This document shows positions 1-64,000 of a DNA stretch of 64,000 bases, one piece after another; the first letter of the stretch is position 1; every line of letters starts with the position of its first letter. Position numbers and translations under genes: made by a program. The stretch is from NCBI RefSeq assembly GCF_016406085.1, contig NZ_JAEHFJ010000007.1:1-64000 (forward strand), in the 5' to 3' direction. The DNA comes from Aureibaculum flavum. GTDB lineage: Bacteria > Bacteroidota > Bacteroidia > Flavobacteriales > Flavobacteriaceae. The notes under the pieces are model-generated. The model was not told the origin of the DNA and did no database searches. It was given only the letters and a program-made list of their open reading frames with translations.

Positions 1-16
1 ACGATATTAGTATCGT
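1..16. repeat. Short inverted repeat at window edge
   Basis: ACGATA and TATCGT form a perfect 6-bp inverted repeat around a 4-nt loop. It lies about 80 bases beyond the rsmE stop on the minus strand and could belong to a neighbour outside the window. There is no clear T-tract, so I do not call it a terminator. I see no gene in bases 1-98. Confidence 0.3.
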
Positions 17-98
17 TAAGCTTTAAGTTATAAATTTAATCCTTTAATAATCTGTATCGGTTATTTAGGACTAGACAGATGAAACAATCTACATCTCA

Positions 99-806
99 TT
101 ATAAATTAAATAAGGAAACAGTATGAGTTGCTACAATCCCGGCAGTTTCTGTGCGAAGTCTGCTTTCACCTAATGAAACGGGTTTGTAATTATTATGTAA
201 AGCAAGTTCAATTTCTGAAATAGAAAAATCACCTTCAGGTCCAATTAAAATTGTTGCATTGTGCTTTGGTGTTAATACATCTTTTAGATGCTTTTTATCA
301 GTCTCTTCACAATGTGCTATAAATAATTGGTCACTATTGTTTTTCTTAATAAATTCAGAAAAAGAAGTGAGTTCATTTAATTGAGGTAATTGATATTTAA
401 GAGATTGTTTCATTGCAGATTCTAAAATGCGATTTAATCTGTCCATTTTAATAATTTTCCGCTCAGAATGGTCGCAACGTAAAGGGGTAATTTGATCAAT
501 TCCTATTTCTGTGGCTTTTTCTAAAAACCATTCAAATCGATCAATATTTTTTGTAGGAGCCATAGCGACATGCAGATTGTAATTCCATGGCTTCTGTTTA
601 GTTTCAATATTTAATATTTTTACCGTACAATTTTTGTCACTACTTATTATAATTTCAGAGGTAATCAGTTCTCCTTTACCATTCGTGATAAAAAGTTGAT
701 CACCGGTATTTTTACGCAAGACTTTAACAATATGTCTACTTTCTGTTTTATCAAAAGTAAAGGTCTCCGAGTCATTGGATATGTTAGCGGTGTAAAAAAG
801 CTGCAT
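99..806 (-). CDS. rsmE: 16S rRNA (uracil1498-N3)-methyltransferase RsmE
   Basis: This is a cytoplasmic SPOUT-class enzyme that methylates N3 of U1498 in the decoding region of 16S rRNA, using S-adenosylmethionine. At 235 aa it has the usual family length. The C-terminal knot carries the SAM-binding signature: LIGPEGDFS near residue 189, then LGESRLRTETAG near residue 214. The N-terminal half is the PUA-like RNA-binding part. The ATG at 806 is the only good start. It follows the GNAT-like gene by 24 bases and is probably cotranscribed with it. Identification is firm. Confidence 0.95.
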   Translation of the reverse strand: MQLFYTANISNDSETFTFDKTESRHIVKVLRKNTGDQLFITNGKGELITSEIIISSDKNCTVKILNIETKQKPWNYNLHVAMAPTKNIDRFEWFLEKATEIGIDQITPLRCDHSERKIIKMDRLNRILESAMKQSLKYQLPQLNELTSFSEFIKKNNSDQLFIAHCEETDKKHLKDVLTPKHNATILIGPEGDFSISEIELALHNNYKPVSLGESRLRTETAGIVATHTVSLFNL

Positions 807-830
807 GTTAATTATTCAAAGTTTATACTT

Positions 831-1958
831 CTAATTGCTAATATCTTTTCTATATGTTCTTCTTCTTTTGTTAATGGTGGGATCAAAATTTTTCCATAAT
901 TGGTGGATAGCTTGATTCTCTTCTAATTCTGATGATCTAATACAATCTTCGATACCTTTTTCTTTAAAAGTTCTATAGTATTCATCAAAAATAATTGCAG
1001 TTACCCCTTTGTTTTGGTAATCTGGTCTAATTCCAATTAAATAAAATAAAACTTCTTTACTGTTTTTTCTAGCATTTAAAAGATGGAATAATCCAAAGGG
1101 GAAAAGTTTACCATTTGCTTTTTGCAAGGCCTTTGCAAAACTTGGCATTACAATTGAAAAAGCGATAATTTTATCGTCTTTATCACTTACAAACTTAATG
1201 TATTCGGGATTAATAAAACTAATATACTTTTTCTTGAAATAGGCTTTTTGCTTTTCGGATATAGGAACAAAAGTAGATAACTTAGCGTAGGTGTCATTAA
1301 ATAAATCAAACATCTCATCTACATAAGGCATAATTTCTTTTGTCTTGGTAAACGTAATTGATTTTAGACCATACCTTCTTTTGATCAATGCTTGGGCTTT
1401 CTGAAAAACTTCAGGATTTCTCACATTATTAAATGAAAAGATACTTTCTATAAATTCCTTCTCTTTAACATACCCTAATTGCTCAAAGTGCGATTTATAA
1501 TAAGGATGACTGTACCAAGTAATCATGTTTCCTATTTGGTCAAAACCTTCACTTAGTACACCAACTTTATCGAGGTTTGAAAAACCTAATGGCCCTTCAA
1601 TATATTCTAAGTTATTCTGTTTTCCAATTTCGTTAACTTTATCTAATAAAGCTTTTGTAACTTCTAAATCATCGATAACATCAAACCAACCGAACCTCAT
1701 TTTTTTTAATCCTTGTTGTTTAATTTCAACGAAATTTAAAACAGCAGCAACTCTACCAACGATTTTATTATTTTTATATGCTAACAGGAAATGAACTTTG
1801 GCATTGTCTAACGCCGGATTTTTAGTTTTATCAAAGCCTTCTAATTCATCCTTAATAATAGGAGGAATCCAATAGGGATTGTTTTTGAAAATTGAAAAAG
1901 GAAACTTTACGAATTTTTTTAAATCACTTTTTGAAGTAATTTCTTTAATTGTAATCAT
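831..1958 (-). CDS. GNAT-like N-acetyltransferase family protein (375 aa)
   Basis: This is a conserved Bacteroidota protein of 375 aa with a GNAT-type fold. An N-terminal part (about 1-110) includes the strand-rich stretch VHFLLAYKNNKIVGRVAAV. The C-terminal acetyltransferase part has a degenerate acetyl-CoA loop, RPDYQNKGVTA, near residue 310, and a conserved tail ending NKRRRTYRKDI. No signal peptide or membrane segment is seen, so it is probably cytosolic. The substrate cannot be told from sequence. It lies 24 bases upstream of rsmE on the same strand, but nothing known ties it to rRNA modification. Confidence 0.7.
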   Translation of the reverse strand: MITIKEITSKSDLKKFVKFPFSIFKNNPYWIPPIIKDELEGFDKTKNPALDNAKVHFLLAYKNNKIVGRVAAVLNFVEIKQQGLKKMRFGWFDVIDDLEVTKALLDKVNEIGKQNNLEYIEGPLGFSNLDKVGVLSEGFDQIGNMITWYSHPYYKSHFEQLGYVKEKEFIESIFSFNNVRNPEVFQKAQALIKRRYGLKSITFTKTKEIMPYVDEMFDLFNDTYAKLSTFVPISEKQKAYFKKKYISFINPEYIKFVSDKDDKIIAFSIVMPSFAKALQKANGKLFPFGLFHLLNARKNSKEVLFYLIGIRPDYQNKGVTAIIFDEYYRTFKEKGIEDCIRSSELEENQAIHQLWKNFDPTINKRRRTYRKDISN

Positions 1959-1989
1959 CTATAAATAATTAAGGGCTTTTTAATTATTT

Positions 1990-1997
1990 CAAATCTA
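1990..1997 (-). promoter_or_regulatory. Candidate -7 element TAGATTTG
   Basis: The minus strand reads TAGATTTG, a match to the Bacteroidota -7 consensus TAnnTTTG, about 32 bases before the ATG of the GNAT-like gene. No good TTG is found at the expected -33 spacing, so this is a weak call. Confidence 0.35.
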
Positions 1998-2096
1998 CAA
2001 AAAAGAAATAGATAATTAATTTATAATAGCGAATACAAACTGTGAATTAAATTTTTAGAAAATAGATTTACTATTTAGATGAGCAATAACAGTTAA

Positions 2097-3272
2097 TTAA
2101 TTGCTGTTAGGGTCATAATTTTTATCGTAATTCTTGGTGTCTTTTTTCTTTTGTTTCTGATCCGCTTTTTGTTGTTTTTTGTCATCCTTCGCTTTTTTCT
2201 TCGCTTCTTTTTCTAATCGTTTTTGAGCTTTGGTTTGCTTAGGTTTTAAGGTTTTAATTTTTTTCTTACCCGCTTTTACACTTTTAACTTTTCTTTGTTT
2301 TTTGTCTTTTTTAGAAAAAATTCTGGAAAAGAAGCCACCTCCATTATTGTCTTTTGTTGCTTTCCCTTCAGAATCTAATGTGCTAAAACCATCAATATGT
2401 CTGTCTAACCTCCACGCAATACCGGCTCCAAAAAAGAAACTATCATCTCCGCGTTCATCCTTTATATAACGAAAAGCAGCGTCTACTTGCATATTCTTAT
2501 TTAACAAATAAGCACTCCCTACTCCGTATTGAAAATCGTTTGGTACATTTTTTCTTAAAAAACCTTGATTCTCAGCGAATACAGAAACTTTTGGTGTTAG
2601 TGAATAAGTAGCAGTGATAATGTATGAATTTTCAGAATCATCCGTAAAGGTCTTATCCATTATAAAATTTGTAATTAAAACAAATTTATTTGTAAGATCG
2701 TTTTGTGTGAAAAGTGCAAACCTCGGACTTAAACCTCCTGGGTTTTTATGTAATTTACTAAGCAAGTTCGTGTTAAGTCCTGCATAAACACCTACCGCGG
2801 GAATAAGTCTTTTCCAATCGTAACTGTTTCTTTTTTTCCAACTTCGTATTTCCTTTGATTTGTCTGTGTATGTTGGTGAGTAGACAAGATACTTTGCTCC
2901 AACGGTAAATTTACTCAATCCTAAAGCAGATTCACTATAAATAGTAGGTTGTGTGTAGTTTCTGTCTTCTTGACCAAATGATAAGTCTAAGTTTAATTCT
3001 AATTTTTCAAAAAATTGACTCGTTCTAAAAATAAGGTCTGTACCGTATGACTTACTATTGTAGTTAATTGTTTCTGCTGTAACTTGGTCGTAGTATAAGT
3101 AATTACCTATATTTTTATAGAAGAACCCTGCTTCCACCTGGTAAACATTTTTACCAACGCTATAAGGGCTGTCTGAGAAACCTGGTCGTTTAGAATTTAT
3201 GACTTCTGTATACTGTGCAGCACTTATTAGATAGCAAAAACTAAAAATAAAAACCAAGACGAATTTTCTCAT
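2097..3272 (-). CDS. Outer-membrane beta-barrel protein (phenol MetA/transporter-like) with Lys-rich tail
   Basis: This 391-aa protein starts with a signal peptide (about residues 1-19, ending SAAQ). It continues as alternating aromatic beta-strands of the kind seen in the MetA-pathway outer-membrane transporter family, opening with NSKRPGFSDSP. The barrel seems to end near residue 300 (AGIAWRLDRHIDG). The last 75 residues form an extremely Lys/Gln/Asp-rich low-complexity tail, which is odd for an outer-membrane protein and probably lies in the periplasm or contacts peptidoglycan or nucleic acid. Substrate and function are unknown. It stands alone between non-coding gaps. Confidence 0.65.
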   Translation of the reverse strand: MRKFVLVFIFSFCYLISAAQYTEVINSKRPGFSDSPYSVGKNVYQVEAGFFYKNIGNYLYYDQVTAETINYNSKSYGTDLIFRTSQFFEKLELNLDLSFGQEDRNYTQPTIYSESALGLSKFTVGAKYLVYSPTYTDKSKEIRSWKKRNSYDWKRLIPAVGVYAGLNTNLLSKLHKNPGGLSPRFALFTQNDLTNKFVLITNFIMDKTFTDDSENSYIITATYSLTPKVSVFAENQGFLRKNVPNDFQYGVGSAYLLNKNMQVDAAFRYIKDERGDDSFFFGAGIAWRLDRHIDGFSTLDSEGKATKDNNGGGFFSRIFSKKDKKQRKVKSVKAGKKKIKTLKPKQTKAQKRLEKEAKKKAKDDKKQQKADQKQKKKDTKNYDKNYDPNSN

Positions 3273-3340
3273 GCGGGAGTGTTAAGACTAAAAATTATCA
3301 ATTTATGTATTACTTAACGTATTTGTTGCTTTCAAATTGT

Positions 3341-3348
3341 TATTTTTG
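3341..3348 (+). promoter_or_regulatory. Candidate -7 element TATTTTTG
   Basis: TATTTTTG matches TAnnTTTG. A TTTG lies 15 bases upstream (3322-3325), somewhat too close. If used, transcription would begin near 3355, which excludes an upstream start at 3337 for the following gene and favours 3388 or 3406. Confidence 0.4.
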
Positions 3349-3405
3349 GGAACTAATTTGAAAAATCTTTTATTTAGGTTTTATTTTATGCAAGAAGCTG
3401 GTATT

Positions 3406-3663
3406 ATGAATTTTATAAGAACACTACTCATTATTTTAGCTATTTATTATGCTCTTAAAATTATAGGAAGATATTTATTTCCTATTTTTATGAAGAAAAT
3501 GATGCAAAATGTTGAGAAAAAATTTAATGAACAACAAGGAAGGACAACAACTCAAAAGCAACATGTAAAAGAGGGGGAAACAATCATTGATAAAGCCCCT
3601 AGTACAAATGCGAAAAGTAATAATGATGTTGGGGAGTATGTTGATTATGAAGATGTTGAATGA
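3406..3663 (+). CDS. DUF4834 family small membrane protein
   Basis: This is a small protein (85 aa from this start) of the Bacteroidota DUF4834 type. One N-terminal membrane helix (FIRTLLIILAIYYALKIIG) is followed by a basic stretch and a hydrophilic tail ending in acidic residues (GEYVDYEDVE). The frame is open back to 3337 and another ATG lies at 3388. I prefer 3406 because it places the helix at the N terminus and follows the candidate promoter at 3341. It sits 53 bases before the YfhO gene and may share its transcript. Function unknown. Confidence 0.7.
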   Translation: MNFIRTLLIILAIYYALKIIGRYLFPIFMKKMMQNVEKKFNEQQGRTTTQKQHVKEGETIIDKAPSTNAKSNNDVGEYVDYEDVE

Positions 3664-3716
3664 TTTTTGTCTGGTGGTTAACAAAAATAATTATACAAAA
3701 ATTATAAAAAGAGATA

Positions 3717-6155
3717 ATGAATAATAAATACCTACGTTTTTTAATTGCCATTTTAGTATTTGTTATTGTATCAGTGGCTTATTTTTCTCCTATTTTAGAA
3801 GGTAAAAAAATATTTCAAAGTGACATCGCTCAGTTTAAGGGTATGTCTAAGGAAATAGTTGAGTATAGAAAAGAAAAAGATGCTGAACCTTACTGGACAA
3901 ATAAGGCTTTTGGTGGCATGCCAGCATATAATGTTAGTGCATATTATCCAAACAATTATATAAAAAAAGCAGATTTATTACTACGCTTTTTACCTAGACC
4001 AGCAGACTACTTATTTTTGTATTTTTTAGGTTTTTTTGTTCTACTATATGTGCTTAAGGTCGATTGGAGGCTAGCTATTATAGGAGCTTTGGCTTTTGGC
4101 TTTTCAACTTATTTTATAAGCCTTTTTGGAGCAGGACATAATGCGAAATCACATGCCATTGCTTATATGCCAATGGTTTTAGCGGGGATTTTGTTGGTTT
4201 TTCAACGAAAGTATTTGTCTGGTTTTACACTAACGGCTCTGGCCTTAGCTTTTGAAGTAAATGCAAGTCATCCACAGATGACTTATTATTTACTCTTTAT
4301 GATATTAATTTTAGGTATTGTGTATTTAGTAGATGCCATTAAGCAAAAAACAATCCCAAATTTTATTAAAAGTACTCTTATTTTGGCAGGGGCAGCAGTA
4401 TTGGCTATTGGCGTTAATTCAACAAGTTTATTGGCTACGAAAGAATATGCTTCACACAGTACACGTAGTAAAAGTGAATTAACCATTACCTCAGAAGGTA
4501 CCCCAAAAGAACATATATCTTCAGGATTAGATAGAGAGTATATTACGGAGTATAGCTATGGAATAGCAGAGAGCTTTAGTCTTTTAATACCAAGATTTTA
4601 TGGAGGTGGAAATAGAGAGAATTTAGGTAAAGACACGGAGACCTATGCTTTTTTAAAGAATAAGTTTGGAAGGGCAGAAGCTAAGAATTTTTCAGAAAAC
4701 TTCCCTGGTTATTGGGGAGAACAAACAATAATTGAAGCTCCGTTTTATATAGGAGCCGTGTTGATATTTCTTTTTGTGCTAGGGTTGTTTCTAGTAAAAG
4801 GAAATTTGAAAAAATGGTTGCTAGCGGCTACTATTTTTTCTCTTTTATTAAGTTGGGGGAAACACTTTCCTGCATTAACCAACTTTTTTATTGATTATGT
4901 ACCCATGTATAATAAGTTTAGAGCGGTATCTTCTATTCAAGTAATAGCTGAGTTGGCAGTACCTTTATTAGCAATAATTACATTGAATCAGTTTTTAAAA
5001 GATGAAAATAATAAAACTAACAAATTAAAGTATCTAAAGTATGCACTTTATGGAGTTGGAGGCTTGATATTATTTTTTACGTTATTTGGTACCAGTCTTT
5101 TTAATTTTGAGAGTTTTAGAGATCCAGGTATGGCGGGAATTGAGAAGCAATTTCCTGGCTTTATGGATACTATTATTTCTGAAAGAAAATCACTTTTCTT
5201 TAATGATAGTTTACGTTCTTTAATTTTAATTTTAATATCTGGAGGACTATTATGGGCATTTTTAAAAGAGAAAATTAATAAAAATGTAGTAATTATTTCC
5301 TTTGCAGTTTTAATTTTATTCGATTTGGTCGGAGTAGATAGACGCTATGTAAATGATGATGATTTTGTTTCTAAAAAACAAGAAGAGATTCCATTTGCAG
5401 CGAATCAATTTGATAAAGAAATACTTAAAGATAAATCGTATTACAGAGTAGCCAATTTTGCAGTTAATCCGATGAATGATGGTAGTACGTCGTATTTTCA
5501 TAATTCGATTGGTGGATACCATGCGGCAAAACCGCGGAGATATCAAGAGTTGTTTGAATATCAAATTGCGAAAAATAATATGCAGGTATTAAATATGTTA
5601 AATACCAAATACATTCTTTTTCAAGATCAAGACCGGGTAACAAGAATGCAAAAGAATGACGATGCTAATGGTAACGCTTGGTTTGTAGATGAGGTAGAAG
5701 TTGTTAATTCTACCAATGAAGAAATTATAGCCTTGGATAGCTTGAATACTAAAAGAAAAGCAGTTGTTAATTCTGAATTTAAGAGCATGTTGAGTCAAAC
5801 TTCTTTTACAAAAGATAGCTTGGCATCAATAATATTAACTTCTTACCAGCCTAATGAATTAAAATACGATTCAAATAGCAGTAATGAGCAATTGGCCATT
5901 TTTTCAGACATGTATTATAAAGAGGGGTGGAATGCATATATTGATGGTAAATTAGCACCTTACTTTAGGGCAAATTATGTGTTAAGAGCGATGGTAATAC
6001 CATCAGGTAAACATGAAATTGTTTTTAAATTTGAACCAACCGTAATCAAAACAGGAAATACCATTACTATGATTTCATATGCTCTGTTATTATTGATTCC
6101 TATTGGATGGTTTTTTATTGATAAAAAGAAAAATGTACAATCAACTACCGAGTAA
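3717..6155 (+). CDS. YfhO family multi-pass membrane protein
   Basis: This is an 812-aa integral membrane protein with roughly a dozen transmembrane helices in the first 530 residues and one near the C terminus, separated by a large extracytoplasmic domain (about 540-780). This is the architecture of Bacteroidota YfhO proteins. In Firmicutes YfhO-type proteins are linked to glycosylation of cell-wall polymers (family knowledge). The C-terminal motif MYYKEGWNAYIDGK is typical of the group. The following methyltransferase and glycosyltransferases overlap it, which fits a role in modifying surface glycans, though the reaction here is not known. Confidence 0.85.
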   Translation: MNNKYLRFLIAILVFVIVSVAYFSPILEGKKIFQSDIAQFKGMSKEIVEYRKEKDAEPYWTNKAFGGMPAYNVSAYYPNNYIKKADLLLRFLPRPADYLFLYFLGFFVLLYVLKVDWRLAIIGALAFGFSTYFISLFGAGHNAKSHAIAYMPMVLAGILLVFQRKYLSGFTLTALALAFEVNASHPQMTYYLLFMILILGIVYLVDAIKQKTIPNFIKSTLILAGAAVLAIGVNSTSLLATKEYASHSTRSKSELTITSEGTPKEHISSGLDREYITEYSYGIAESFSLLIPRFYGGGNRENLGKDTETYAFLKNKFGRAEAKNFSENFPGYWGEQTIIEAPFYIGAVLIFLFVLGLFLVKGNLKKWLLAATIFSLLLSWGKHFPALTNFFIDYVPMYNKFRAVSSIQVIAELAVPLLAIITLNQFLKDENNKTNKLKYLKYALYGVGGLILFFTLFGTSLFNFESFRDPGMAGIEKQFPGFMDTIISERKSLFFNDSLRSLILILISGGLLWAFLKEKINKNVVIISFAVLILFDLVGVDRRYVNDDDFVSKKQEEIPFAANQFDKEILKDKSYYRVANFAVNPMNDGSTSYFHNSIGGYHAAKPRRYQELFEYQIAKNNMQVLNMLNTKYILFQDQDRVTRMQKNDDANGNAWFVDEVEVVNSTNEEIIALDSLNTKRKAVVNSEFKSMLSQTSFTKDSLASIILTSYQPNELKYDSNSSNEQLAIFSDMYYKEGWNAYIDGKLAPYFRANYVLRAMVIPSGKHEIVFKFEPTVIKTGNTITMISYALLLLIPIGWFFIDKKKNVQSTTE

Positions 6156-6657
6156 AAGATACGATCATACTATTAAATTTTTACTAAAAGTATTGCCTAG
6201 TCCTGCTACAATTTTAGATCTAGGTATTAGAAATCCGTTTAGTGAAATTATGGAAGAACACGGCTATACCGTCATTAATACAAATGGTGAAGATTTAGAC
6301 TTGTTACCTGAAATTGTAAAAGAGCACAACGTAGATGCAGTCACAGCATTTGAAATATTTGAACATCTCTTAGCTCCATTTAATGTGTTAAGTGCAATTG
6401 AATCTACTAAATTAATTGCTACAATACCCCTTAATCTTTGGTTTGCAAAGGCTTATCGGTCTAAAACAGATAAATGGGATCGGCATTATCATGAATTTGA
6501 AGATTGGCAATTTGATTGGTTGTTAGAAAAATCAAATTGGACTATAAAAGAAACAGAAAAATGGACGAGTCCAATTAATCAAATTGGATTTAGACCCATT
6601 TTAAGAAAGTATACACCTCGCTATTATGCAGTTTATGCCGAAAAAAATGTCAGATAA
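6133..6657 (+). CDS. Class I SAM-dependent methyltransferase-like protein
   Basis: This 174-aa protein has a Rossmann-like opening: motif I reads ILDLGIRNPFS and a later motif reads AFEIFEHLLAPF, the usual (E/D)xxEHxxxP of glycan and quinone methyltransferases. Motif I lacks the normal GxGxG loop, so SAM binding is not assured. I use the ATG at 6133, 23 bases inside the YfhO gene, rather than the one at 6103, because homology-like sequence starts there. It overlaps the next gene by 11 bases. A role in the surface polysaccharide cluster is inferred from position only. Confidence 0.65.
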   Translation: MYNQLPSKRYDHTIKFLLKVLPSPATILDLGIRNPFSEIMEEHGYTVINTNGEDLDLLPEIVKEHNVDAVTAFEIFEHLLAPFNVLSAIESTKLIATIPLNLWFAKAYRSKTDKWDRHYHEFEDWQFDWLLEKSNWTIKETEKWTSPINQIGFRPILRKYTPRYYAVYAEKNVR

Positions 6658-7879
6658 TAAATTTATTTGCATGATTGTTGACGGTTCTTATCCACAAGAT
6701 ATTAGGGTAAGAAAAGAGGCAGAAGCATTGATTGACTTTGGTAAAAAAATAATTGTAGTTTGTCCTAGAAAAAATAAACAAGCTAAACAGGAAATTGTAA
6801 ATGGTGTGCAGGTTTATAGGATAGGTTCTAACTATACTACCGTTAAAAAGGGAATTAATGATATTATTGAAAGTGTATTTAATATCAATCCTTTTTTCTT
6901 TTTTAATTTAAAGAAAATTTTCAGAAAGTATTCCATTGAATTTTTACATGTACATGATTTACCATTGGCAGGTACGGCATATGCATTTAGGAAAAAAGTT
7001 GAAAAAGGTTTGGTTTTAGATTTACACGAAAACTATCCTGAAGCCTTAAAAACTTGGTTTTCATGGAAAAAAAGTAGACTGATTAGAATAAAGAATATGT
7101 TGTTTTTTAACCCTAAGCATTGGTCTAAAAAAGAAGAAAAATACTGTAGAAAGTTTGATAAAATTGTTTGTGTAGTTGATGAAATGAAGGAGAAGTTGAT
7201 AAATAATTTTCATATTGAAGAAGAAAAATTTACAGTGATATCTAATTATGAAAAGAAAAATTTTGCAGAAAATTTCAATACAGAAGTTGCACAAAATATA
7301 ATTGATAAAGATTTCTTTTCTATAACATATGTTGGCGGATTTGGCCCGCATCGTGGTTTAGATACTGCGATTAGAGGAATGCAAAAGGTGCTTCATCATG
7401 TTCCAACAGCAAAGTTGTATTTAATAGGGAAAGGAAGTATAGATGTAGAAAACAAATTAAAAGAAATCGTTAAGCAACTGAAATTAGAAAATGCTGTTGA
7501 GTTTGTTGGATATAGGCCTTTTGATGAAGTGGCAACTATAATGAAAAAGTCCAACTTAAATATAATACCACATAAGGCCAACGACCATACAGATAATACG
7601 ATACCTCATAAGCTATTTCAAATTATGATGAGTAAAAGCTTATTATTGGTTAGTTCATGTAAACCATTAAAACGAATCGTTGAGAAATATGATGCAGGCT
7701 TGGTTTTTGAAGCTGGAAATGCGGAAGATTTTGCATTAAAAGTTACTAATGCCGTTACAAATTATGATGCATTAAAATATAAAACTGAAAATGCGTATAC
7801 TGCAGTTATGGACAAGGGTGAAAATTGGGATGAGGAAAGTTTGAAGTTACTCAAATTGTATGATAAATTAGAAATTTGA
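6647..7879 (+). CDS. Glycosyltransferase family 4 protein
   Basis: This 410-aa GT-B glycosyltransferase has an N-terminal acceptor domain opening CMIVDGSYPQDIRVRKEAE (typical of GT4) and a C-terminal nucleotide-sugar domain with YVGGFGPHRGLDTAI and VEFVGYRP. The usual EX7E motif is not obvious; the corresponding stretch reads NTIPHKLFQIMMSK. The ATG at 6647 overlaps the end of the methyltransferase. The upstream ATG at 6626 lies deeper in that gene and is less likely. It should transfer a sugar to a lipid-linked or surface glycan at the inner face of the cytoplasmic membrane; donor unknown. Confidence 0.85.
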   Translation: MSDNKFICMIVDGSYPQDIRVRKEAEALIDFGKKIIVVCPRKNKQAKQEIVNGVQVYRIGSNYTTVKKGINDIIESVFNINPFFFFNLKKIFRKYSIEFLHVHDLPLAGTAYAFRKKVEKGLVLDLHENYPEALKTWFSWKKSRLIRIKNMLFFNPKHWSKKEEKYCRKFDKIVCVVDEMKEKLINNFHIEEEKFTVISNYEKKNFAENFNTEVAQNIIDKDFFSITYVGGFGPHRGLDTAIRGMQKVLHHVPTAKLYLIGKGSIDVENKLKEIVKQLKLENAVEFVGYRPFDEVATIMKKSNLNIIPHKANDHTDNTIPHKLFQIMMSKSLLLVSSCKPLKRIVEKYDAGLVFEAGNAEDFALKVTNAVTNYDALKYKTENAYTAVMDKGENWDEESLKLLKLYDKLEI

Positions 7880-9153
7880 AAGTTCTTATAATAACATATT
7901 ATTGGCCTCCTTCAGGTGGTTCTGGCGTACAACGTTGGTTAAAATTTGTGAAATATTTGACGCAATTTGATATCGAACCTGTGGTTTATACTGTTGATGA
8001 GCCTAACTATGCCATAGAGGATAAAACATTAGAAAATGAGGTGCCAAAGTCTGTAAAAGTTATCAAGCAACCCATAAAAGAACCCAATGATATTTTAAAA
8101 CTTTTTGGTACTAAAAATAAAAAAACAAGTGCAGGGTTTTTAAGTGAAAACCCCTCGTTTTTTGGTAAAATAATGCAATATATAAGAGCTAATTATTTTA
8201 TACCAGATGCTAGAAAATTTTGGGTTAAACCATCTGTTACATATTTAACTGAATATTTAATAAATAATCCAGTTGATGTTATTATTACTACAGGTCCACC
8301 ACATAGTTTACATTTAATTGGCTTACAATTAAAAAATAAATTAGGATTAAAATGGATTGCTGATTTTAGAGATCCTTGGACGGATATTGATTACTTTCAA
8401 AAATTACCATTAACAATAAAAAGTAAAAAAAAGCACCATCAATTAGAAAATGAAGTGGTGAGCAAAGCAGATTGCGTGTTAGTGGTCGGTAATACGATGA
8501 AAGAGAATTTTCTTAAATTTAATAAGAATGTTCAAGTAATAACGAATGGCTACGATGGAGATCGGAATTCATCTAAAAATGAATTGGATAAAAAGTTCAC
8601 TTTAGTTCATGTCGGTTTAGTAAATGCAGATAGAAATCCGAAAGTGTTATTTGAGGTTTTGTCAGAATTGATAGCTGAAAATACAAGCTTCGCAAAAGAT
8701 TGTAAGTTGGTTTTTGTAGGGAAATTGGCAAATGAAGTTATAGAAAATTTGGACCAAAATAATTTAAAATCACATACAGAGATTATCGATTATTTACCGC
8801 ATAAAGAAGTGATTGGTTTTCAAAGAAAAGCTCAAATTTTATTATTGCTTGTAAACGATGTGCCTAGTTCAAAAGGAATAATTACAGGTAAAATATTTGA
8901 ATATTTACAATCTGAACGCCCAATTTTGGCAATTGGACCTGAAGATGGTGATTTAGCAGATATATTGAGTGAAACAAGTTCTGGTGAGGTAATTGACTTT
9001 AATGATGCATGTAAAATGAAGAGATCTATTGAAAAATTATATTCAGACTACCAGCAAAATGAATTGATTTCAGGAACTAAAAACATTGATAAGTACCATC
9101 GTAAAGCATTGACTGAACAGCTATCAATTATTATAAAACAATTGGCATCATGA
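7876..9153 (+). CDS. Glycosyltransferase (GT4-like), TTG start
   Basis: This is a 425-aa GT-B enzyme. It opens with KVLIITYYWPPSGGSGVQRW, the N-terminal signature of many Bacteroidota capsule and O-antigen glycosyltransferases. A linker segment ADFRDPWTD and the C-terminal donor domain (FTLVHVGLVNADRNPKVLFE, KIFEYLQSERPILAIG) follow. The start codon is TTG and overlaps the stop of the preceding glycosyltransferase as TTGA, so the two are translationally coupled. It ends in an ATGA overlap with wecB. Donor and acceptor are unknown. Confidence 0.85.
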   Translation: MKVLIITYYWPPSGGSGVQRWLKFVKYLTQFDIEPVVYTVDEPNYAIEDKTLENEVPKSVKVIKQPIKEPNDILKLFGTKNKKTSAGFLSENPSFFGKIMQYIRANYFIPDARKFWVKPSVTYLTEYLINNPVDVIITTGPPHSLHLIGLQLKNKLGLKWIADFRDPWTDIDYFQKLPLTIKSKKKHHQLENEVVSKADCVLVVGNTMKENFLKFNKNVQVITNGYDGDRNSSKNELDKKFTLVHVGLVNADRNPKVLFEVLSELIAENTSFAKDCKLVFVGKLANEVIENLDQNNLKSHTEIIDYLPHKEVIGFQRKAQILLLLVNDVPSSKGIITGKIFEYLQSERPILAIGPEDGDLADILSETSSGEVIDFNDACKMKRSIEKLYSDYQQNELISGTKNIDKYHRKALTEQLSIIIKQLAS

Positions 9154-10229
9154 AAAAGATTGTAACTATTTTAGGAGCAAGGCCACAATTTGTAAAGGCA
9201 GCGGTGTTAAGCAGAATTATTCGTGAACACGGAGAGTTCGAAGAGATAATTGTACATACTGGTCAACATTTTGATCAAAATATGAGCGATATCTTCTTTG
9301 AAGAGATGGAAATACCTAAGCCCAAATACAATTTGCATATAAATGGACTTAGTCATGCTGCAATGACAGGACAAATGTTAATTGGGGTTGAAAAAATACT
9401 GTTAGATGAAAAGCCATTGGCTGTTGTTGTTTATGGGGATACCAATTCGACATTAGCAGGTGCGTTAGCTGCTAAAAAAATGGGCATTAGCGTAATTCAT
9501 GTTGAAGCTGGTTTACGATCTTTTAATATGAACATGCCTGAAGAAATTAATAGAATAGCTACAGATACTATTTCTGATTTATTACTTTGTCCAACTGATG
9601 TTGGTGTACAAAATTTAAAGAAAGAAGGTATACTTGGTTCTGAGAAAGTGGTGAAGTCAGGTGATATTATGAAAGATGCGGTAACGTATTATTCAAAAAA
9701 GGCTAATGAAAAATCGAGCATTTGTAATAAATTAATGCTCGAGGAAAATAACTTTGTATTAGCCACCATCCATAGACAAGATAATACAGTACATGTTGAA
9801 AAGCTAAAGGCTATTTTTACTGGTTTAGATGAAATTAATGTTCAATGTAAAGTGGTAATGCCATTGCATCCAAGAACAAAAAAAATAATTGAAGAAAATA
9901 ATATTGAAACAAGTATTACAATTATAGAACCTGTTGGATATTTTGATATGCTCTCCTTATTAAAACACTGTAAAATGGTTGTTACTGATAGTGGTGGATT
10001 ACAAAAAGAAGCTTACTTTAACAAAAAACATTGTATTATTGCTCGAGAAGAAACAGAATGGGTTGAGTTGGTACAAAATGGATTTGCAAAAACGGTTGGC
10101 AGTAATCAGTTAAAGATGATAGAAGCTTTTGATTATTTTAAATCAAAAAAATCTGACTTTTCTAAAAATCTATATGGGAAAGATGTAGGCCTGAAAATAT
10201 ATAACGAAATAATGAATTTAATAAAATAA
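9150..10229 (+). CDS. wecB: UDP-N-acetylglucosamine 2-epimerase, non-hydrolysing
   Basis: This cytosolic enzyme interconverts UDP-GlcNAc and UDP-ManNAc and supplies ManNAc-type residues for surface glycans. At 359 aa it has normal length. Family landmarks are GARPQFVKAA at the N terminus, HTGQHFDQNMSDIFF, VYGDTNSTLAGALAA, HVEAGLRSFN with PEEINR, and VTDSGGLQKEAYF near residue 280. It is coupled by ATGA overlap to the upstream glycosyltransferase, which makes it the last biosynthetic gene of this polysaccharide run. Confidence 0.93.
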   Translation: MKKIVTILGARPQFVKAAVLSRIIREHGEFEEIIVHTGQHFDQNMSDIFFEEMEIPKPKYNLHINGLSHAAMTGQMLIGVEKILLDEKPLAVVVYGDTNSTLAGALAAKKMGISVIHVEAGLRSFNMNMPEEINRIATDTISDLLLCPTDVGVQNLKKEGILGSEKVVKSGDIMKDAVTYYSKKANEKSSICNKLMLEENNFVLATIHRQDNTVHVEKLKAIFTGLDEINVQCKVVMPLHPRTKKIIEENNIETSITIIEPVGYFDMLSLLKHCKMVVTDSGGLQKEAYFNKKHCIIAREETEWVELVQNGFAKTVGSNQLKMIEAFDYFKSKKSDFSKNLYGKDVGLKIYNEIMNLIK

Positions 10230-10232
10230 GAT

Positions 10233-10460
10233 ATGCAATTACCTAAATTTTTACTCGGAGACAATACTGATTTTCCTGATGATATTTTTATCATACATAC
10301 AGATTATCCTCAATTTATTATTAATTTAGTGAATGATGAAATTGAATGGCTGGAAGATGTTACTGGAGAGAATGAAGATGAGCTCACTAATGAAATAAAT
10401 GATTTGATAGAACAAGCATCCTCTTTTTATGATAGAGAGATGGAAAGGTATAAAGAATAA
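10233..10460 (+). CDS. Small acidic conserved protein (75 aa)
   Basis: This 75-aa, strongly acidic protein has no signal peptide or membrane segment. Helical content seems high in the second half (ENEDELTNEINDLIEQA). It starts 3 bases after wecB and a strong terminator follows, so it is the last gene of the operon. I recognise it only as the kind of short acidic hypothetical protein found in Flavobacteriia. No function can be given. Confidence 0.65.
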   Translation: MQLPKFLLGDNTDFPDDIFIIHTDYPQFIINLVNDEIEWLEDVTGENEDELTNEINDLIEQASSFYDREMERYKE

Positions 10461-10464
10461 AAAA

Positions 10465-10495
10465 AAAAGCTCCAATTTTAATTGGAGCTTTTATT
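10465..10495. terminator. Bidirectional intrinsic terminator
   Basis: A 10-bp perfect stem (AGCTCCAATT / AATTGGAGCT, 10468-10477 and 10480-10489) is flanked by A-rich sequence on the left and TTTATTATT on the right. It lies between convergent genes and can stop both the polysaccharide operon and the minus-strand HhH-like gene. Confidence 0.85.
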
Positions 10496-10510
10496 ATTAA
10501 AAAAAGGAAA

Positions 10511-11065
10511 TTATAATCCTCCTTTCAATTCATCTTGCCACTTTGCTAATTCAGTCCATTTACCTTCCGCAGCCATTTTAGCCTGAGCTGACCATGTTTT
10601 AGGTTTATGAACTCTATAACGAGGACCTGCATTGTCTAATATCTTTTGTAATCTACTTAGCTCGGATTCTGAAAGTTGTTTAAAACTCCAAATTCCATCA
10701 TCGTTTAGTAAACCTTTAATTTTTGGACCAATACCTTCTACTTTCGTTAAGTCATCTTTTATAGAATCGTCAGCTTTAGCTGGAATAATCGCTTTTGCTG
10801 GAATCACCGCTGCCGCTAGAGATGCAGTAGTAGCAGCGGCAGTTGCAGCTAGTACTCCTTTTTCTTTACGACAAGCTGCTAAATCAGCTTCTAAGCTTTT
10901 TATTTTAGAAGAATAATCAGTGGTATCATTTGTACCACCAAAGATTTTTGATAATAACCATCCTAAAATAATTCCTAATATAAACGCTGCTAATAACCAT
11001 AAAAACCATGGCCAAAACATATCGGAACCATCGCATGCTGTTGTATTTATTTGTAATGCTAACAT
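10511..11065 (-). CDS. Membrane-anchored protein with helix-hairpin-helix-like domain
   Basis: This 184-aa protein has one N-terminal membrane helix (FWPWFLWLLAAFILGIILGW, ~17-36), a short coiled segment (~55-72), an Ala-rich linker (~75-100) and a C-terminal DUF4332/HhH-like module (LTKVEGIGPKIKGLLNDDGI). That module is known from ribosomal protein S13-like, polymerase-like and Flavobacteriia membrane proteins. A conserved ending, PKTWSAQAKMAAEGKW, follows. The soluble part may bind nucleic acid or protein. It is 19 bases downstream of the OmpA-like gene, probably in one operon, so an envelope role is likely but not shown. Confidence 0.65.
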   Translation of the reverse strand: MLALQINTTACDGSDMFWPWFLWLLAAFILGIILGWLLSKIFGGTNDTTDYSSKIKSLEADLAACRKEKGVLAATAAATTASLAAAVIPAKAIIPAKADDSIKDDLTKVEGIGPKIKGLLNDDGIWSFKQLSESELSRLQKILDNAGPRYRVHKPKTWSAQAKMAAEGKWTELAKWQDELKGGL

Positions 11066-11084
11066 AATTTTATTTTTTAGTTGA

Positions 11085-11903
11085 TTAATTAATTTCTAAT
11101 TCCACTCTTCTGTTTTTCTCCATCCCTTCCTCTGTATCATTTGACGCAATTGGATTATTCTCACCTTCAGTACCCACAGAAATTCTTTCTACTGCGATAC
11201 CCAATTTGATTAATATATTTCTAATAGTTTTAGCTCTATCTAAACCTAGTTTCATGTTATAACCAGGGTTACCTTTATTATCTGTATGACCTGTAACCGA
11301 AATTGTTTTTTCGTTGTTTTTTAATTGCTCAACGATGTTTTTTAGATAGTCGTTAATGTTTTCATTTTCCAATTTTTTGGTTGAGTTGTATGGAAAATAA
11401 ATTAGGGTTTTGTTATCAACTTCTTGAATGTTTTCATTTCTAACTTTCCACTCTAAAATTGTACCCCCAAACGATGCTGTTTTTGCATCTTCTGAATCTA
11501 AAATTAATTTGCTATCAATCTCCATTCTATTCATTGCTACAGAATCAGATAGCATTAGTCTTACGGCATCAGCTCTTGCTAATCCAAGGTTTTCAAAAGA
11601 AGTAGTGTTGGTTTCATCCTTATAATAAGGACCAAGAATTCTTAAAATTTTACCTTCACCATCTGCAGATTGAATTTCCTTTTTTTTATTAAACCAAAGG
11701 TCATTTGTAACGGGTTTGTGTGAATTCCAATTGTAAACGAGTGGTCCATACTTGACTGGTTTTGTCAATGGTGGTACATTTTCTTTTGTTTCAGTTTGCA
11801 CGGTGTTATCGCAGCAGAGCATGGTGTTTTTATACCATTCCCAGCCAAACCATGCCAAAATAATAAACAAAAGAATTAGCACGAATGCTAAAAATTTCTT
11901 CAT
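11085..11903 (-). CDS. OmpA family protein
   Basis: This 272-aa protein has one N-terminal membrane anchor (FLAFVLILLFIILAWFGWEW). The C-terminal OmpA-like peptidoglycan-binding domain (~165-272) includes ISVTGHTDNKGNPGYNMKLG, DRAKTIRNILIKLGI and the closing NRRVELEI. The two Cys at residues ~30-31 follow the helix but do not form a standard lipobox. It probably anchors an envelope component to peptidoglycan. It is followed closely by the HhH-like membrane protein gene. Confidence 0.85.
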   Translation of the reverse strand: MKKFLAFVLILLFIILAWFGWEWYKNTMLCCDNTVQTETKENVPPLTKPVKYGPLVYNWNSHKPVTNDLWFNKKKEIQSADGEGKILRILGPYYKDETNTTSFENLGLARADAVRLMLSDSVAMNRMEIDSKLILDSEDAKTASFGGTILEWKVRNENIQEVDNKTLIYFPYNSTKKLENENINDYLKNIVEQLKNNEKTISVTGHTDNKGNPGYNMKLGLDRAKTIRNILIKLGIAVERISVGTEGENNPIASNDTEEGMEKNRRVELEIN

Positions 11904-11984
11904 TTTTTGTGGTTTTAGTTAATATTTAGTTTTGTTAAAATTAAGCAAAATAAATATAACCATATAATTTTGAATGGGATAGCT

Positions 11985-14210
11985 TTATTTTTTTGCTGAT
12001 TCAACCAGCTCTAATTGATTGATATTTATTTTTGTAGTAAACATTCCGTAATTAAGAGTGGCAATATTTTTTTCAATTTTATCAATGGTTCCAACAGATT
12101 TACCATCTGGTAAACGTACTCTGTCATTAACCTTAAAATTATAATCAGCTTTTACTTTTTCAATTTGTTTTTTTAGCGTGTTTTTTTTCTGTCTAATTTT
12201 TTTAACCTCAACCAAGACTTCTTTTTTAACCTCCTCTAATTCCTTTTCTATTGTTTTTTTTGTTTCCGTTTCCTCCTTCTTTTGGACTTTTGTTTTTTTA
12301 ATAGGTTTATGGAGCGTTACGTATTTGTTCTTCTCCATTAATATCCATTTCATAAAATCGGCTAATAATTTCTTTTTATTATTAGATTGGAAATATGTAT
12401 TTGACATTTCATTTACCTTTCTGCCTATAGAAAGCATTTTCTGATTATTGTCGTATAATTCCTGAAAACTCTCAAGTTTATCTTGAATTTTCGATTCCTT
12501 TTCAGAAAGATTATCAGAATGCATTTTAGCCTTATCTTGCTCTTTTTCTAAATTTTCTGAAGTTCTTTGAAGTTTGTTGCGTTCTTTTTGAAGTTTAGAA
12601 ATTGTTTTATCTAATCTAATTTTACCGCGTTCAACTTTCTTTTTTGCTCTATTTATTAAGCTGAAAGGAATGCCATTTTTTTGAGCAACTTCAAATGTAA
12701 ATGAACTTCCGGCCTGACCGATAAAAAGTTTAAATAAAGGTTCCAATGTTCTTTCGTCAAATTGCATATTGGCGTTGGTTACATTTTCAAGCTCATTGGC
12801 TAAAACTTTTAAATTAGAATAGTGTGTGGTAATTACACCATAAGCGTTTTTACTGTAAAATTCTTCTAAGAAAATTTCAGCCAATGCTCCTCCTAATTCA
12901 GGGTCGCTACCAGTACCAAATTCATCAATTAAAAAAAGTGTGTTATTATCGCATTTACGCAAAAAATCACGCATATTTTTTAAACGATAACTGTAGGTAC
13001 TTAATTGATTTTCTATAGATTGATTGTCGCCAATATCGGTTAGGATTGTGTCAAAAAAATAGACTTCACTACGTTCATGTACAGGTATTAAAATAGCAGA
13101 CTGAATCATAACCTGTAATAAGCCGATAGTCTTTAAAGTAATACTTTTACCGCCAGCATTAGGTCCAGAAATAACAATAATTTGTTGATTCTGATTTAGT
13201 TCTAAAGTTTGCGGAATAGTACTAATGTTTTTTTTAGTGTTTGCTTCTAATAATATGGGATGATAAGCATCTCGAAATAATACTTTCTTACTATGAGAAA
13301 ACTTTGGTAATAAGCCGTTGATTTTTTGAGCATATTTTGTTTTTGCAGAAACGGTATCTAGATGTGTTAGATAATACTGATATTGTTCTAAAAAACTCTT
13401 ATAAGGCCTAATTTGATTGGTCAGCATTTTTAATATACGGACAATTTCTTGTTGCTCTTCGTAGATTAAATCTTGTAGCCTTCTGCTTAATCTTAGCGTG
13501 GCTTCAGGTGCTATATAAACAATACTTCCTGTTTTGGAATTACCTAATAAAGAGCCTTTTACTTTTTTTCTGTGCATGGCTTGCACTGCCAAAACTCTTT
13601 GATTATCAATAACTGATTCTCTAATATCATCTAAATAATCATTACTGGCATAATGATTAAGTGCTTTTGTAAAACTGTTACCAATTTCACCTCTTACGCT
13701 ATTTATTTCTTTACGGATTGCTTTTAATTCGGCACTTGCGTTATCTGATACTTCACCAAAACGATTAATAATTTTATGAATACCTTCATGAATTTCTTTG
13801 GTATAGTCAATTTTTTGAGAATTCTTAAAAAGGGAAGGAAAGTATTCTGCAAATTTTTTAAAGAAGTTGAGTAATTCAATTGTTGTTTCTGATAAAGTAG
13901 CAATTTTTTGAAAAGCTTGTGCTTCTAAAAAACTATTCTCTACACCTAACAAATGAATTTCTTTTGTTATTTCATCAAATTGATGATTTGGTATTCTATT
14001 ATCATTTTCAAAGGAACCTAAATATTCATTGGTTTGATGTAATTCATCAATTAGGGTTTCTTTCTTTTGAATAGGTACAATTTCTAATACAGCTTTTTTA
14101 CCTAAGTCCGTTTGACAATAATTTGCTATATGGCTTAAGACCACATCAAACTCTAAATCTTTAAGTGTTTTATTAGTAATTTTACGCTTCAAAATTGTAT
14201 TTTTGGTCAA
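11985..14210 (-). CDS. mutS2: MutS2 family ATPase lacking the Smr nuclease domain
   Basis: This 741-aa MutS2-type protein has N-terminal core and clamp segments, and an ABC-ATPase with Walker A SGPNAGGKSITLKT (~residues 347-360) and Walker B TLFLIDEFGTGSDP. A long charged coiled coil (~520-690) and a KOW-like beta segment (FKVNDRVRLPDGKSVGTIDK) follow. Unlike Bacillus MutS2 (about 785 aa) there is no C-terminal Smr domain. MutS2 proteins act in recombination control or rescue of collided ribosomes; the ribosome-cleaving step would be missing here. The start appears to be TTG at 14210, as no nearby ATG exists. Confidence 0.88.
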   Translation of the reverse strand: MTKNTILKRKITNKTLKDLEFDVVLSHIANYCQTDLGKKAVLEIVPIQKKETLIDELHQTNEYLGSFENDNRIPNHQFDEITKEIHLLGVENSFLEAQAFQKIATLSETTIELLNFFKKFAEYFPSLFKNSQKIDYTKEIHEGIHKIINRFGEVSDNASAELKAIRKEINSVRGEIGNSFTKALNHYASNDYLDDIRESVIDNQRVLAVQAMHRKKVKGSLLGNSKTGSIVYIAPEATLRLSRRLQDLIYEEQQEIVRILKMLTNQIRPYKSFLEQYQYYLTHLDTVSAKTKYAQKINGLLPKFSHSKKVLFRDAYHPILLEANTKKNISTIPQTLELNQNQQIIVISGPNAGGKSITLKTIGLLQVMIQSAILIPVHERSEVYFFDTILTDIGDNQSIENQLSTYSYRLKNMRDFLRKCDNNTLFLIDEFGTGSDPELGGALAEIFLEEFYSKNAYGVITTHYSNLKVLANELENVTNANMQFDERTLEPLFKLFIGQAGSSFTFEVAQKNGIPFSLINRAKKKVERGKIRLDKTISKLQKERNKLQRTSENLEKEQDKAKMHSDNLSEKESKIQDKLESFQELYDNNQKMLSIGRKVNEMSNTYFQSNNKKKLLADFMKWILMEKNKYVTLHKPIKKTKVQKKEETETKKTIEKELEEVKKEVLVEVKKIRQKKNTLKKQIEKVKADYNFKVNDRVRLPDGKSVGTIDKIEKNIATLNYGMFTTKININQLELVESAKK

Positions 14211-14267
14211 GCAAAAGTAACTAAAATAATAGTCTTTTCTATTGAAGATATTTTCTAATTGGAATGT

Positions 14268-14933
14268 ATGGATTTGAGTATAGCAAAAAGCTGGAAACCA
14301 ATTGTAGCAAAAGAATTTGAGGCTACCTATTTTAAGGATTTAGTTTCTTTTGTGAAAACGGAATACCATCAGTTTACGTGCTACCCCAAAAGTTCAGCTA
14401 TTTTTGCAGCATTTGATTATTGTTCTTTTGATGATTTAAAAGTTGTTGTAATTGGACAAGACCCGTACCATGGAGTAGGGCAGGCTAACGGTTTGTGTTT
14501 TTCAGTAAATGAAAATGTAGCAATACCGCCATCATTACAAAATATATTCAAGGAAATCGAGGCAGATTTGGGTAAGTCATCCCCAGAAAATGGAAATTTA
14601 GAACATTGGGCAAGGCAAGGAGTATTACTACTAAATGCAACGTTAACGGTAAGAGCTCATGAAGCTGGATCTCATCAAAAAAAAGGATGGGAAACTTTTA
14701 CTGACACGGTAATCTCACAAATTTCTAAGAATAAAGAAAATGTAGTTTTTTTATTATGGGGAGGTTTTGCTAAAAAGAAGGCGAAACTTATAGATGATAA
14801 AAAACATACTATTTTAACCAGTGGTCATCCTTCACCATTAAGTGCCAATCGAGGTTATTGGTTCGGCAATAAACATTTTAGCAAGACGAATGAGTTTTTA
14901 AAAAGTAAAAAATTACAACCAATTGATTGGTGA
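14268..14933 (+). CDS. ung: Uracil-DNA glycosylase family 1
   Basis: This enzyme removes uracil from DNA in base excision repair. From this ATG it is 221 aa, the family's usual length. The catalytic motif VVIGQDPYHGVGQANGLCFS (catalytic Asp in GQDPYH) is intact, as are the uracil-binding LLLNATLTVRAHEAGSH and the minor-groove loop GHPSPLSANRG. A TTG at 14259 is in frame upstream but the ATG at 14268 gives the normal N terminus. It is transcribed divergently from mutS2 with only about 57 bases between them. Confidence 0.95.
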   Translation: MDLSIAKSWKPIVAKEFEATYFKDLVSFVKTEYHQFTCYPKSSAIFAAFDYCSFDDLKVVVIGQDPYHGVGQANGLCFSVNENVAIPPSLQNIFKEIEADLGKSSPENGNLEHWARQGVLLLNATLTVRAHEAGSHQKKGWETFTDTVISQISKNKENVVFLLWGGFAKKKAKLIDDKKHTILTSGHPSPLSANRGYWFGNKHFSKTNEFLKSKKLQPIDW

Positions 14934-15033
14934 TTTTTTCTAGAACCTAATAATTATTTAAAGATTTAACAAGGCTTCTCAATTAATAATTGTAAATTCG
15001 CGTGCAATTAATTATTATTTAATTTAATTGTAA

Positions 15034-16506
15034 ATGAATACTCAAAATCCGAAATTTGTTGGAGAAGGTTTAACCTACGACGACGTACTTTTAGTCCCTG
15101 CTTTTTCTGAAGTACTACCACGCGAAGTAAATATCCAAACAAAATTTACCAGAAATATTACTATAAATATACCTATTGTATCCGCTGCTATGGATACGGT
15201 TACTGAATCTGCAATGGCAATAGCTATGGCTCGTGAAGGTGGTATCGGTGTACTTCATAAAAATATGACAATACAACAACAGGCGGTTAAAGTACGTAAA
15301 GTAAAACGTGCTGAGAGCGGTATGATTATAGACCCTGTAACACTTCCTTTAACAGCAACCGTTGAAGATGCCAATAATAGTATGCGTGAGCATGGTATTG
15401 GAGGAATTCCAATTGTAGATGATAATGGTATGTTAAAAGGTATTGTTACCAATAGAGATTTACGTTTTGAGCATAAAAGTAATAAGCCTATTGTAGAGGT
15501 AATGACAAGCAAGAATTTAGTTACTGCACCTGTTGGAACTTCATTAAAAGATGCAGAAAAAATATTACAGCAATATAAGATTGAAAAATTATTAATTGTT
15601 GAAGGTGAAAAACTGGAAGGCCTTATTACATTTAGAGATATTACCAAAGTAACGCAAAAACCTATTGCGAATAAAGATAGTTTTGGTAGGTTAAGAGTAG
15701 CTGCTGCTATTGGTGTAACACCTGATGCTTTAGATAGAGCAGAGGCTCTAATAAATGCCGGAGTTGATGCTCTAATTATAGATACAGCACACGGGCATAC
15801 TAAAGGTGTAGTGAATGTGCTTAAAGAAATTAAGAAAAAATTTAAAAATATTGATGTGGTAGTAGGTAATATTGCTACACCAGAAGCTGCAAAGTATTTA
15901 GTTGAGGCTGGTGCTGATGCCGTTAAAGTGGGGATTGGTCCCGGTTCAATATGTACTACAAGAGTTGTAGCAGGAGTTGGTTTTCCTCAATTTTCAGCTG
16001 TATTAGCCGTTGCTGAAGCTATTAAAGGAAGTGGAGTGCCTGTTATTGCCGATGGAGGTATTCGTTATACGGGAGATATCCCTAAGGCTGTTGCTGCCGG
16101 AGCTGACACCGTTATGTTAGGTTCTTTATTGGCTGGGACAAAAGAATCGCCAGGAGAAACAATTATTTACGAAGGAAGAAAATTTAAGTCATATCGTGGG
16201 ATGGGTTCTGTTGAAGCGATGAGACAAGGAAGTAAAGACCGTTATTTTCAGGATGTTGAAGATGATATTAAAAAATTAGTACCGGAAGGTATTGTAGGTC
16301 GTGTGCCTTATAAGGGTGATCTTTACGAAAGTATTCATCAATTTATTGGAGGTTTAAGAGCTGGAATGGGCTATTGTGGAGCAAAAGACATCGAAACTTT
16401 AAAAGAAACTGGAAAATTCGTTAAAATAACGGCATCTGGTATTAATGAAAGTCACCCACATGATGTAATGATTACGAAAGAATCTCCTAACTATTCAAGA
16501 AGGTAA
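15034..16506 (+). CDS. guaB: Inosine-5'-monophosphate dehydrogenase
   Basis: This enzyme catalyses the NAD-dependent IMP to XMP step, the committed step of guanine nucleotide synthesis. The 490 aa match the full-length bacterial enzyme. A TIM barrel is interrupted by two CBS domains (~95-205). The catalytic loop [17 protein letters not shown] (Cys in SICTTR) and the flap region [10 protein letters not shown] are intact. The first residues, [18 protein letters not shown], are diagnostic. It is monocistronic, with 100 AT-rich bases upstream and a nested hairpin element downstream. Confidence 0.96.
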
Positions 16507-16610
16507 ATAAAATAACTAGAGAATTAAAAAGGGAAAGAAATTGGGAATTAAACATAAAATTTCGTTAAATAACAAAACCTTTTGAAGTAATTTATACTTT
16601 TATTAAATAA

Positions 16611-16703
16611 GGCACGTTATTTTAATGCATTTAATTCCCATTCCGTAGTTTTTGGAAAATTTTACAATTTTCTAAGCTGCGGAATGTTCTTTTATAACGT
16701 GCC
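16611..16703. repeat. 93-nt nested hairpin element (possible structured RNA or MITE-like)
   Basis: A 10-bp perfect terminal inverted repeat (GGCACGTTAT at 16611-16620, ATAACGTGCC at 16694-16703) encloses a second helix (CATTCCGTAG at 16639-16648 with CTGCGGAATG at 16677-16686, one G-U pair). An innermost helix (GAAAAT/ATTTTC, with flanking pairs) closes the fold. The whole folds as one long arm with unequal internal loops of 18 and 7 nt. It lies between convergent guaB and the cyclophilin gene, but the lack of a T-tract next to it argues against a simple terminator. Confidence 0.5.
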
Positions 16704-16748
16704 TATACTATAAATATCTTTGTAAAAGAGGATAATTTAAATGTTTAA

Positions 16749-17384
16749 TTATTCCACAATATACACTTTTTTTATATAATCTAACTTCGGAAAAGTTGAT
16801 TTCAAGTACGAATTTCCCGATTTTTGAATTGAATCTTGCCTTCTTCCAGGTTTTTCGCCATAGCCATTATAAATTTCCTTAACGACATCCATTCCATCAA
16901 TAACTTTTGCAATTACAGGAAAACCAGTAACGTCACTATACGATAAAGAGTCAAGTCTATCATTATTCTTTAAGTTGATAAATAATTGGGTATCTCTAGT
17001 TCTTTTGCCCCCTCGGGCAAATGCTATGGTACCTTCTTCATTACTTTTCTTAACAGTTTCATCTGCAATTTTATAAGTACTCCAAGCTTTATTTAAATCG
17101 GCATTATCATGAATTCCAAACTGAACCACAAAATTGGGTACAACTCTATAGAACGCAATATCAGTATAAAAATCACTAGAAATTAGTTGGTATAATCTAT
17201 CAACAGCTAAAGGAGACCATTCGCGATGTGCTTCAATGACAAAATTGCCTTTTGTAGTTTCGAAACGAGCTTTAAATACTACCGGAGCTTCTGTTTTAAG
17301 CCACTTTTCTTTGATTATTTTCTTGCTACAAGAACTTGTAATAATTATAAGGAAAACTAAAAATGAATACGTAAATAATTTCAT
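16749..17384 (-). CDS. Cyclophilin-type peptidyl-prolyl isomerase, lipoprotein
   Basis: This 211-aa protein has a lipoprotein signal (FLIIITSSC, Cys at residue 19), so it is anchored in the envelope and probably assists folding of exported proteins. The cyclophilin domain covers ~40-211: FYRVVPNFVVQFG keeps the catalytic Arg and Gln of the canonical FHRVIPxFMxQGG, though the His is Tyr. The stretch RTRDTQLFINLKNN matches the SQFFI region. The end (EKPGRRQDSIQK) has the normal cyclophilin C-terminal order. It is monocistronic with a possible -7 box TAAGTTTG at 17438-17445. Confidence 0.85.
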   Translation of the reverse strand: MKLFTYSFLVFLIIITSSCSKKIIKEKWLKTEAPVVFKARFETTKGNFVIEAHREWSPLAVDRLYQLISSDFYTDIAFYRVVPNFVVQFGIHDNADLNKAWSTYKIADETVKKSNEEGTIAFARGGKRTRDTQLFINLKNNDRLDSLSYSDVTGFPVIAKVIDGMDVVKEIYNGYGEKPGRRQDSIQKSGNSYLKSTFPKLDYIKKVYIVE

Positions 17385-17511
17385 TAGCGATTATAAATGG
17401 TTTTAGTTAATTCGATTTATGCGGAATTTCTTACACACAAACTTATCGAAAATCTCTGAAAAAACTAAAAAATAGCTAACTTTATGTTTTATGGGGTATT
17501 ACTTGTTTTGA

Positions 17512-18384
17512 TTATTTGGTAGTTTCATCAACAACTATGGCTAATTTATTACCGAACGGACTAATAGCTAATCTAGTAATACCTTTTAGTCCATAGGAAG
17601 ATAATGAAGCAAACTCGACCCAGGTTTTGTCAACACCAGGTTTTAATTTGTATAATGTATCACCTTTACCCATAATCATTGTGCCATCTGGTGTCCATGC
17701 CAAATCTTGAGCACCTTCTAAGGGATCAGCAAGATATTTTTTTTCACTAGTTATAGGGCTAATAGAATAAATTTCAGGATCTTCATGCTCTAAACTAATA
17801 ATACTCAATAAGTCTGTATTTGGAATTTTTAAGATAGACCTACCAATATTTTTATCAATTGGATATTTAATTTTATACTTTAAATTAGAAACTTCTAAAG
17901 ATGAGGGATCTCCTATTACAAAGGAAACTAACATTTTTTTAGAAATCCATGCATGGTAACCAACCGGTAGGTTTTCTATAAGTACTTCTTGTTTCTTACC
18001 ATTAAATTTATACTTCCACAAAAGTTGCTCGCCATCTTGGTCTAATCTAACTGCTGTAAAATAATTTTTATCAAAAGTCTGAATGGGAGAGTATTCATTG
18101 GCTTCCGTGTTTGTTAACCATACGTTTACATTATTTTTAATATCGTAAAGTGCAATGTCAGTTTGCTCGTTTCTTGTAGAGGCATATAATACACCAGAAC
18201 CGTCATTTAAAAATGAAGGTTGGTTGTCGTAGCCCTTATTGTCAGATATGTTAATAGGATTGTCGATAACAAGAATACTATCTCCTTGAATAAAATCAAA
18301 TAGATAGATATCTGTATCGGTTTGACTAAAACCGAAAGAAGTAACTGTTAGTAATAAACAAAGTATTTTTATTTTCATATTCAT
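17512..18384 (-). CDS. Secreted TolB/WD40-like beta-propeller protein
   Basis: This 290-aa protein has a signal peptide (KIKILCLLLTVTSFGFSQ) followed by propeller blades of the PD40/TolB type. Examples are DNQPSFLNDGSGVLYASTR with TDIALYDIKNN, AQDLAWTPDGTMIMGKGDTL, and ITRLAISPFGNKLAIVVDE. It is probably periplasmic and binds protein or glycan; no catalytic residues are apparent. Two ATGs lie at the start (residues 1 and 3) and either is possible. It is monocistronic, with a candidate -7 box 100 bases upstream. Confidence 0.75.
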   Translation of the reverse strand: MNMKIKILCLLLTVTSFGFSQTDTDIYLFDFIQGDSILVIDNPINISDNKGYDNQPSFLNDGSGVLYASTRNEQTDIALYDIKNNVNVWLTNTEANEYSPIQTFDKNYFTAVRLDQDGEQLLWKYKFNGKKQEVLIENLPVGYHAWISKKMLVSFVIGDPSSLEVSNLKYKIKYPIDKNIGRSILKIPNTDLLSIISLEHEDPEIYSISPITSEKKYLADPLEGAQDLAWTPDGTMIMGKGDTLYKLKPGVDKTWVEFASLSSYGLKGITRLAISPFGNKLAIVVDETTK

Positions 18385-18483
18385 TTCATATCTATTGTAT
18401 CGCTTTTCAATTTTGTATTAAAAAGGAAGTACAAGATCATTAATTTTTAAATAAGTTGTTTAGTTTAGAAATATGGGTTTCAA

Positions 18484-18491
18484 CAAATATA
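18484..18491 (-). promoter_or_regulatory. Candidate -7 element TATATTTG
   Basis: The minus strand reads TATATTTG, an exact match to TAnnTTTG, 100 bases before the propeller gene. The nearest TTG upstream is 26 bases away, a little far. A TTGAATT...AATTCAA inverted repeat lies just upstream. Confidence 0.4.
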
Positions 18492-18716
18492 GATATTATT
18501 TGAATTGAATTGTAATTCAATATTATTATTTTTATGTCAATTCTATATAATACTTGCTTACTGATAAGTATAGATACAATAACTCTGCCAAAAAAATAAT
18601 GGTAAACAAGCAAAAAATATTGCTAAGCATTAATTGTAATAAACTTTAATGTTTTATAATGAGGCCTGTTTTTTAATTATCTAAATAGATTAACTTAATT
18701 TAAAGCATTCATTAAA

Positions 18717-18756
18717 ATCTAAAAAGCCATTTTAATATTGCTATTAAAATGGCTTT
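18717..18756 (-). terminator. Strong intrinsic terminator of the pyrG-to-18832 gene run
   Basis: A 15-bp perfect stem (18723-18737 with 18742-18756) around a 4-nt loop is followed on the minus strand by TTTAGATTTT. It lies about 75 bases beyond the stop of the solute-binding-like gene. Confidence 0.8.
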
Positions 18757-18831
18757 CAGATTGGTTGGTTGATTGCTTTTTTGGTTATCATAAAATAACC
18801 TAGGTTTTTAGTTGGTTGGTTTAAAACGTAT

Positions 18832-19698
18832 TTAAAACATCTTTTTAATTAATACCTTTGCAGGTACATTTTCCTTTATAACGTCGTAGTCTGTCAATTT
18901 ATTTTGAATGCTATTAATTAATTTTTTTGAAACTGTTTTTTTTCTATTCCATTTGGTTAGTGATAACCATGTTTTTACATCTTCTACTTTTAACTGATAA
19001 CGTTCTGAAAAATGAGTAATTAATTTATCGTTTTCTAAAGGATTTTCAAAATGCTTTAGCTGTTTGTTAATTACCTTTATCATTCTTTTAATAGCTTCTG
19101 GTTCCTCTTTTAGTATATTGTTACGTACAGCTATTACAAAACAAGGCCAAGGAGTTTCTAGGCTATCTAATCTTCTGAAAGTGCCATTATCTACATAAGG
19201 CTTTGTCATAAAATGCTCCCACATAAAATAGTCGGCTGATCCATCAGACAATGCATTAACACCACCGTTTAAATTTTTAACAAGCACATATTTTAATTGA
19301 TCAACGTTAAACCCTTGTTTTACGGCGTTTACTTTTGCCATAAGTTGAGATCCTGAACCAGGTCTGCTTATAGCAATTTTAGCATTTTTTAGCTCTTGTA
19401 CGGAATTGAATTTTGAACTTTCTGCAACATGAATACCCCACAACAAAGGAGAATCGACATATGTTTTTACAATTTTACTAGGATTACCCGCAATTATGTC
19501 TTTTATAATACCTTCTGTCAATATAACGGCAGCATCAATACTTCCAACGCGTAATGCAGAACACATGGCACCTGTACCTCCTGGAAATTCTTTCCATTGT
19601 AGGTCAATATGCTTGTCTTTAAACTTATTGTTTTCAATGGCCATATGCCAAGGTAAATTGAAGTGTTCTGGTACACCTCCAATGGTTATTTTTTTCAT
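18832..19698 (-). CDS. Solute-binding-like protein (NMT1/SsuA fold) without signal peptide
   Basis: This 288-aa protein has the type II periplasmic-binding fold of NMT1/THI5/SsuA proteins: KITIGGVPEHFNLPWHMAIE, FPGGTGAMCSALRVGSIDAA, and a middle hinge KNAKIAISRPGSGSQLMA. It lacks any secretion signal, starting directly with the first beta-strand, and no ABC permease or ATPase is nearby. It is therefore probably a cytosolic ligand-binding or pyrimidine-type biosynthetic protein rather than a transporter component. It overlaps the upstream nucleoside phosphorylase by ATGA, which suggests a nucleoside- or base-related ligand; that is inference. Confidence 0.75.
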   Translation of the reverse strand: MKKITIGGVPEHFNLPWHMAIENNKFKDKHIDLQWKEFPGGTGAMCSALRVGSIDAAVILTEGIIKDIIAGNPSKIVKTYVDSPLLWGIHVAESSKFNSVQELKNAKIAISRPGSGSQLMAKVNAVKQGFNVDQLKYVLVKNLNGGVNALSDGSADYFMWEHFMTKPYVDNGTFRRLDSLETPWPCFVIAVRNNILKEEPEAIKRMIKVINKQLKHFENPLENDKLITHFSERYQLKVEDVKTWLSLTKWNRKKTVSKKLINSIQNKLTDYDVIKENVPAKVLIKKMF

Positions 19699-20576
19699 GC
19701 TGCAACTAGCTTTTCTAAAGTGTATTTTATTAACTTTTCTATAGTTTTATGTGTATCCTTACTGAAGGTCCCATTTGCTCTATTTGCAATTATAGCATTC
19801 ATAGAAAGTGCCTCATGACCTAATAGTTTTGCTAAACCATAAATGGCAGAAGTTTCCATTTCAAGATTCGTAATTTTTAAACCATTGAAACTGAAATTGT
19901 CAATTTTAGAGTTCAATTTAGCGTCTTGTAAAGCTAATCTAAGCACTCGTCCTTGAGGGCCGTAAAATCCATTTGCAGTTGCAGTAAAGCCACTAAAAGT
20001 ATCATTACTTGATAAAAGGGCTTCTAATACAGCACTTCCTTTAACAATATACGGTCTAGCTTTTCTATTGTTCCAATCTGTATGTTTTATAAAAGCATTT
20101 TCAATATCACTTTCAAGTATCTGTTCACAGGCATATGAATGTAATGTTCCATCCATACCCAGCCCATACTTTGATAAAACAAAACGGTCTATAGGTATAT
20201 CCTTTTGCAAAGAACCGGAAGTACCAATTCGTACAATTGAAAGTTTTTTATGCTCTGGTTTTATCATTCTAGTGTCTAGATTAATATTGACCAATGCATC
20301 CAATTCATTCATTACGATGTCAATATTATCAGGTCCAATACCTGTTGAGATTACCGTAAGTTTTTTACCTTTTAAAATCCCTGTTATGGTTTTAAATTCT
20401 CTTTTTTGCGTTTCAAAGATGATGCTATCAAAATGATTGGCAACCTTTGCTACTCTATCCTGATCACCAACAAGAATAATAGTGTCTGCTATATGTTCGG
20501 GTTTTAAGTTTAGATGATATACACTACCATCTTTATTTAAAATTAGTTCAGATTCGGGAATACGTTTTGTGTTCAA
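19695..20576 (-). CDS. Nucleoside phosphorylase (PNP/UDP family)
   Basis: This 293-aa cytosolic enzyme should cleave a nucleoside with phosphate to base plus (deoxy)ribose-1-phosphate. Family marks are ILVGDQDRVAKVANHFD (phosphate-side loop), VRIGTSGSLQ (the GTSG/GTCG segment) and ITNLEMETSAIYGLAKLLGH, containing the ribose-binding Met-Glu pair. It resembles uridine phosphorylases more than hexameric PNP, but base specificity cannot be decided by eye. It is coupled by ATGA overlap to the solute-binding-like gene. Confidence 0.88.
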   Translation of the reverse strand: MNTKRIPESELILNKDGSVYHLNLKPEHIADTIILVGDQDRVAKVANHFDSIIFETQKREFKTITGILKGKKLTVISTGIGPDNIDIVMNELDALVNINLDTRMIKPEHKKLSIVRIGTSGSLQKDIPIDRFVLSKYGLGMDGTLHSYACEQILESDIENAFIKHTDWNNRKARPYIVKGSAVLEALLSSNDTFSGFTATANGFYGPQGRVLRLALQDAKLNSKIDNFSFNGLKITNLEMETSAIYGLAKLLGHEALSMNAIIANRANGTFSKDTHKTIEKLIKYTLEKLVAA

Positions 20577-20645
20577 TGTTTGAAATTTTAGGTATTAGAA
20601 TATATGATTTTAAAAATTACAGCTTGTTGTGCGGTGTAAACCATT

Positions 20646-20972
20646 TTATCCTCCTACGCGTTTAACAGCGAAGCCTTTTTCTTTTAAAAGCTCCATAATT
20701 TTATCTCTAAGATCGCCTTGGATAATAATTTTATCATCTTTAAAGCTACCACCAACGCTAAATTTTGTTTTTATTTCTTTGGCTAATTTTTTAAAATCAG
20801 ACGTTGCTCCAGTGTACCCTTCTAAAATTGTTATGGGTTTCCCTTTACGTTTTTCATATTTACAAATAATAGGATCGTCTTGTAACCAAATAGTACTTTT
20901 TTCTTTTGGCTTTTCTTCCTTTTCAGGCTTATGTTCTGGAAATAAATTTTTTAATTGATCTTGTAAATCCAT
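20646..20972 (-). CDS. SUI1/YciH-type translation factor
   Basis: This 108-aa protein is related to eukaryotic eIF1. It has a variable Lys/Glu-rich N terminus and then the SUI1 core: KRKGKPITILEGYTGATSDF, then KLAKEIKTKFSVGGSFKDDK and IIIQGDLRDKIMELLKEKGF. The GG-S-K signature is intact. YciH proteins are thought to affect start-codon fidelity at the 30S subunit. It lies in the minus-strand run between the oxygenase and the phosphorylase, with gaps of 56-69 bases. Confidence 0.92.
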   Translation of the reverse strand: MDLQDQLKNLFPEHKPEKEEKPKEKSTIWLQDDPIICKYEKRKGKPITILEGYTGATSDFKKLAKEIKTKFSVGGSFKDDKIIIQGDLRDKIMELLKEKGFAVKRVGG

Positions 20973-21028
20973 TGTGTTAAAATAGGAGATTTTGGATATT
21001 AAGCTTTAGAATTATTGGCTTTGAATAG

Positions 21029-21979
21029 TTACTTTTTTATTAAGCCTAATTCTATTAGTCGTTCCGTTAAAAACTCACCTGCAGTAATATCATCATATAA
21101 TTTTGGATGTTCACTATCAATACAGTTTTCTAAACAATTAAGTGGCATTTCGCTAATTGGGTGCATAAAGAAAGGAATAGAATAACGTGATGTTCCCCAA
21201 TTTTCTCTAGGTGGGTTTACAACTCTATGAATAGTAGATTTTAACCTATTGTTAGAATGACGAGAAAGCATATCGCCAACGTTAATAACTACTTCGTCAG
21301 GTTGTGCAATAGCATCTAACCATTCACCTTTATGATTTTGTACTTGTAAACCTCTACCTTGAGCACCCATTAATAAGGTAATTAAATTGATGTCACCATG
21401 GGCTGCTGCTCTTACAGCATCTTTCGGTTCACTCGTAATTGGCGGATAATGAATTGGTCTTAAAATACTGTTACCATTTTTTATATAATTGTCAAAATAA
21501 TGTTCATCTAAATCTAAAAATAGAGCAAGTGCTCTTAAAACATAAACACCCGTTTTTTCTAACATTTGATACGTTTCTTTACCTACTTTATTAAATTCAG
21601 GTAATTCTTTAACCGTTACATTATCAGGATATTCCGCTTTTAATTTATCATCATCTTCTACGTATTGACCAAAATGCCAAAATTCTTTTAAATCGCCTTC
21701 TTTTTTACCTTTTGCACTTTCTTTTCCAAAGGAAACATAACCGCGTTGTCCGCCAATGCCTTCTATTTCATAGTTGTGTTTGGTTTCTAGAGGAAGAGCG
21801 AAGAATTTTTTTATTTCACTATATAAATTATCAACCAAATTATCGCTTAAAAAATGCCCCTTTAATGCTACAAAGCCAATGTCTTCATAGGCTTTGCCAA
21901 TCTCGTTAACGAATTTTTGTTTTCTTTTAGGGTCATCAGATAGAAAATCAGATAAATCTACACTTGGTATATTTTGCAT
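21029..21979 (-). CDS. Isopenicillin N synthase-like 2-oxoglutarate/Fe(II) oxygenase
   Basis: This 316-aa protein has the DIOX_N segment (IPSVDLSDFLSDDPKRKQ) and a 2OG-FeII oxygenase domain. The facial triad is visible: AAHGDINLITLL gives His and Asp (HxD), and RLKSTIHRVVNPP gives the distal His. RYSIPFF provides the Arg-x-Ser that binds 2-oxoglutarate. The substrate is unknown; the family covers plant-hormone, antibiotic and small-molecule hydroxylases. It sits 40 bases after DUF6048 and before SUI1, so it is probably part of a housekeeping operon and not of an antibiotic cluster. Confidence 0.88.
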   Translation of the reverse strand: MQNIPSVDLSDFLSDDPKRKQKFVNEIGKAYEDIGFVALKGHFLSDNLVDNLYSEIKKFFALPLETKHNYEIEGIGGQRGYVSFGKESAKGKKEGDLKEFWHFGQYVEDDDKLKAEYPDNVTVKELPEFNKVGKETYQMLEKTGVYVLRALALFLDLDEHYFDNYIKNGNSILRPIHYPPITSEPKDAVRAAAHGDINLITLLMGAQGRGLQVQNHKGEWLDAIAQPDEVVINVGDMLSRHSNNRLKSTIHRVVNPPRENWGTSRYSIPFFMHPISEMPLNCLENCIDSEHPKLYDDITAGEFLTERLIELGLIKK

Positions 21980-22695
21980 GCTAAATTCTTTTAGTAGTAG
22001 TAAAATTAAAGAAAAATTATCATTTCGCCTTTTTATACAGCGGAATTAAATAAGAAAGCGTGTAATTAAAGCTGAATCCAGAGTTGTTTAAAAAGACACG
22101 ATTAAAGCCTGGAATAAATAAGTTTTTAAAATTATCAGGTTGTTTTGAAGTAAACATTTTTTTACCACTAAAGCTAAATCCCATAAATAAATTATTGAAT
22201 AGTTCAGCTTTAACACCTAATACAATTTCACCCCAATGTCCATTTAAACCATCAAATTTTTGTCCGTTTTGAACAATACTAACCTCATCATAAAAAGGGT
22301 CGTTATTTATTGTATATGAATTTAGGGTTTGACTGAATGTGCTAAAACCGTAACGAAAACCAACATAGATCATGTTTTCCATGTCTAACCAGTTTTCATA
22401 GGCATTGTAATCAATACCTAATTTGATGTAGGAACCGTTTGTGGTGAAATTAATAAAATCTTCGTCCGTTGTATTTTCTATATAGCCTAGTTCTGCCGCT
22501 ATAAAATATTTTTTTGAAATGCGATAATCTCCTACAATTTCAAATCCTTTTCTAGCATCGTCTAATACAGTGTGTATGGGGTTGTATAAATCTATCCCAA
22601 TACGTAAACCATATTTATTTAAATAAACAGAATCTTTCTTTGTTGACCCGATACCTTGTGAAAAAGAAATCGTGAAATAGAGTAAGAACAATATG

Positions 22696-24800
<2,105 letters not shown>

Positions 24801-24904
24801 TTAATATTTAATGTTTTTAAGAGTTCGCATGCGGTTCGCCATTTGACTTTCTCGCAGAAGATGAGATATTGAACATGCTCGTTTCATATACTATTTGGTT
24901 TGGT

Positions 24905-24935
24905 CAAAAGTACAAACTCTAAATGTAATGACAAA
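24905..24935 (-). promoter_or_regulatory. pyrG promoter, TTTG-N19-TACTTTTG
   Basis: On the minus strand TTTG (24932-24935) and TACTTTTG (24905-24912) are separated by 19 bases, a near-ideal Bacteroidota sigma-A type promoter. The leader to pyrG would be about 100 nt. It contains a repeated GTTCGC around GCATGC but no obvious C-tract attenuator of the Gram-positive pyrG type. Confidence 0.65.
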
Positions 24936-25081
24936 TGAAAATTGTTGGAATGTTCTAAAATGTAATTTGACCGTATAGGTTTTGGAGGAAGTGAGACTTA
25001 AAATGTTTTGAGAGTTGATTTTTTTACTTGATATTTTTTGTTATTTTAGTCAAAATGTTGTATCTAAAAACATTAACGAAA

Positions 25082-25120
25082 AGGTTATCGTAACTTCATA
25101 AATAACATGACATCTGTCAT
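25082..25120 (+). promoter_or_regulatory. Two adjacent palindromes upstream of the methylmalonyl operon
   Basis: An imperfect palindrome centred on GTTA-TCG-TAAC (25084-25094, extended by one wobble and one AT pair) is followed 12 bases later by the perfect ATGACA-TC-TGTCAT (25107-25120). They lie about 75-115 bases before the epimerase ATG, where an operator would be expected. The regulator is unknown. Confidence 0.35.
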
Positions 25121-25196
25121 ATTATTTGGCGTGCCCATTATATAATTTTACAGTGTAATAAGAAGTAATAATATAATTAATTAAAAATCTATACTT

Positions 25197-25601
25197 ATGA
25201 ATATTTCGCACATCGAACATATCGGCATAGCGGTCGATAACTTAGAAGAATCAATTAAATATTATGAAGGTGTTTTAGGCATGAAATGCTATAGCATAGA
25301 AGAAGTAATTGATCAGAAAGTGAAAACAGCGTTTTTTTTAGTAGGTAATACAAAAATAGAATTACTTGAAAGCACATCGCCTGATGGTCCAATTGGTAAA
25401 TTTATAGAGAAAAAAGGTCAAGGTATACACCATATAGCTTTTGCTGTTGATGATGCTACAAAAGCACTTCAAACTGCAGAAGAAAGAGGTGTACGATTAA
25501 TTGATAAAGTGTCTCGTAAAGGAGCAGAAGGTTTAAATATCGGCTTTTTACATCCAAAATCAACACTTGGAGTGCTTACAGAACTTTGTTCAAAACAATA
25601 A
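25197..25601 (+). CDS. mce: Methylmalonyl-CoA epimerase
   Basis: This 134-aa glyoxalase/VOC-fold enzyme interconverts (R)- and (S)-methylmalonyl-CoA. Metal-ligand regions are clear: [20 protein letters not shown] at the N terminus, [30 protein letters not shown], and the closing GVLTELCSK with the last Glu. Length is standard. It is the first gene of the methylmalonyl-CoA operon, 26 bases before the carboxyltransferase gene, and links the mutase product to the decarboxylase substrate. Confidence 0.95.
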
Positions 25602-25627
25602 ATAAAAAAAATAATATTTATATAAAA

Positions 25628-27187
25628 ATGGCAAATCAAGATAAAATTAACGAATTAATCGAAAAAAGAGCCAAAGCGAGATTAGGCGGTGGTGAAAAGC
25701 GAATTGATTCTCAACATGCTAAAGGAAAATTAACAGCACGTGAACGTATTGATATACTACTAGATGATGATAGTTTTGAAGAATTTGATATGTTTGTTAC
25801 GCACCGTACAAAATCTTTCGGATTAGATAAACAAATTTATCTTTCTGATGGTGTTGTAACAGGTCATGGCACAATTGATGGCAGAATTGTTTATATTTTT
25901 GCTCAAGATTTTACAGTATTTGGAGGTTCACTTTCCGAAACATATGCTCTTAAAATATGTAAAGTAATGGATATGGCCATGAAAATTGGTGTACCCGTTA
26001 TCGGATTAAATGATAGTGGTGGAGCTCGTATTCAAGAAGGAGTGAGATCATTAGCTGGGTATGCTGAAATTTTCCAAAGAAATATTATGGCATCTGGAGT
26101 CATTCCTCAAATTTCTTCAATCTTAGGCCCTTGTGCTGGTGGAGCTGTTTACTCACCTGCATTAACAGATTTTACGATAATGACAGATCAAACAAGTTAT
26201 ATGTTTGTTACCGGACCAAAAGTAGTTAAAACAGTTACAGGAGAGGTTGTTACTGCTGAACAATTAGGTGGTGCAACTATACATTCTACAAAATCTGGGG
26301 TTTCTCACTTCCTTGCAGAATCTGATGAAGAGAATCTGTTATTGATCAGAAAGTTAATGAGCTACCTTCCTTCAAATAATTTGGAAGATCCACCAAGTAT
26401 AGTTACTTCTGATCCTATTGATCGGTTAGATGATATATTAAATGAGATGATGCCCGAAAATCCTAATGAACCTTACGATATCGTAGATGTTATTTCTACC
26501 ATTGTAGATAATGGAGAATTTACGGAAGTCCACAGAAGTTATGCTAGAAATATAGTAGTAGGCTTTGCCAGGTTTAACGGTCATCCTGTTGGAATTGTAG
26601 CGAATCAACCTAAGTTTTTTGCTGGTGTGTTAGACACTGAAGCTTCAAGAAAAGCAGCGAGGTTTGTACGTTTTTGTGATGCTTTTAATATCCCTATTGT
26701 AACACTGGTTGATGTACCAGGCTTCTTACCAGGAACAGGTCAAGAGTATAATGGAATAATTCTTCATGGAGCAAAATTATTATTCGCTTATGGAGAAGCT
26801 ACAGTACCAAAAATTACCATTACACTACGTAAATCTTATGGTGGTGCACATGATGTAATGAGCTGTAAACAGTTAAGGGGTGATTTAAACTACGCATGGC
26901 CAACTGCAGAAATTGCGGTAATGGGTGCTAAAGGTGCGGTCGAAGTTCTAGAAGGTTCTGCAATTAGAAAAATTGATGATGCTGATGAGAAACAAGAATA
27001 TATCGATAAAAAAGAAGATGAATATGCTGCTAAGTTTGCAAATCCTTATGTAGCTGCTAAATATGGTTTTATTGATGATGTTATTGAACCTAGAAATACG
27101 CGTTTTAGAATAATTAGAGGTTTGGAATTACTAGCTAACAAAAAAGAAGTAAACCCACCTAAGAAACATTCAAACATACCATTATAA
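25628..27187 (+). CDS. mmdA: Methylmalonyl-CoA decarboxylase carboxyltransferase (alpha) subunit
   Basis: This 519-aa subunit transfers the carboxyl group of (S)-methylmalonyl-CoA to biotin, leaving propionyl-CoA. It has the two crotonase-like halves of the PccB/MmdA family: [20 protein letters not shown] and [18 protein letters not shown] in the first, [20 protein letters not shown] in the second. By itself it could be a propionyl-CoA carboxylase beta subunit. Directly following OadG-like, biotin-carrier and membrane beta genes make the decarboxylase assignment much more likely. I use the ATG at 25628; the frame opens at 25586 inside mce. Confidence 0.88.
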
Positions 27188-27555
27188 TGATAAATCTACC
27201 ATTACAAATAGATACAATAAGCGAAGGATACATTATCCTAGCAACAGGCTTGTTTATAGTTTTTAGTTCATTGATTTTGTTAACTGTTTTTTTTAAATTA
27301 GGAGTTCCTGCATTACTAAATGCATATAAAGCATTGAAAGGCTTAGGTAAAAAGGAAGAGAAAAAAGAAACATCAGTTGTAATTAAAAGTGAAAAAGATT
27401 TTACAGGTGAAACTGCCGCTGCAATTGCAACGGCACTGCACATGTACTTGAATGAGCAGCACGACAATGAAAATGCAGTATTAACCATTAAACAAGCTAG
27501 AAAATTATACTCACCATGGAGTTCTAAAATATATGGTACTCACCAGAAATTATAA
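27187..27555 (+). CDS. OadG-like gamma/delta subunit of the Na+-pumping decarboxylase
   Basis: This 122-aa protein has one membrane helix (YIILATGLFIVFSSLILLTV, ~15-34), followed by a charged Lys/Glu linker and a conserved C-terminal segment (GETAAAIATALHMYLNE ... YSPWSSKIYG). It fits the family that assembles the membrane and soluble parts of oxaloacetate/methylmalonyl-CoA decarboxylases. The ATG overlaps the previous stop as TAATG, so the two are translationally coupled. Confidence 0.82.
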   Translation: MINLPLQIDTISEGYIILATGLFIVFSSLILLTVFFKLGVPALLNAYKALKGLGKKEEKKETSVVIKSEKDFTGETAAAIATALHMYLNEQHDNENAVLTIKQARKLYSPWSSKIYGTHQKL

Positions 27556-27613
27556 TTGATTCTGGATGGTTTATAAATTAATTTTCATAATGAATTCCTT
27601 AATATAAATAATA

Positions 27614-28033
27614 ATGAAAAATTTTAAGTTTAAAATATACGACAATAGTTACAGTGTTAAAATTGTTTCCCATGAAGATAATCTAATAAATTTAGAGGTC
27701 AATGGTACTTCTTATGAAGTTGAAATGAAGGCTGAAGTTAAAAAATCAAAAACGCCAGTATTGGTTCGTTCTGCGGCTAAAGCTCCTGCAACTCCTGTAA
27801 AAGTAAATCCGGGTTCATCAAAAACAAAAATTTTAGCTCCAATACCTGGTATTGTAGTTTCTATTGACGTTAAAGTTGGTGATGTTATAAAAGTAAATGA
27901 CAGATTGCTAGTATTAGATGCCATGAAAATGGAAAATCAAATAGCAGCGGAAAAAGCGGGTACAGTAACTGCTGTTCTTATTAAGCCTGGTCAGCAGGTA
28001 TTACAGAGTGAAGTATTAATAGAATTATCATAA
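27614..28033 (+). CDS. Biotin carrier subunit of methylmalonyl-CoA decarboxylase
   Basis: This 139-aa protein has an N-terminal beta segment, an Ala/Pro/Lys linker (KAPATPVKVNPGSSK, a typical swinging arm) and a C-terminal biotinyl domain. LAPIPGIVVSIDVKVGDVI precedes the biotinylation site DAMKMEN, whose central Lys carries biotin. It shuttles the carboxyl group between the carboxyltransferase and the membrane beta subunit. Position and linker agree with MmdC. Confidence 0.9.
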   Translation: MKNFKFKIYDNSYSVKIVSHEDNLINLEVNGTSYEVEMKAEVKKSKTPVLVRSAAKAPATPVKVNPGSSKTKILAPIPGIVVSIDVKVGDVIKVNDRLLVLDAMKMENQIAAEKAGTVTAVLIKPGQQVLQSEVLIELS

Positions 28034-28072
28034 TTTATAAACCTTAAGGTTTATAAATTTAAACGTAGAAAA

Positions 28073-29389
28073 ATGAAGAAAGTATTAATAATATTCGGAG
28101 TGTTGTCACTTCTCATCTTTATCAGACCGGTTTTAGGTTTGAATACAACAACTAAAGACACTAATTCACAAGGTATCGAACAGCTTGAAAATGTCGAAAA
28201 CGAAAGTTTTGTGAGTGAAGCGTTTGAAGGTATAAAGCAATTTTATAATTATACAGGTTTTGCAAATGTCACAGGTGGACATTTAGTCATGATAATTATT
28301 GGTATTGTATTTATTTATTTAGGAATAAAATTTGATTACGAACCTTTACTTTTAATACCTATTGGTGCTGGTGTAATTATAGGTAATATTCCTTTTGTAG
28401 CAGGTAATATGACAGGTATCTATGAAAGTGGATCTGTGTTGAACTTTTTATATTTTGGAGTTGTAAAAGGTATTTACCCACCATTGATATTTTTAGGGAT
28501 TGGTGCCATGACAGATTTCTCATCTCTAATAGCAAATCCAAAATTAATGTTATTGGGTGCAGCAGCACAAATTGGGGTTTTTGCAACATTTATGGGAGCT
28601 CTTTACTTAGGTTTTAAATTACCTGAAGCAGGTGCAATTGGAATCATTGGTGGAGCCGATGGCCCTACTGCAATTTTCCTTTCCTCTAAATTAGCTAATG
28701 GTGTTAATATATTAGCAGATGGTACAACGGTTAAAAATTTAATTGGCCCAATAGCAATTGCAGCTTATTCTTATATGGCTTTAGTACCAGTTATTCAACC
28801 ACCTATTATGAGATTGTTAATCTCTAAAAAAGATAGAAAAATTAGAATGAAACCACCAAGAGCGGTTTCTCAAAAGGAAAAAATGATCTTTCCAGTTGCA
28901 GCTTTAATATTAACTACTTTTATTTCTCCTAGTTCGTTACCATTATTAGGTATGCTTTTCTTTGGTAATTTATTAAAAGAATCTGGTAGAACTGAAAGAT
29001 TAGCAGATACTGCAAGAACTAAAATGATTGATATTGTAACTATATTATTAGGAGTTACGGTAGGAGCATCTACTCAGGCAGATATTTTTATCACAAGTGA
29101 TTCCTTATTAATTTTCGGATTAGGTGCATTATCATTTGTAATTGCAACTATGGGAGGTTTGTTTTTTGCTAAATTGATGAACCTTTTCCTAAAAGGTGAC
29201 AATAAAATAAATCCATTAATTGGAGCCGCAGGTGTTTCTGCTGTACCAGATAGTGCAAGGGTAGTGCATGCGGAAGCTTTAAAATCAGATCCTCATAATT
29301 ACTTATTGATGCATGCTATGGCACCAAATGTTGCCGGTGTAATTGGTTCTGCAATTGCTGCGGGTATCCTATTAAGTTTTTTATCATAA
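28073..29389 (+). CDS. mmdB: Na+-translocating decarboxylase beta subunit (membrane pump)
   Basis: This 438-aa integral membrane protein of the OadB/MmdB/GcdB family decarboxylates carboxybiotin and exports Na+. The family signatures GIIGGADGPTAIFLSSKLA (with the essential Asp) and GLGALSFVIATMGGLFFAK are present, as is the late NPLIGAAGVSAVPDSARV. Roughly ten helices are visible. An N-terminal signal-like helix and an extra 50-residue extracytoplasmic stretch precede the core, as in Bacteroidota members. Its presence is what distinguishes this cluster from a propionyl-CoA carboxylase. Confidence 0.93.
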   Translation: MKKVLIIFGVLSLLIFIRPVLGLNTTTKDTNSQGIEQLENVENESFVSEAFEGIKQFYNYTGFANVTGGHLVMIIIGIVFIYLGIKFDYEPLLLIPIGAGVIIGNIPFVAGNMTGIYESGSVLNFLYFGVVKGIYPPLIFLGIGAMTDFSSLIANPKLMLLGAAAQIGVFATFMGALYLGFKLPEAGAIGIIGGADGPTAIFLSSKLANGVNILADGTTVKNLIGPIAIAAYSYMALVPVIQPPIMRLLISKKDRKIRMKPPRAVSQKEKMIFPVAALILTTFISPSSLPLLGMLFFGNLLKESGRTERLADTARTKMIDIVTILLGVTVGASTQADIFITSDSLLIFGLGALSFVIATMGGLFFAKLMNLFLKGDNKINPLIGAAGVSAVPDSARVVHAEALKSDPHNYLLMHAMAPNVAGVIGSAIAAGILLSFLS

Positions 29390-29418
29390 TAAATTATTCA
29401 AACTAAAATAACAAGAAA

Positions 29419-30708
29419 ATGAACATACCAAATAAAATGTCAGCAGCAGAAGCTGTAAAACATATAAAGTCAGGAGATAGAGTATTAATTCAAGGAGGTT
29501 CTGCTACACCGCAAGAATTGATTAAGGCAATGGTTGCCAGAGCACCTGAATTGAAAAACGTAGAATTAGTACATTTACATACAGAAGGTGAATGTGGCTA
29601 TGTGGCTCCAGAATTGAGTGAAAGTTTCCATACGAATGCCTTTTTTATTGGTGGAAATGTTAGAAAAATGGTGGGTAAAACCGTAGACTATATTCCAATT
29701 TTTTTAAGTGATATACCAAGTTTATTTCGCGAAGGTTATATGGACTTAGATGTGGTAATGGTAAACGTTTCACCTCCAGACAAACATGGGTTTTGTTCAT
29801 TAGGAGTTTCTGTAGATATTGTAATTGCTGCTATTGAAAAAACTAAAAAAGTTATTGCACAAATAAACCCACGTATGCCACGTACTTTTGGCGATGCTTT
29901 AGTGCACATAAAAAACTTTGATGCTTGTGTAGAAATAGTTGAAGAACTTCATGAAATGAAATTAGTCACTCCTTCGGAAGCAGAAATACAAATTGGGAAA
30001 AATGTGGCTGGTATTATTGAAGATGGAGCCACCCTTCAAATGGGTATTGGTGCTATTCCTAATGCAGTTTTAAGCTTTTTAACCAATCATAAAAATTTAG
30101 GTGTACATACTGAAATGTTTGCTGAAGGTATTATTGATTTAGTAGAAAAAGGTGTTGTAAACGGTTCTCAGAAAAAAGTAAATCCATTTAAGATTGTTTC
30201 TGGATTTGCAATGGGAACACGCAGGTTGTATGATTTTATGGATGATAATCCTGAAATAGAAATGAAAGATATTGCTTATGTAAATGATACCGCAATTATC
30301 CGTCAAAACCCAAGAGCAACTGCCATTAACTCTGCTATTGAAATAGATTTTACAGGTCAAGTTTGTGCTGATTCTATCGGTACAAGAATGTTCTCTGGTG
30401 TTGGTGGTCAAATGGACTTTATGCGAGGATCAGCATTGTCTGAAGGTGGTAAGCCAATTATTGCTATTACATCTGAAACTTTGAAAGGAGTTTCTAAAAT
30501 TGTACCGATGTTAAAATATGGTGCTGGTGTAGTTACCACTAGGGCTCATGCGAGATATGTAGCTACAGAATATGGTGTTGCATTTTTGTTTGGAAAAACA
30601 TTAAAACAACGTGCTCAAGCATTACGCGATATTGCACATCCTAATCATAGAGAAGAATTAGATAAAGCTATTTTTGAGAGATTCGGAAGTAGTTTAATGA
30701 TAAAATAA
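29419..30708 (+). CDS. Acetyl-CoA hydrolase/CoA-transferase family (probable succinyl-CoA:propionate type)
   Basis: This 429-aa class I CoA-transferase has GDRVLIQGGSATPQELIKAM at the N terminus, LQMGIGAIPNAVLSFL (CoA-binding loop), a following LGVHTEMFAEG and the segment FSGVGGQMDFMRGSA. It resembles 4-hydroxybutyrate and acetate CoA-transferases by sequence. In this operon the logical reaction is transfer of CoA from propionyl-CoA to succinate (or to acetate). Lies 29 bases after the pump subunit and 68 before the mutase genes. Confidence 0.85.
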   Translation: MNIPNKMSAAEAVKHIKSGDRVLIQGGSATPQELIKAMVARAPELKNVELVHLHTEGECGYVAPELSESFHTNAFFIGGNVRKMVGKTVDYIPIFLSDIPSLFREGYMDLDVVMVNVSPPDKHGFCSLGVSVDIVIAAIEKTKKVIAQINPRMPRTFGDALVHIKNFDACVEIVEELHEMKLVTPSEAEIQIGKNVAGIIEDGATLQMGIGAIPNAVLSFLTNHKNLGVHTEMFAEGIIDLVEKGVVNGSQKKVNPFKIVSGFAMGTRRLYDFMDDNPEIEMKDIAYVNDTAIIRQNPRATAINSAIEIDFTGQVCADSIGTRMFSGVGGQMDFMRGSALSEGGKPIIAITSETLKGVSKIVPMLKYGAGVVTTRAHARYVATEYGVAFLFGKTLKQRAQALRDIAHPNHREELDKAIFERFGSSLMIK

Positions 30709-30776
30709 ATATATTAAATTGCTGATGTTTTATAATCATTGGTAATTCAATTCTATCTTAATTAATATAAAATATT

Positions 30777-32597
30777 ATGAACGATACAAATAAAAAGCTT
30801 TTTTCAGACTTTAAGCCTGCTACAAAACAGGAGTGGTTAGAGAAAGTAAATATAGATTTAAAAGGAGCTGATTTTAATAGAAAGCTTGTTTGGAAAAATT
30901 TAAGTAAAATAAATTTCCAGCCTTTATATCTTGCAGAAGATAAAATAGAATTTTTAAACAATACGGGCAAAAATTCACAATCATTAATAAATTATAGAAA
31001 AATTATTGTTGATTCTGCAGAAAAGGCTAACCAATTGGCTTTAAAAGCAGTTGAGGAAGGAATGACTGGGTTGCTTTTTGAAATAAGTGAAAATATTTCT
31101 GTTAGTACCCTGTTAGAAGGAATTAATTTTAAAGAAACAGTAGTTTCATTTAATTTAAAATCGAATACATTAAATTCTGCTAAAGACTTTATTGCCTACG
31201 TAAAAAAAATAGATATTTCTCCAAGTGATGTGAAAGGTTATTTTAATACGGCTTTAATTTCAGATTATGTTACTAGTGGTGAATTGTATTTAACGCAGTT
31301 TGCAATCAATGCAGAATTGATAAAAATTACTGCGGATTTTCCAAACTATAAAGCGGTAACTATTTCGGCCAATGAATATTTAAATACAGGAGCAAATCAA
31401 GTTCAAGAGGTAGCATACACTTTAAGCTCATTGGTTTTCATTATTGAAAATCTGTTGGAAAAAGGAATGGAGGTACAAGCAATTTTTGATAATCTTAATT
31501 TCCGTTTCGCTATTGGGGCTGAATATTTTATAGAGATTGGAAAGTTTAGAGCTTTTAACCATCTATTGAGTGAAATTGCTAATAAATATGGTGTAACGAA
31601 ATTTTCAAGCACGTTGGTTGCTAAAACATCTATTTGGAATAAGTCAGTTACCGATGCTCATACCAATTTGTTACGAGCAACAACTGAAGCCATGTCAGCT
31701 ATATTAGGTAATGTAGATGGTGTTGTAATTGATGCATATGATAAAGAATTTAATAATCCTTCAGATTTTTCAAGTAGAATTGCTGGTAATATTTCAACAA
31801 TTTTAAAAGAAGAATCTTATTTTGGAAAGGTTTCAAACCCAGTAGATGGTTCTTATTATATAGAAGAAGTTAGTACCAAAATTGCTAAAAAAGCCTTAGA
31901 GCTTTTCTTAGCAATTGAGACTAATGGTGGTTATTATGAATCGTTTGAAAGCGAATTAATTCAACAACAAATTGCTGAAATTCGTCAAGAAAAAATAAAA
32001 CTACTTAATCAAAGAAGACTTATTCTTGTTGGTGTTAACAAATATCCAAACTTAATGGAAACTGTGAGTGCTGATATTTTAGGAGGTACTGATGAAGAGG
32101 TTTCTTCTAAGATTTTAAAACCTAGAAGAGCTTCTTTAGAAATTGAAGCGATTAGAAAAGTAACTGAAGAATTAGTTAAACAAACGAATAAACGACCAAT
32201 TGTTGAACTTTCAAGTTTTGGTAATTTAACAATGCGTAAGGCTAGAGCCGCTTTTGCTTATGACTTTATTGGCGTAAGTGGATTTGAAGTAAGACAAGAA
32301 AAAAGTTATAAAGACGCATTAGAGGCAGCAGAAGAAAGTGCAAAATCTGATTCAAATGTTGTTGTTATTTGTAGTTCAGATCAAGATTATGATGAAAGTG
32401 CCCTTAATTTTGTTAAGGCGTTCCGAGCATTAAATAAAGATAAAGTACTCTTATTAGCGGGTAATCCTACAAATATAATCGATGAATTAACTGAATCTGG
32501 ACTAGACGGATGTATCCATATGAAAACGGATATTATTTCTACTATTTCTAAAGTTCAAAATATTATTCAGAAAACAATTAAATCCATAAAAGCATGA
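30777..32597 (+). CDS. mutA: Methylmalonyl-CoA mutase small (non-catalytic) subunit
   Basis: This is the 606-aa small subunit of the heterodimeric mutase. A TIM-barrel half opens [20 protein letters not shown] and contains [13 protein letters not shown]-like sequence ([18 protein letters not shown]). The C-terminal Rossmann-type domain ([20 protein letters not shown]) lacks the DxHxxG cobalamin motif, as expected for this subunit. Its stop overlaps the mutB start as ATGA, giving equimolar translation. Confidence 0.93.
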
Positions 32598-34726
32598 AAC
32601 CAGATTTTTCAGATTTAACAATAAATAAAGCAGTTAAGAAAAAAACTGCTTCTTCGGAGAATCAAGAGGTTTGGAATACTCCTGAAGGAATACCTGTAAA
32701 AAAAGAATTTACAGAAGAAGATATAAAAAATGCTGAGCACTTAAAATTTGTTGCAGGTATACCTCCGTTTTTAGGAGGGCCTTATAGTGCAATGTACGCT
32801 ATGCGTCCATGGACCATACGTCAATATGCTGGTTTTTCAACTGCAGAGGAATCTAATGCTTTTTATAGAAGAAACTTAGCGGCAGGTCAAAAAGGACTTT
32901 CTGTAGCATTTGATTTAGCCACACACCGTGGTTACGATTCAGATCACCCTCGTGTAACTGGAGATGTTGGTAAGGCTGGGGTTGCTATAGATTCAATTTT
33001 AGATATGGAAATTTTGTTCGATCAAATTCCATTAGATAAAATGTCTGTTTCTATGACTATGAACGGTGCTGTATTACCGATTATGGCTTTTTATATAGCT
33101 GCGGCAAAAAAACAAGGAGTTTCTTTAGATCATCTTTCTGGTACGATACAAAATGATATTTTGAAAGAGTTTATGGTGCGTAATACATACATTTATCCAC
33201 CATTACCATCAATGAAAATTATTGGAGATATTTTTGATTATACTACTCAAAAGATGCCGAAATTTAATTCAATTTCAATTAGTGGTTACCATATGCAGGA
33301 AGCAGGGGCAACGGCTGATATTGAATTGGCTTACACCTTGGCAGATGGTATGGAATATATTAGAACAGGGCTAGCATCTGGTCTTAAAATTGATGAATTT
33401 GCTCCAAGATTATCATTTTTCTGGGCGGTAGGTATGAATCACTTTATGGAAATTGCAAAAATGCGTGCGGGACGTATGCTTTGGGCAAAAATCATAAAAT
33501 CTTTTAATCCGAAAAACCCAAAATCAATGGCATTGCGTACGCATAGCCAGACATCAGGTTGGAGTTTAAGTGAGCAAGATCCATATAATAACGTGGCCAG
33601 AACTTGTGTTGAAGCAATGGCTGCTGCATTGGGAGGTACTCAATCTTTACATACGAATGCTTTAGATGAAGCTATTGCTTTACCTACTGATTTCTCTGCA
33701 AGGATTGCACGTAATACACAAATCTTTATTCAAGACGAAACGCAAATCACAAAATCAGTTGACCCTTGGGCAGGTTCTTATTATGTAGAATTCCTAACAC
33801 AAGAAATTGCAAAAAAAGCTTGGAAACTGATAGAGGAGGTTGAAGAGTTGGGTGGTATGGCAAAAGCCATTGAAACCGGTGTGCCTAAAATGAGAATTGA
33901 AGAAGCATCTGCACGAAAACAAGCACGTTTAGATTCTGGACAAGATATTTTAGTGGGTGTAAATAAATTCAAAACAAAAGAGAAATCAAATATAGAAATT
34001 TTAGAAGTTGATAATACCGTTGTTAGAGATTCTCAAATTGCACGATTGAAAAAATTAAAAGCGAATAGAGACCAATCTGTTGTCGATGCTAATTTAGCTG
34101 CATTGTCAGCCTGTGCTGAAACAGGTAAAGGTAATTTATTAGAATTGGCAGTTGAAGCTGCTGAAAATTTTGCCACGTTAGGTGAAATTTCTGATGCTTT
34201 AGAAGTTCATTTTGGTCGCCATAAAGCCAATACTCAATTAATAAGTGGTGTATATAGTAAAGAAGTAGATAACGATAGTGTTTTTGCGAAAGCTCAAAAA
34301 TTAACGGATAAATTTGCTGAAATTGAAGGTCGTAGACCAAGGGTAATGATTGCCAAAATGGGACAAGATGGCCATGATAGAGGTGCAAAAGTTGTTGCTT
34401 CTAGTTTTGCTGATTTAGGTTTTGATGTTGATATGGGGTCATTATTTCAAACGCCTGAAGAAGTGGCTAAGCAAGCTGTAGAAAATGATGTTCACTTTGT
34501 TGGGGCTTCAAGTTTAGCGGCTGGTCATAAAACTTTAATTCCTCAATTAATTGGAGAATTAGAAAAGTTAGGAAGACCTGATATTATGGTGTTCGCGGGT
34601 GGAGTAATTCCTGCACAAGATTATGACTATTTACTAGAACGAAAAGTAGCTGCCATATTTGGACCAGGTACTGTAATTTCTGAGTCAGCCATTACTATTA
34701 TGGAGAAATATTTAGAACAAGATTAG
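32594..34726 (+). CDS. mutB: Methylmalonyl-CoA mutase large (catalytic) subunit
   Basis: This 710-aa B12-dependent enzyme converts succinyl-CoA to (R)-methylmalonyl-CoA. The catalytic barrel contains [40 protein letters not shown] and the substrate segment [12 protein letters not shown]. The C-terminal B12-binding domain has the DxHxxG motif ([11 protein letters not shown], His594 as cobalt ligand) and the later [10 protein letters not shown]. Full length. It is the last gene of the operon; a strong terminator follows. Its GTPase chaperone gene meaB lies close by on the other strand. Confidence 0.96.
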
Positions 34727-34740
34727 TACTAATTATATTT

Positions 34741-34778
34741 AAAAAACCCAGCATTTATTTCTAATTGCTGGGTTTTTT
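34741..34778. terminator. Bidirectional intrinsic terminator after mutB
   Basis: AAAAAACCCAGCA (34741-34753) pairs perfectly with TGCTGGGTTTTTT (34766-34778) around a 12-nt loop. Runs of A and T at the ends serve both the methylmalonyl operon and the convergent thioesterase gene. Confidence 0.9.
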
Positions 34779-34798
34779 GTTTGAAGTAATTAGGTATA

Positions 34799-35560
34799 TT
34801 AAATCTTACGCCATACTGATTTGGCTGTAGCACAAACTTTATCGCTACCTTTAATCTTTATAGTATGTATAAAAGAATTTTCATTTCCATCTTCTTTGGT
34901 TAATGATATAATAACGTCACCATATTTGGCTTCTGCAATAAAGCGACCGTCTATTTCATGTAAATAATAATTATCTACAATATGTTCTGGTATAGATTCA
35001 ATAACCCATTGTAAATACCTAATGTTATTTACATGTTTATTCATATCAGTATCAAATCTATTCACTTTAAATGTTTCGAAAGGGATATCATTGTCCGTAA
35101 TTAGAGGTGGTATTTTAAGCTTTATATCTCTATTAAAAGAGACTTCACTATTATAGGACCATTTTTGTTTTATATCCTCATAAATAGGAAATGGTTTTCG
35201 TTTTTCAACATCAAAGAAAAGCCATAATCCTTTAGCTCTACCAATGATGTTTTGTTGTTCATCAAAAATAATATTTTCTCTATACCCCTTAATTAAAGAG
35301 TAGCTAGATAACCAAGTTCTTATTGTAATTTTTTCTTTATAATTTGGATATCGATCCATTTGAAAAGCTCCAGAAACTAAGACCCAACCAATATTATTAG
35401 AAATGAGATCGTATAAGCTATGATTTATGGAATAGCAATGGTCAGCAGCAGTCTCTTCTAACAATGCTAACATTGTGGTGGGTGAAGCTAAACCCAATTT
35501 GTTCATTTCAAAATATCTAAGCTCAAATTGCTTGTCAAAATAATAATCAGACGTTGTCAT
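34799..35560 (-). CDS. Acyl-ACP thioesterase (FatA/FatB-like)
   Basis: This 253-aa protein is made of two hot-dog domains, as in bacterial relatives of plant acyl-ACP thioesterases. The N-terminal part has FELRYFEMNKLGLASPTTML and EETAADHCYSINHSLYDL; the second carries KVNRFDTDMNKHVNNIRYLQ with the catalytic Asn/His region. It should release free fatty acids from acyl carrier protein in the cytosol. It lies 35 bases downstream of meaB on the same strand, a common Bacteroidota neighbour but without a clear metabolic link. Confidence 0.88.
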   Translation of the reverse strand: MTTSDYYFDKQFELRYFEMNKLGLASPTTMLALLEETAADHCYSINHSLYDLISNNIGWVLVSGAFQMDRYPNYKEKITIRTWLSSYSLIKGYRENIIFDEQQNIIGRAKGLWLFFDVEKRKPFPIYEDIKQKWSYNSEVSFNRDIKLKIPPLITDNDIPFETFKVNRFDTDMNKHVNNIRYLQWVIESIPEHIVDNYYLHEIDGRFIAEAKYGDVIISLTKEDGNENSFIHTIKIKGSDKVCATAKSVWRKI

Positions 35561-35595
35561 TATAAATTTTTATAAGTAGTGAGCAAATTATATTT

Positions 35596-36600
35596 CTAAA
35601 AAGAAGCCTTAAACTTTTTAATTATGTTTTCGGCAGCCTTTACTGGTGATATTTCTGAAGAAATAACTTTTTCTTCTAAACCAGTAAGCTCCTTCGAAAT
35701 GTCTTTAGAACCATAGAATAATTCTTTTAAAGAATCATTTATGTTATTATACATCCATTGTATTTTTTGACGGTTTCTGTTTTTAACAAAATAACCGTTG
35801 TCATAAACTAATTTTTTATAATTTCCAATTTCATCCCATACCCATTCGATACCTGTATTTTTTATAGCAGAAACAGTACTTACTAAAGGGCTCCATCCAG
35901 ATTCTGATAATGGAAAAATATGTAAAGCATTTTGATATTGTCTTTTGGCCATTTGGCTCATTTTAACATTATCACCATCAGCCTTATTAATAACCAACAT
36001 GTCAGCCATTTCCATAATACCTTTTTTGATGCCTTGTAGTTCGTCACCAGCACCAGCTAGCATCAATAATAAAAAGAAATCAGTCATGCTATGCACGGCG
36101 GTTTCTGATTGTCCAACACCTACCGTTTCAACAAGTATAACATCATAACCAGCAGCTTCACATAGAAACATTGTTTCTCCCGTTTTGTTGGCTACGCCAC
36201 CTAAAGTATCACCTGAGGCGGAAGGTCTAATATAGGCTTCGTCCAAATTGGCTAAATCTTCCATACGGGTTTTATCACCCAAAATACTTCCCTTTGAACG
36301 TTGGCTACTTGGGTCAATTGATAAAATGGCAACTTTATGGCCTTTAGAAATTAAGAGTTTACCAAAGGCTTCAATAAATGTACTTTTACCAACACCGGGT
36401 ACACCGGTTATGCCAATTCTAATAGAATTACCGGAGTTTGGCAAAATCGATTGGATAATCTCTTTTGCGAGTTTTTTATCACTGGTTAAATTACTTTCAA
36501 TAATTGTGATTGCTCGTGATAAAAGAACTCGATCTCCAGCAAGTACTCCATTAATATATTCGGCGGCATTTAGTCTGTTTTTTGACTTGTAATTCTTCAT
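35596..36600 (-). CDS. meaB: Methylmalonyl-CoA mutase-associated GTPase MeaB
   Basis: This 334-aa G3E-family GTPase protects and reloads methylmalonyl-CoA mutase with its cobalamin cofactor. Walker A is GITGVPGVGKSTFIEA (~residue 58), followed by LSIDPSSQRSKGSILGDKTR, VILVETVGVGQSE (switch II) and VINKADGD (base specificity). Being encoded just beyond and convergent with mutAB, it almost certainly serves that enzyme. A candidate -7 box TATTTTTG (minus, 36637-36644) lies about 40 bases upstream. Confidence 0.95.
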   Translation of the reverse strand: MKNYKSKNRLNAAEYINGVLAGDRVLLSRAITIIESNLTSDKKLAKEIIQSILPNSGNSIRIGITGVPGVGKSTFIEAFGKLLISKGHKVAILSIDPSSQRSKGSILGDKTRMEDLANLDEAYIRPSASGDTLGGVANKTGETMFLCEAAGYDVILVETVGVGQSETAVHSMTDFFLLLMLAGAGDELQGIKKGIMEMADMLVINKADGDNVKMSQMAKRQYQNALHIFPLSESGWSPLVSTVSAIKNTGIEWVWDEIGNYKKLVYDNGYFVKNRNRQKIQWMYNNINDSLKELFYGSKDISKELTGLEEKVISSEISPVKAAENIIKKFKASF

Positions 36601-36769
36601 GAATTATGTGGTTTTTGATCAATAATTATGGGCTATCAAAAATATCACATATATGATAAAAAAGCGAATATATTGGCGTCTTTATTTTTCTGTTTTAGGG
36701 TCGTTTTACTTCTGAAAGAAAATAAGGATTAAGAAAGAGTAGCGGTGTTTTTTATAGAAATACTATCCG

Positions 36770-36807
36770 CAAAAAAATTATACACCTACGGCTTTAAATT
36801 GCAGGTG
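36770..36807 (-). terminator. Probable terminator of the DUF4919-GH53-DUF4197 run
   Basis: On the minus strand CACCT (36803-36807) pairs with AGGTG (36783-36787), and ATAATTTTTTT follows. The stem is only 5 bp with a long loop, so efficiency is uncertain. Between meaB and the DUF4197 gene (36601-36848) I see nothing else. Confidence 0.45.
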
Positions 36808-36848
36808 AATTAAGAATTGTGTCCTTTGTTTAGTTTTTAAAATATTGT

Positions 36849-37565
36849 TTAACGACCATCCTGTAAGGCAAATACTTTCTTTAAAACGTCAGTGGTACGT
36901 GAAGCAGCGTTGGTTCTAATTTCTTTTTCTTCAACAGCAATCATAGTATAAACTCCAGTTAATGCTTCTTGAGTAACATAATTTGTCAAATCTGGATTAA
37001 CCTTTTTTACAAAAGGTATAGTGTTGTACTTGCCAATTAAATTTGCCCATATTTTATCAGCACCTACTTTATCAAAAGACGTTTTTATAACAGGTTCAAA
37101 TTTGGCGTATAATGCATCTGCCGTACCTGTTTTTAAAAATTCGGTTGCGGCATTATCTTCACCTAATAAAATATTTTTGGCATCCGTAAATGTTATTCCT
37201 TTTACGGCATCTACAAATATAGGAGTTGCTTCACTTACAGCATCTTCAGCAGCTCGGTTCAATATTTTTATTCCTTCGTCGGCTAGTTTACTAAGTCCAA
37301 TATCTCTTAGAGCTTTATCTACCTTTTGCAATTCATCAGGTAAACCTATTTTGACTAAACTATTACCATAAAAACCATTTTCTAAGGTTAATTTTTGAAC
37401 CTGCTCGTCTATTCCTTTATCTAAAGCTTGTTTTAACCCACTAGCAATATCAGTATTGCTTAAAGTGCCACTCGGTAGTGTATTAACTACTTGTTGCAAT
37501 TCAGCACAAGAGCTTAATGAAATAAAAAGAATAAAGAAAATTGATTTAAAATAAAGCTTAGACAT
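36849..37565 (-). CDS. DUF4197 domain lipoprotein
   Basis: This 238-aa lipoprotein (FFILFISLSSC, Cys near residue 20) consists mostly of amphipathic helices. The DUF4197 pattern is clear: ASGLKQALDKGIDEQVQKL, IKILNRAAEDAVSEATPIFV, AVKGITFTDAKNILLGED, and a closing ALTGVYTMIAVEEKEIRTN. It is found in many Proteobacteria and Bacteroidota; no function is known. It lies 22 bases after the GH53 gene, so it may share that transcript. Confidence 0.85.
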   Translation of the reverse strand: MSKLYFKSIFFILFISLSSCAELQQVVNTLPSGTLSNTDIASGLKQALDKGIDEQVQKLTLENGFYGNSLVKIGLPDELQKVDKALRDIGLSKLADEGIKILNRAAEDAVSEATPIFVDAVKGITFTDAKNILLGEDNAATEFLKTGTADALYAKFEPVIKTSFDKVGADKIWANLIGKYNTIPFVKKVNPDLTNYVTQEALTGVYTMIAVEEKEIRTNAASRTTDVLKKVFALQDGR

Positions 37566-37587
37566 AATATATTTTTAGGCCACAAAT

Positions 37588-38661
37588 TTATTCTTTTTTG
37601 AATTGGAAAGAAGAAATAGCGGGTACTATTTTATTGTTAAAATTAAATAAGGCTTGATTTTCCCATGGAGAACCGTCTGTAGCCTCATTTCCATTATAGG
37701 AAATAAGTTCGCCACCCCAATAGCAAATGCCCTTACCGTTCTTTGTTGAAATAATGAATTCTTTTATCTTGCCCATAAAATCTTGCTGACCTTGAAAGGT
37801 TGCAGGATATTGTGGTAAAATTTGCTCTGAATTACCTATAATATTATTTGTAAAGTCATTCCAATCGAATGTAAAGGGATAGGCCGTTTCAGCAAAAAGA
37901 ATTTCTTTCTGATACTTTTCGCTTAATTCTGAGAGTGTTGTCTTAACTTTTTCTAAGTCTTTTCCATGCCAAATAGGATAATATGATAGACCTATATAGT
38001 CATAATCAACAGTTTTTAATTGATCAAAAAACCAATCAGAATTATCAATACCTGCGAAATGAATCATAATTTTAGTTTCTTTAGAAAGGTCTCTTACCGC
38101 CTTTGTACCTGTGTTTAATATTTCTAAAAACTGATTTTTATTTGAATTAATATCTCCGTAGGGTAGCAGTAGGCCAGAGTTTATTTCATTGCCTATTTGA
38201 ATGATGTCAGGTTTAATACCTACTATAATTTTTTGTGTATACCTGTAGATGCTATCTTTTAGAACTGAAAAAGAAAGGTTTTGCCATTTACTGGGAGGAA
38301 TTTGTTTTCCAGAATCTGCCCAAGTATCAGAATAATGCACGGATAACCATACTTTTAATCCTAAATTATGAAGTCGGTCAGCAAATAATTTAACCTCTTT
38401 AAAACTAGAATGGTCATTTACTGGATGATTCCAAATTCTAAGCCTAACGGTATTAACACCATTGTTTTTCAAAATTGAAATAACATCTTCTGGACTCCCT
38501 TTTGTATTGTAAAAGGTAATATTTTTAGATTCAATTTCGGGTAAAGAAGATAGGTCTGTGGCACTAATATAGTCCTTGTCTAAAGATTGAATATATTCTT
38601 CTGGAGTACTGTTTGAACAAGATGTTAAAAAGATAACGAGAATTATAATGAGATACCTCAT
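37588..38661 (-). CDS. Glycoside hydrolase family 53 (endo-beta-1,4-galactanase-like) lipoprotein
   Basis: This 357-aa lipoprotein (LIIILVIFLTSC) has a (beta/alpha)8 GH53 domain. Landmarks are NGVNTVRLRIWNHP, LKVWLSVHYSDTWADSGKQ, the acid/base Glu in IIQIGNEINSGLLLP and the nucleophile Glu in KEILFAETAYPF. The family cleaves beta-1,4-galactan side chains of pectin and arabinogalactan, here at the cell surface or in the periplasm. No SusCD pair is nearby, so it is not part of a typical polysaccharide utilisation locus. It overlaps the DUF4919 gene by ATGA. Confidence 0.88.
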   Translation of the reverse strand: MRYLIIILVIFLTSCSNSTPEEYIQSLDKDYISATDLSSLPEIESKNITFYNTKGSPEDVISILKNNGVNTVRLRIWNHPVNDHSSFKEVKLFADRLHNLGLKVWLSVHYSDTWADSGKQIPPSKWQNLSFSVLKDSIYRYTQKIIVGIKPDIIQIGNEINSGLLLPYGDINSNKNQFLEILNTGTKAVRDLSKETKIMIHFAGIDNSDWFFDQLKTVDYDYIGLSYYPIWHGKDLEKVKTTLSELSEKYQKEILFAETAYPFTFDWNDFTNNIIGNSEQILPQYPATFQGQQDFMGKIKEFIISTKNGKGICYWGGELISYNGNEATDGSPWENQALFNFNNKIVPAISSFQFKKE

Positions 38662-39350
38662 TCCTTTTTACTGAATAAGCTATTCATATGATTTAAGCTT
38701 GCACTTACATCAAAGTATAAGCCTTCAATAAGAAACTCATTTTCTTTTAATGTCAGATAATCAAAATGATCAATAAGACTTTGTTTACCACCAAATTCAT
38801 AGCCTAAAAGGCTTAATAAGCTGTATTCATGAGTTGGACTAATAACATAATATGCAGTTTCTTTTGAATGTCCATCACCTGAACTAAGCATAGCATCTGT
38901 AATAATTCTCATTTTTGTGTAGTCTTTTATGAGGCTAATAGAATCTTTGATTTGCTTATCAGCGTAGATTTTATAATTAATTGCATTTAAGTTAAAAGGA
39001 TTATGCTTTAAAACAGAATCAGAATATTTAATAATGTTTTTTAAGTCTACAGCTTCGTAATTTTTCTTTCTTAACGTAATTCTTAAACTATCATTATAAT
39101 CAGACCTTGTATAAGGTGAATAGCTTTTTTGATAAATAAAACCATAATACAAATGCCTTTTTTCTTTTAAGGTCATCGTAGTATCTGCATTACTGAATTT
39201 TTCTAATAATTTCGGGTAAAAAAGAGACGAATTGTTTTGACTAATATTCTTTTTAATCTGATCGTAATTGGGCTTTTTAATACTTATATTTTGGGAAAAA
39301 CCAACATTAAAACAAAATATTAAAATAATGGACAGCAATATTTTTTTCAT
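38658..39350 (-). CDS. DUF4919 domain secreted protein
   Basis: This 230-aa protein has a signal peptide (KKILLSIILIFCFNVGFSQN) and a helical body with TPR-like spacing (LKNIIKYSDSVLKHNPFNLN). Conserved landmarks of DUF4919 are YYGFIYQKSYSPYTRS and GDGHSKETAYYVIS. Its function is unknown. Translational coupling (ATGA) to the GH53 gene suggests a shared envelope context but gives no clear functional link. Confidence 0.8.
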   Translation of the reverse strand: MKKILLSIILIFCFNVGFSQNISIKKPNYDQIKKNISQNNSSLFYPKLLEKFSNADTTMTLKEKRHLYYGFIYQKSYSPYTRSDYNDSLRITLRKKNYEAVDLKNIIKYSDSVLKHNPFNLNAINYKIYADKQIKDSISLIKDYTKMRIITDAMLSSGDGHSKETAYYVISPTHEYSLLSLLGYEFGGKQSLIDHFDYLTLKENEFLIEGLYFDVSASLNHMNSLFSKKE

Positions 39351-39522
39351 TCAATTTTAATTTTAAGACCACTGAAATTTTTCAACAAACATCGCCTCAA
39401 GGTCTCGAAATATATATCCCTCAAACCAATTTCAGAACAATGTGTATAAACTCCTATTCGAAACGAATTTAATTATTTTTAATAGAACGACCAAAATTTT
39501 AAATTATTACTGAATTTTAGAT

Positions 39523-39530
39523 TAGATTTG
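39523..39530 (+). promoter_or_regulatory. Candidate -7 element TAGATTTG
   Basis: TAGATTTG matches TAnnTTTG. Transcription would begin near 39537, leaving a very short leader, which favours the ATG at 39554 over 39542 as the start of the following gene. No clear -33 TTG. Confidence 0.45.
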
Positions 39531-39553
39531 GCCTTTTAAATATGGAGTCTTCA

Positions 39554-40489
39554 ATGCAACAAATAACAAACACAATTTTAATGGTTCGTCCTGTAAAATT
39601 TAGGATGAATGAACAAACTGCGGTCAACAATTATTTTCAAGAAGATTTAAAACTTAAAAATAATGAAATTAACAATAAAGCTCAACAGGAGTTTGATGCT
39701 TTTGTTGCAAAATTAAGGTCCGTTGGGGTAACTGTTATTGTTGTGCAAGATCTTGAAAGTCAAGATACTCCAGATTCAATTTTCCCGAACAATTGGGTTT
39801 CTTTTCATGAAAATGGAGATGTTGCAATTTATCCTATGTTTGCTGAAAATAGACGACCAGAACGACGAGAAGATATTTTTGATGAGATTGAAAATCATGG
39901 ATATTTAATAAATAACATAGTAGATTATACGACAGCAGAAGAAGAAAATATTTTCTTAGAGGGGACGGGGAGTTTAGCCTTAGATAGAAAAAATAGAAAA
40001 GCCTATTGTGCTTTATCTCCAAGAGCAGTTGAAGAGCTAATTATTGAATTCTGTGAAGATTTTGAATATACACCAGTTATTTTTACAGCTTATCAAACTG
40101 TTAAAAATGAACGCTTACCTATTTATCACACCAATGTTATGATGTGTTTGGCGGAAACATTTGCTATTATTTGTTTAGATTGTATTGATGATAAAAAAGA
40201 ACGTAAGAATGTTCTTAAACATTTAAAGGAAGATGGATTGGAAGTTATTGTAATCACAGAAGAACAAGTGGCCCGTTTTGCAGGTAATATGTTACAGGTT
40301 AAAAGTAAAGATGAAAAGAGGTATTTAGTAATGAGTGAAGCGGCTCACAGCTCGTTAACCAAAGATCAAATTACTAAAATTAATAAGCATTGTAATATTG
40401 TGTCAAGTCCAATAGATACTATAGAAACATGTGGAGGTGGAAGTGCAAGGTGTATGATGGCAGAGGTGTTTTTACCAAAAGGAGATTAA
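39554..40489 (+). CDS. ctlX: Arginine deiminase-family hydrolase (citrulline utilisation CtlX-type)
   Basis: This 311-aa protein has the guanidine-modifying (pentein) fold. NTILMVRPVKFRMNEQTAVN opens the protein. Asp/Glu and His landmarks are PDSIFPNNWVSFH, IFLEGTGSLALDR and YHTNVMMCLAE, and the catalytic Cys lies near the end in ETCGGGSARCMMAE. CtlX proteins hydrolyse citrulline or a related ureido/guanidino compound to ornithine. An in-frame ATG at 39542 is possible. It converges with coaD, with 11 bases between the stop codons. Confidence 0.85.
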   Translation: MQQITNTILMVRPVKFRMNEQTAVNNYFQEDLKLKNNEINNKAQQEFDAFVAKLRSVGVTVIVVQDLESQDTPDSIFPNNWVSFHENGDVAIYPMFAENRRPERREDIFDEIENHGYLINNIVDYTTAEEENIFLEGTGSLALDRKNRKAYCALSPRAVEELIIEFCEDFEYTPVIFTAYQTVKNERLPIYHTNVMMCLAETFAIICLDCIDDKKERKNVLKHLKEDGLEVIVITEEQVARFAGNMLQVKSKDEKRYLVMSEAAHSSLTKDQITKINKHCNIVSSPIDTIETCGGGSARCMMAEVFLPKGD

Positions 40490-40500
40490 AGTGTTGCTAA

Positions 40501-40956
40501 TTATTCTACCCTAACACTATCTGGAACTAGTATGGTATAATTCCCTTTATTTCGTATCACGTCTCTAACAATAGAGGAGGAGATATACGATGTTTTTGCT
40601 GAAGTCAGTAAGAAAACAGTTTCAACTGGTGATAAATCTCTATTGGTATGAGCAATGGCTTTTTCAAATTCAAAATCGGCTGGATTTCGTAATCCACGTA
40701 AAATAAAGTCAGCATCTATTTCTTTACAAAAATCAACCGTTAACCCTTTATAGGTAACCACTTTTACTTTCGGAAAATTTTTAAAAGTTTCTTCAATAAA
40801 TTGTTTTCTCTTTTTTAATGAAAACATATATTTCTTTTCGGCATTGATACCAATGGCAACAACGACTTCATCAAAAACTTTAACACCACGTTTAATAATG
40901 TCATAATGGCCTAAGGTTAAGGGATCGAAAGATCCTGGAAATAATGCTCGTTTCAT
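40501..40956 (-). CDS. coaD: Phosphopantetheine adenylyltransferase
   Basis: This enzyme catalyses the adenylyl transfer to 4'-phosphopantetheine in CoA synthesis. It is 151 aa from the ATG at 40956, which gives the canonical start MKRALFPGSFDPLTLGHYD (T/HxGH nucleotide-binding motif). The frame opens five codons earlier. The C-terminal ISSSIVRDVIRNKGN, with the conserved Ser-Ser-x-x-Arg, is intact. Confidence 0.95.
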   Translation of the reverse strand: MKRALFPGSFDPLTLGHYDIIKRGVKVFDEVVVAIGINAEKKYMFSLKKRKQFIEETFKNFPKVKVVTYKGLTVDFCKEIDADFILRGLRNPADFEFEKAIAHTNRDLSPVETVFLLTSAKTSYISSSIVRDVIRNKGNYTILVPDSVRVE

Positions 40957-41068
40957 AAAATTAAATATCAAATTTCAAGCAGCAAATTACAAATAATATC
41001 CAAATTACAAGGTTTAAAGCATTCAAATACGAAGTTTATATGTTTGTCTATTGTTGAAGCATTGGAAT

Positions 41069-41533
41069 TTATTTATTGATCTTTACCTTTATACTCCACT
41101 CATATTCAAATTTAGAAACAGAATCACCTTGTTCGTCAATACCTTCAGCTACCATTGTTAATGTTACACCTTCGTTAGTTGCAATAGTTTTATCAATGGC
41201 CGTTTTTACAAGTCCACCATCCTTACAAATAAAATTTATTCTTCCAGTTGCCTTTTTAGTAAAAGTTCCTGTCTGCTTGGTAACAAGCATTGATATTTTT
41301 TTGCCACTTTCATCAATTTGCTTCATCACTAAAATACCAGTTGCTAATTCAGATGCCATGCCTTGAGTTGCCCAATACAATGATTTAAAAGGATTTTGAT
41401 TTATCCACTTGTGCTTTACTGTGGCGATGGCTTCATTATCATCTATAGATTTGACCCTTACGCCAGAAATATATGCAGAGGGAAGCTTAAATAATAAGAA
41501 TTTATTTAAGTTTTTGACGGTGAATTTTGACAT
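41069..41533 (-). CDS. DUF4442 hot-dog thioesterase-like protein
   Basis: From the ATG at 41533 this is a 154-aa single hot-dog domain protein of the DUF4442/PaaI-like group. KSIDDNEAIATVKHKWINQN contains the beta-hairpin, followed by SLYWATQGMASELATGILVM (hot-dog helix). Such proteins are often acyl-CoA thioesterases, but the catalytic residues vary and the substrate is unknown. The frame extends upstream to 41602 through an AT-rich stretch that does not look coding. Confidence 0.75.
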   Translation of the reverse strand: MSKFTVKNLNKFLLFKLPSAYISGVRVKSIDDNEAIATVKHKWINQNPFKSLYWATQGMASELATGILVMKQIDESGKKISMLVTKQTGTFTKKATGRINFICKDGGLVKTAIDKTIATNEGVTLTMVAEGIDEQGDSVSKFEYEWSIKVKINK

Positions 41534-41714
41534 GTAAGTTATTTTAATGCAATATAGTGAAATTATAAATTTAAACAATTTCAATAGATTAATTAAATGC
41601 AAAATGTTTTAAAAGCGTTGTCTAACAGCGTGTTACGTGAGTTTTTAATCTCTTTGATTTCAGTTGTATCGCCAACACATATGTTAAATAAATGTTAAAA
41701 TATAGTACTAAGTA

Positions 41715-41746
41715 TTGCACAGTACTATCTTTTATACATATATTTG
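41715..41746 (+). promoter_or_regulatory. Promoter TTG-N21-TATATTTG
   Basis: TTG at 41715-41717 and TATATTTG at 41739-41746 are separated by 21 bases, a good Bacteroidota promoter. It starts the DUF4870 - PadR - PspC - GIN gene run about 30 bases before the first ATG. Confidence 0.6.
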
Positions 41747-41775
41747 CATAAGAAAGTATTATATACAATTTGATT

Positions 41776-42234
41776 ATGCTAACACAAAACGAAAAAAATA
41801 CAGGATTTTTAATTCACTTATCAGCTTTTTTAAGCTTTGTTTTTCCATTCGGTAGTATTATTGGCCCTGTAATTATGTGGTCAATTAGTAAAGATAAAAG
41901 CGAGTATTTAGATGAAAATGGAATAGCAGCAGTGAATTTTAATTTAAGTTATACCCTGTACTTATTTATTTTGGGAATGATACTATTTCCTTTCGCCTTT
42001 GGAAGTTTCTTTAATTATTTGAGGCGAATTGATGATTTTGATCATTTAAATAATTTTCATTTTAATTTTCATTTTGATAATCTTTTTGGAATTCTAAGTA
42101 TAGGAAGCATAATAGCGATAGTAGCCTTTTTAAGATATATATTAATTGTTGTGGCCGCTATAAAAGCCAATAGAGGAGAGGTATATAATTATCCACTGAC
42201 TATAAATTTCATTAAACGGGATAAAATCAAATAA
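41776..42234 (+). CDS. DUF4870 domain membrane protein
   Basis: This 152-aa protein has three to four membrane helices: FLIHLSAFLSFVFPFGSIIG, a loop MWSISKDKSEYLDENGIAA and YTLYLFILGMILFPFAFG, which is the DUF4870 signature order. A His/Asn/Phe-rich loop (DHLNNFHFNFHFDNLF) lies before the last helix. The ATG at 41776 is used; a TTG at 41770 is also in frame. It is the first gene of an apparent operon with PadR and PspC. The function is unknown, but the family travels with envelope-stress genes. Confidence 0.8.
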   Translation: MLTQNEKNTGFLIHLSAFLSFVFPFGSIIGPVIMWSISKDKSEYLDENGIAAVNFNLSYTLYLFILGMILFPFAFGSFFNYLRRIDDFDHLNNFHFNFHFDNLFGILSIGSIIAIVAFLRYILIVVAAIKANRGEVYNYPLTINFIKRDKIK

Positions 42235-42259
42235 CACAAACAAACCAAAACTAAATATA

Positions 42260-42328
42260 ATGATACAAATTTTAACAACATTACTCATTTTTATGATTAA
42301 TTTTATTGTAATAGTAATGGGTAATTAA
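42260..42328 (+). CDS. Putative 22-aa hydrophobic peptide
   Basis: An ATG-to-TAA frame encodes a 22-residue, almost entirely hydrophobic peptide (Ile/Leu/Met/Val with one Gln, two Asn and no charged residues), long enough for a single membrane helix. It lies 25 bases after DUF4870 and 11 before the PadR ATG, exactly filling the gap. Without homologues it may be chance, but position and composition are those of small membrane regulators. Confidence 0.4.
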   Translation: MIQILTTLLIFMINFIVIVMGN

Positions 42329-42339
42329 ACGGACACATA

Positions 42340-42681
42340 ATGAAGATAGAAAATACAAAAGCACAAATGCGAAAAGGCGTTTTAGAATTTTGCATCCTAT
42401 CCATTTTACAGGATGGGGATGCTTATACTAGCGAGATTTTATCGAGCCTAAAAGATGCAAAATTGCTTGTGGTTGAAGGTACAATTTACCCGCTTTTAAC
42501 GAGACTTAAAAACGCAGGTTTACTCAGTTATCGTTGGGAAGAATCAACATCTGGTCCGCCAAGAAAATATTACGGACTAACAGAAACTGGCACATTATTT
42601 TTAAAAGAACTAACTACAACTTGGGCGGAACTTGTCTTAGCTGTAAAAACAGTAACTACAAAAAAATCAACAAAAAAATGA
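42340..42681 (+). CDS. PadR family transcriptional regulator
   Basis: This 113-aa protein has the PadR winged helix: AQMRKGVLEFCILSILQDGD, EILSSLKDAKLLVVEGTIYP and LLTRLKNAGLLSYRWEESTS with PPRKYYGLTETG. It is the short type, with almost no C-terminal dimerisation helix. It probably represses its own operon, including the PspC-domain gene to which it is coupled by ATGA overlap. The effector is unknown. Confidence 0.92.
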   Translation: MKIENTKAQMRKGVLEFCILSILQDGDAYTSEILSSLKDAKLLVVEGTIYPLLTRLKNAGLLSYRWEESTSGPPRKYYGLTETGTLFLKELTTTWAELVLAVKTVTTKKSTKK

Positions 42682-44483
42682 ACAAGACAATAAATATAAA
42701 TTTAGGAGGAATCTTTTTTCATATTGATGAAGAGGCTTATCAAAAATTGAGAAGATATTTAGATGCTATCCGTCGTTCATTAAGTGACGACCCACAAGGT
42801 AGAGACGAAATTATCAATGATATTGAGTCCCGTATAAGTGAATTGCTTTCAGAGCGAGTTAAAGATCCGAGACAAGTCATAAGCGAAGTTGATATTGATG
42901 AGGTAATTGCAGTTATGGGGCAACCAGAAGATTATATGATAGATGAGGAATTGTTTACTGATGATTCTGGTAAAAATTACAGTAGTAAATCGACTAAGAA
43001 AAAACTATTTAGAGATGGAGATGATAAGTTTATCGGAGGTGTAGCCTCTGGTATGGCTCATTATTTTGATGTCGATGCTATATGGATTAGAATAGGTTGG
43101 TTGGTAGCTACTTTTGGACTTGGGTTTGGACCTTTGGTTTACATCATTCTATGGATTTTATTACCTGAAGCGAAAACTACAGCAGATAAATTACAAATGG
43201 AAGGTGAACCTGTTAATATCACTAACATTGAAAAGAAAATTAGAGCTGAATTTGAAGATGTTTCAGAGAGTGTAAAAGGTGCTGCTAGTGAAGTTTCTGA
43301 CGCTGTAAAGGGAGCTTATAATAATGTGTCTGGTGCTGTAAAAAAAAAAGACGTAAGAAGAGGAAACTCTAGAACTAGGTCTGGCCTTCAGGATGTTATC
43401 GATACATTAGGTAGGGTGTTGGCTGGTATTTTTTTAGTATTAGGGAAGTTTATTGGTGTCATCGTTATTGTAGTTTCTGTAATTTCTTTAATTGCATTAG
43501 TGATAAGCTTATTTACCGCAGGTACGGTCGATTTTATGGGAATGGATTCCTTTTTTGATGATGATTTTCAGATGCTAAGCGGTACAGGAGTTCCTATATG
43601 GTTAGTTTCATTATTGATTTTGATTTTAATTGGAATTCCTATTTTTATGCTGTTTGTTTTAGGATTGTTTATCCTTTCTAATAAAACTAAAATATTGAGT
43701 AGACCCACAAAATTAGTGTTTCTTGGAATTTGGATTGTTGCTCTTCTATCTGCAATTTTCTTCGGAATAAAACAAGGTGCAGAATTTGCAAACGAAGGCT
43801 CTTCAATAGAGAAAAACGAATTATCTATGATGTCATCAGATACCTTAACCATAAAAATGGTTGATAATGAAGATCTGTCTAATAACAATAATTTTAACCA
43901 TAAAATCTATTTCAAAAAAGTATTAGATGCTAATGATCAAATAAAATTTTACTCTAATGATGTAAATATTTCAATTAGAAAATCAGATAGCACAGAAGCA
44001 TATACTAAAATTTACAGAAGAGCAAATGGTAGAACTCGGTTAATTGCCAGAGAAAATGCAGAACGTATTGAGTATAATTATCAGCAGTCTGGAAACAATT
44101 TAGTGTTTGATAGCTATTTTTTAACAGATAGTAGAAATACATTTAGAAATCAAGATTTAAAAATCAACTTATATATTCCCGAAAATAAAGTAGTTTATTT
44201 TGAAGAGTCATCTCGCGTATTTTTAAGAAATATTAAGACTGTTAACAATATGTATAGTAGAGATATGGCTAAGCACTATTTTAAAATGACAGATGAAGGA
44301 TTAGAATGTTTAGATTGCCCTCCTCCAAAATCTGAGAATAATGATAATGATGATGATGATGATGAAACTGAAAAAGACGGTGTTAATATCAAATTAAATG
44401 ATGATAGCCTAAAGGTTGAAATCAATGATAATGGTGAAAAAGCTGAAATTAATATTGATGAAAACGGAGTTGTTATAAAATAA
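42678..44483 (+). CDS. PspC domain membrane protein
   Basis: From the ATG overlapping the PadR stop, this is a 601-aa protein. A cytosolic N-terminal part of about 105 residues (NINLGGIFFHIDEEAYQKLR) precedes a PspC domain (FIGGVASGMAHYFDVDAIWI, with its two helices), then an amphipathic repeat-like stretch, two or three more helices (~250-400) and a large C-terminal domain. The C terminus is rich in Asp/Asn (EEN/DDDDDE). It is an envelope-stress or membrane-organisation protein by family. It is probably controlled by the upstream PadR. Confidence 0.88.
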   Translation: MNKTININLGGIFFHIDEEAYQKLRRYLDAIRRSLSDDPQGRDEIINDIESRISELLSERVKDPRQVISEVDIDEVIAVMGQPEDYMIDEELFTDDSGKNYSSKSTKKKLFRDGDDKFIGGVASGMAHYFDVDAIWIRIGWLVATFGLGFGPLVYIILWILLPEAKTTADKLQMEGEPVNITNIEKKIRAEFEDVSESVKGAASEVSDAVKGAYNNVSGAVKKKDVRRGNSRTRSGLQDVIDTLGRVLAGIFLVLGKFIGVIVIVVSVISLIALVISLFTAGTVDFMGMDSFFDDDFQMLSGTGVPIWLVSLLILILIGIPIFMLFVLGLFILSNKTKILSRPTKLVFLGIWIVALLSAIFFGIKQGAEFANEGSSIEKNELSMMSSDTLTIKMVDNEDLSNNNNFNHKIYFKKVLDANDQIKFYSNDVNISIRKSDSTEAYTKIYRRANGRTRLIARENAERIEYNYQQSGNNLVFDSYFLTDSRNTFRNQDLKINLYIPENKVVYFEESSRVFLRNIKTVNNMYSRDMAKHYFKMTDEGLECLDCPPPKSENNDNDDDDDETEKDGVNIKLNDDSLKVEINDNGEKAEINIDENGVVIK

Positions 44484-44589
44484 TAACAGTTTATCGTACT
44501 TAAAATACAATTCAGTAACTTAAAATTGTGTTCATCATTCATTTGACGGATTTTTGAGTAAATTAATTAAAATTAACAAACTAAAAAAC

Positions 44590-45297
44590 ATGAAAAATAT
44601 ATTAAAATTAACGACAGTAATCGTATTGTTTTTGACGACCAGCTGCATGCTAGATGGTGTTAAGGGAAATAGAAATGTGATTACCCAAGAAAGAACAATT
44701 ACCTCAGATTTTGATGCCATTTCTGTGAGTAATGGTATAGAAGTACGCTTGACAATGAGTGATAATACTTCTTTATCAGTGGAGGCAGATGAAAATTTGC
44801 ACGACTTAATTATTACAGAAGTAGAAGACGGCGTTTTACGTATCTATTCTGAAAAAAATATATGGAGTGCAAAGTCTAAAAAAGTGTATTTAACCGCCAA
44901 AGATATTATTAAGATTAAAGCAACTAGCGGGGCAAATATATATTCTGAAAATACAATATCAGCAGATGAGTTTGATGTTCGAACTTCAAGTGGAGCAAAT
45001 GTGAAATTAATGTTGGATGTTTCTGATTTAATTTGTAATGCGAGTAGTGGCTCTGGAGCAAGTTTAAAAGGTGCTACAGGTAGTTTTTCTGCAAACGCAT
45101 CAAGTGGAAGTAATATTAGAGCTAATGATTTAATTACAAAAACGTGTAACGCTGATGTTTCTAGTGGAGCTAATGTGTCAGTTAACGTAACAGAAAGTAT
45201 TGATGCCAATGCAAGTAGTGGTGGAGGTATTAGATACTCAGGTAATCCAGAAAATGTTCAGAAAAATAGTTCTTCTGGTGGCAGCATAAGAGGATAA
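44590..45297 (+). CDS. GIN domain (DUF2807) lipoprotein
   Basis: This 235-aa lipoprotein (TTVIVLFLTTSC, Cys near residue 19) has a GIN/DUF2807 right-handed beta-helix. Repeats of about 20 residues contain SSGA/SSGS turns: ATSGANIYSE, TSSGANVKLM, ASSGSGASLK, ASSGSNIRAN, VSSGANVSVN, ASSGGGIRYS. The ATG at 44590 gives the signal peptide; an upstream TTG at 44554 does not. The family often accompanies PadR/PspC genes in Bacteroidota and is presumed to sit in the outer envelope. Confidence 0.88.
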   Translation: MKNILKLTTVIVLFLTTSCMLDGVKGNRNVITQERTITSDFDAISVSNGIEVRLTMSDNTSLSVEADENLHDLIITEVEDGVLRIYSEKNIWSAKSKKVYLTAKDIIKIKATSGANIYSENTISADEFDVRTSSGANVKLMLDVSDLICNASSGSGASLKGATGSFSANASSGSNIRANDLITKTCNADVSSGANVSVNVTESIDANASSGGGIRYSGNPENVQKNSSSGGSIRG

Positions 45298-45336
45298 AAA
45301 GAAAACATAGACCTAAATATTTCTATAATTATGGTA

Positions 45337-45376
45337 CAAAAAAAAGAGTCTGTTTTATTAAACAGACTCTTTTTTA
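45337..45376. terminator. Bidirectional intrinsic terminator
   Basis: AAAAAAGAGTCTGTTT pairs with AAACAGACTCTTTTTT around a short TAT loop, between the convergent GIN and trxB genes. The A- and T-tracts allow use in both directions. Confidence 0.9.
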
Positions 45377-45400
45377 TTTTTTAATATAGATAGTGACCTA

Positions 45401-46351
45401 TTAGTTTTCTAAAGCAGCCAAATATCTTTCAGCATCTAAAGCAGCCATACAACCTGTACCTGCAGCAGTTATTGCTTGTCTATATTCTTTGTCTTGTACA
45501 TCACCAGCAGCAAAAACACCTGGTAATTTTGTTTTAGTAGATTTTCCTTTAGTTATCAAATAACCAGTTTCATCCATATCTAAAACGCCATTAAATAATT
45601 CAGTATTTGGTTTATGCCCAATTGCAATAAAAACACCAGTTACAGCAATTTCGTGTTTTTCACCTGTTTTATTGTTTACAACACGAACTCCTTCAACAAC
45701 TTGATCTCCTAATACTTCATCTAATTCTGTAAAATACAACACTTCTAAATTTTCAGTGTTAGCCACTCTATGTTGCATAGCTTTTGACGCTCTCATTTCA
45801 TCACGACGAACCAAAAGAGTTACCTTTTTACACAGTTTAGACAAGTAAGTAGCTTCTTCTGCAGCAGTATCTCCACCACCAACAACAATAACATCTTGGC
45901 CTTTGTAAAAGAATCCATCACATGTAGCACATGCAGAAACACCACCACCTTTTAATCTTTCTTCGCTAGGTAAACCTAGATATTTTGCAGTAGCACCCGT
46001 TGAGATTATGACACTTTCCGCTTCTATTTCTTTTGAACCATCAATGGTTACTTTATGAATACCACCAACTTTATCACTAAACGCTACTTTGGTAGCCAGT
46101 CCGAATCTTACTTCTGTATCAAAACGCTCGGCTTGTTTTTTAAAATCTTCCATCATTTGGGTACCATCAACACCTTCAGGGTAGCCAGGGTAATTATCAA
46201 CTTCAGTAGTTGTTGTTAATTGTCCACCAGGTTCTAAACCGGTATACATTACTGGTTTTAAATCTGCTCTTGCGGCGTATATAGCTGCAGCATAACCTGC
46301 TGGGCCCGATCCAATAATAAGGCATTTTATTTTTTCTATATTTTCTGACAT
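45401..46351 (-). CDS. trxB: Thioredoxin-disulfide reductase
   Basis: This FAD/NADPH enzyme reduces thioredoxin. The 316 aa are standard. FAD-binding GSGPAGYAAAIYAARADLKP is at the N terminus. The redox-active CATCDGFFYKG is in the middle, NADPH-binding VVGGGDTAAEEATYLSKLC follows, and the closing FAAGDVQDKEYRQAITAAGT contacts FAD. It has its own promoter (46372-46401) and is monocistronic. Confidence 0.97.
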   Translation of the reverse strand: MSENIEKIKCLIIGSGPAGYAAAIYAARADLKPVMYTGLEPGGQLTTTTEVDNYPGYPEGVDGTQMMEDFKKQAERFDTEVRFGLATKVAFSDKVGGIHKVTIDGSKEIEAESVIISTGATAKYLGLPSEERLKGGGVSACATCDGFFYKGQDVIVVGGGDTAAEEATYLSKLCKKVTLLVRRDEMRASKAMQHRVANTENLEVLYFTELDEVLGDQVVEGVRVVNNKTGEKHEIAVTGVFIAIGHKPNTELFNGVLDMDETGYLITKGKSTKTKLPGVFAAGDVQDKEYRQAITAAGTGCMAALDAERYLAALEN

Positions 46352-46371
46352 TATATTATGTTTTAGAAAAG

Positions 46372-46401
46372 CAAATTTAGAATATTTTTACCGCTAATCA
46401 A
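46372..46401 (-). promoter_or_regulatory. trxB promoter, TTG-N19-TAAATTTG
   Basis: On the minus strand TTG (46399-46401) and TAAATTTG (46372-46379) are 19 bases apart, a very good Bacteroidota promoter, about 20 bases before the trxB ATG. Confidence 0.65.
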
Positions 46402-46566
46402 GTTAGTTCTTATCATTTTTTATAATCTATTAATAAGCTAAACTTATAGTATTATCTTAGGTTTAAGGCTATATATTAAATACTTAGTATTAAGGCAATG
46501 CGTTTGTCATAATTAATAGCGTTAAATTTTAAGTGGTTTGAGTCAAATTATGTAAAATTTTGTCAA

Positions 46567-46574
46567 TAAATTTG
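46567..46574 (+). promoter_or_regulatory. Candidate -7 element TAAATTTG
   Basis: An exact TAnnTTTG match lies 47 bases before the ATG of the following beta-barrel gene. A TTTG at 46537-46540 is 26 bases upstream, slightly far. Confidence 0.45.
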
Positions 46575-46620
46575 CAGGTATATTGACTATATACATGTAT
46601 AACTTAAAATTTATAAATAG

Positions 46621-47109
46621 ATGAGAAAATTATTGTTTACCACTATTTTAATAGCTGGTTTTGTTTGTCAAACCAAGGCACAAGAAATTTCAAAGCATGC
46701 ATTGGGGTTTCGATTAGGAGATAATGATGGTTTTGGTGGTGAAATTTCTTATCAAACAAAATTAAGTGCTATAAATAGATTAGAAATAGATTTAGGTTTG
46801 AGAAATACGAAATACCGAAATGCTTGGAAACTATCAGGTATTTATCAATGGGTATGGAATATTGATGGCGGTTTTAACTGGTATGCAGGATTCGGAGCAG
46901 GTATTGGTACTTGGAATCATAAAGACAAATATAAAGAAGACTATGATGATGGACTTTTTATTAACGCTGATGGAAATATTGGAATAGAATATAACTTTGA
47001 TATTCCTTTATTAGTGTCAATTGATTTTAGACCTGAATTTGGAATTGTGAATACTTATGGTGATAATTTAGATGTTGATTTGGCTTTAAGTTTAAGATAT
47101 CAGTTATAA
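46621..47109 (+). CDS. Small outer-membrane beta-barrel protein
   Basis: This 162-aa protein has a signal peptide (KLLFTTILIAGFVCQTKAQE) and about eight amphipathic strands (GFRLGDNDGFGGEISYQ, NWYAGFGAGIGTWNH). It ends with the aromatic-type strand LALSLRYQL that suits outer-membrane insertion. Size is like eight-stranded OmpW/OmpX-type barrels, but no specific family is recognised. It is monocistronic, with a promoter box 47 bases upstream and a strong terminator. Confidence 0.7.
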   Translation: MRKLLFTTILIAGFVCQTKAQEISKHALGFRLGDNDGFGGEISYQTKLSAINRLEIDLGLRNTKYRNAWKLSGIYQWVWNIDGGFNWYAGFGAGIGTWNHKDKYKEDYDDGLFINADGNIGIEYNFDIPLLVSIDFRPEFGIVNTYGDNLDVDLALSLRYQL

Positions 47110-47110
47110 A

Positions 47111-47146
47111 AAATTAGGGTCAATTATTTTTAATTGACCCTAATTT
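47111..47146. terminator. Bidirectional intrinsic terminator
   Basis: A 16-bp stem (47111-47126 with 47131-47146) around a 4-nt loop lies between the barrel gene and hpf. It serves both convergent genes; its right edge abuts the hpf stop codon. Confidence 0.88.
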
Positions 47147-47449
47147 TTAAGAATGTGTTTTCATGGATGCCTTCCGTTTTTGTAATTGCTTTTCTATATC
47201 TTTAATTGTTGCATCAGTAGCAGCTTCCCAACTGTTTTCATCAGAAGTTGCAAAAATTAAAGGTCCAGGTAAGCTTAATCTTATATCACATATTTTACCC
47301 TTTCCTGTAGGGTCATTTTCTAATTTGTAAGATACATCTGCTTTAATAATCCAATCATATTTTTTTTCTAATTTTTCTAAACGTTCTGTAACAAACGTTT
47401 CCATCGTCTCACTTGTTGGCATTTTTACGAATTGAATAATTATTTCCAT
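47147..47449 (-). CDS. hpf: Ribosome hibernation-promoting factor, short form
   Basis: This 100-aa protein matches the short HPF/YfiA family that dimerises or inactivates ribosomes in stationary phase. It opens with EIIIQFVKMPTSETMETFVT and has a beta-alpha-beta core with KICDIRLSLPGPLIFATSDE and AATDATIKDIEKQLQKRKAS. There is no C-terminal dimerisation domain, so it is not long-form HPF. Confidence 0.9.
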   Translation of the reverse strand: MEIIIQFVKMPTSETMETFVTERLEKLEKKYDWIIKADVSYKLENDPTGKGKICDIRLSLPGPLIFATSDENSWEAATDATIKDIEKQLQKRKASMKTHS

Positions 47450-47533
47450 ATTAGTTTATTTTTAATTAATAATAGTTAAATTTAATACACTATTCTTAGA
47501 TAAAAAAATTATCGTGTTATTATAATTTAAAAA

Positions 47534-48760
47534 ATGAAATCGTTTTCCTTTTTTACTATCGTTCTATTATGTATTACCATTTTGGCAATTGATGTTTTAG
47601 CATTTCTTGGATTGCAACCTATGCTAACTTTAATTAATTCCCCATTAATTAAAACTGCTATTGATATTTCTTTTTGGTTATTCTCTTTGGGATTGATTAT
47701 TTCAATCTTAATTTTAAAAATTAAAATGGACTCCATACATCCAGGAAGAAAACAGCTTTTAATTTCAAGTTTATACGGTTTAACAGTATCTTCTTTTATT
47801 CCAAAATTAATTTTTGTTGTGGTCATTGCTATACTATATTTTACAAATCAATTAGTGCCAAATTCTAAATGGTTCATTATTGTGCTAGCATTGCTTTCCG
47901 GATTTTTACCATTTTTTGTAATTGTGTATGCCATTTTTAAAGCAGCTTATAGATTCAAAGTATATGATGTTGATGTAGCATTTGATTATTTGCCTGAAGA
48001 TTTTATAGGTTTTAAAATTGTTCAAATTTCTGACGTTCACATTGGTAGTTTTAATTATCGATATAAAATTTTAGAAAGGGCAGTGGAACTCATTAATGAA
48101 TGTAAGCCTGATCTTATTTTTTTTACTGGAGATATGGTTAATAATTATGCGTGGGAACTCAATGGTTGGTCTAAGATTTTTGAAAAACTAGAGGCTAAAC
48201 AAGGAAAATTTGCCGTTTTAGGTAATCATGATTATGGCGATTATAGTCAATGGAAAAGACCAAAAGACAAAAAAAATAATTTTGAATCCATAAAATATTT
48301 CTTTAAAAAAATAGATTTCAATTTATTATTAAATAATGCTGTAATTATTAAACGAAACTCTAGTGAAGTTGCTATTGTTGGGGTCGAGAATTGGGGTTAT
48401 CCACCTTTTAAGCAATATGGTAATTTAGATAAAGCGTTAAAGGGAATGGAATCTGTTCCGTTTAAAATATTATTATCTCATGACCCTTCACATTGGCCAG
48501 CAGAAGTTATTGATAAAACCAATATTGCGTTAACGCTTTCAGGGCATACACACGGTATGCAAGCTGGATTTAATTTAAAAAACAAAAAATGGAGCCCGAT
48601 ACAATATAAATATAAACACTGGGCAGGGCTTTACAAACAAAACAACCAATATTTATATGTTAATAGAGGCTTGGGGTGGCTAGGTTTTCCGGGTAGAATT
48701 GGAATGAGGCCTGAAATTACGGTCCTTACATTGAGTAGAGCCCCCAAAAAGCAGGGGTGA
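47534..48760 (+). CDS. Membrane-bound metallophosphoesterase
   Basis: This 408-aa protein has four N-terminal membrane helices (~1-140) and a calcineurin-like phosphoesterase domain. Metal-binding motifs are all present: QISDVHIGSF, FTGDMVNN, AVLGNHDYGDYS, LLSHDPSHWP and LSGHTHGMQAG. It resembles the YkuE/UDP-diacylglucosamine-type enzymes that act on lipid-linked phosphates at the membrane; the substrate is not known. It is transcribed divergently from hpf. Confidence 0.9.
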   Translation: MKSFSFFTIVLLCITILAIDVLAFLGLQPMLTLINSPLIKTAIDISFWLFSLGLIISILILKIKMDSIHPGRKQLLISSLYGLTVSSFIPKLIFVVVIAILYFTNQLVPNSKWFIIVLALLSGFLPFFVIVYAIFKAAYRFKVYDVDVAFDYLPEDFIGFKIVQISDVHIGSFNYRYKILERAVELINECKPDLIFFTGDMVNNYAWELNGWSKIFEKLEAKQGKFAVLGNHDYGDYSQWKRPKDKKNNFESIKYFFKKIDFNLLLNNAVIIKRNSSEVAIVGVENWGYPPFKQYGNLDKALKGMESVPFKILLSHDPSHWPAEVIDKTNIALTLSGHTHGMQAGFNLKNKKWSPIQYKYKHWAGLYKQNNQYLYVNRGLGWLGFPGRIGMRPEITVLTLSRAPKKQG

Positions 48761-48888
48761 AATTTCCCCCAATTAGGGTTTGTTTAAACATCTTCTTTTT
48801 GTGCATTTTTGTAATGCATATAAATCAAAAATTAATACTACTAAAATAATCAATTATGAAATTAGAAAACACAAACAACCTTCGAAAT

Positions 48889-49494
48889 ATGAAATTGTTA
48901 GCCTTACTTTTTATAATGATAAGCTCTTTTTCTTTTGCTCAAATAGATAAATCATATATTGATGTTAGCGGACAAGTTGAGTATTCAAGAGAGGTAGATA
49001 AATATTCAGCTACCATTATTGTATCTGAAGACTTAGCCTATAATAGTTATGATGAGAATACAAGTTTTGAAAAAATAAAAAGTGACTATTTTGATAAATT
49101 GAAAAGTAATAATGTTGATGTGTCAAAATTGAAGGAAGATGCCTTGGCCTATACAGCCATGGGATATAGAAAAAAAGGAATGGTGTATCAATTTGAAACT
49201 ACTTCTCAATCAAAGTTTATTGAATTGCTTTCGACAGGTTTTTCAGGTGTTAATATTAATGAAAAATATGTATATTATAAACCATTAACTTCTCAGCAAG
49301 TTGAAGACTTATCAAAGAAAGCCATTGAAGATGCCAAGACTAGAGCTGAACTGATTGCGAAAAGTGCAGGAAAAAAAATTGGAACTATACTTACCTTAAA
49401 TAATTATAGAGAAGAAAGTAAAAGAGCGTTTTATAGCACTAGAGATCTTACAGATCATATTTTTTCAGTAAACGTTAGATACGAGTTACAATAA
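48889..49494 (+). CDS. SIMPL/DUF541 domain periplasmic protein
   Basis: From the ATG at 48889 this is a 201-aa protein with a signal peptide (KLLALLFIMISSFSFAQI). A SIMPL (DUF541) domain follows: YIDVSGQVEYSREVDKYSAT, a helix-rich middle, and the closing AIEDAKTRAELIAKSAGKKI typical of the family. The ATG at 48856 is in frame but would put 11 polar residues before the signal. SIMPL proteins are periplasmic, of uncertain function. A terminator follows at 49510. Confidence 0.8.
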   Translation: MKLLALLFIMISSFSFAQIDKSYIDVSGQVEYSREVDKYSATIIVSEDLAYNSYDENTSFEKIKSDYFDKLKSNNVDVSKLKEDALAYTAMGYRKKGMVYQFETTSQSKFIELLSTGFSGVNINEKYVYYKPLTSQQVEDLSKKAIEDAKTRAELIAKSAGKKIGTILTLNNYREESKRAFYSTRDLTDHIFSVNVRYELQ

Positions 49495-49509
49495 TATTAC
49501 TAAAAAGTG

Positions 49510-49545
49510 ATAGCCGAATAATTAGATTTAATCGGCTATTTTTAT
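49510..49545. terminator. Intrinsic terminator between SIMPL and cytochrome genes
   Basis: ATAGCCGA (49510-49517) pairs with TCGGCTAT (49532-49539), followed by TTTTTATTT on the plus strand. The convergent cytochrome gene ends inside its right flank, so it probably serves both. Confidence 0.75.
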
Positions 49546-49877
49546 TTAAAACTATTCTTTTCCCAATCTTTAATTAATTCTATTTGCTCAGAGGTTAAAA
49601 CGTCACCTTGCGGAGGCATAGAGCCATCTTCAACGCGTCCTATTAAGTCTCTATTGAGAACTGCATCTTTAACGTTTTCTAAGGTAACTAATGCCATTGG
49701 AGCTCCATTTTTTTGAGGGTCTGAATGACAGCTATTACATTTACTGTCAATTAAATTTTTAATGTTTGTTGTGTAGGTAATGTTATTTATAGGTTCGTCA
49801 ACTGGGTCATCATCTTTTGAAGTACATGAGGTAAACGTTAAAATAAAAATTGTAATAAAAATTAAATTTTTCATCAT
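49542..49877 (-). CDS. c-type cytochrome lipoprotein
   Basis: This 111-aa protein has a lipoprotein signal (FITIFILTFTSC) and a single haem c site, CNSCH, near residue 47. A distal Met occurs in the segment DGSMPPQGDVLT, typical of small Bacteroidota cytochromes of the PSCyt1/cytochrome-c type. It probably accepts electrons in the periplasm, as a lone subunit without an obvious oxidase nearby. Confidence 0.82.
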   Translation of the reverse strand: MMKNLIFITIFILTFTSCTSKDDDPVDEPINNITYTTNIKNLIDSKCNSCHSDPQKNGAPMALVTLENVKDAVLNRDLIGRVEDGSMPPQGDVLTSEQIELIKDWEKNSFK

Positions 49878-50049
49878 GAAATTGTTTTAATGATAGTCCC
49901 TGAATTATAAGTAAACTTATTTTTTAAAATATTATTTGATTTTACAAGCAGATTTATAAAATGAAATGTTTTTATGGTTTCGTATTTCAGACTTAATTTT
50001 TCGGAATATTTCCAGTTAATTTTAAAAATGGATTCAAATTGCTGTTTTG

Positions 50050-50084
50050 TTTGAGAACTATTAAAGTCTATTACTTTAAATTTG
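50050..50084 (+). promoter_or_regulatory. Promoter TTTG-N23-TAAATTTG
   Basis: TTTG at 50050-50053 and TAAATTTG at 50077-50084, with 23 bases between, lie about 40 bases before the mutarotase ATG. Confidence 0.6.
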
Positions 50085-50126
50085 TAAGATGTAGTAGCAA
50101 AATATATTTTGGATTAAAAAATAAAT

Positions 50127-50468
50127 ATGGAAACAAAAAGATATTGCTTTTCTTGCGATTTAAAAGATGACTCTAAATTAATTGCGGAATACAAGGAATA
50201 CCATGCGGCAGGAAATATATGGCCAGAAATCACGAAAAGTATTAAAGATGCCGGTATTGTCGATATGCAAATTTACGTTACGGGAAATCGTATGTTTATG
50301 ATTATGGAAGTTGATAAAACGTTTAGCTTTGAAAGAAAAACAGAGATGGACGCCAATAATCCTAAAGTACAAGAATGGGAAAAGTTGATGTGGAACTATC
50401 AACAAGCATTACCTTGGGCAAAAGAGGGAGAAAAATGGATAGCGTTAGATAGCATTTTTAAGCTCTAA
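50127..50468 (+). CDS. L-rhamnose/L-fucose mutarotase family protein
   Basis: This 113-aa protein is of the RhaM/FucM-type ferredoxin-like fold. KRYCFSCDLKDDSKLIAEYK is followed by EYHAAGNIWPEITKSIKDAG, with the conserved His and Trp-Pro, and MFMIMEVDKTFSFERK. WNYQQALPWAKEGEKW forms the C-terminal substrate-side loop. It equilibrates sugar anomers. The gene is not accompanied by rhamnose or fucose catabolic genes, so the sugar is undetermined. Confidence 0.88.
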   Translation: METKRYCFSCDLKDDSKLIAEYKEYHAAGNIWPEITKSIKDAGIVDMQIYVTGNRMFMIMEVDKTFSFERKTEMDANNPKVQEWEKLMWNYQQALPWAKEGEKWIALDSIFKL

Positions 50469-50547
50469 TTATTTACAGACTATTTGTTGTGGAAAATTAT
50501 AAAAGAGAAGTTATATTGATTTTAAAGTTTTATAATAAAACACATAC

Positions 50548-51147
50548 ATGCTAACCCATCCTATGTTAACTAAAGAGATACATCACCATTTCATATTTCA
50601 CAAGCCTTACGGTTATTTAAGTCAATTTGTAAATAACCAAAACAAAAGGAAAAATAAACGTTTAATAGGTGAACTTCATGATTTTCCTGAGGGAGTAATG
50701 GCAATAGGTCGTTTGGACGAAAACTCTGAAGGTTTATTGTTATTAACTACTGACGGTAAGAAGAGTGAACATATCCGTAGTAAAAAGGTTGAAAAGGAGT
50801 ACTATGCATTAGTAGATGGTGTTATTAATGATGATGCCATTGAAGCACTACAAAAAGGGATAATAATAGGAGTAAATGGAGAAGAATATACAACGAAACC
50901 ATGTAGAGCATTTCACGTACACTCGTTAACAGAATATCCTATTGAAGATAGAAAAGTAAGAGATGAACGACATGGTCCTAAAAGCTGGGTAGGTATAGTG
51001 TTAACAGAAGGTAAATTTAGACAAGTACGCAAGATGACTGCGGCGGTAGGGTTTCCAACATTACGATTAGTGCGGGTTAGAATAGGTAATGTAAAACTTG
51101 AATTACCCGCCGGTGTAGTAAAGGAAGTTGATGATTTTGATGCTTAA
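50548..51147 (+). CDS. rluE: 23S rRNA pseudouridine synthase, RluE type
   Basis: This 199-aa protein is of the RsuA/RluB/E/F family without an S4 domain, as in RluE. HHFIFHKPYGYLSQF opens the domain. The catalytic Asp is in AIGRLDENSEGLLLLTTDG, and LTEGKFRQVRKMTAAVGFPT is the closing motif. RluE modifies U2457 in 23S rRNA. The ATG at 50548 or the one at 50563 may be used. It is the last protein gene before the tRNA-Pro repeat region. Confidence 0.9.
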   Translation: MLTHPMLTKEIHHHFIFHKPYGYLSQFVNNQNKRKNKRLIGELHDFPEGVMAIGRLDENSEGLLLLTTDGKKSEHIRSKKVEKEYYALVDGVINDDAIEALQKGIIIGVNGEEYTTKPCRAFHVHSLTEYPIEDRKVRDERHGPKSWVGIVLTEGKFRQVRKMTAAVGFPTLRLVRVRIGNVKLELPAGVVKEVDDFDA

Positions 51148-51214
51148 AAAAAGTATGACATTTTTTATTACCACAACGATTTAAAATTCAACGACGTTGG
51201 TAATGTCTTCAATT

Positions 51215-51250
51215 AAAAAAAGTCTAAAATCAAATGATTTTGGTTTTTTT
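51215..51250 (-). terminator. Degenerate copy of the tRNA-Pro terminator (copy A)
   Basis: AAAATCA-AA-TGATTTT lies between an A7 run and a T7 run, and the sequence to its left is alignable with the left flank of the functional tRNA-Pro terminator (for example TTCAAC...GTTG...TTCAA...AAAAAAAG). It therefore looks like a duplicated and decayed copy. It lies directly next to the copy A tRNA fragment. Confidence 0.55.
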
Positions 51251-51256
51251 AATAGG

Positions 51257-51293
51257 CCGGGGCGAGAGGATTATTCGCTTCGCTCATGATCCT
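51257..51293 (-). repeat. tRNA-Pro 3'-end fragment, copy A
   Basis: The plus-strand bases 51258-51272 repeat those at the 3' end of the intact tRNA-Pro (acceptor CGGGGCG and the T-stem strand up to GGATT). The match stops in the T-loop. It is replaced by ATTCGCTTCGCTCAT (51273-51287) and then ATCCT, which can re-pair with AGGAT. The discriminator base differs (G instead of A). Confidence 0.75.
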
Positions 51294-51323
51294 GAAGAGG
51301 ATTCGTAGCTAAAGAAAACATTT

Positions 51324-51338
51324 ATTCGCTTTGCTCAT
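51324..51338. repeat. Free copy of the ATTCGCTTTGCTCAT motif
   Basis: The same 15-base motif that replaces the T-loop in fragments A and B (one base different from A, identical to B) occurs here without any tRNA sequence beside it. This shows that it is a unit of its own. Confidence 0.6.
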
Positions 51339-51391
51339 ATTTTTTTTGTTTTATTCAAGTCTCTGAGCAAGCTCAAACTTGTAAAAACAAA

Positions 51392-51419
51392 AAAACTTTT
51401 CATGTTCATGAAAAGTTTT
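51392..51419 (-). terminator. Terminator-like hairpin beside copy B
   Basis: A 13-bp perfect stem (51392-51404 with 51407-51419) around a TT loop is followed on the minus strand by GTTTTTTTGTTTTT. It occupies the same place relative to fragment B as the functional terminator does relative to the intact tRNA. Confidence 0.6.
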
Positions 51420-51425
51420 CTTTTG

Positions 51426-51462
51426 TCGGGGCGAGAGGATTATTCGCTTTGCTCATGATCCT
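51426..51462 (-). repeat. tRNA-Pro 3'-end fragment, copy B
   Basis: Bases 51426-51441 repeat the 3' end of the intact tRNA-Pro including the discriminator base. Again the match stops at the T-loop, and ATTCGCTTTGCTCAT (51442-51456) and ATCCT follow. It is 169 bases from copy A and 183 from the intact gene, so the three are roughly evenly spaced. Confidence 0.75.
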
Positions 51463-51562
51463 TAATGGGCTTTGTTGCTTATTAAAAGCCAAATTGCTAA
51501 CGCAATTTACTGTCTTTTATCATTTGTCCACTTACATTCAACTTTGTTGATGACGTGTTCAA

Positions 51563-51604
51563 ATAAAAAAAGCCTAAAAAATTGTAAAATTTTTTAGGCT
51601 TTTA
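51563..51604 (-). terminator. tRNA-Pro terminator
   Basis: A 13-bp perfect stem (51571-51583 with 51588-51600) is followed on the minus strand by a run of seven T, directly after the mature 3' end of tRNA-Pro. Confidence 0.85.
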
Positions 51605-51608
51605 ATAG

Positions 51609-51683
51609 TCGGGGCGAGAGGATTCGAACCTCCGATCTCTGGTCCCCCAGACCAGCACTTTAACCGGACTAAGCTACGCCCCG
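51609..51683 (-). tRNA. tRNA-Pro (anticodon GGG)
   Basis: The 75-nt gene folds fully. The acceptor stem CGGGGCG/CGCCCCG has discriminator A, and the D-arm is normal. The anticodon stem CTGGT/ACCAG surrounds the 7-nt loop CTGGGGG (U33 present, anticodon GGG). The T-arm stem GGAGG/CCTCT surrounds TTCGAAT. CCA is not encoded. Parts of it are repeated on both sides: its 3' end twice downstream, and its 5' three-quarters, rearranged, upstream of a GIY-YIG pseudogene. The region from 51148 to here holds only those repeats and terminator hairpins. Confidence 0.93.
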
Positions 51684-51931
51684 AATTTTATATTATTATC
51701 TTCTAAAAATCTTTTAGCACCTCTTTTTTTTATTTTTCTTTCAATAGTAACAGCCTCATTTCTAGATAAAACTTCAAATTTGTAAACCAATTTCCAAGGT
51801 ATACCATTTTTAGTAGATTTCACTTGTCCTTTATTATGTCTAATTATTCTTTCTTCAAAATTATTAGTTTGGCCTATATAAAATCTATTCTACAACGAAC
51901 TAAACATTATATATACTTCAAATGCTACCAA
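51674..51931 (-). pseudogene. GIY-YIG nuclease family protein, broken by an in-frame stop
   Basis: Read from a TTG at 51931, 86 codons give a small GIY-YIG domain. FEVYI is the GIY part, FYIGQTNN the YIG part, the Arg/His segment is FEERIIRHNKG, and the metal-binding Glu lies in EAVTIERKIKKRG. Codon 14 is TAG, between the two half-motifs and at a position where related proteins usually have Lys or Asp, so one AAG-to-TAG change explains it. All other key residues survive. The reading frame ends with a TAG that is part of the tRNA-Pro gene, overlapping it by 10 bases. Similar single-domain GIY-YIG frames near tRNA genes are frequent in Flavobacteriia. Confidence 0.8.
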
Positions 51932-51971
51932 CTTTTATTTAATTTTTTATTAAAAATTATTTATATACATT

Positions 51972-52071
51972 GAACCTCCGATCTCCACGCTCACGGCGTG
52001 GCACTTTAATCATGCCTTAGGCTTGATAGACCGGACTAAGTCCTGTCACGCCAATGGCGTGGTACGCCCCG
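51972..52071 (-). pseudogene. Rearranged 5' part of a tRNA-Pro gene
   Basis: Read on the minus strand it has the acceptor strand CGGGGCGTA, the D-arm core CTTAGTCCGGT, TTAAAGTG, AGATC and the T-stem GGAGGTTC, all matching tRNA-Pro, and stops in the T-loop. A 22-nt hairpin insert (stem CACGCC/GGCGTG) follows position 9. A 20-nt hairpin insert (TCAAGCC/GGCATGA, one mismatch) lies in the D-loop. The 17-nt anticodon arm is replaced by another 17-nt arm, CCACG-CCGTGAG-CGTGG, with perfect pairing but C at position 33 and anticodon GTG. It cannot form a normal tRNA. Confidence 0.75.
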
Positions 52072-52096
52072 AAATGGGTTGGCTAAAATAAAAATA

Positions 52097-52615
52097 TTAT
52101 CCAACATCATCGTCATCTAAATGCTCTAAAATTTCTATGCCATGCTGTAAAACTATTGAATTTGGTATGGTTATGTTTTCTCCTTTGTCTGTTTTCATAA
52201 AAAGAAAGAATCCTGAAATATCCGTTACCGTTCCAACCCAATCATAATCTTTGTCAATAATTCTAATTCTATGGCCAATTCTTACGGGATGATTAAAAAA
52301 TAAAATCACGCTTGCGGTGAGGTTTGAAAGAATTGACCATTGGGCGATAAAACCAACTCCCAAAACGGCCAAAATTGAAGATATAAAAACGGTAAAATCC
52401 CTAAAGTCAACACCCCATATTATCGCTATAAAAACACCTAACAGAATATATAATATTAAATAATGAAGGTTTAAAATAATCTTTCTTCTATTTAAATCTA
52501 TAGATTTTAAAATGGTAAATTTCTTAATGGCTAGTTTAATTAATTGACCAATAATTAATAAAGAAACAATTAAACCTATTGTTAATAGAATTTGATACTT
52601 ATGGTTAATAATCAT
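52097..52615 (-). CDS. Minimal MscS-type mechanosensitive channel
   Basis: This 172-aa protein has three membrane helices (~8-31, ~48-70, ~74-105). The last contains the pore helix, with Gly/Ala pattern SILAVLGVGFIAQWSILSNL. The MscS beta domain follows (GHRIRI, GTVTDISGFFLFMKTDKGEN, ITIPNSIV). The C-terminal alpha-beta domain that forms the cytoplasmic vestibule in E. coli MscS (286 aa) is absent. It should form a tension-gated channel in the cytoplasmic membrane. Start at the ATG at 52615; monocistronic. Confidence 0.85.
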   Translation of the reverse strand: MIINHKYQILLTIGLIVSLLIIGQLIKLAIKKFTILKSIDLNRRKIILNLHYLILYILLGVFIAIIWGVDFRDFTVFISSILAVLGVGFIAQWSILSNLTASVILFFNHPVRIGHRIRIIDKDYDWVGTVTDISGFFLFMKTDKGENITIPNSIVLQHGIEILEHLDDDDVG

Positions 52616-52733
52616 TAGATTTAATATAAATAGAATTAAGTTGCAAAATTAATACTTTAGCGGTAAATTTATCTACTTTAACCCTCCGTTTTTACTAATA
52701 AAATAAATAAAAAAACTTTTAACTAACCTAACC

Positions 52734-53627
52734 ATGGCCGAAATCAGTAACAAAAAAAAATATGTTTTAAAAAATAATTATTTAACCTTAACTGTTAAAA
52801 AAAATGGTGCCGAAATGGTTAGTTTAAAAAAGGATAATACTGAATATGTTTGGCAAGCAAATACTCAATTTTGGGCAAGACATGCTCCTATTCTATTTCC
52901 GATTGTGGGAAGATTAATTGACAATGAATATCTGTATAAGGGTCAACATTATAGTATGAACCAGCACGGTTTTGCTAGAGATAGTGATTTTGAAGTAATT
53001 GATAAAACAGATAATAGTATTTGTTTAGAATTATCTAGTACTGAAAAATTGAAAAAAATATACCCCTTTAACTTTAAACTACAAGTTGCCTATACCTTAG
53101 AAGATAGGTCATTACGAACAGAATATACAATAATAAATCCATCCAAAAATGATGATTTATATTTCTCAATTGGTGCTCATCCTGCGTTTAATTGTCCTTT
53201 TGAAAAAGGGCACTCAAGAAATGAATATCAATTGATTTTTGATAAACAACTAGCTCCGGAATCAGATGTAATAGAAGATGGCTTACGTTGTACTAAAACA
53301 TCAAAAGTATTTGAGGAAAAAGGTTTGTTAACGATACACAATTCGCTTTTTGACAATGACGCTATAATTTTTAATCCTAACCCATTTTCTAAAGTAACGT
53401 TTGTACATAAACCTTCTCAAAAAGCCTATATGAGTGTTTCATTTACGAATTATCCATATTTAGGAATTTGGTCTTCAAATCAAGATGCTCCATTTGTTTG
53501 TATAGAACCATGGCATGGAATTACTGATCATAAAGATCACAATAAAGAATTACCTCAAAAAGAAGGTGTTATTAAGCTTGTAGCTAATGAGAAATTTAGT
53601 TGTGAATTTACAGTTGAGGTGCTATAG
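52734..53627 (+). CDS. Aldose 1-epimerase family protein
   Basis: This 297-aa galactose-mutarotase-like protein belongs to the YeaD/LacX subgroup. VKKNGAEMVSLKKDNTEYVW is followed by FWARHAPILFPIVGRLIDNE (substrate Arg), MNQHGFARDSDFEV (His), SIGAHPAFNCPFE (catalytic His) and FVCIEPWHGITDH (catalytic Glu). It interconverts anomers of a sugar or sugar phosphate in the cytosol. It is monocistronic, with 106 bases to the preceding divergent gene. Confidence 0.9.
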   Translation: MAEISNKKKYVLKNNYLTLTVKKNGAEMVSLKKDNTEYVWQANTQFWARHAPILFPIVGRLIDNEYLYKGQHYSMNQHGFARDSDFEVIDKTDNSICLELSSTEKLKKIYPFNFKLQVAYTLEDRSLRTEYTIINPSKNDDLYFSIGAHPAFNCPFEKGHSRNEYQLIFDKQLAPESDVIEDGLRCTKTSKVFEEKGLLTIHNSLFDNDAIIFNPNPFSKVTFVHKPSQKAYMSVSFTNYPYLGIWSSNQDAPFVCIEPWHGITDHKDHNKELPQKEGVIKLVANEKFSCEFTVEVL

Positions 53628-53725
53628 TGTTGAAATTAATTACTTTAAATTTTAATAATGGTAGTGTGAAATTCAGAAATAAGGATTATTTTGCTAATAT
53701 TTTTATTAGTGAATTCTAATATTAA

Positions 53726-53744
53726 AAACCATTCGTCGACACTT
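53726..53744 (+). promoter_or_regulatory. Putative LytTR operator, upstream copy
   Basis: AAACCATTCGTCGACACTT recurs at 60022-60040 with one mismatch (G/T). It lies 105-120 bases before the response-regulator gene that opens the NO-sensing operon and 82 bases before a weak -7 candidate TACTTTTA (53811-53818). I see no gene in 53628-53848. The operon's last gene encodes a LytTR DNA-binding regulator. Confidence 0.45.
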
Positions 53745-53848
53745 TCAGGTTAATCACCTATAGTAAAAGTGCAATTAACCAATGATTATTTTTAAATAAT
53801 GGATTAGGATTACTTTTATAGTCTAATTAGACTAAAATAAGTGGTAAA

Positions 53849-54259
53849 ATGAAAAATTTGAAAGTATTATTAATCGAAGATGATTTAATAGAAGTAATGA
53901 AATTTAAGCGAGCTATTTCTTCGCTGGATCTAAATCATCAAGTAATTGAAGCCAATAATGGTGAAGATGCCTTAAAGATTTTAGAAGAAAAAGACAATAT
54001 TCCCGACATAATCTTGTTAGACTTAAACATGCCTAAAATTAACGGAATAGAATTTCTATCTATACTTAAAAAGGATAGTACTCTAAAATATGTACCAACT
54101 GTTATTCTTACAACCTCAAGCAATCAACGAGATTTATTGGCATGTTACGAAATTGGAATTGCCGGTTATGTGCTAAAACCTTTAAAGTATGAAGAATACG
54201 TTGTTAAAATTGAAAAATTATTAGCGTATTGGAGTATTAATGAATTAAAAAAAATATAA
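53849..54259 (+). CDS. CheY-like single-domain response regulator
   Basis: This 136-aa receiver domain has KVLLIEDDLIEVMKFKRAIS with the acidic pair (Asp11, Asp12), phospho-acceptor Asp58 in IILLDLNMP, Thr in VILTTSSNQRD and Lys in GYVLKPLKYEE. It has no output domain, so it probably acts as a phosphate sink or intermediate. It is the first gene of the H-NOX/NosP operon; its stop directly abuts the next ATG. Confidence 0.92.
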   Translation: MKNLKVLLIEDDLIEVMKFKRAISSLDLNHQVIEANNGEDALKILEEKDNIPDIILLDLNMPKINGIEFLSILKKDSTLKYVPTVILTTSSNQRDLLACYEIGIAGYVLKPLKYEEYVVKIEKLLAYWSINELKKI

Positions 54260-54799
54260 ATGAAAGGAATTGTTTTTACTGAGTTTTTAGATTTAGTTGA
54301 AGATAAATTTGGACTAGAAATGGTTGATAAAATAATCAATGAATCCGATTTAGAATCAAATGGAGCTTATACGGCTGTTGGAACCTATAGTTTTTCTGAA
54401 ATGTTACAACTGTTACAACACCTTAGTAAAAACACCGGTATTTCTATAGATGACTTATTATTGGTTTATGCTGAACACTTTTTTGCCGTATTAGCTGATA
54501 GTTATCCTGGACTTATTGAAAAATATAATGACCCTATAGAAATGTTAGCATCAATTGAAAATCATATTCATATTGAAGTTAGAAAAATATATCCGGATGC
54601 TGAACTTCCTACTTTTGAAATTTTAGAAAGAACAGACAATTCCTTAATTATGATTTATAAGTCTAGCCGAGCTATGCATTATTTTGGATTAGGTTTAATG
54701 AATAAAACTTTTGAGCATTTTAATTCTTCTGCCACTATTGATTTAGAAAAAATAAAAGAAGATGGTACTGAAGTTAAGTTTACAATTCATAAAAATTAA
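54260..54799 (+). CDS. hnoX: H-NOX (haem nitric oxide/oxygen binding) protein
   Basis: This 179-aa single H-NOX domain has the opening KGIVFTEFLDLVEDKFGLEM. The proximal haem ligand is His104 in HIHIEVRKIYPDAELPTFE, and the haem-propionate motif YxSxR is at residues 133-137 (YKSSR). The distal pocket lacks an obvious Tyr at the O2-stabilising position, which suggests an NO sensor; this is inference. Stand-alone H-NOX proteins usually inhibit a partner kinase when NO binds. The ATG directly abuts the previous stop, and its stop overlaps the kinase start (TAATG), so partner regulation is very likely. Confidence 0.9.
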   Translation: MKGIVFTEFLDLVEDKFGLEMVDKIINESDLESNGAYTAVGTYSFSEMLQLLQHLSKNTGISIDDLLLVYAEHFFAVLADSYPGLIEKYNDPIEMLASIENHIHIEVRKIYPDAELPTFEILERTDNSLIMIYKSSRAMHYFGLGLMNKTFEHFNSSATIDLEKIKEDGTEVKFTIHKN

Positions 54800-56775
54800 T
54801 GAGTCAGGATCAGGTAGACATATTAAAACGAGCATTAGCTAGAGAGAAATCTGCAAGAAAACAAGCTGAAAAAATATTAGAGCACAAAGCAACCGAACTC
54901 TTCGAAGTCAATCAGAAGTTAAAAAAATCTAATATAGGTTTAGAAAAATTACTTTTAAGAACGGATTCGCAATTGCAAGGTGTTTTTGAAAATATTGTAG
55001 ATGCTTATGTTATTATTGATCTATCTGGAAACATTCTTAAGATGAATGATGCCGCTGTATCCTTACTGGGGTTTAAACATGCTAAAGAAAATTTTAACCT
55101 CATGAAAATGGTTCACTTTAGTGAATTAAAAAGAGTTCAAGAGTCATTTAAAAATCTTTTTGACGAAGGATCTATAACAGACTTTAATGTTAATCTAATA
55201 ACAAAAGATAAACAATCAAAAATTGTTCATATCAATGCGAGTATAATTTATGACGAAGGAGTTCCGGTGGCTGCCCAAGGTATTGTTAGAGACATTACCA
55301 AAGAAAAAGCACATGAAGAACAACTAATTGCATCAGAAAGTAGATTATCTACACTTATTCTTAATTTAGATAGTGGTGTCGTACTTGAGGATGAAAATCG
55401 AAACATTGTACTTACTAATAATAAATTTACTGAGCTTTTTAATATTGATAGTGCCCCAAGTGAATTAATAGGACAGGATTGTTTAGCATCTTCAAAGCAG
55501 AATAGTGTTTTATTTAAAAATCCGGAAGGTTTTTTAAATAGAATGCGAGAAATCGATGCAAAAAAGGAGACGGTAATTGGTGATGAGTTGGAAATGGTTA
55601 ATGATAAAATTTTAGAACGAAATTATATACCAATAGTTCAAGGAGAGCAATTGAAGGGGTATTTATGGACTTTTAAAGATGTTACTCTCAACAGAACTTA
55701 TAGGAAAAGTTTAGAGGTTGAAAAACAAAAATACTATAGCATAATTTCTAATATGAATTTAGGCTTGATAGAGGTAGATCTTAATGATAGAATTTTGATG
55801 GTAAATCAAAGTTTGGTTAATATGACGGGCTATTCTGAAAAAGAACTAATAGGTATAAAAGGAAAGGACATTCTTCCTTTAAAAAAGGATGAAGGTATAT
55901 TAAAGGAAAAGTTACGCGAAAGGAAGCAAGGAAAAACAGAGTCTTATGAATTGAGAATAAAAACTAAGGCAGGAGAAATTAGACATTGGTTGGTAAGTGG
56001 TGCACCTAATTATAACATTAAAGGTGAAATCATAGGTTCAATAGGTATCAACTTTGATATTACCGAAATTAAAAACCTTCAGCTTCAAAAGGAAAGTTTA
56101 CTTAAAAAGTTGGAGAAAAGTAATGACGAACTACATGAATATGCTCATATCGTTTCACACGATTTAAAATCACCTTTACGCAGTATTTACGCACTAACAA
56201 CTTGGCTTAAAGAAGATAATAAAGATAAACTAGACGCTACGAGCGTACAAAATTTTGATCTCATAGAGTCCACTTTAGAGAAAATGGAACAGTTAATTAC
56301 TGATATCCTAAAATATTCAAGTATTGGTTCTGATGAACATGATAAGGTACATGTAGATATTGATACACTAATAAAAGACTTATTAGAAATTAGTTATACA
56401 CCAGATCATATCAAAATAAATGTTCAAAATGAATTGCCAATTATTTTGGGTAATAAGACAAAGCTTCAGCAGTTATTTCAAAACCTTATAAGCAATGCCG
56501 TAAAATTTATAGATAAAGAGGAAGGCTTTATAGATATATGTTTTGAAGAACTTGAAAATCACTATCAATTTTCAGTTAAAGATAACGGAATGGGGATTGA
56601 TGAAAAATTCCATGATAAAATATTTAAAATATTCCATTCACTAAATAAACGAAAAGATTCTACGGGTATAGGATTATCTATTGTTAAAAAAATTGTTGAA
56701 TTACACGAGGGTGAAATTTGGTTAGAAAGTCAACCTAACGTAGGTACAACTTTTTACTTCACGTTAAAAAAATAA
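54799..56775 (+). CDS. Soluble multi-PAS sensor histidine kinase (probable H-NOX partner)
   Basis: This 658-aa kinase has no membrane segment. It has an N-terminal coiled coil (~5-50) and three PAS domains (~55-170, ~180-300, ~305-425). HisKA has the H-box SHDLKSPLR (His454), and HATPase has its N-box LISNAVKF, KDNGMGID and TGIGLSIVKKI. The first and third PAS domains end in the usual VRDITKE and INFDITE. Following the H-NOX gene by TAATG coupling makes it the natural H-NOX-controlled kinase. No receiver is attached, so phosphate is passed to a separate protein. Confidence 0.93.
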   Translation: MSQDQVDILKRALAREKSARKQAEKILEHKATELFEVNQKLKKSNIGLEKLLLRTDSQLQGVFENIVDAYVIIDLSGNILKMNDAAVSLLGFKHAKENFNLMKMVHFSELKRVQESFKNLFDEGSITDFNVNLITKDKQSKIVHINASIIYDEGVPVAAQGIVRDITKEKAHEEQLIASESRLSTLILNLDSGVVLEDENRNIVLTNNKFTELFNIDSAPSELIGQDCLASSKQNSVLFKNPEGFLNRMREIDAKKETVIGDELEMVNDKILERNYIPIVQGEQLKGYLWTFKDVTLNRTYRKSLEVEKQKYYSIISNMNLGLIEVDLNDRILMVNQSLVNMTGYSEKELIGIKGKDILPLKKDEGILKEKLRERKQGKTESYELRIKTKAGEIRHWLVSGAPNYNIKGEIIGSIGINFDITEIKNLQLQKESLLKKLEKSNDELHEYAHIVSHDLKSPLRSIYALTTWLKEDNKDKLDATSVQNFDLIESTLEKMEQLITDILKYSSIGSDEHDKVHVDIDTLIKDLLEISYTPDHIKINVQNELPIILGNKTKLQQLFQNLISNAVKFIDKEEGFIDICFEELENHYQFSVKDNGMGIDEKFHDKIFKIFHSLNKRKDSTGIGLSIVKKIVELHEGEIWLESQPNVGTTFYFTLKK

Positions 56776-56777
56776 AA

Positions 56778-57911
56778 ATGAAAATAGTTCAATTACAAAA
56801 AAATAAAGGTAAAAATTGGATGTACATATCCCCAGAGCAAAAATTAACCAATCCGTTAGTTCTTGTTTTTGGAAATAGATTTCTATTAGAAGACTCTGAG
56901 ATCTACAGTGAAATTAAAACAATATTTCCTGACGGACACATTGTTTTTGGTTCAACATGTGCAGATATAATAGGTGACACAGTTGATGAGGAAAGTATCT
57001 CAATTACAGCAATGGAATTTGAAAAAAGCCAATTTTTAATTAAGACAAGTAATATTATAAATACAGAGTTAGATAGTTTTAAAACCGGAAATAATCTTAT
57101 TAAACAATTACCTTCAGAAGGTTTAAAATTTATTTATGTTATTTCAGAAGGTAGTTTTGTTAATGGAAGCGAATTAACAAAAGGTATGAATGCTGCTACT
57201 GATAATAACATATTAATAACAGGTGGTTTATGCGGTGATGCAGCACGTTTTGAAAAAACACTTGCCTCATATAATGAAGCTCCGAAAGAAGGAGAAATAG
57301 TAGCTATTGGTTTTTATGGTGAAACATTAGAAGTTACATTCTCTATTTATGGAGGTTGGACACCTTTTGGACCAGAACGTATTGTTACAAAATCAGAGGC
57401 AAATGTGTTATTTGAACTAGATAACCAACCCGCACTAGATTTATATAAAAAATATTTAGGAGAAAAGTCGAAAGAGTTACCAGGATCCGCTTTATTGTAT
57501 CCGTTAAATGTAAAATCTAATGATGAAAAACAATCTATTGTTAGAAGTATATTAAATATTGATGAAGATAATAATGCTGTAATTTTAGCTGGAGATATTC
57601 CAGAAAACTCTAAAGTGCAATTGATGATGACACATGTTGATAATATTGCAAATGCATCTGAAAGAGCAGCGAAACAAGCTTTAGAATTAAGGCAAAACAA
57701 ACCGGAATTGGCTCTTTTAGTAAGTTGTATTGGTAGAAAATTAGTCTTAGACCAACGTGTTGAAGAAGAAATAGAAGAAGTCTTAAACGTTGTGGGCACT
57801 GAAACTGTTCTATCTGGATTTTACTCTTATGGAGAAATAGCACCTTTTCATGGAGAAAATAAGTGTCAATTACATAATCAAACCATGACAATAACGCTAA
57901 TAAGCGAATAA
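56778..57911 (+). CDS. nosP: FIST-domain protein (NosP-type NO sensor)
   Basis: This 377-aa protein has FIST N (PLVLVFGNRFLLEDSEIYSE, FGSTCADIIG, NNILITGGLCGDAARFEKT) and FIST C (CIGRKLVLDQRVEEEIEEV, GFYSYGEIAPF, CQLHNQTMTI). FIST proteins of the NosP group bind haem and NO and control a co-encoded kinase (established for Pseudomonas, Vibrio and Legionella). It lies between two kinase genes, 2 bases after the first and coupled by TAATG to the second. Haem binding here is inferred from family and context. Confidence 0.88.
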   Translation: MKIVQLQKNKGKNWMYISPEQKLTNPLVLVFGNRFLLEDSEIYSEIKTIFPDGHIVFGSTCADIIGDTVDEESISITAMEFEKSQFLIKTSNIINTELDSFKTGNNLIKQLPSEGLKFIYVISEGSFVNGSELTKGMNAATDNNILITGGLCGDAARFEKTLASYNEAPKEGEIVAIGFYGETLEVTFSIYGGWTPFGPERIVTKSEANVLFELDNQPALDLYKKYLGEKSKELPGSALLYPLNVKSNDEKQSIVRSILNIDEDNNAVILAGDIPENSKVQLMMTHVDNIANASERAAKQALELRQNKPELALLVSCIGRKLVLDQRVEEEIEEVLNVVGTETVLSGFYSYGEIAPFHGENKCQLHNQTMTITLISE

Positions 57912-58978
57912 TGAACTCTTTATTAAAACGGCAAATTCGTAAATATTTAAATGATGCTCAAGTAGCTGACAAAAATCTAGAACAATTTTTGGAGGCTATT
58001 AATAGCTCCTATAATAACTTTGACGAGCAATTTACCATGCAGCAAAGAGCTATGGGAATTAGTTCAGAAGAATTGTTTGATGCAAATCAACAATTAAGAG
58101 AAGAATCTAAAGTTCAGCAAGAAGTTATTAATAAATTAAAGCGGGTAATAGAAACCCTCAAATTTTACGATTTACCAGAGCATGAAACTAAGGGAAACTT
58201 AGAATTAGACGGTTTAAAATTGGTAGAATTTATCGATAACCAAACTAAAGAAATTGTTCAGATAAATAAACAACGAGAAATATTATTAAGTGAACTGGCG
58301 TATCAAAATCAAGAATTAAGTGATTATGCTCACATGGTTTCTCACGATTTAAAATCACCGTTGCGAAGTATAGATTCATTAACAGCATGGTTAAAGGAAG
58401 ATTATCAAGAAGTGATTGATGAAAAGGGAAAAGAAAGTCTAGAATTAATACGTAATAATGTTGAAAAAATGGAATTGCTAATTAATGGTATTTTAGAGTA
58501 TTCAACCATAGGTAATAACAAAGAAGAATTTTACGACGTAAATATTGATGTACTTTTTAATGATATAATTAATTTAATAGAAGTACCTGAACATATTACA
58601 ATTCATAAATCAAAAGTATTACCGCGTATAAAAGGAGATAAATACAGGTTACAACAGTTGTTTCAAAATTTAATTACGAATGCCATTAATTACAATGACA
58701 AAGAAAAAGGCATTATAGAAATAGGTTACGAAGATAAAAATGATTTTTGGCAGTTTTACATAAAAGATAATGGTATTGGCATAGATCAGGCTTATTTTGA
58801 AAAGATTTTTAAAACCTTTCAGAAATTAGAAAATAAAATTGGATCTACAGGCATTGGACTATCCATAGTTAAGAAAATTGTCGATTTATATGGTGGAAAA
58901 ATATGGCTAGAATCGCAATTAACTAAAGGAACTACATTTTATTTTACATTAAAAAAAGAACCATATGGAACAACCTAA
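57911..58978 (+). CDS. Soluble histidine kinase (probable NosP partner)
   Basis: This 355-aa kinase has no PAS domain. Its N terminus (LLKRQIRKYLNDAQVADKNL, then FDEQFTMQQRAMGISSEELF and a coiled coil to ~130) resembles the signal-input region of NosP-associated kinases of the NahK type. HisKA has SHDLKSPLRS (His145); HATPase has LITNAINY, KDNGIGID and TGIGLSIVKKI. It overlaps the next gene (Hpt) by 14 bases. It closely resembles the C-terminal half of the upstream 658-aa kinase, so the two may be products of duplication. Confidence 0.92.
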   Translation: MNSLLKRQIRKYLNDAQVADKNLEQFLEAINSSYNNFDEQFTMQQRAMGISSEELFDANQQLREESKVQQEVINKLKRVIETLKFYDLPEHETKGNLELDGLKLVEFIDNQTKEIVQINKQREILLSELAYQNQELSDYAHMVSHDLKSPLRSIDSLTAWLKEDYQEVIDEKGKESLELIRNNVEKMELLINGILEYSTIGNNKEEFYDVNIDVLFNDIINLIEVPEHITIHKSKVLPRIKGDKYRLQQLFQNLITNAINYNDKEKGIIEIGYEDKNDFWQFYIKDNGIGIDQAYFEKIFKTFQKLENKIGSTGIGLSIVKKIVDLYGGKIWLESQLTKGTTFYFTLKKEPYGTT

Positions 58979-59282
58979 TTTATCATATATTAATAGCATG
59001 TCAGGTGGTGATAAAGCCTTTGAACAAAAACTTATTGAAATAATAAAGTTAGAGTTTCCAGAAGAAAAAAAGATATATTTCTCAAATTTTAATGCAAAGG
59101 ATTTTAAACAAATTGCTGAGAATGTTCATAAACTTAAACATAAAATTAGTATTTTAGGGCTTGAAAAAAGTTATGAGGTTGCAGTAGCTTATGAAAATAA
59201 TTTACATGATGGTAATACAGACCTTCATGAACAGTTCGAAGCTATATTAACTACCATAACTAATTATCTAGAACTTTTATAA
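58965..59282 (+). CDS. Hpt phosphotransfer protein
   Basis: This 105-aa helical protein has the phosphotransfer motif ENVHKLKHKISILGLEK. His55 is the likely phosphoacceptor and a second His is at 59, where most Hpt proteins have Gly or Ser. It should pass phosphate from receiver-bearing partners to the receivers encoded beside it. It overlaps the kinase gene by 14 bases. Confidence 0.88.
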   Translation: MEQPNLSYINSMSGGDKAFEQKLIEIIKLEFPEEKKIYFSNFNAKDFKQIAENVHKLKHKISILGLEKSYEVAVAYENNLHDGNTDLHEQFEAILTTITNYLELL

Positions 59283-59292
59283 TTAGTGATTT

Positions 59293-60003
59293 ATGAATTG
59301 TATTATTATTGATGATGAAGCCACGGCCAGACTTATAATTAATCAATTATGCTCTAATATAAAAAGCCTTACGGTTGTAGATGATTTTCCAAATGCAATT
59401 CAAGCTATTAAGTTTTTAAATCAAAATGAGATAGATTTAATATTTTTGGATATCCATATGCCTGATTTTACGGGCTTTGACTTTATTGATACATTAAAAA
59501 ATCCACCAAAAATTATTTTAACAACATCAGATGCTAATTTTGCAATTCAAGCATTTGAATACGATTGTATTGTAGATTATTTAGTAAAACCAATTACTCC
59601 AGAACGTTTTCAAAAAGCCATTTTAAAAGCTGAATCTATAAAAACGGAAGTTAAAAAATCTATAAAAATTGATAAAGAAAGTACTTTGTCTGATAATCAT
59701 TTATATGTTAACATAGATAGGCGGTTAATTAAAATTGATATTCCTAGTATTTATCTGGTTGAGGCAAAAGGTGATTATATTCGTGTAAAAACCGAAGATA
59801 AAAATTATACAGTGCATTCAACCTTAAAAAAAATAGAAGATAAATTACCTAAAGATTTGTTTTTAAAAGTACATCGCTCTTTTATCATAAACATAAAAAA
59901 GATCATTGATATAGAAGATAATAGTGTGTTGATTAAGAAAGATGTAATTCCTGTAAGTCGTTCAAATAGGCCAGAATTAATGAAACGGTTGAACTTGCTT
60001 TAA
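59293..60003 (+). CDS. LytTR-type response regulator
   Basis: This 236-aa transcription factor has an N-terminal receiver (IIIDDEATARLIINQ, phospho-acceptor Asp53 in IFLDIHMPDFTG, PPKIILTTSDAN, Lys in YLVKPITPE) and a LytTR DNA-binding domain (~130-236). The LytTR domain contains LYVNIDRRLIKIDIPSIYLV, DYIRVKTEDK and VHRSFIINIKKI. It is the output of the NO-sensing operon, 10 bases after Hpt. A candidate operator occurs upstream of the operon and upstream of the next gene. Confidence 0.93.
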   Translation: MNCIIIDDEATARLIINQLCSNIKSLTVVDDFPNAIQAIKFLNQNEIDLIFLDIHMPDFTGFDFIDTLKNPPKIILTTSDANFAIQAFEYDCIVDYLVKPITPERFQKAILKAESIKTEVKKSIKIDKESTLSDNHLYVNIDRRLIKIDIPSIYLVEAKGDYIRVKTEDKNYTVHSTLKKIEDKLPKDLFLKVHRSFIINIKKIIDIEDNSVLIKKDVIPVSRSNRPELMKRLNLL

Positions 60004-60021
60004 ATACTTAACTGCCGTATT

Positions 60022-60040
60022 AAACCATTCGTCTACACTT
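60022..60040 (+). promoter_or_regulatory. Putative LytTR operator, downstream copy
   Basis: AAACCATTCGTCTACACTT matches 53726-53744 in 18 of 19 positions. It lies immediately after the regulator gene and 61 bases (from CCATTCGTC to the -7 box) before TAAATTTG. The upstream copy lies 82 bases from its candidate -7 box; the difference of 21 bases is two helical turns. Confidence 0.45.
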
Positions 60041-60085
60041 ACCTTTCATCCAACGAATATTAAAATTAAAGCTTCCCGAGTACTA

Positions 60086-60093
60086 TAAATTTG
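60086..60093 (+). promoter_or_regulatory. Candidate -7 element TAAATTTG of the T9SS gene
   Basis: TAAATTTG matches TAnnTTTG and lies 19 bases before the ATG at 60112. No TTG is present at the -33 position, which fits a promoter that needs an activator. Confidence 0.5.
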
Positions 60094-60111
60094 TGGTATA
60101 AAATATATATC

Positions 60112-62694
60112 ATGAAAAAATTATTATTTCTTTTTATACTAAGTTTCATAAATGTAAACGCTCAAGATGTTCCGTTTAACTGTGATTACAATGCATACCT
60201 TTTTCAAAACAATGATGTTTATGCAATTGACTTAGCATCAGGAAATTCATATACGGTTGCTACCGATATAACAAAGGGAAGTGTTAATGCAACGGCCTAT
60301 AACCCTGCAGATGGTTTTATATGGGGTTCATTAAGTAGCCCAGAAAAATCAATAGTACGTATTGGTAAGAATTTTCAAACCACTACCTATTATATAGATG
60401 AATTACCTTCTAGCAGTCGTTATGTAGGTGATGTTAGTTCTAAAGGTATCTATTATTTGAAAGGTGGTGGTAAAACGTATTATAAAATTGATTTGAATCC
60501 TGAATCTGATAATTATACAAAATATATTGGTACAGAGAACTTATCTCAAAGTATAAGTGTGCACGATTGGGCTTTTAATGCGGTAGATGGAAACTTATAT
60601 GCCGTAGAAAAAAAGACTAATATTTTATATAGAATTAATCCTGAAACTAGTAATGTACAATCACTAGGAGTTGTGCCTATTCTAACGGGATTAAATTATA
60701 CTTATGGAGCTGTATACTTTGATGCTTCTGGACGTTTTTATGTATCTGCAAATCAAACAGGAACTATTTATGTTATTCAAAAGGTACAAGATTTAAATGG
60801 TAAAAATGGTATGGATTCGAACTTATTCGCATTTGGTCCTTCAAGCTCAAGTAATGATGGTGCTCGTTGTCCTACCGCTCCAGTAGTTCAAGAAGATTGT
60901 ACTAATGGTATAGATGATGATGGTGATGGTTTAATTGACTGTGAAGATCCTTCGTGTTCAGGTTATGCTGCTTGTCCTGTACTTGTAGCTCCAACTTCAA
61001 CTGCTAATTCTGGTGGGTTAGAAAGTAATAATAGATTGTCGCAACAAATTAGTAAACGAAATTTTGAACGTACTAAAACGAGTTATAAGTTTGACAAGGC
61101 AACCGCTAAAAAGCTTTCAAAATCAATGGGGTATGCAAAGAAATCAAATAAAGTAGGTATAGAATTAACTGATTTTATTCCTTTTGGTACTATTGGAGAA
61201 GATAACATTATAGAATCGTCTCCGACAGATTTAATTAAAATAACAAATGCTACCAATATATATTCGGTAGATTACATGAAAGAAAATCAAGCCGTTGCTT
61301 CCATTTTATTACTTGAAACAGAAAAAGGTGTATATGAGCATACCAAATACATTTGCGATCGATTATTAGGAGCGGAACTAATTTCAGTATCAACTATTGA
61401 AATAAAAGAACAACAATTTATTAAAGCACTAATAAGAAATATAGATGGTTCGTTAGAGTTCGTATTAAGTTTATCAGCAAAACCAACAAACAGTAATAGT
61501 AATTTTGAAATTGAAAGTCACTGGAATTTAGATAGATATGAAAAGGAAGTTCCTTACTATAACTTTCAAATTTGGTCAAATTCTTTAGATGATTTATTAA
61601 AGTTAGGTGAAGAAGTACTAAATTTATTAGATGTACAAAAGCCAGTAACAAGTTATAATAATTCTACACCGCCAACAGTATTTGTTAGAAAAGGAAAATA
61701 CATTAACGGTAAGTTAGATTTAGAGATTGTAAATACCAACAAGAGTAAGTCAGTAGTTTTTGATGGCGGATTAAGAGCAAGTGAAACAGGTTTTTTGGAG
61801 TATGTATCCACAAATGTAGATTTGGATGGTAATTACATATCTAATGTGCAGGTAGATGCTGGTAACTTATTTGATATAGGGTTTAGAATTGGTGATGGTT
61901 TAAATACACCGGATGATTTATTTATGTCTGATGGACCTTGGGGATATGATGATGCAGCTCCAAGTACATCAGTAATGAAATATAACATTGAATCGAATGA
62001 TTATACTTTTAATGATGATGATTTTCCAATTGAAAGAAATATAGAAATAGAAGCAACAACGAGTGAATATATAGCTGCCTATAGGGCGTTAACTCCGAAA
62101 TTCAGTCCTATAGATTTATCAGATTATAACAGTTTGAAATTGAAGGCAAAAGGAACAGGGACGCTAATAATTAGATTAGTGAAAAAAGGTATTTCCAATT
62201 GGGAAATTCAATTTAAAACTTCAATTACATTAACCGAAAATTTACAAGATTTTACGGTACCTTTTTCAGATTTCACATCTAATAATGGTGAAAGTTTAGA
62301 ATTAACAGATGTAACTTCATTGGTTTTTACGATGCTTGCAGAAAGTGGTGCTAAAGAGACTAAAGAAATGAACTTAAAACAATTGCGTTTTTCAACAGGT
62401 AAGACGTTGGCAGTTGAAAATGTAAACAGCAATGATAATTTATTAAACCCTATTGCTGTTCCAAACCCAATGATTAATAGTACAAAGATTCATTTTACCT
62501 CAGAGCATGCTGAAAAAGTAACCTTATTGGTATATAGCCAATTAGGTTCATTGATAAAACAGGTGTCAATTCAAACCGTTGTCGGAAAAAATGAGATACC
62601 TCTAAACAGAGATAATTTGTCTCCAGGTATTTATCTATGCAAGGTAAAAAGTAATTATGTCAATTATAAAACAACCAAACTAATTGTAAAGTGA
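60112..62694 (+). CDS. Secreted T9SS type A sorting-domain protein
   Basis: From the ATG at 60112 this 860-aa protein has a signal peptide (KKLLFLFILSFINVNAQD), an N-terminal beta-propeller-like region (~25-275, repeated structure DGFIWGSL, SGRFYVSANQTGTIYVI) and a calcium-type motif CTNGIDDDGDGLIDCEDPSC. A DUF4114-like segment and a beta-sandwich carbohydrate-binding-like region (~625-770) follow. The C-terminal type IX secretion sorting domain is the last ~75 residues (PNPMINSTKIHF, PGIYLCKV). It is cell-surface attached or released. A TTG at 60091 is in frame but not needed. Follows the NO-sensing operon with a shared operator candidate. Confidence 0.85.
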   Translation: MKKLLFLFILSFINVNAQDVPFNCDYNAYLFQNNDVYAIDLASGNSYTVATDITKGSVNATAYNPADGFIWGSLSSPEKSIVRIGKNFQTTTYYIDELPSSSRYVGDVSSKGIYYLKGGGKTYYKIDLNPESDNYTKYIGTENLSQSISVHDWAFNAVDGNLYAVEKKTNILYRINPETSNVQSLGVVPILTGLNYTYGAVYFDASGRFYVSANQTGTIYVIQKVQDLNGKNGMDSNLFAFGPSSSSNDGARCPTAPVVQEDCTNGIDDDGDGLIDCEDPSCSGYAACPVLVAPTSTANSGGLESNNRLSQQISKRNFERTKTSYKFDKATAKKLSKSMGYAKKSNKVGIELTDFIPFGTIGEDNIIESSPTDLIKITNATNIYSVDYMKENQAVASILLLETEKGVYEHTKYICDRLLGAELISVSTIEIKEQQFIKALIRNIDGSLEFVLSLSAKPTNSNSNFEIESHWNLDRYEKEVPYYNFQIWSNSLDDLLKLGEEVLNLLDVQKPVTSYNNSTPPTVFVRKGKYINGKLDLEIVNTNKSKSVVFDGGLRASETGFLEYVSTNVDLDGNYISNVQVDAGNLFDIGFRIGDGLNTPDDLFMSDGPWGYDDAAPSTSVMKYNIESNDYTFNDDDFPIERNIEIEATTSEYIAAYRALTPKFSPIDLSDYNSLKLKAKGTGTLIIRLVKKGISNWEIQFKTSITLTENLQDFTVPFSDFTSNNGESLELTDVTSLVFTMLAESGAKETKEMNLKQLRFSTGKTLAVENVNSNDNLLNPIAVPNPMINSTKIHFTSEHAEKVTLLVYSQLGSLIKQVSIQTVVGKNEIPLNRDNLSPGIYLCKVKSNYVNYKTTKLIVK

Positions 62695-62722
62695 TTATTG
62701 GGGAATATTCATTAGTGTTAAG

Positions 62723-62752
62723 GCAAAAGAGTTTCTCTTTTGCTTTTTTTTC
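62723..62752 (+). terminator. Intrinsic terminator of the T9SS gene
   Basis: GCAAAAGAG-TTT-CTCTTTTGC (62723-62743) is followed by a run of eight T on the plus strand, 28 bases after the stop codon. Confidence 0.9.
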
Positions 62753-62784
62753 TTGGATCTAAAAATAAATAGGAGATACTATTT

Positions 62785-64000
62785 CTACTTTCTAAAGACA
62801 GGAGAATCAAATAAATACCATTTAAAACGAATCCCAATTTCAGTAAATGTAAAACCAGCAGCAGTGGCAGAAGCAATATTACTTCGTGTTCCGAAAATAT
62901 TAGCTGCAGCACGCGATGAAAATTTATATCCTAATTTAGCTTGGATTCTGTAGGTACTTTGACTACTATCATCTTCAATATATTGCAATCCTGTGGCTGC
63001 AGTTAACTCATAAAACCATTCCTTTGGTTTGGTTATAACTTCATCTTTTATCAAATTAACAAATACCTCAACAGCATTAAATTTATTAGGACTAAAATAG
63101 ACAGTTGGTACTTGATTTTTGAAAGTAATATATTGGTAGTTTAAACCAGCCTTTAAAGAGGGTTTACTTAAAATATTATAGTATAAAGATGTGAACAATA
63201 GATTTCTTGTATTATCGTCATTTTGAGAGGTGTAATAGTATTGTGTAAACCAACCTAATTTAAAATTAGTACTTAAATTATAATTTGCATAATAGTTGTT
63301 TTGTACAATTTCACGATCTAATAATTCAGCATTAAAACTTTGTATTTCACGTTTGTAACCAATATCTAATGTCTGTAATTTAAACGGTTTAATATTAAAA
63401 GACAGGTCTGTTAATAGCTGTGTATAGTCTGTGTCATTTGCATTAGCGGCCATTATACCTGCTGTACCTCTAAAAGTGATGTTGGGTAATAGCTGATAAG
63501 CCAAACCTAAACTAAAATCATTAGAAGTAGCCTTATTATCGGTTACAGAATTACTTGTATTTCTGTAATTGTAACTACCCAATACTTTCAGTTTCGTAGA
63601 TAACGGAAATTCTAAGTTGTTGTTAAAAGCAAATGCTTCATTGTCTCCATTGTCAAAAGTATACGAAGCTTTTCCTTCATACGATGGCGTAAAACTTGTA
63701 TTTAAGTTTTTTATAAAATTTGAGGCATCTTTTTGGTTGTTATAAAACTTTAACGTGTTTTCAGCTGAGGTATATGCACCGTTATAAAAACCCAGTGCTT
63801 TTAAAGCGTTAGCTTTTCCTAAATTACCGTCAAAAGAGGTACTGTCGTTAACTAAAATTTGGTTGTAATCCGTAACACTCTTTTTAAAATCACTTTTATA
63901 AATGTTTAGCGTTGCACGTAAAGCTAATATCCAGTTTTCGTTAGTATTGGTTTTTACTAAATTAGCAATAAGATTATCTGCGGGTTTAAATTTCTTATTC
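62785..64000 (-). CDS. TPR plus outer-membrane barrel protein, truncated by the window edge
   Basis: The frame is open to the window end, so the N terminus is missing; about 404 residues are visible. The TTG at 63582 is not the real start because coding sequence continues upstream of it. The upstream part looks helical and TPR-like (LATLNIYKSDFKKSVTDYNQ, GNLGKANALKALGFYNGAYT). The C-terminal ~300 residues alternate as in an outer-membrane barrel and end in an aromatic strand (GIRFKWYLFDSPVFRK). The order of TPR then barrel recalls BcsC/PelB/PgaA-type exporters, but no specific family is certain. Confidence 0.7.
   Translation of the reverse strand, partial: NKKFKPADNLIANLVKTNTNENWILALRATLNIYKSDFKKSVTDYNQILVNDSTSFDGNLGKANALKALGFYNGAYTSAENTLKFYNNQKDASNFIKNLNTSFTPSYEGKASYTFDNGDNEAFAFNNNLEFPLSTKLKVLGSYNYRNTSNSVTDNKATSNDFSLGLAYQLLPNITFRGTAGIMAANANDTDYTQLLTDLSFNIKPFKLQTLDIGYKREIQSFNAELLDREIVQNNYYANYNLSTNFKLGWFTQYYYTSQNDDNTRNLLFTSLYYNILSKPSLKAGLNYQYITFKNQVPTVYFSPNKFNAVEVFVNLIKDEVITKPKEWFYELTAATGLQYIEDDSSQSTYRIQAKLGYKFSSRAAANIFGTRSNIASATAAGFTFTEIGIRFKWYLFDSPVFRK

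Follow-up and report, generated by a model that had tools for sequence, protein, structure and literature searches.

Transfer RNA genes are known homes of integrase islands and of group I introns. The islands use a tRNA gene as their home and leave a tRNA end behind, and group I introns with GIY-YIG genes occur in tRNA genes, so that a homing endonuclease is tied to these genes. In phages T4 and T6, SegB is a free-standing GIY-YIG homing endonuclease within a tRNA cluster; it reportedly cuts within tRNA genes, with the motif RAWTSGAAC, and tandem amplification of a 718-bp unit composed of tRNA-Tyr and segB is attributed to it (PMC13096335). By our own comparison, the reverse complement of the motif as given there fits the T-loop. 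In the fungal mitochondrial mORFs, an endonuclease ORF (LAGLIDADG, or GIY-YIG in atp9) is reported to enter a gene and to provide a substitute for its 3′ end, so that the original end is pushed downstream and stays there (PMC3630166).

In the window analysed here (the whole stretch of 64,000 nucleotides from the Aureibaculum flavum genome, G000), a GIY-YIG pseudogene lies beside an intact tRNA-Pro, and related genes occur next to other tRNA genes. The likeness to SegB is that a GIY-YIG nuclease adjoins tRNA genes, here of many isotypes; SegB differs in being phage-borne and situated within a tRNA cluster, and the passages on it describe neither a palindrome-bearing broken tRNA copy (psi-tRNA) nor a unit that rebuilds the tRNA (PMC13096335). 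As in the mORFs, a duplicated part of the target flanks the nuclease ORF, with one copy intact and one displaced, and replacement of a gene end with a displaced end is the logic of layout 3T described below. The mORFs occupy protein-coding mitochondrial genes whereas these modules occupy bacterial chromosomal tRNA genes; compared with the mORFs as described, the modules differ in that they may stand before or after their gene, leave copies broken by palindromes and form tandem arrays (PMC3630166).

On balance we favour, with moderate confidence, the interpretation that these are minimal homing modules that live on tRNA genes, each on one isotype, and rebuild a functional tRNA. No description of a bacterial GIY-YIG/tRNA-gene module was found in the open-access literature among the matches listed. 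Judged from sequence, the modules are probably a widespread bacterial variant, apparently not described before, of homing elements that restore a gene end, with predicted cutting of the tRNA gene.

The tRNA-Pro locus and its empty sites

Direct reading, ARAGORN, Rfam and Pfam agree with the sequence-only reading on the order of parts on the minus strand between positions 51257 and 52071: a broken 5′ tRNA-Pro, a GIY-YIG pseudogene, an intact tRNA-Pro and two 3′ tRNA-Pro fragments. The features, all on the minus strand, are as follows.

52097..52615, minus strand: flanking gene, which we take to be MscS-like, used as synteny anchor
51972..52071, minus strand: psi-tRNA, 5′ part of tRNA-Pro (nt 1–58), read from the sequence; the intact tRNA of the empty site in G013 starts here
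52041..52062, minus strand: first palindromic insert of the psi-tRNA (CCACGCCATTGGCGTG...), found in G001 and G002 too
52010..52029, minus strand: second insert of the psi-tRNA, imperfect palindrome TCAAGCCTAAGGCATGA, with related sequence in G001 and G002
51985..52000, minus strand: altered anticodon arm of the psi-tRNA, CACGCCGTGAGCGTGG
about 51674..51931, minus strand: GIY-YIG nuclease pseudogene with one in-frame TAG (PF01541, 48.7 bits against a cut-off of 22.6)
51608..51683, minus strand: intact tRNA-Pro(GGG) (ARAGORN; Rfam 65 bits)
51568..51603, minus strand: terminator-like inverted repeat past the intact tRNA-Pro (inverted-repeat listing, I2)
51425..51461, minus strand: 3′ tRNA-Pro fragment 1 (AATCCTCTCGCCCCGAC at 51441–51425) with palindrome GGATCATGAGC..ATAATCC (repeat family D3)
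51256..51305, minus strand: 3′ tRNA-Pro fragment 2 (AATCCTCTCGCCCCGGC at 51272–51256) with the same type of palindrome (repeat family D3)

The psi-tRNA terminates in ..GGAGGTTC, inside the T-loop, and the 5′ and 3′ breakpoints meet at TTC/G/AAT as had been described. Both 3′ tails bear an imperfect palindrome, of another kind than the inserts of the 5′ part. Two details had been missed. The 5′ part is no clean half: its D-arm holds insertions and its anticodon arm is altered (CCACGC..GCGTGG forms this arm in the intact tRNA-Pro of G004). The nuclease frame overlaps the intact tRNA, and its stop codon is the TAG of GCGTAG. The PF01541 score, above the curated cut-off, places the window copy in the GIY-YIG superfamily.

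Among ORFs of at least 60 aa between the psi-tRNA and the intact tRNA, only the nuclease frame was found, and thus no integrase gene. Integrase islands need an integrase, and the unit is, as the sequence-only reading held, unlike them: a small GIY-YIG unit carrying tRNA sequence. An Rfam scan of the window at gathering scores returned only tRNA, and no intron RNA splitting the target; unlike group I introns, the module leaves its tRNA unsplit.

The upstream neighbour gene of tRNA-Pro is common to five genomes (G000, G001, G002, G013 and G003). It lies 413 bp from the intact tRNA-Pro in G000, 412 bp in G001 and 424 bp in G002, with psi-tRNA and nuclease in between, and 25 bp in G013 and 52 bp in G003, with neither between. 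Empty sites, for which the earlier reading had proposed a comparison with sister strains, therefore exist at the orthologous tRNA-Pro sites of G013 and G003. The left flanks of G000 and G013 are closely alike until the psi-tRNA begins, so that the psi-tRNA occupies the start of the old tRNA gene. The nuclease frame at this site is open in G001 and G002, where G002 has YIR for YIG, and is interrupted by a stop in G000. The window module looks like a decaying member of a large family of minimal mobile modules found at tRNA genes.

The tRNA-Phe locus of the same genome (L005) is a livelier case than that of tRNA-Pro. It comprises an intact tRNA, a terminator, a GIY-YIG gene of 94 aa, a 3′ piece of tRNA-Phe split by TCCCGAAGTTTCGGGA and the terminator once more, with a second copy of the unit 377 bp further on. 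G000 has two copies of this module, G001 has four with the same spacing, and G002, G013 and G003 have none between tRNA-Phe and the shared flanking gene; in these last three, the queried 98-aa part of that gene is 94–99% identical to that of G000. Among the loci of the flanking gene, those whose sequence includes a tRNA-Phe were counted. Both tRNA-Pro and tRNA-Phe thus show occupied and empty alleles at orthologous sites, the pattern looked for in a homing element.

Small GIY-YIG nucleases beside tRNA genes

A protein-pattern scan of named genomes provided a named set, the best 80 of 512 relatives of the alignment A2. A tRNA gene lies within 300 bp of the nuclease at 76 of these 80 loci, and the nuclease is on the strand of the tRNA in all 76, upstream of it in 61 and downstream in 15. 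The chance rate of such proximity is estimated at less than 1% from the 35 tRNAs in the 4.75 Mb of the window's own genome. Beyond the nuclease, 67 of the 76 loci retain a piece of the tRNA at least 11 nt long; shorter fragments were seen by eye at seven of the remaining nine. Thirteen named loci fell short on proximity or fragment. Reading by eye showed seven of these to be Arg(acg) loci with nt 1–9 of the tRNA and a palindrome; the other six comprise two contig ends with a psi-tRNA to either side, two arrays, a locus at a contig start and a decayed locus. Record titles in the named set (again the best 80 of 512) include Flavobacteriaceae, Sphingobacteriales, Chitinophagaceae, Saprospiraceae, Cyclobacteriaceae, Bacteroidales, Ignavibacteria, Chlorobiota and two candidate phyla (L169 and L187).

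The phylum-level sample has an A2 match in 166 of 296 genomes. Read at one locus per genome, 27 of 30 loci are tRNA-linked, all 27 on the same strand, and 24 of the 27 have fragments of at least 10 nt. In the family sample, 88 of 120 genomes match tRNA-linked nucleases (A1, E 1e-6); 70 loci were read and 63 kept after seven overlapping loci were dropped. Of the 63, 49 share their strand with a tRNA no more than 350 bp away, and at least five of the other 14 are at contig ends. The 40 family regions were taken down the E-value list, often merging tandem matches, and the tandem counts given below come from the named and phylum sets. We rejected the notion that GIY-YIG genes in general are tRNA-linked: of 38 PF01541 loci, 7 have a tRNA no further than 300 bp away and 31 have none at that distance, L005 being counted among the 31 only since its match is the second tandem copy. 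Searches of viral contigs with the tRNA-Phe nuclease gave no relatives, A2 gave five loci in viral sequences (two with a tRNA nearby), and searches of NCBIfam and PHROGs returned only endonuclease matches that were weak or below cut-off.

Two layouts occur. In layout 5T, the psi-tRNA is upstream, often as tRNA nt 1–22, a palindrome and nt 23–35; the nuclease gene follows, and the intact tRNA begins a few bases past the nuclease frame or overlaps it. In layout 3T, the order is intact tRNA, terminator, nuclease gene, 3′ psi-tRNA and terminator, often with a palindrome about 10 nt inside the leftover. The freshest psi-tRNAs are nearly whole tRNAs broken by a palindrome, which splits the full-length Leu copy of L202 between nt 32 and 33, the Ser copy of L314 in the T-loop and that of L309 in the D-arm. 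Such leftovers suggest that the ancestor of both layouts may have been tRNA-nuclease-tRNA, with either copy free to decay.

The T-loop had been put forward as the breakpoint, and as a general rule this is not supported: the broken ends of leftovers fall in the T-loop or variable loop in some cases and in the anticodon arm or D-arm in others. As regards cutting of the SegB type at the T-loop motif, the breakpoints of the Pro(GGG) and Phe units fit that motif, and other isotypes break elsewhere. Leftover ends differ even inside one isotype (Leu starts at nt 1 in L202 and ends at nt 57 in L193), so a single cut site is not deducible from them.

The nuclease itself is a compact protein. The conserved GIY-YIG active-site residues Y5, Y16, R26, H30 and E62 are invariant in 13 and in 49 sequences. 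An AF2 model of the L202 nuclease predicts a single compact GIY-YIG domain of 79 residues (pLDDT 96.1), with fold matches to UPF0213 (E 2.4e-4) and, with weaker E-values, to SLX1 and the I-TevI catalytic domain. Set against SegB, the module proteins are about 77–100 aa long, with an ATG-to-stop frame of that length at 74 of the 80 named loci (best 80 of 512; only frames of 70–105 aa were kept), and their closest solved sequences are the UPF0213 proteins 1ywl and 1zg2, also the first two fold matches, and SLX1. The solved UPF0213 proteins are uncharacterised, and we know of no reported link between them and tRNA. For an enzyme expected to recognise a long site, a length of about 80 aa and the lack of a further domain for DNA binding would be unusual, which speaks against the homing model.

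We placed 187 nucleases, 140 of them tRNA-linked and one per locus, in a tree built by a quick method with one support value, leaving out ten overlapping loci, frames longer than 250 aa and matches below 35 bits. The tRNA-Phe locus of G000 enters it twice (L005 and L059), and two rows with pseudo-tRNA labels (tta and tca) were relabelled Val 3T. The 140 tRNA-linked rows cover 12 amino-acid identities, to which the phylum sample adds Cys. The amino acid of the tRNA changes 18 times on the tree against a mean of 73.2 and a minimum of 68 in 40 shuffles, the anticodon 40 times against 100.2, and the layout 18 times against 40.35. Clades of a single amino acid contain both layouts for Leu (15 rows, support 96), Pro (8 rows, 97) and Asp (6 rows, 93); an Asn clade with both layouts has eight rows and a support of only 15. 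Three Asn-labelled nucleases with a tRNA nearby (L115, L126 and L127) are probably chance neighbours, since they group with nucleases that are not tRNA-linked and no leftover was found near the gene. A separate branch (support 73) gathers 31 GIY-YIG genes that have no tRNA close by and come mostly from this genus.

This tracking of isotype by nuclease is on its own no proof of targeting, because vertical inheritance also pairs isotype and nuclease, and it could stem in part from vertical inheritance of stationary loci. Movement is favoured by three things: more changes than the minimum of 11, the occurrence of empty sites, and the differences in copy number.

The nuclease is under purifying selection. 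In 38 of 40 estimable pairs dN/dS is 0.06–0.31, among 56 pairs of which 16 were saturated and many others near saturation; two close pairs gave 1.46 and 0.71. For expression, we considered 52 5T loci of the named set (best 80 of 512) at which the start of the psi-tRNA gives an exact match over 9 nt. The motif TAnnTTTG, which we take to be the Bacteroidota promoter motif, occurs in the 50 nt before the psi-tRNA at 24 of these 52 loci and before the intact tRNA at 2; among 2645 control windows, 62 contain it. Given this placing of the motif, the intact tRNA of layout 5T is probably transcribed through the nuclease gene.

Both the selection and this promoter position, with the intact tRNA probably read through the nuclease gene, would also suit a domesticated host function, in which the nuclease and the psi-tRNA serve the regulation or upkeep of the tRNA next to them, for instance at the level of precursor RNA, and are not selfish. 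We judge this unlikely, given that relatives differ in presence and absence with clean empty sites, that the units occur at many isotypes, in tandem arrays and as pseudogenes like that of the window, and that clear covariation was not found in the leftovers.

Tandem units, 3′ tails and palindromes

Tandem nucleases occur at 4 of the 80 named loci (best 80 of 512) as against 9 of the 30 phylum loci. Neighbouring copies are 82–99% identical, and the three 377-bp tRNA-Phe units compared in G001 are identical. Arrays of psi-tRNA also occur with no nuclease gene: the tRNA-Cys of the window's own genome has five 88-bp units with a palindrome in each T-loop, and further nuclease-less arrays adjoin tRNA-Arg in G089 and tRNA-Met in G085. 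Identical or near-identical units and arrays of this kind are what passive tandem duplication would yield, where unequal recombination doubles a tRNA, carries a nearby GIY-YIG gene along and lets one copy decay. Such recombination, named from the start as the competing explanation, probably acts on the arrays and leaves the nuclease gene unexplained. As an account of the whole it appears improbable, since it explains neither the proximity to tRNAs at 76 of 80 loci (best 80 of 512), always on the same strand, nor the nuclease branches that track tRNA identity, nor the absence of 5′ fragments at nuclease-free tRNAs in the window's own genome. In that genome, where 30 of the 35 tRNAs were examined, fragments of the tRNA itself of at least 12 nt lie within 400 bp at both GIY-bearing loci as against 3 of 28 other tRNAs, which exceeds what chance would give, and 5′ fragments of this size and distance were found at none of the 28 tRNAs lacking a GIY gene.

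The 3′ tails require separate consideration. The tails at the 3 of 28 tRNAs without a nuclease gene are T-loop tails, and a 3′ fragment follows the intact tRNA at 12 of 91 5T loci, in 11 of the 12 starting at nt 58–65. At tRNA-Pro, G001 has the 5′ unit and one decayed 3′ fragment, seen by eye and homologous to fragment 2 of the window, and G000, with two tails, has one fragment more. Fragment 1 was not seen in G001 or G002, and no nuclease frame adjoins it in the window. We therefore find no support for a single event joining the 5′ and 3′ fragments of the window, which had been taken as halves of one tRNA: the number of tails differs between G001 and G000, and tails also occur at nuclease-free tRNAs. 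Given these tails and those after 5T tRNAs, the window's 3′ tails are best read as nuclease-less units or other remnants and not as the partner of the 5′ part. The proposal of repeated events is supported in that repeated units do occur in tandem.

Some palindrome-free T-loop tails may come from ordinary integrase islands, in which case the fragments would be att remnants of tyrosine-recombinase elements that use the 3′ end of the tRNA. By eye, G002 has an apparent tyrosine-recombinase gene directly after the same tRNA-Pro, and the T-loop tails at GIY-free tRNAs and after 5T tRNAs are of a suitable kind. As a general explanation such islands are very unlikely; they leave the 5′ psi-tRNA, the nuclease gene and the integrase-free units of about 300–450 bp unexplained.

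A GC-rich palindrome is present in 60 of 75 leftover windows; among 1347 control windows 80 have one, and among 75 intact tRNAs 4 (75 loci taken from the 80 of the named set, the best 80 of 512). Palindromes are thus strongly over-represented in psi-tRNAs. A specific tie of the palindrome to the modules was rejected: TCCCGA-N4-TCGGGA occurs at 32 places in the window's own genome (reversed control, 0), and only one of 20 stretches read, which cover 25 of the 32 places, has a tRNA gene. By eye, several of these places are in loops of other hairpins. TCCCGA-N4-TCGGGA is a general repeat of the genome, and the palindromes in leftovers may be passengers.

We also dropped selection on the RNA structure or hairpin of the leftovers as a demonstrated property. 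In seven Arg(acg) leftovers 90.5% of cells are paired, and a two-sided change was found in 1 of 12 pairs, no more than in shuffles, 309 of 500 of which attained that count. By eye, the final pair of the stem in six Val leftovers is T-A, G-C or A-T and so differs in both bases. Template switching can also keep palindromes perfect.

That hairpin-targeting repeats were the prime movers, invading spare tRNAs whose hairpins a structure-specific nuclease then exploits, seems highly improbable despite the kinship of the nearest solved relatives (UPF0213 and the structure-specific SLX1), the palindromes in most leftover windows and the nuclease-free psi-tRNA arrays, because palindromes also occur at many places with neither nuclease nor tRNA and 15 of the 75 leftover windows have none by the same test.

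A proposed homing module that rebuilds its tRNA

The central idea of the sequence-only reading, an element that reconstitutes its tRNA and leaves it intact, is well supported by the anatomy, the surveys and the empty sites. In the homing model that we prefer, a complete module consists of a GIY-YIG gene of about 77–100 codons and a whole or partial copy of one particular tRNA gene, together roughly 290–450 bp judged from tandem spacing. The nuclease would cut the matching tRNA gene on a chromosome without the module, and the break would be repaired off the module-bearing copy by way of homology in the tRNA and its flank, so that the module enters. A functional tRNA would be reassembled from old and new sequence, and the surplus copy would remain as a psi-tRNA, separated from it by the nuclease gene. 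This would give promoter, psi-tRNA, nuclease and intact tRNA in layout 5T, and intact tRNA, terminator, nuclease, psi-tRNA and terminator in layout 3T. The GC-rich palindrome, usually in a loop of the psi-tRNA, could destroy the nuclease site, as the intron does in classical homing. Repeated rounds, possible because the rebuilt tRNA is again a target, or slippage between repeats would produce tandem arrays.

A more far-reaching version of the homing model is tentative, and we hold it to be possible rather than probable. The modules would then be a new minimal class of mobile element in Bacteroidota and some candidate-phylum bacteria, pairing an isotype-specific mini GIY-YIG nuclease with a palindrome-tagged dead target tRNA. 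The palindrome would serve as an immunity mark and steer repair such that the module is copied and a working tRNA always rebuilt; the 5T nuclease would be transcribed from the tRNA promoter, and the nuclease-less psi-tRNA arrays (units of 88, 78 and 94 bp) would be non-autonomous, MITE-like derivatives.

If the homing model is true, these modules would be among the smallest autonomous mobile units and would supply a natural set of short nucleases matched to single tRNA genes. They would account for part of the broken tRNA copies seen here, and perhaps for some contig breaks. They would also offer a test case for how an element can live on needed genes that still work.

Broken tRNA copies and a palindrome apart from the nuclease

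Three loci have an intact tRNA adjoined by short psi-tRNA units (broken tRNA copies) in tandem, without any nuclease gene, and the units measure 88, 78 and 94 bp (L265, L099 and L104, respectively).

Nuclease-less psi-tRNA arrays
L265, A. flavum genome: array at tRNA-Cys, 88-bp units
L099, 820-1200: array
L104, 980-1355, minus strand: array

The final unit of the tRNA-Met psi-tRNA array looks like a tRNA/psi-tRNA hybrid. In the A. flavum genome, 3' tRNA tails beginning in the T-loop also lie about 145 nt past tRNA-Arg(acg) and tRNA-Arg(tcg) (L262 and L264), again without a nuclease gene. The short palindrome TCCCGA-N4-TCGGGA occurs at 32 places across this genome (e.g. L229, L223, L220 and L227), and the reversed pattern, searched there as a control, was absent. 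By eye, several copies are nested in the loop of a second hairpin, for instance that of a terminator.

Neighbours and hosts of the modules

Modules, in which a small GIY-YIG nuclease gene and a tRNA copy lie beside the intact tRNA, were seen at tRNA-Asn in a genome labelled Candidatus Shapirobacteria (L169) and at tRNA-Phe in one labelled Candidatus Liptonbacteria (L187); their nucleases are sisters in the nuclease tree (support 87). The nuclease was also found on two IMG/VR viral contigs (L270 and L271), beside tRNA-Arg(acg) and near tRNA-Lys. Both loci are near contig ends and are possibly the host flank of proviruses. In the related genome G002, a putative tyrosine-recombinase-like gene, recognized by eye, lies immediately 3' of the orthologous tRNA-Pro (L211, from about 2516). 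Judged from this arrangement, a single tRNA may host both an integrase island and a GIY-YIG module.

Possible consequences for annotation and assembly

ARAGORN labels the psi-tRNA-Val separating two nuclease copies (L095 and L107) as tRNA-Stop(tta) and tRNA-SeC(tca), and such annotations in module-bearing genomes may instead be psi-tRNAs. Contigs end inside or beside modules at seven loci (L079, L106, L108, L112, L124, L132 and L197), as expected of near-identical repeats, and tRNA counts in draft genomes may be influenced.
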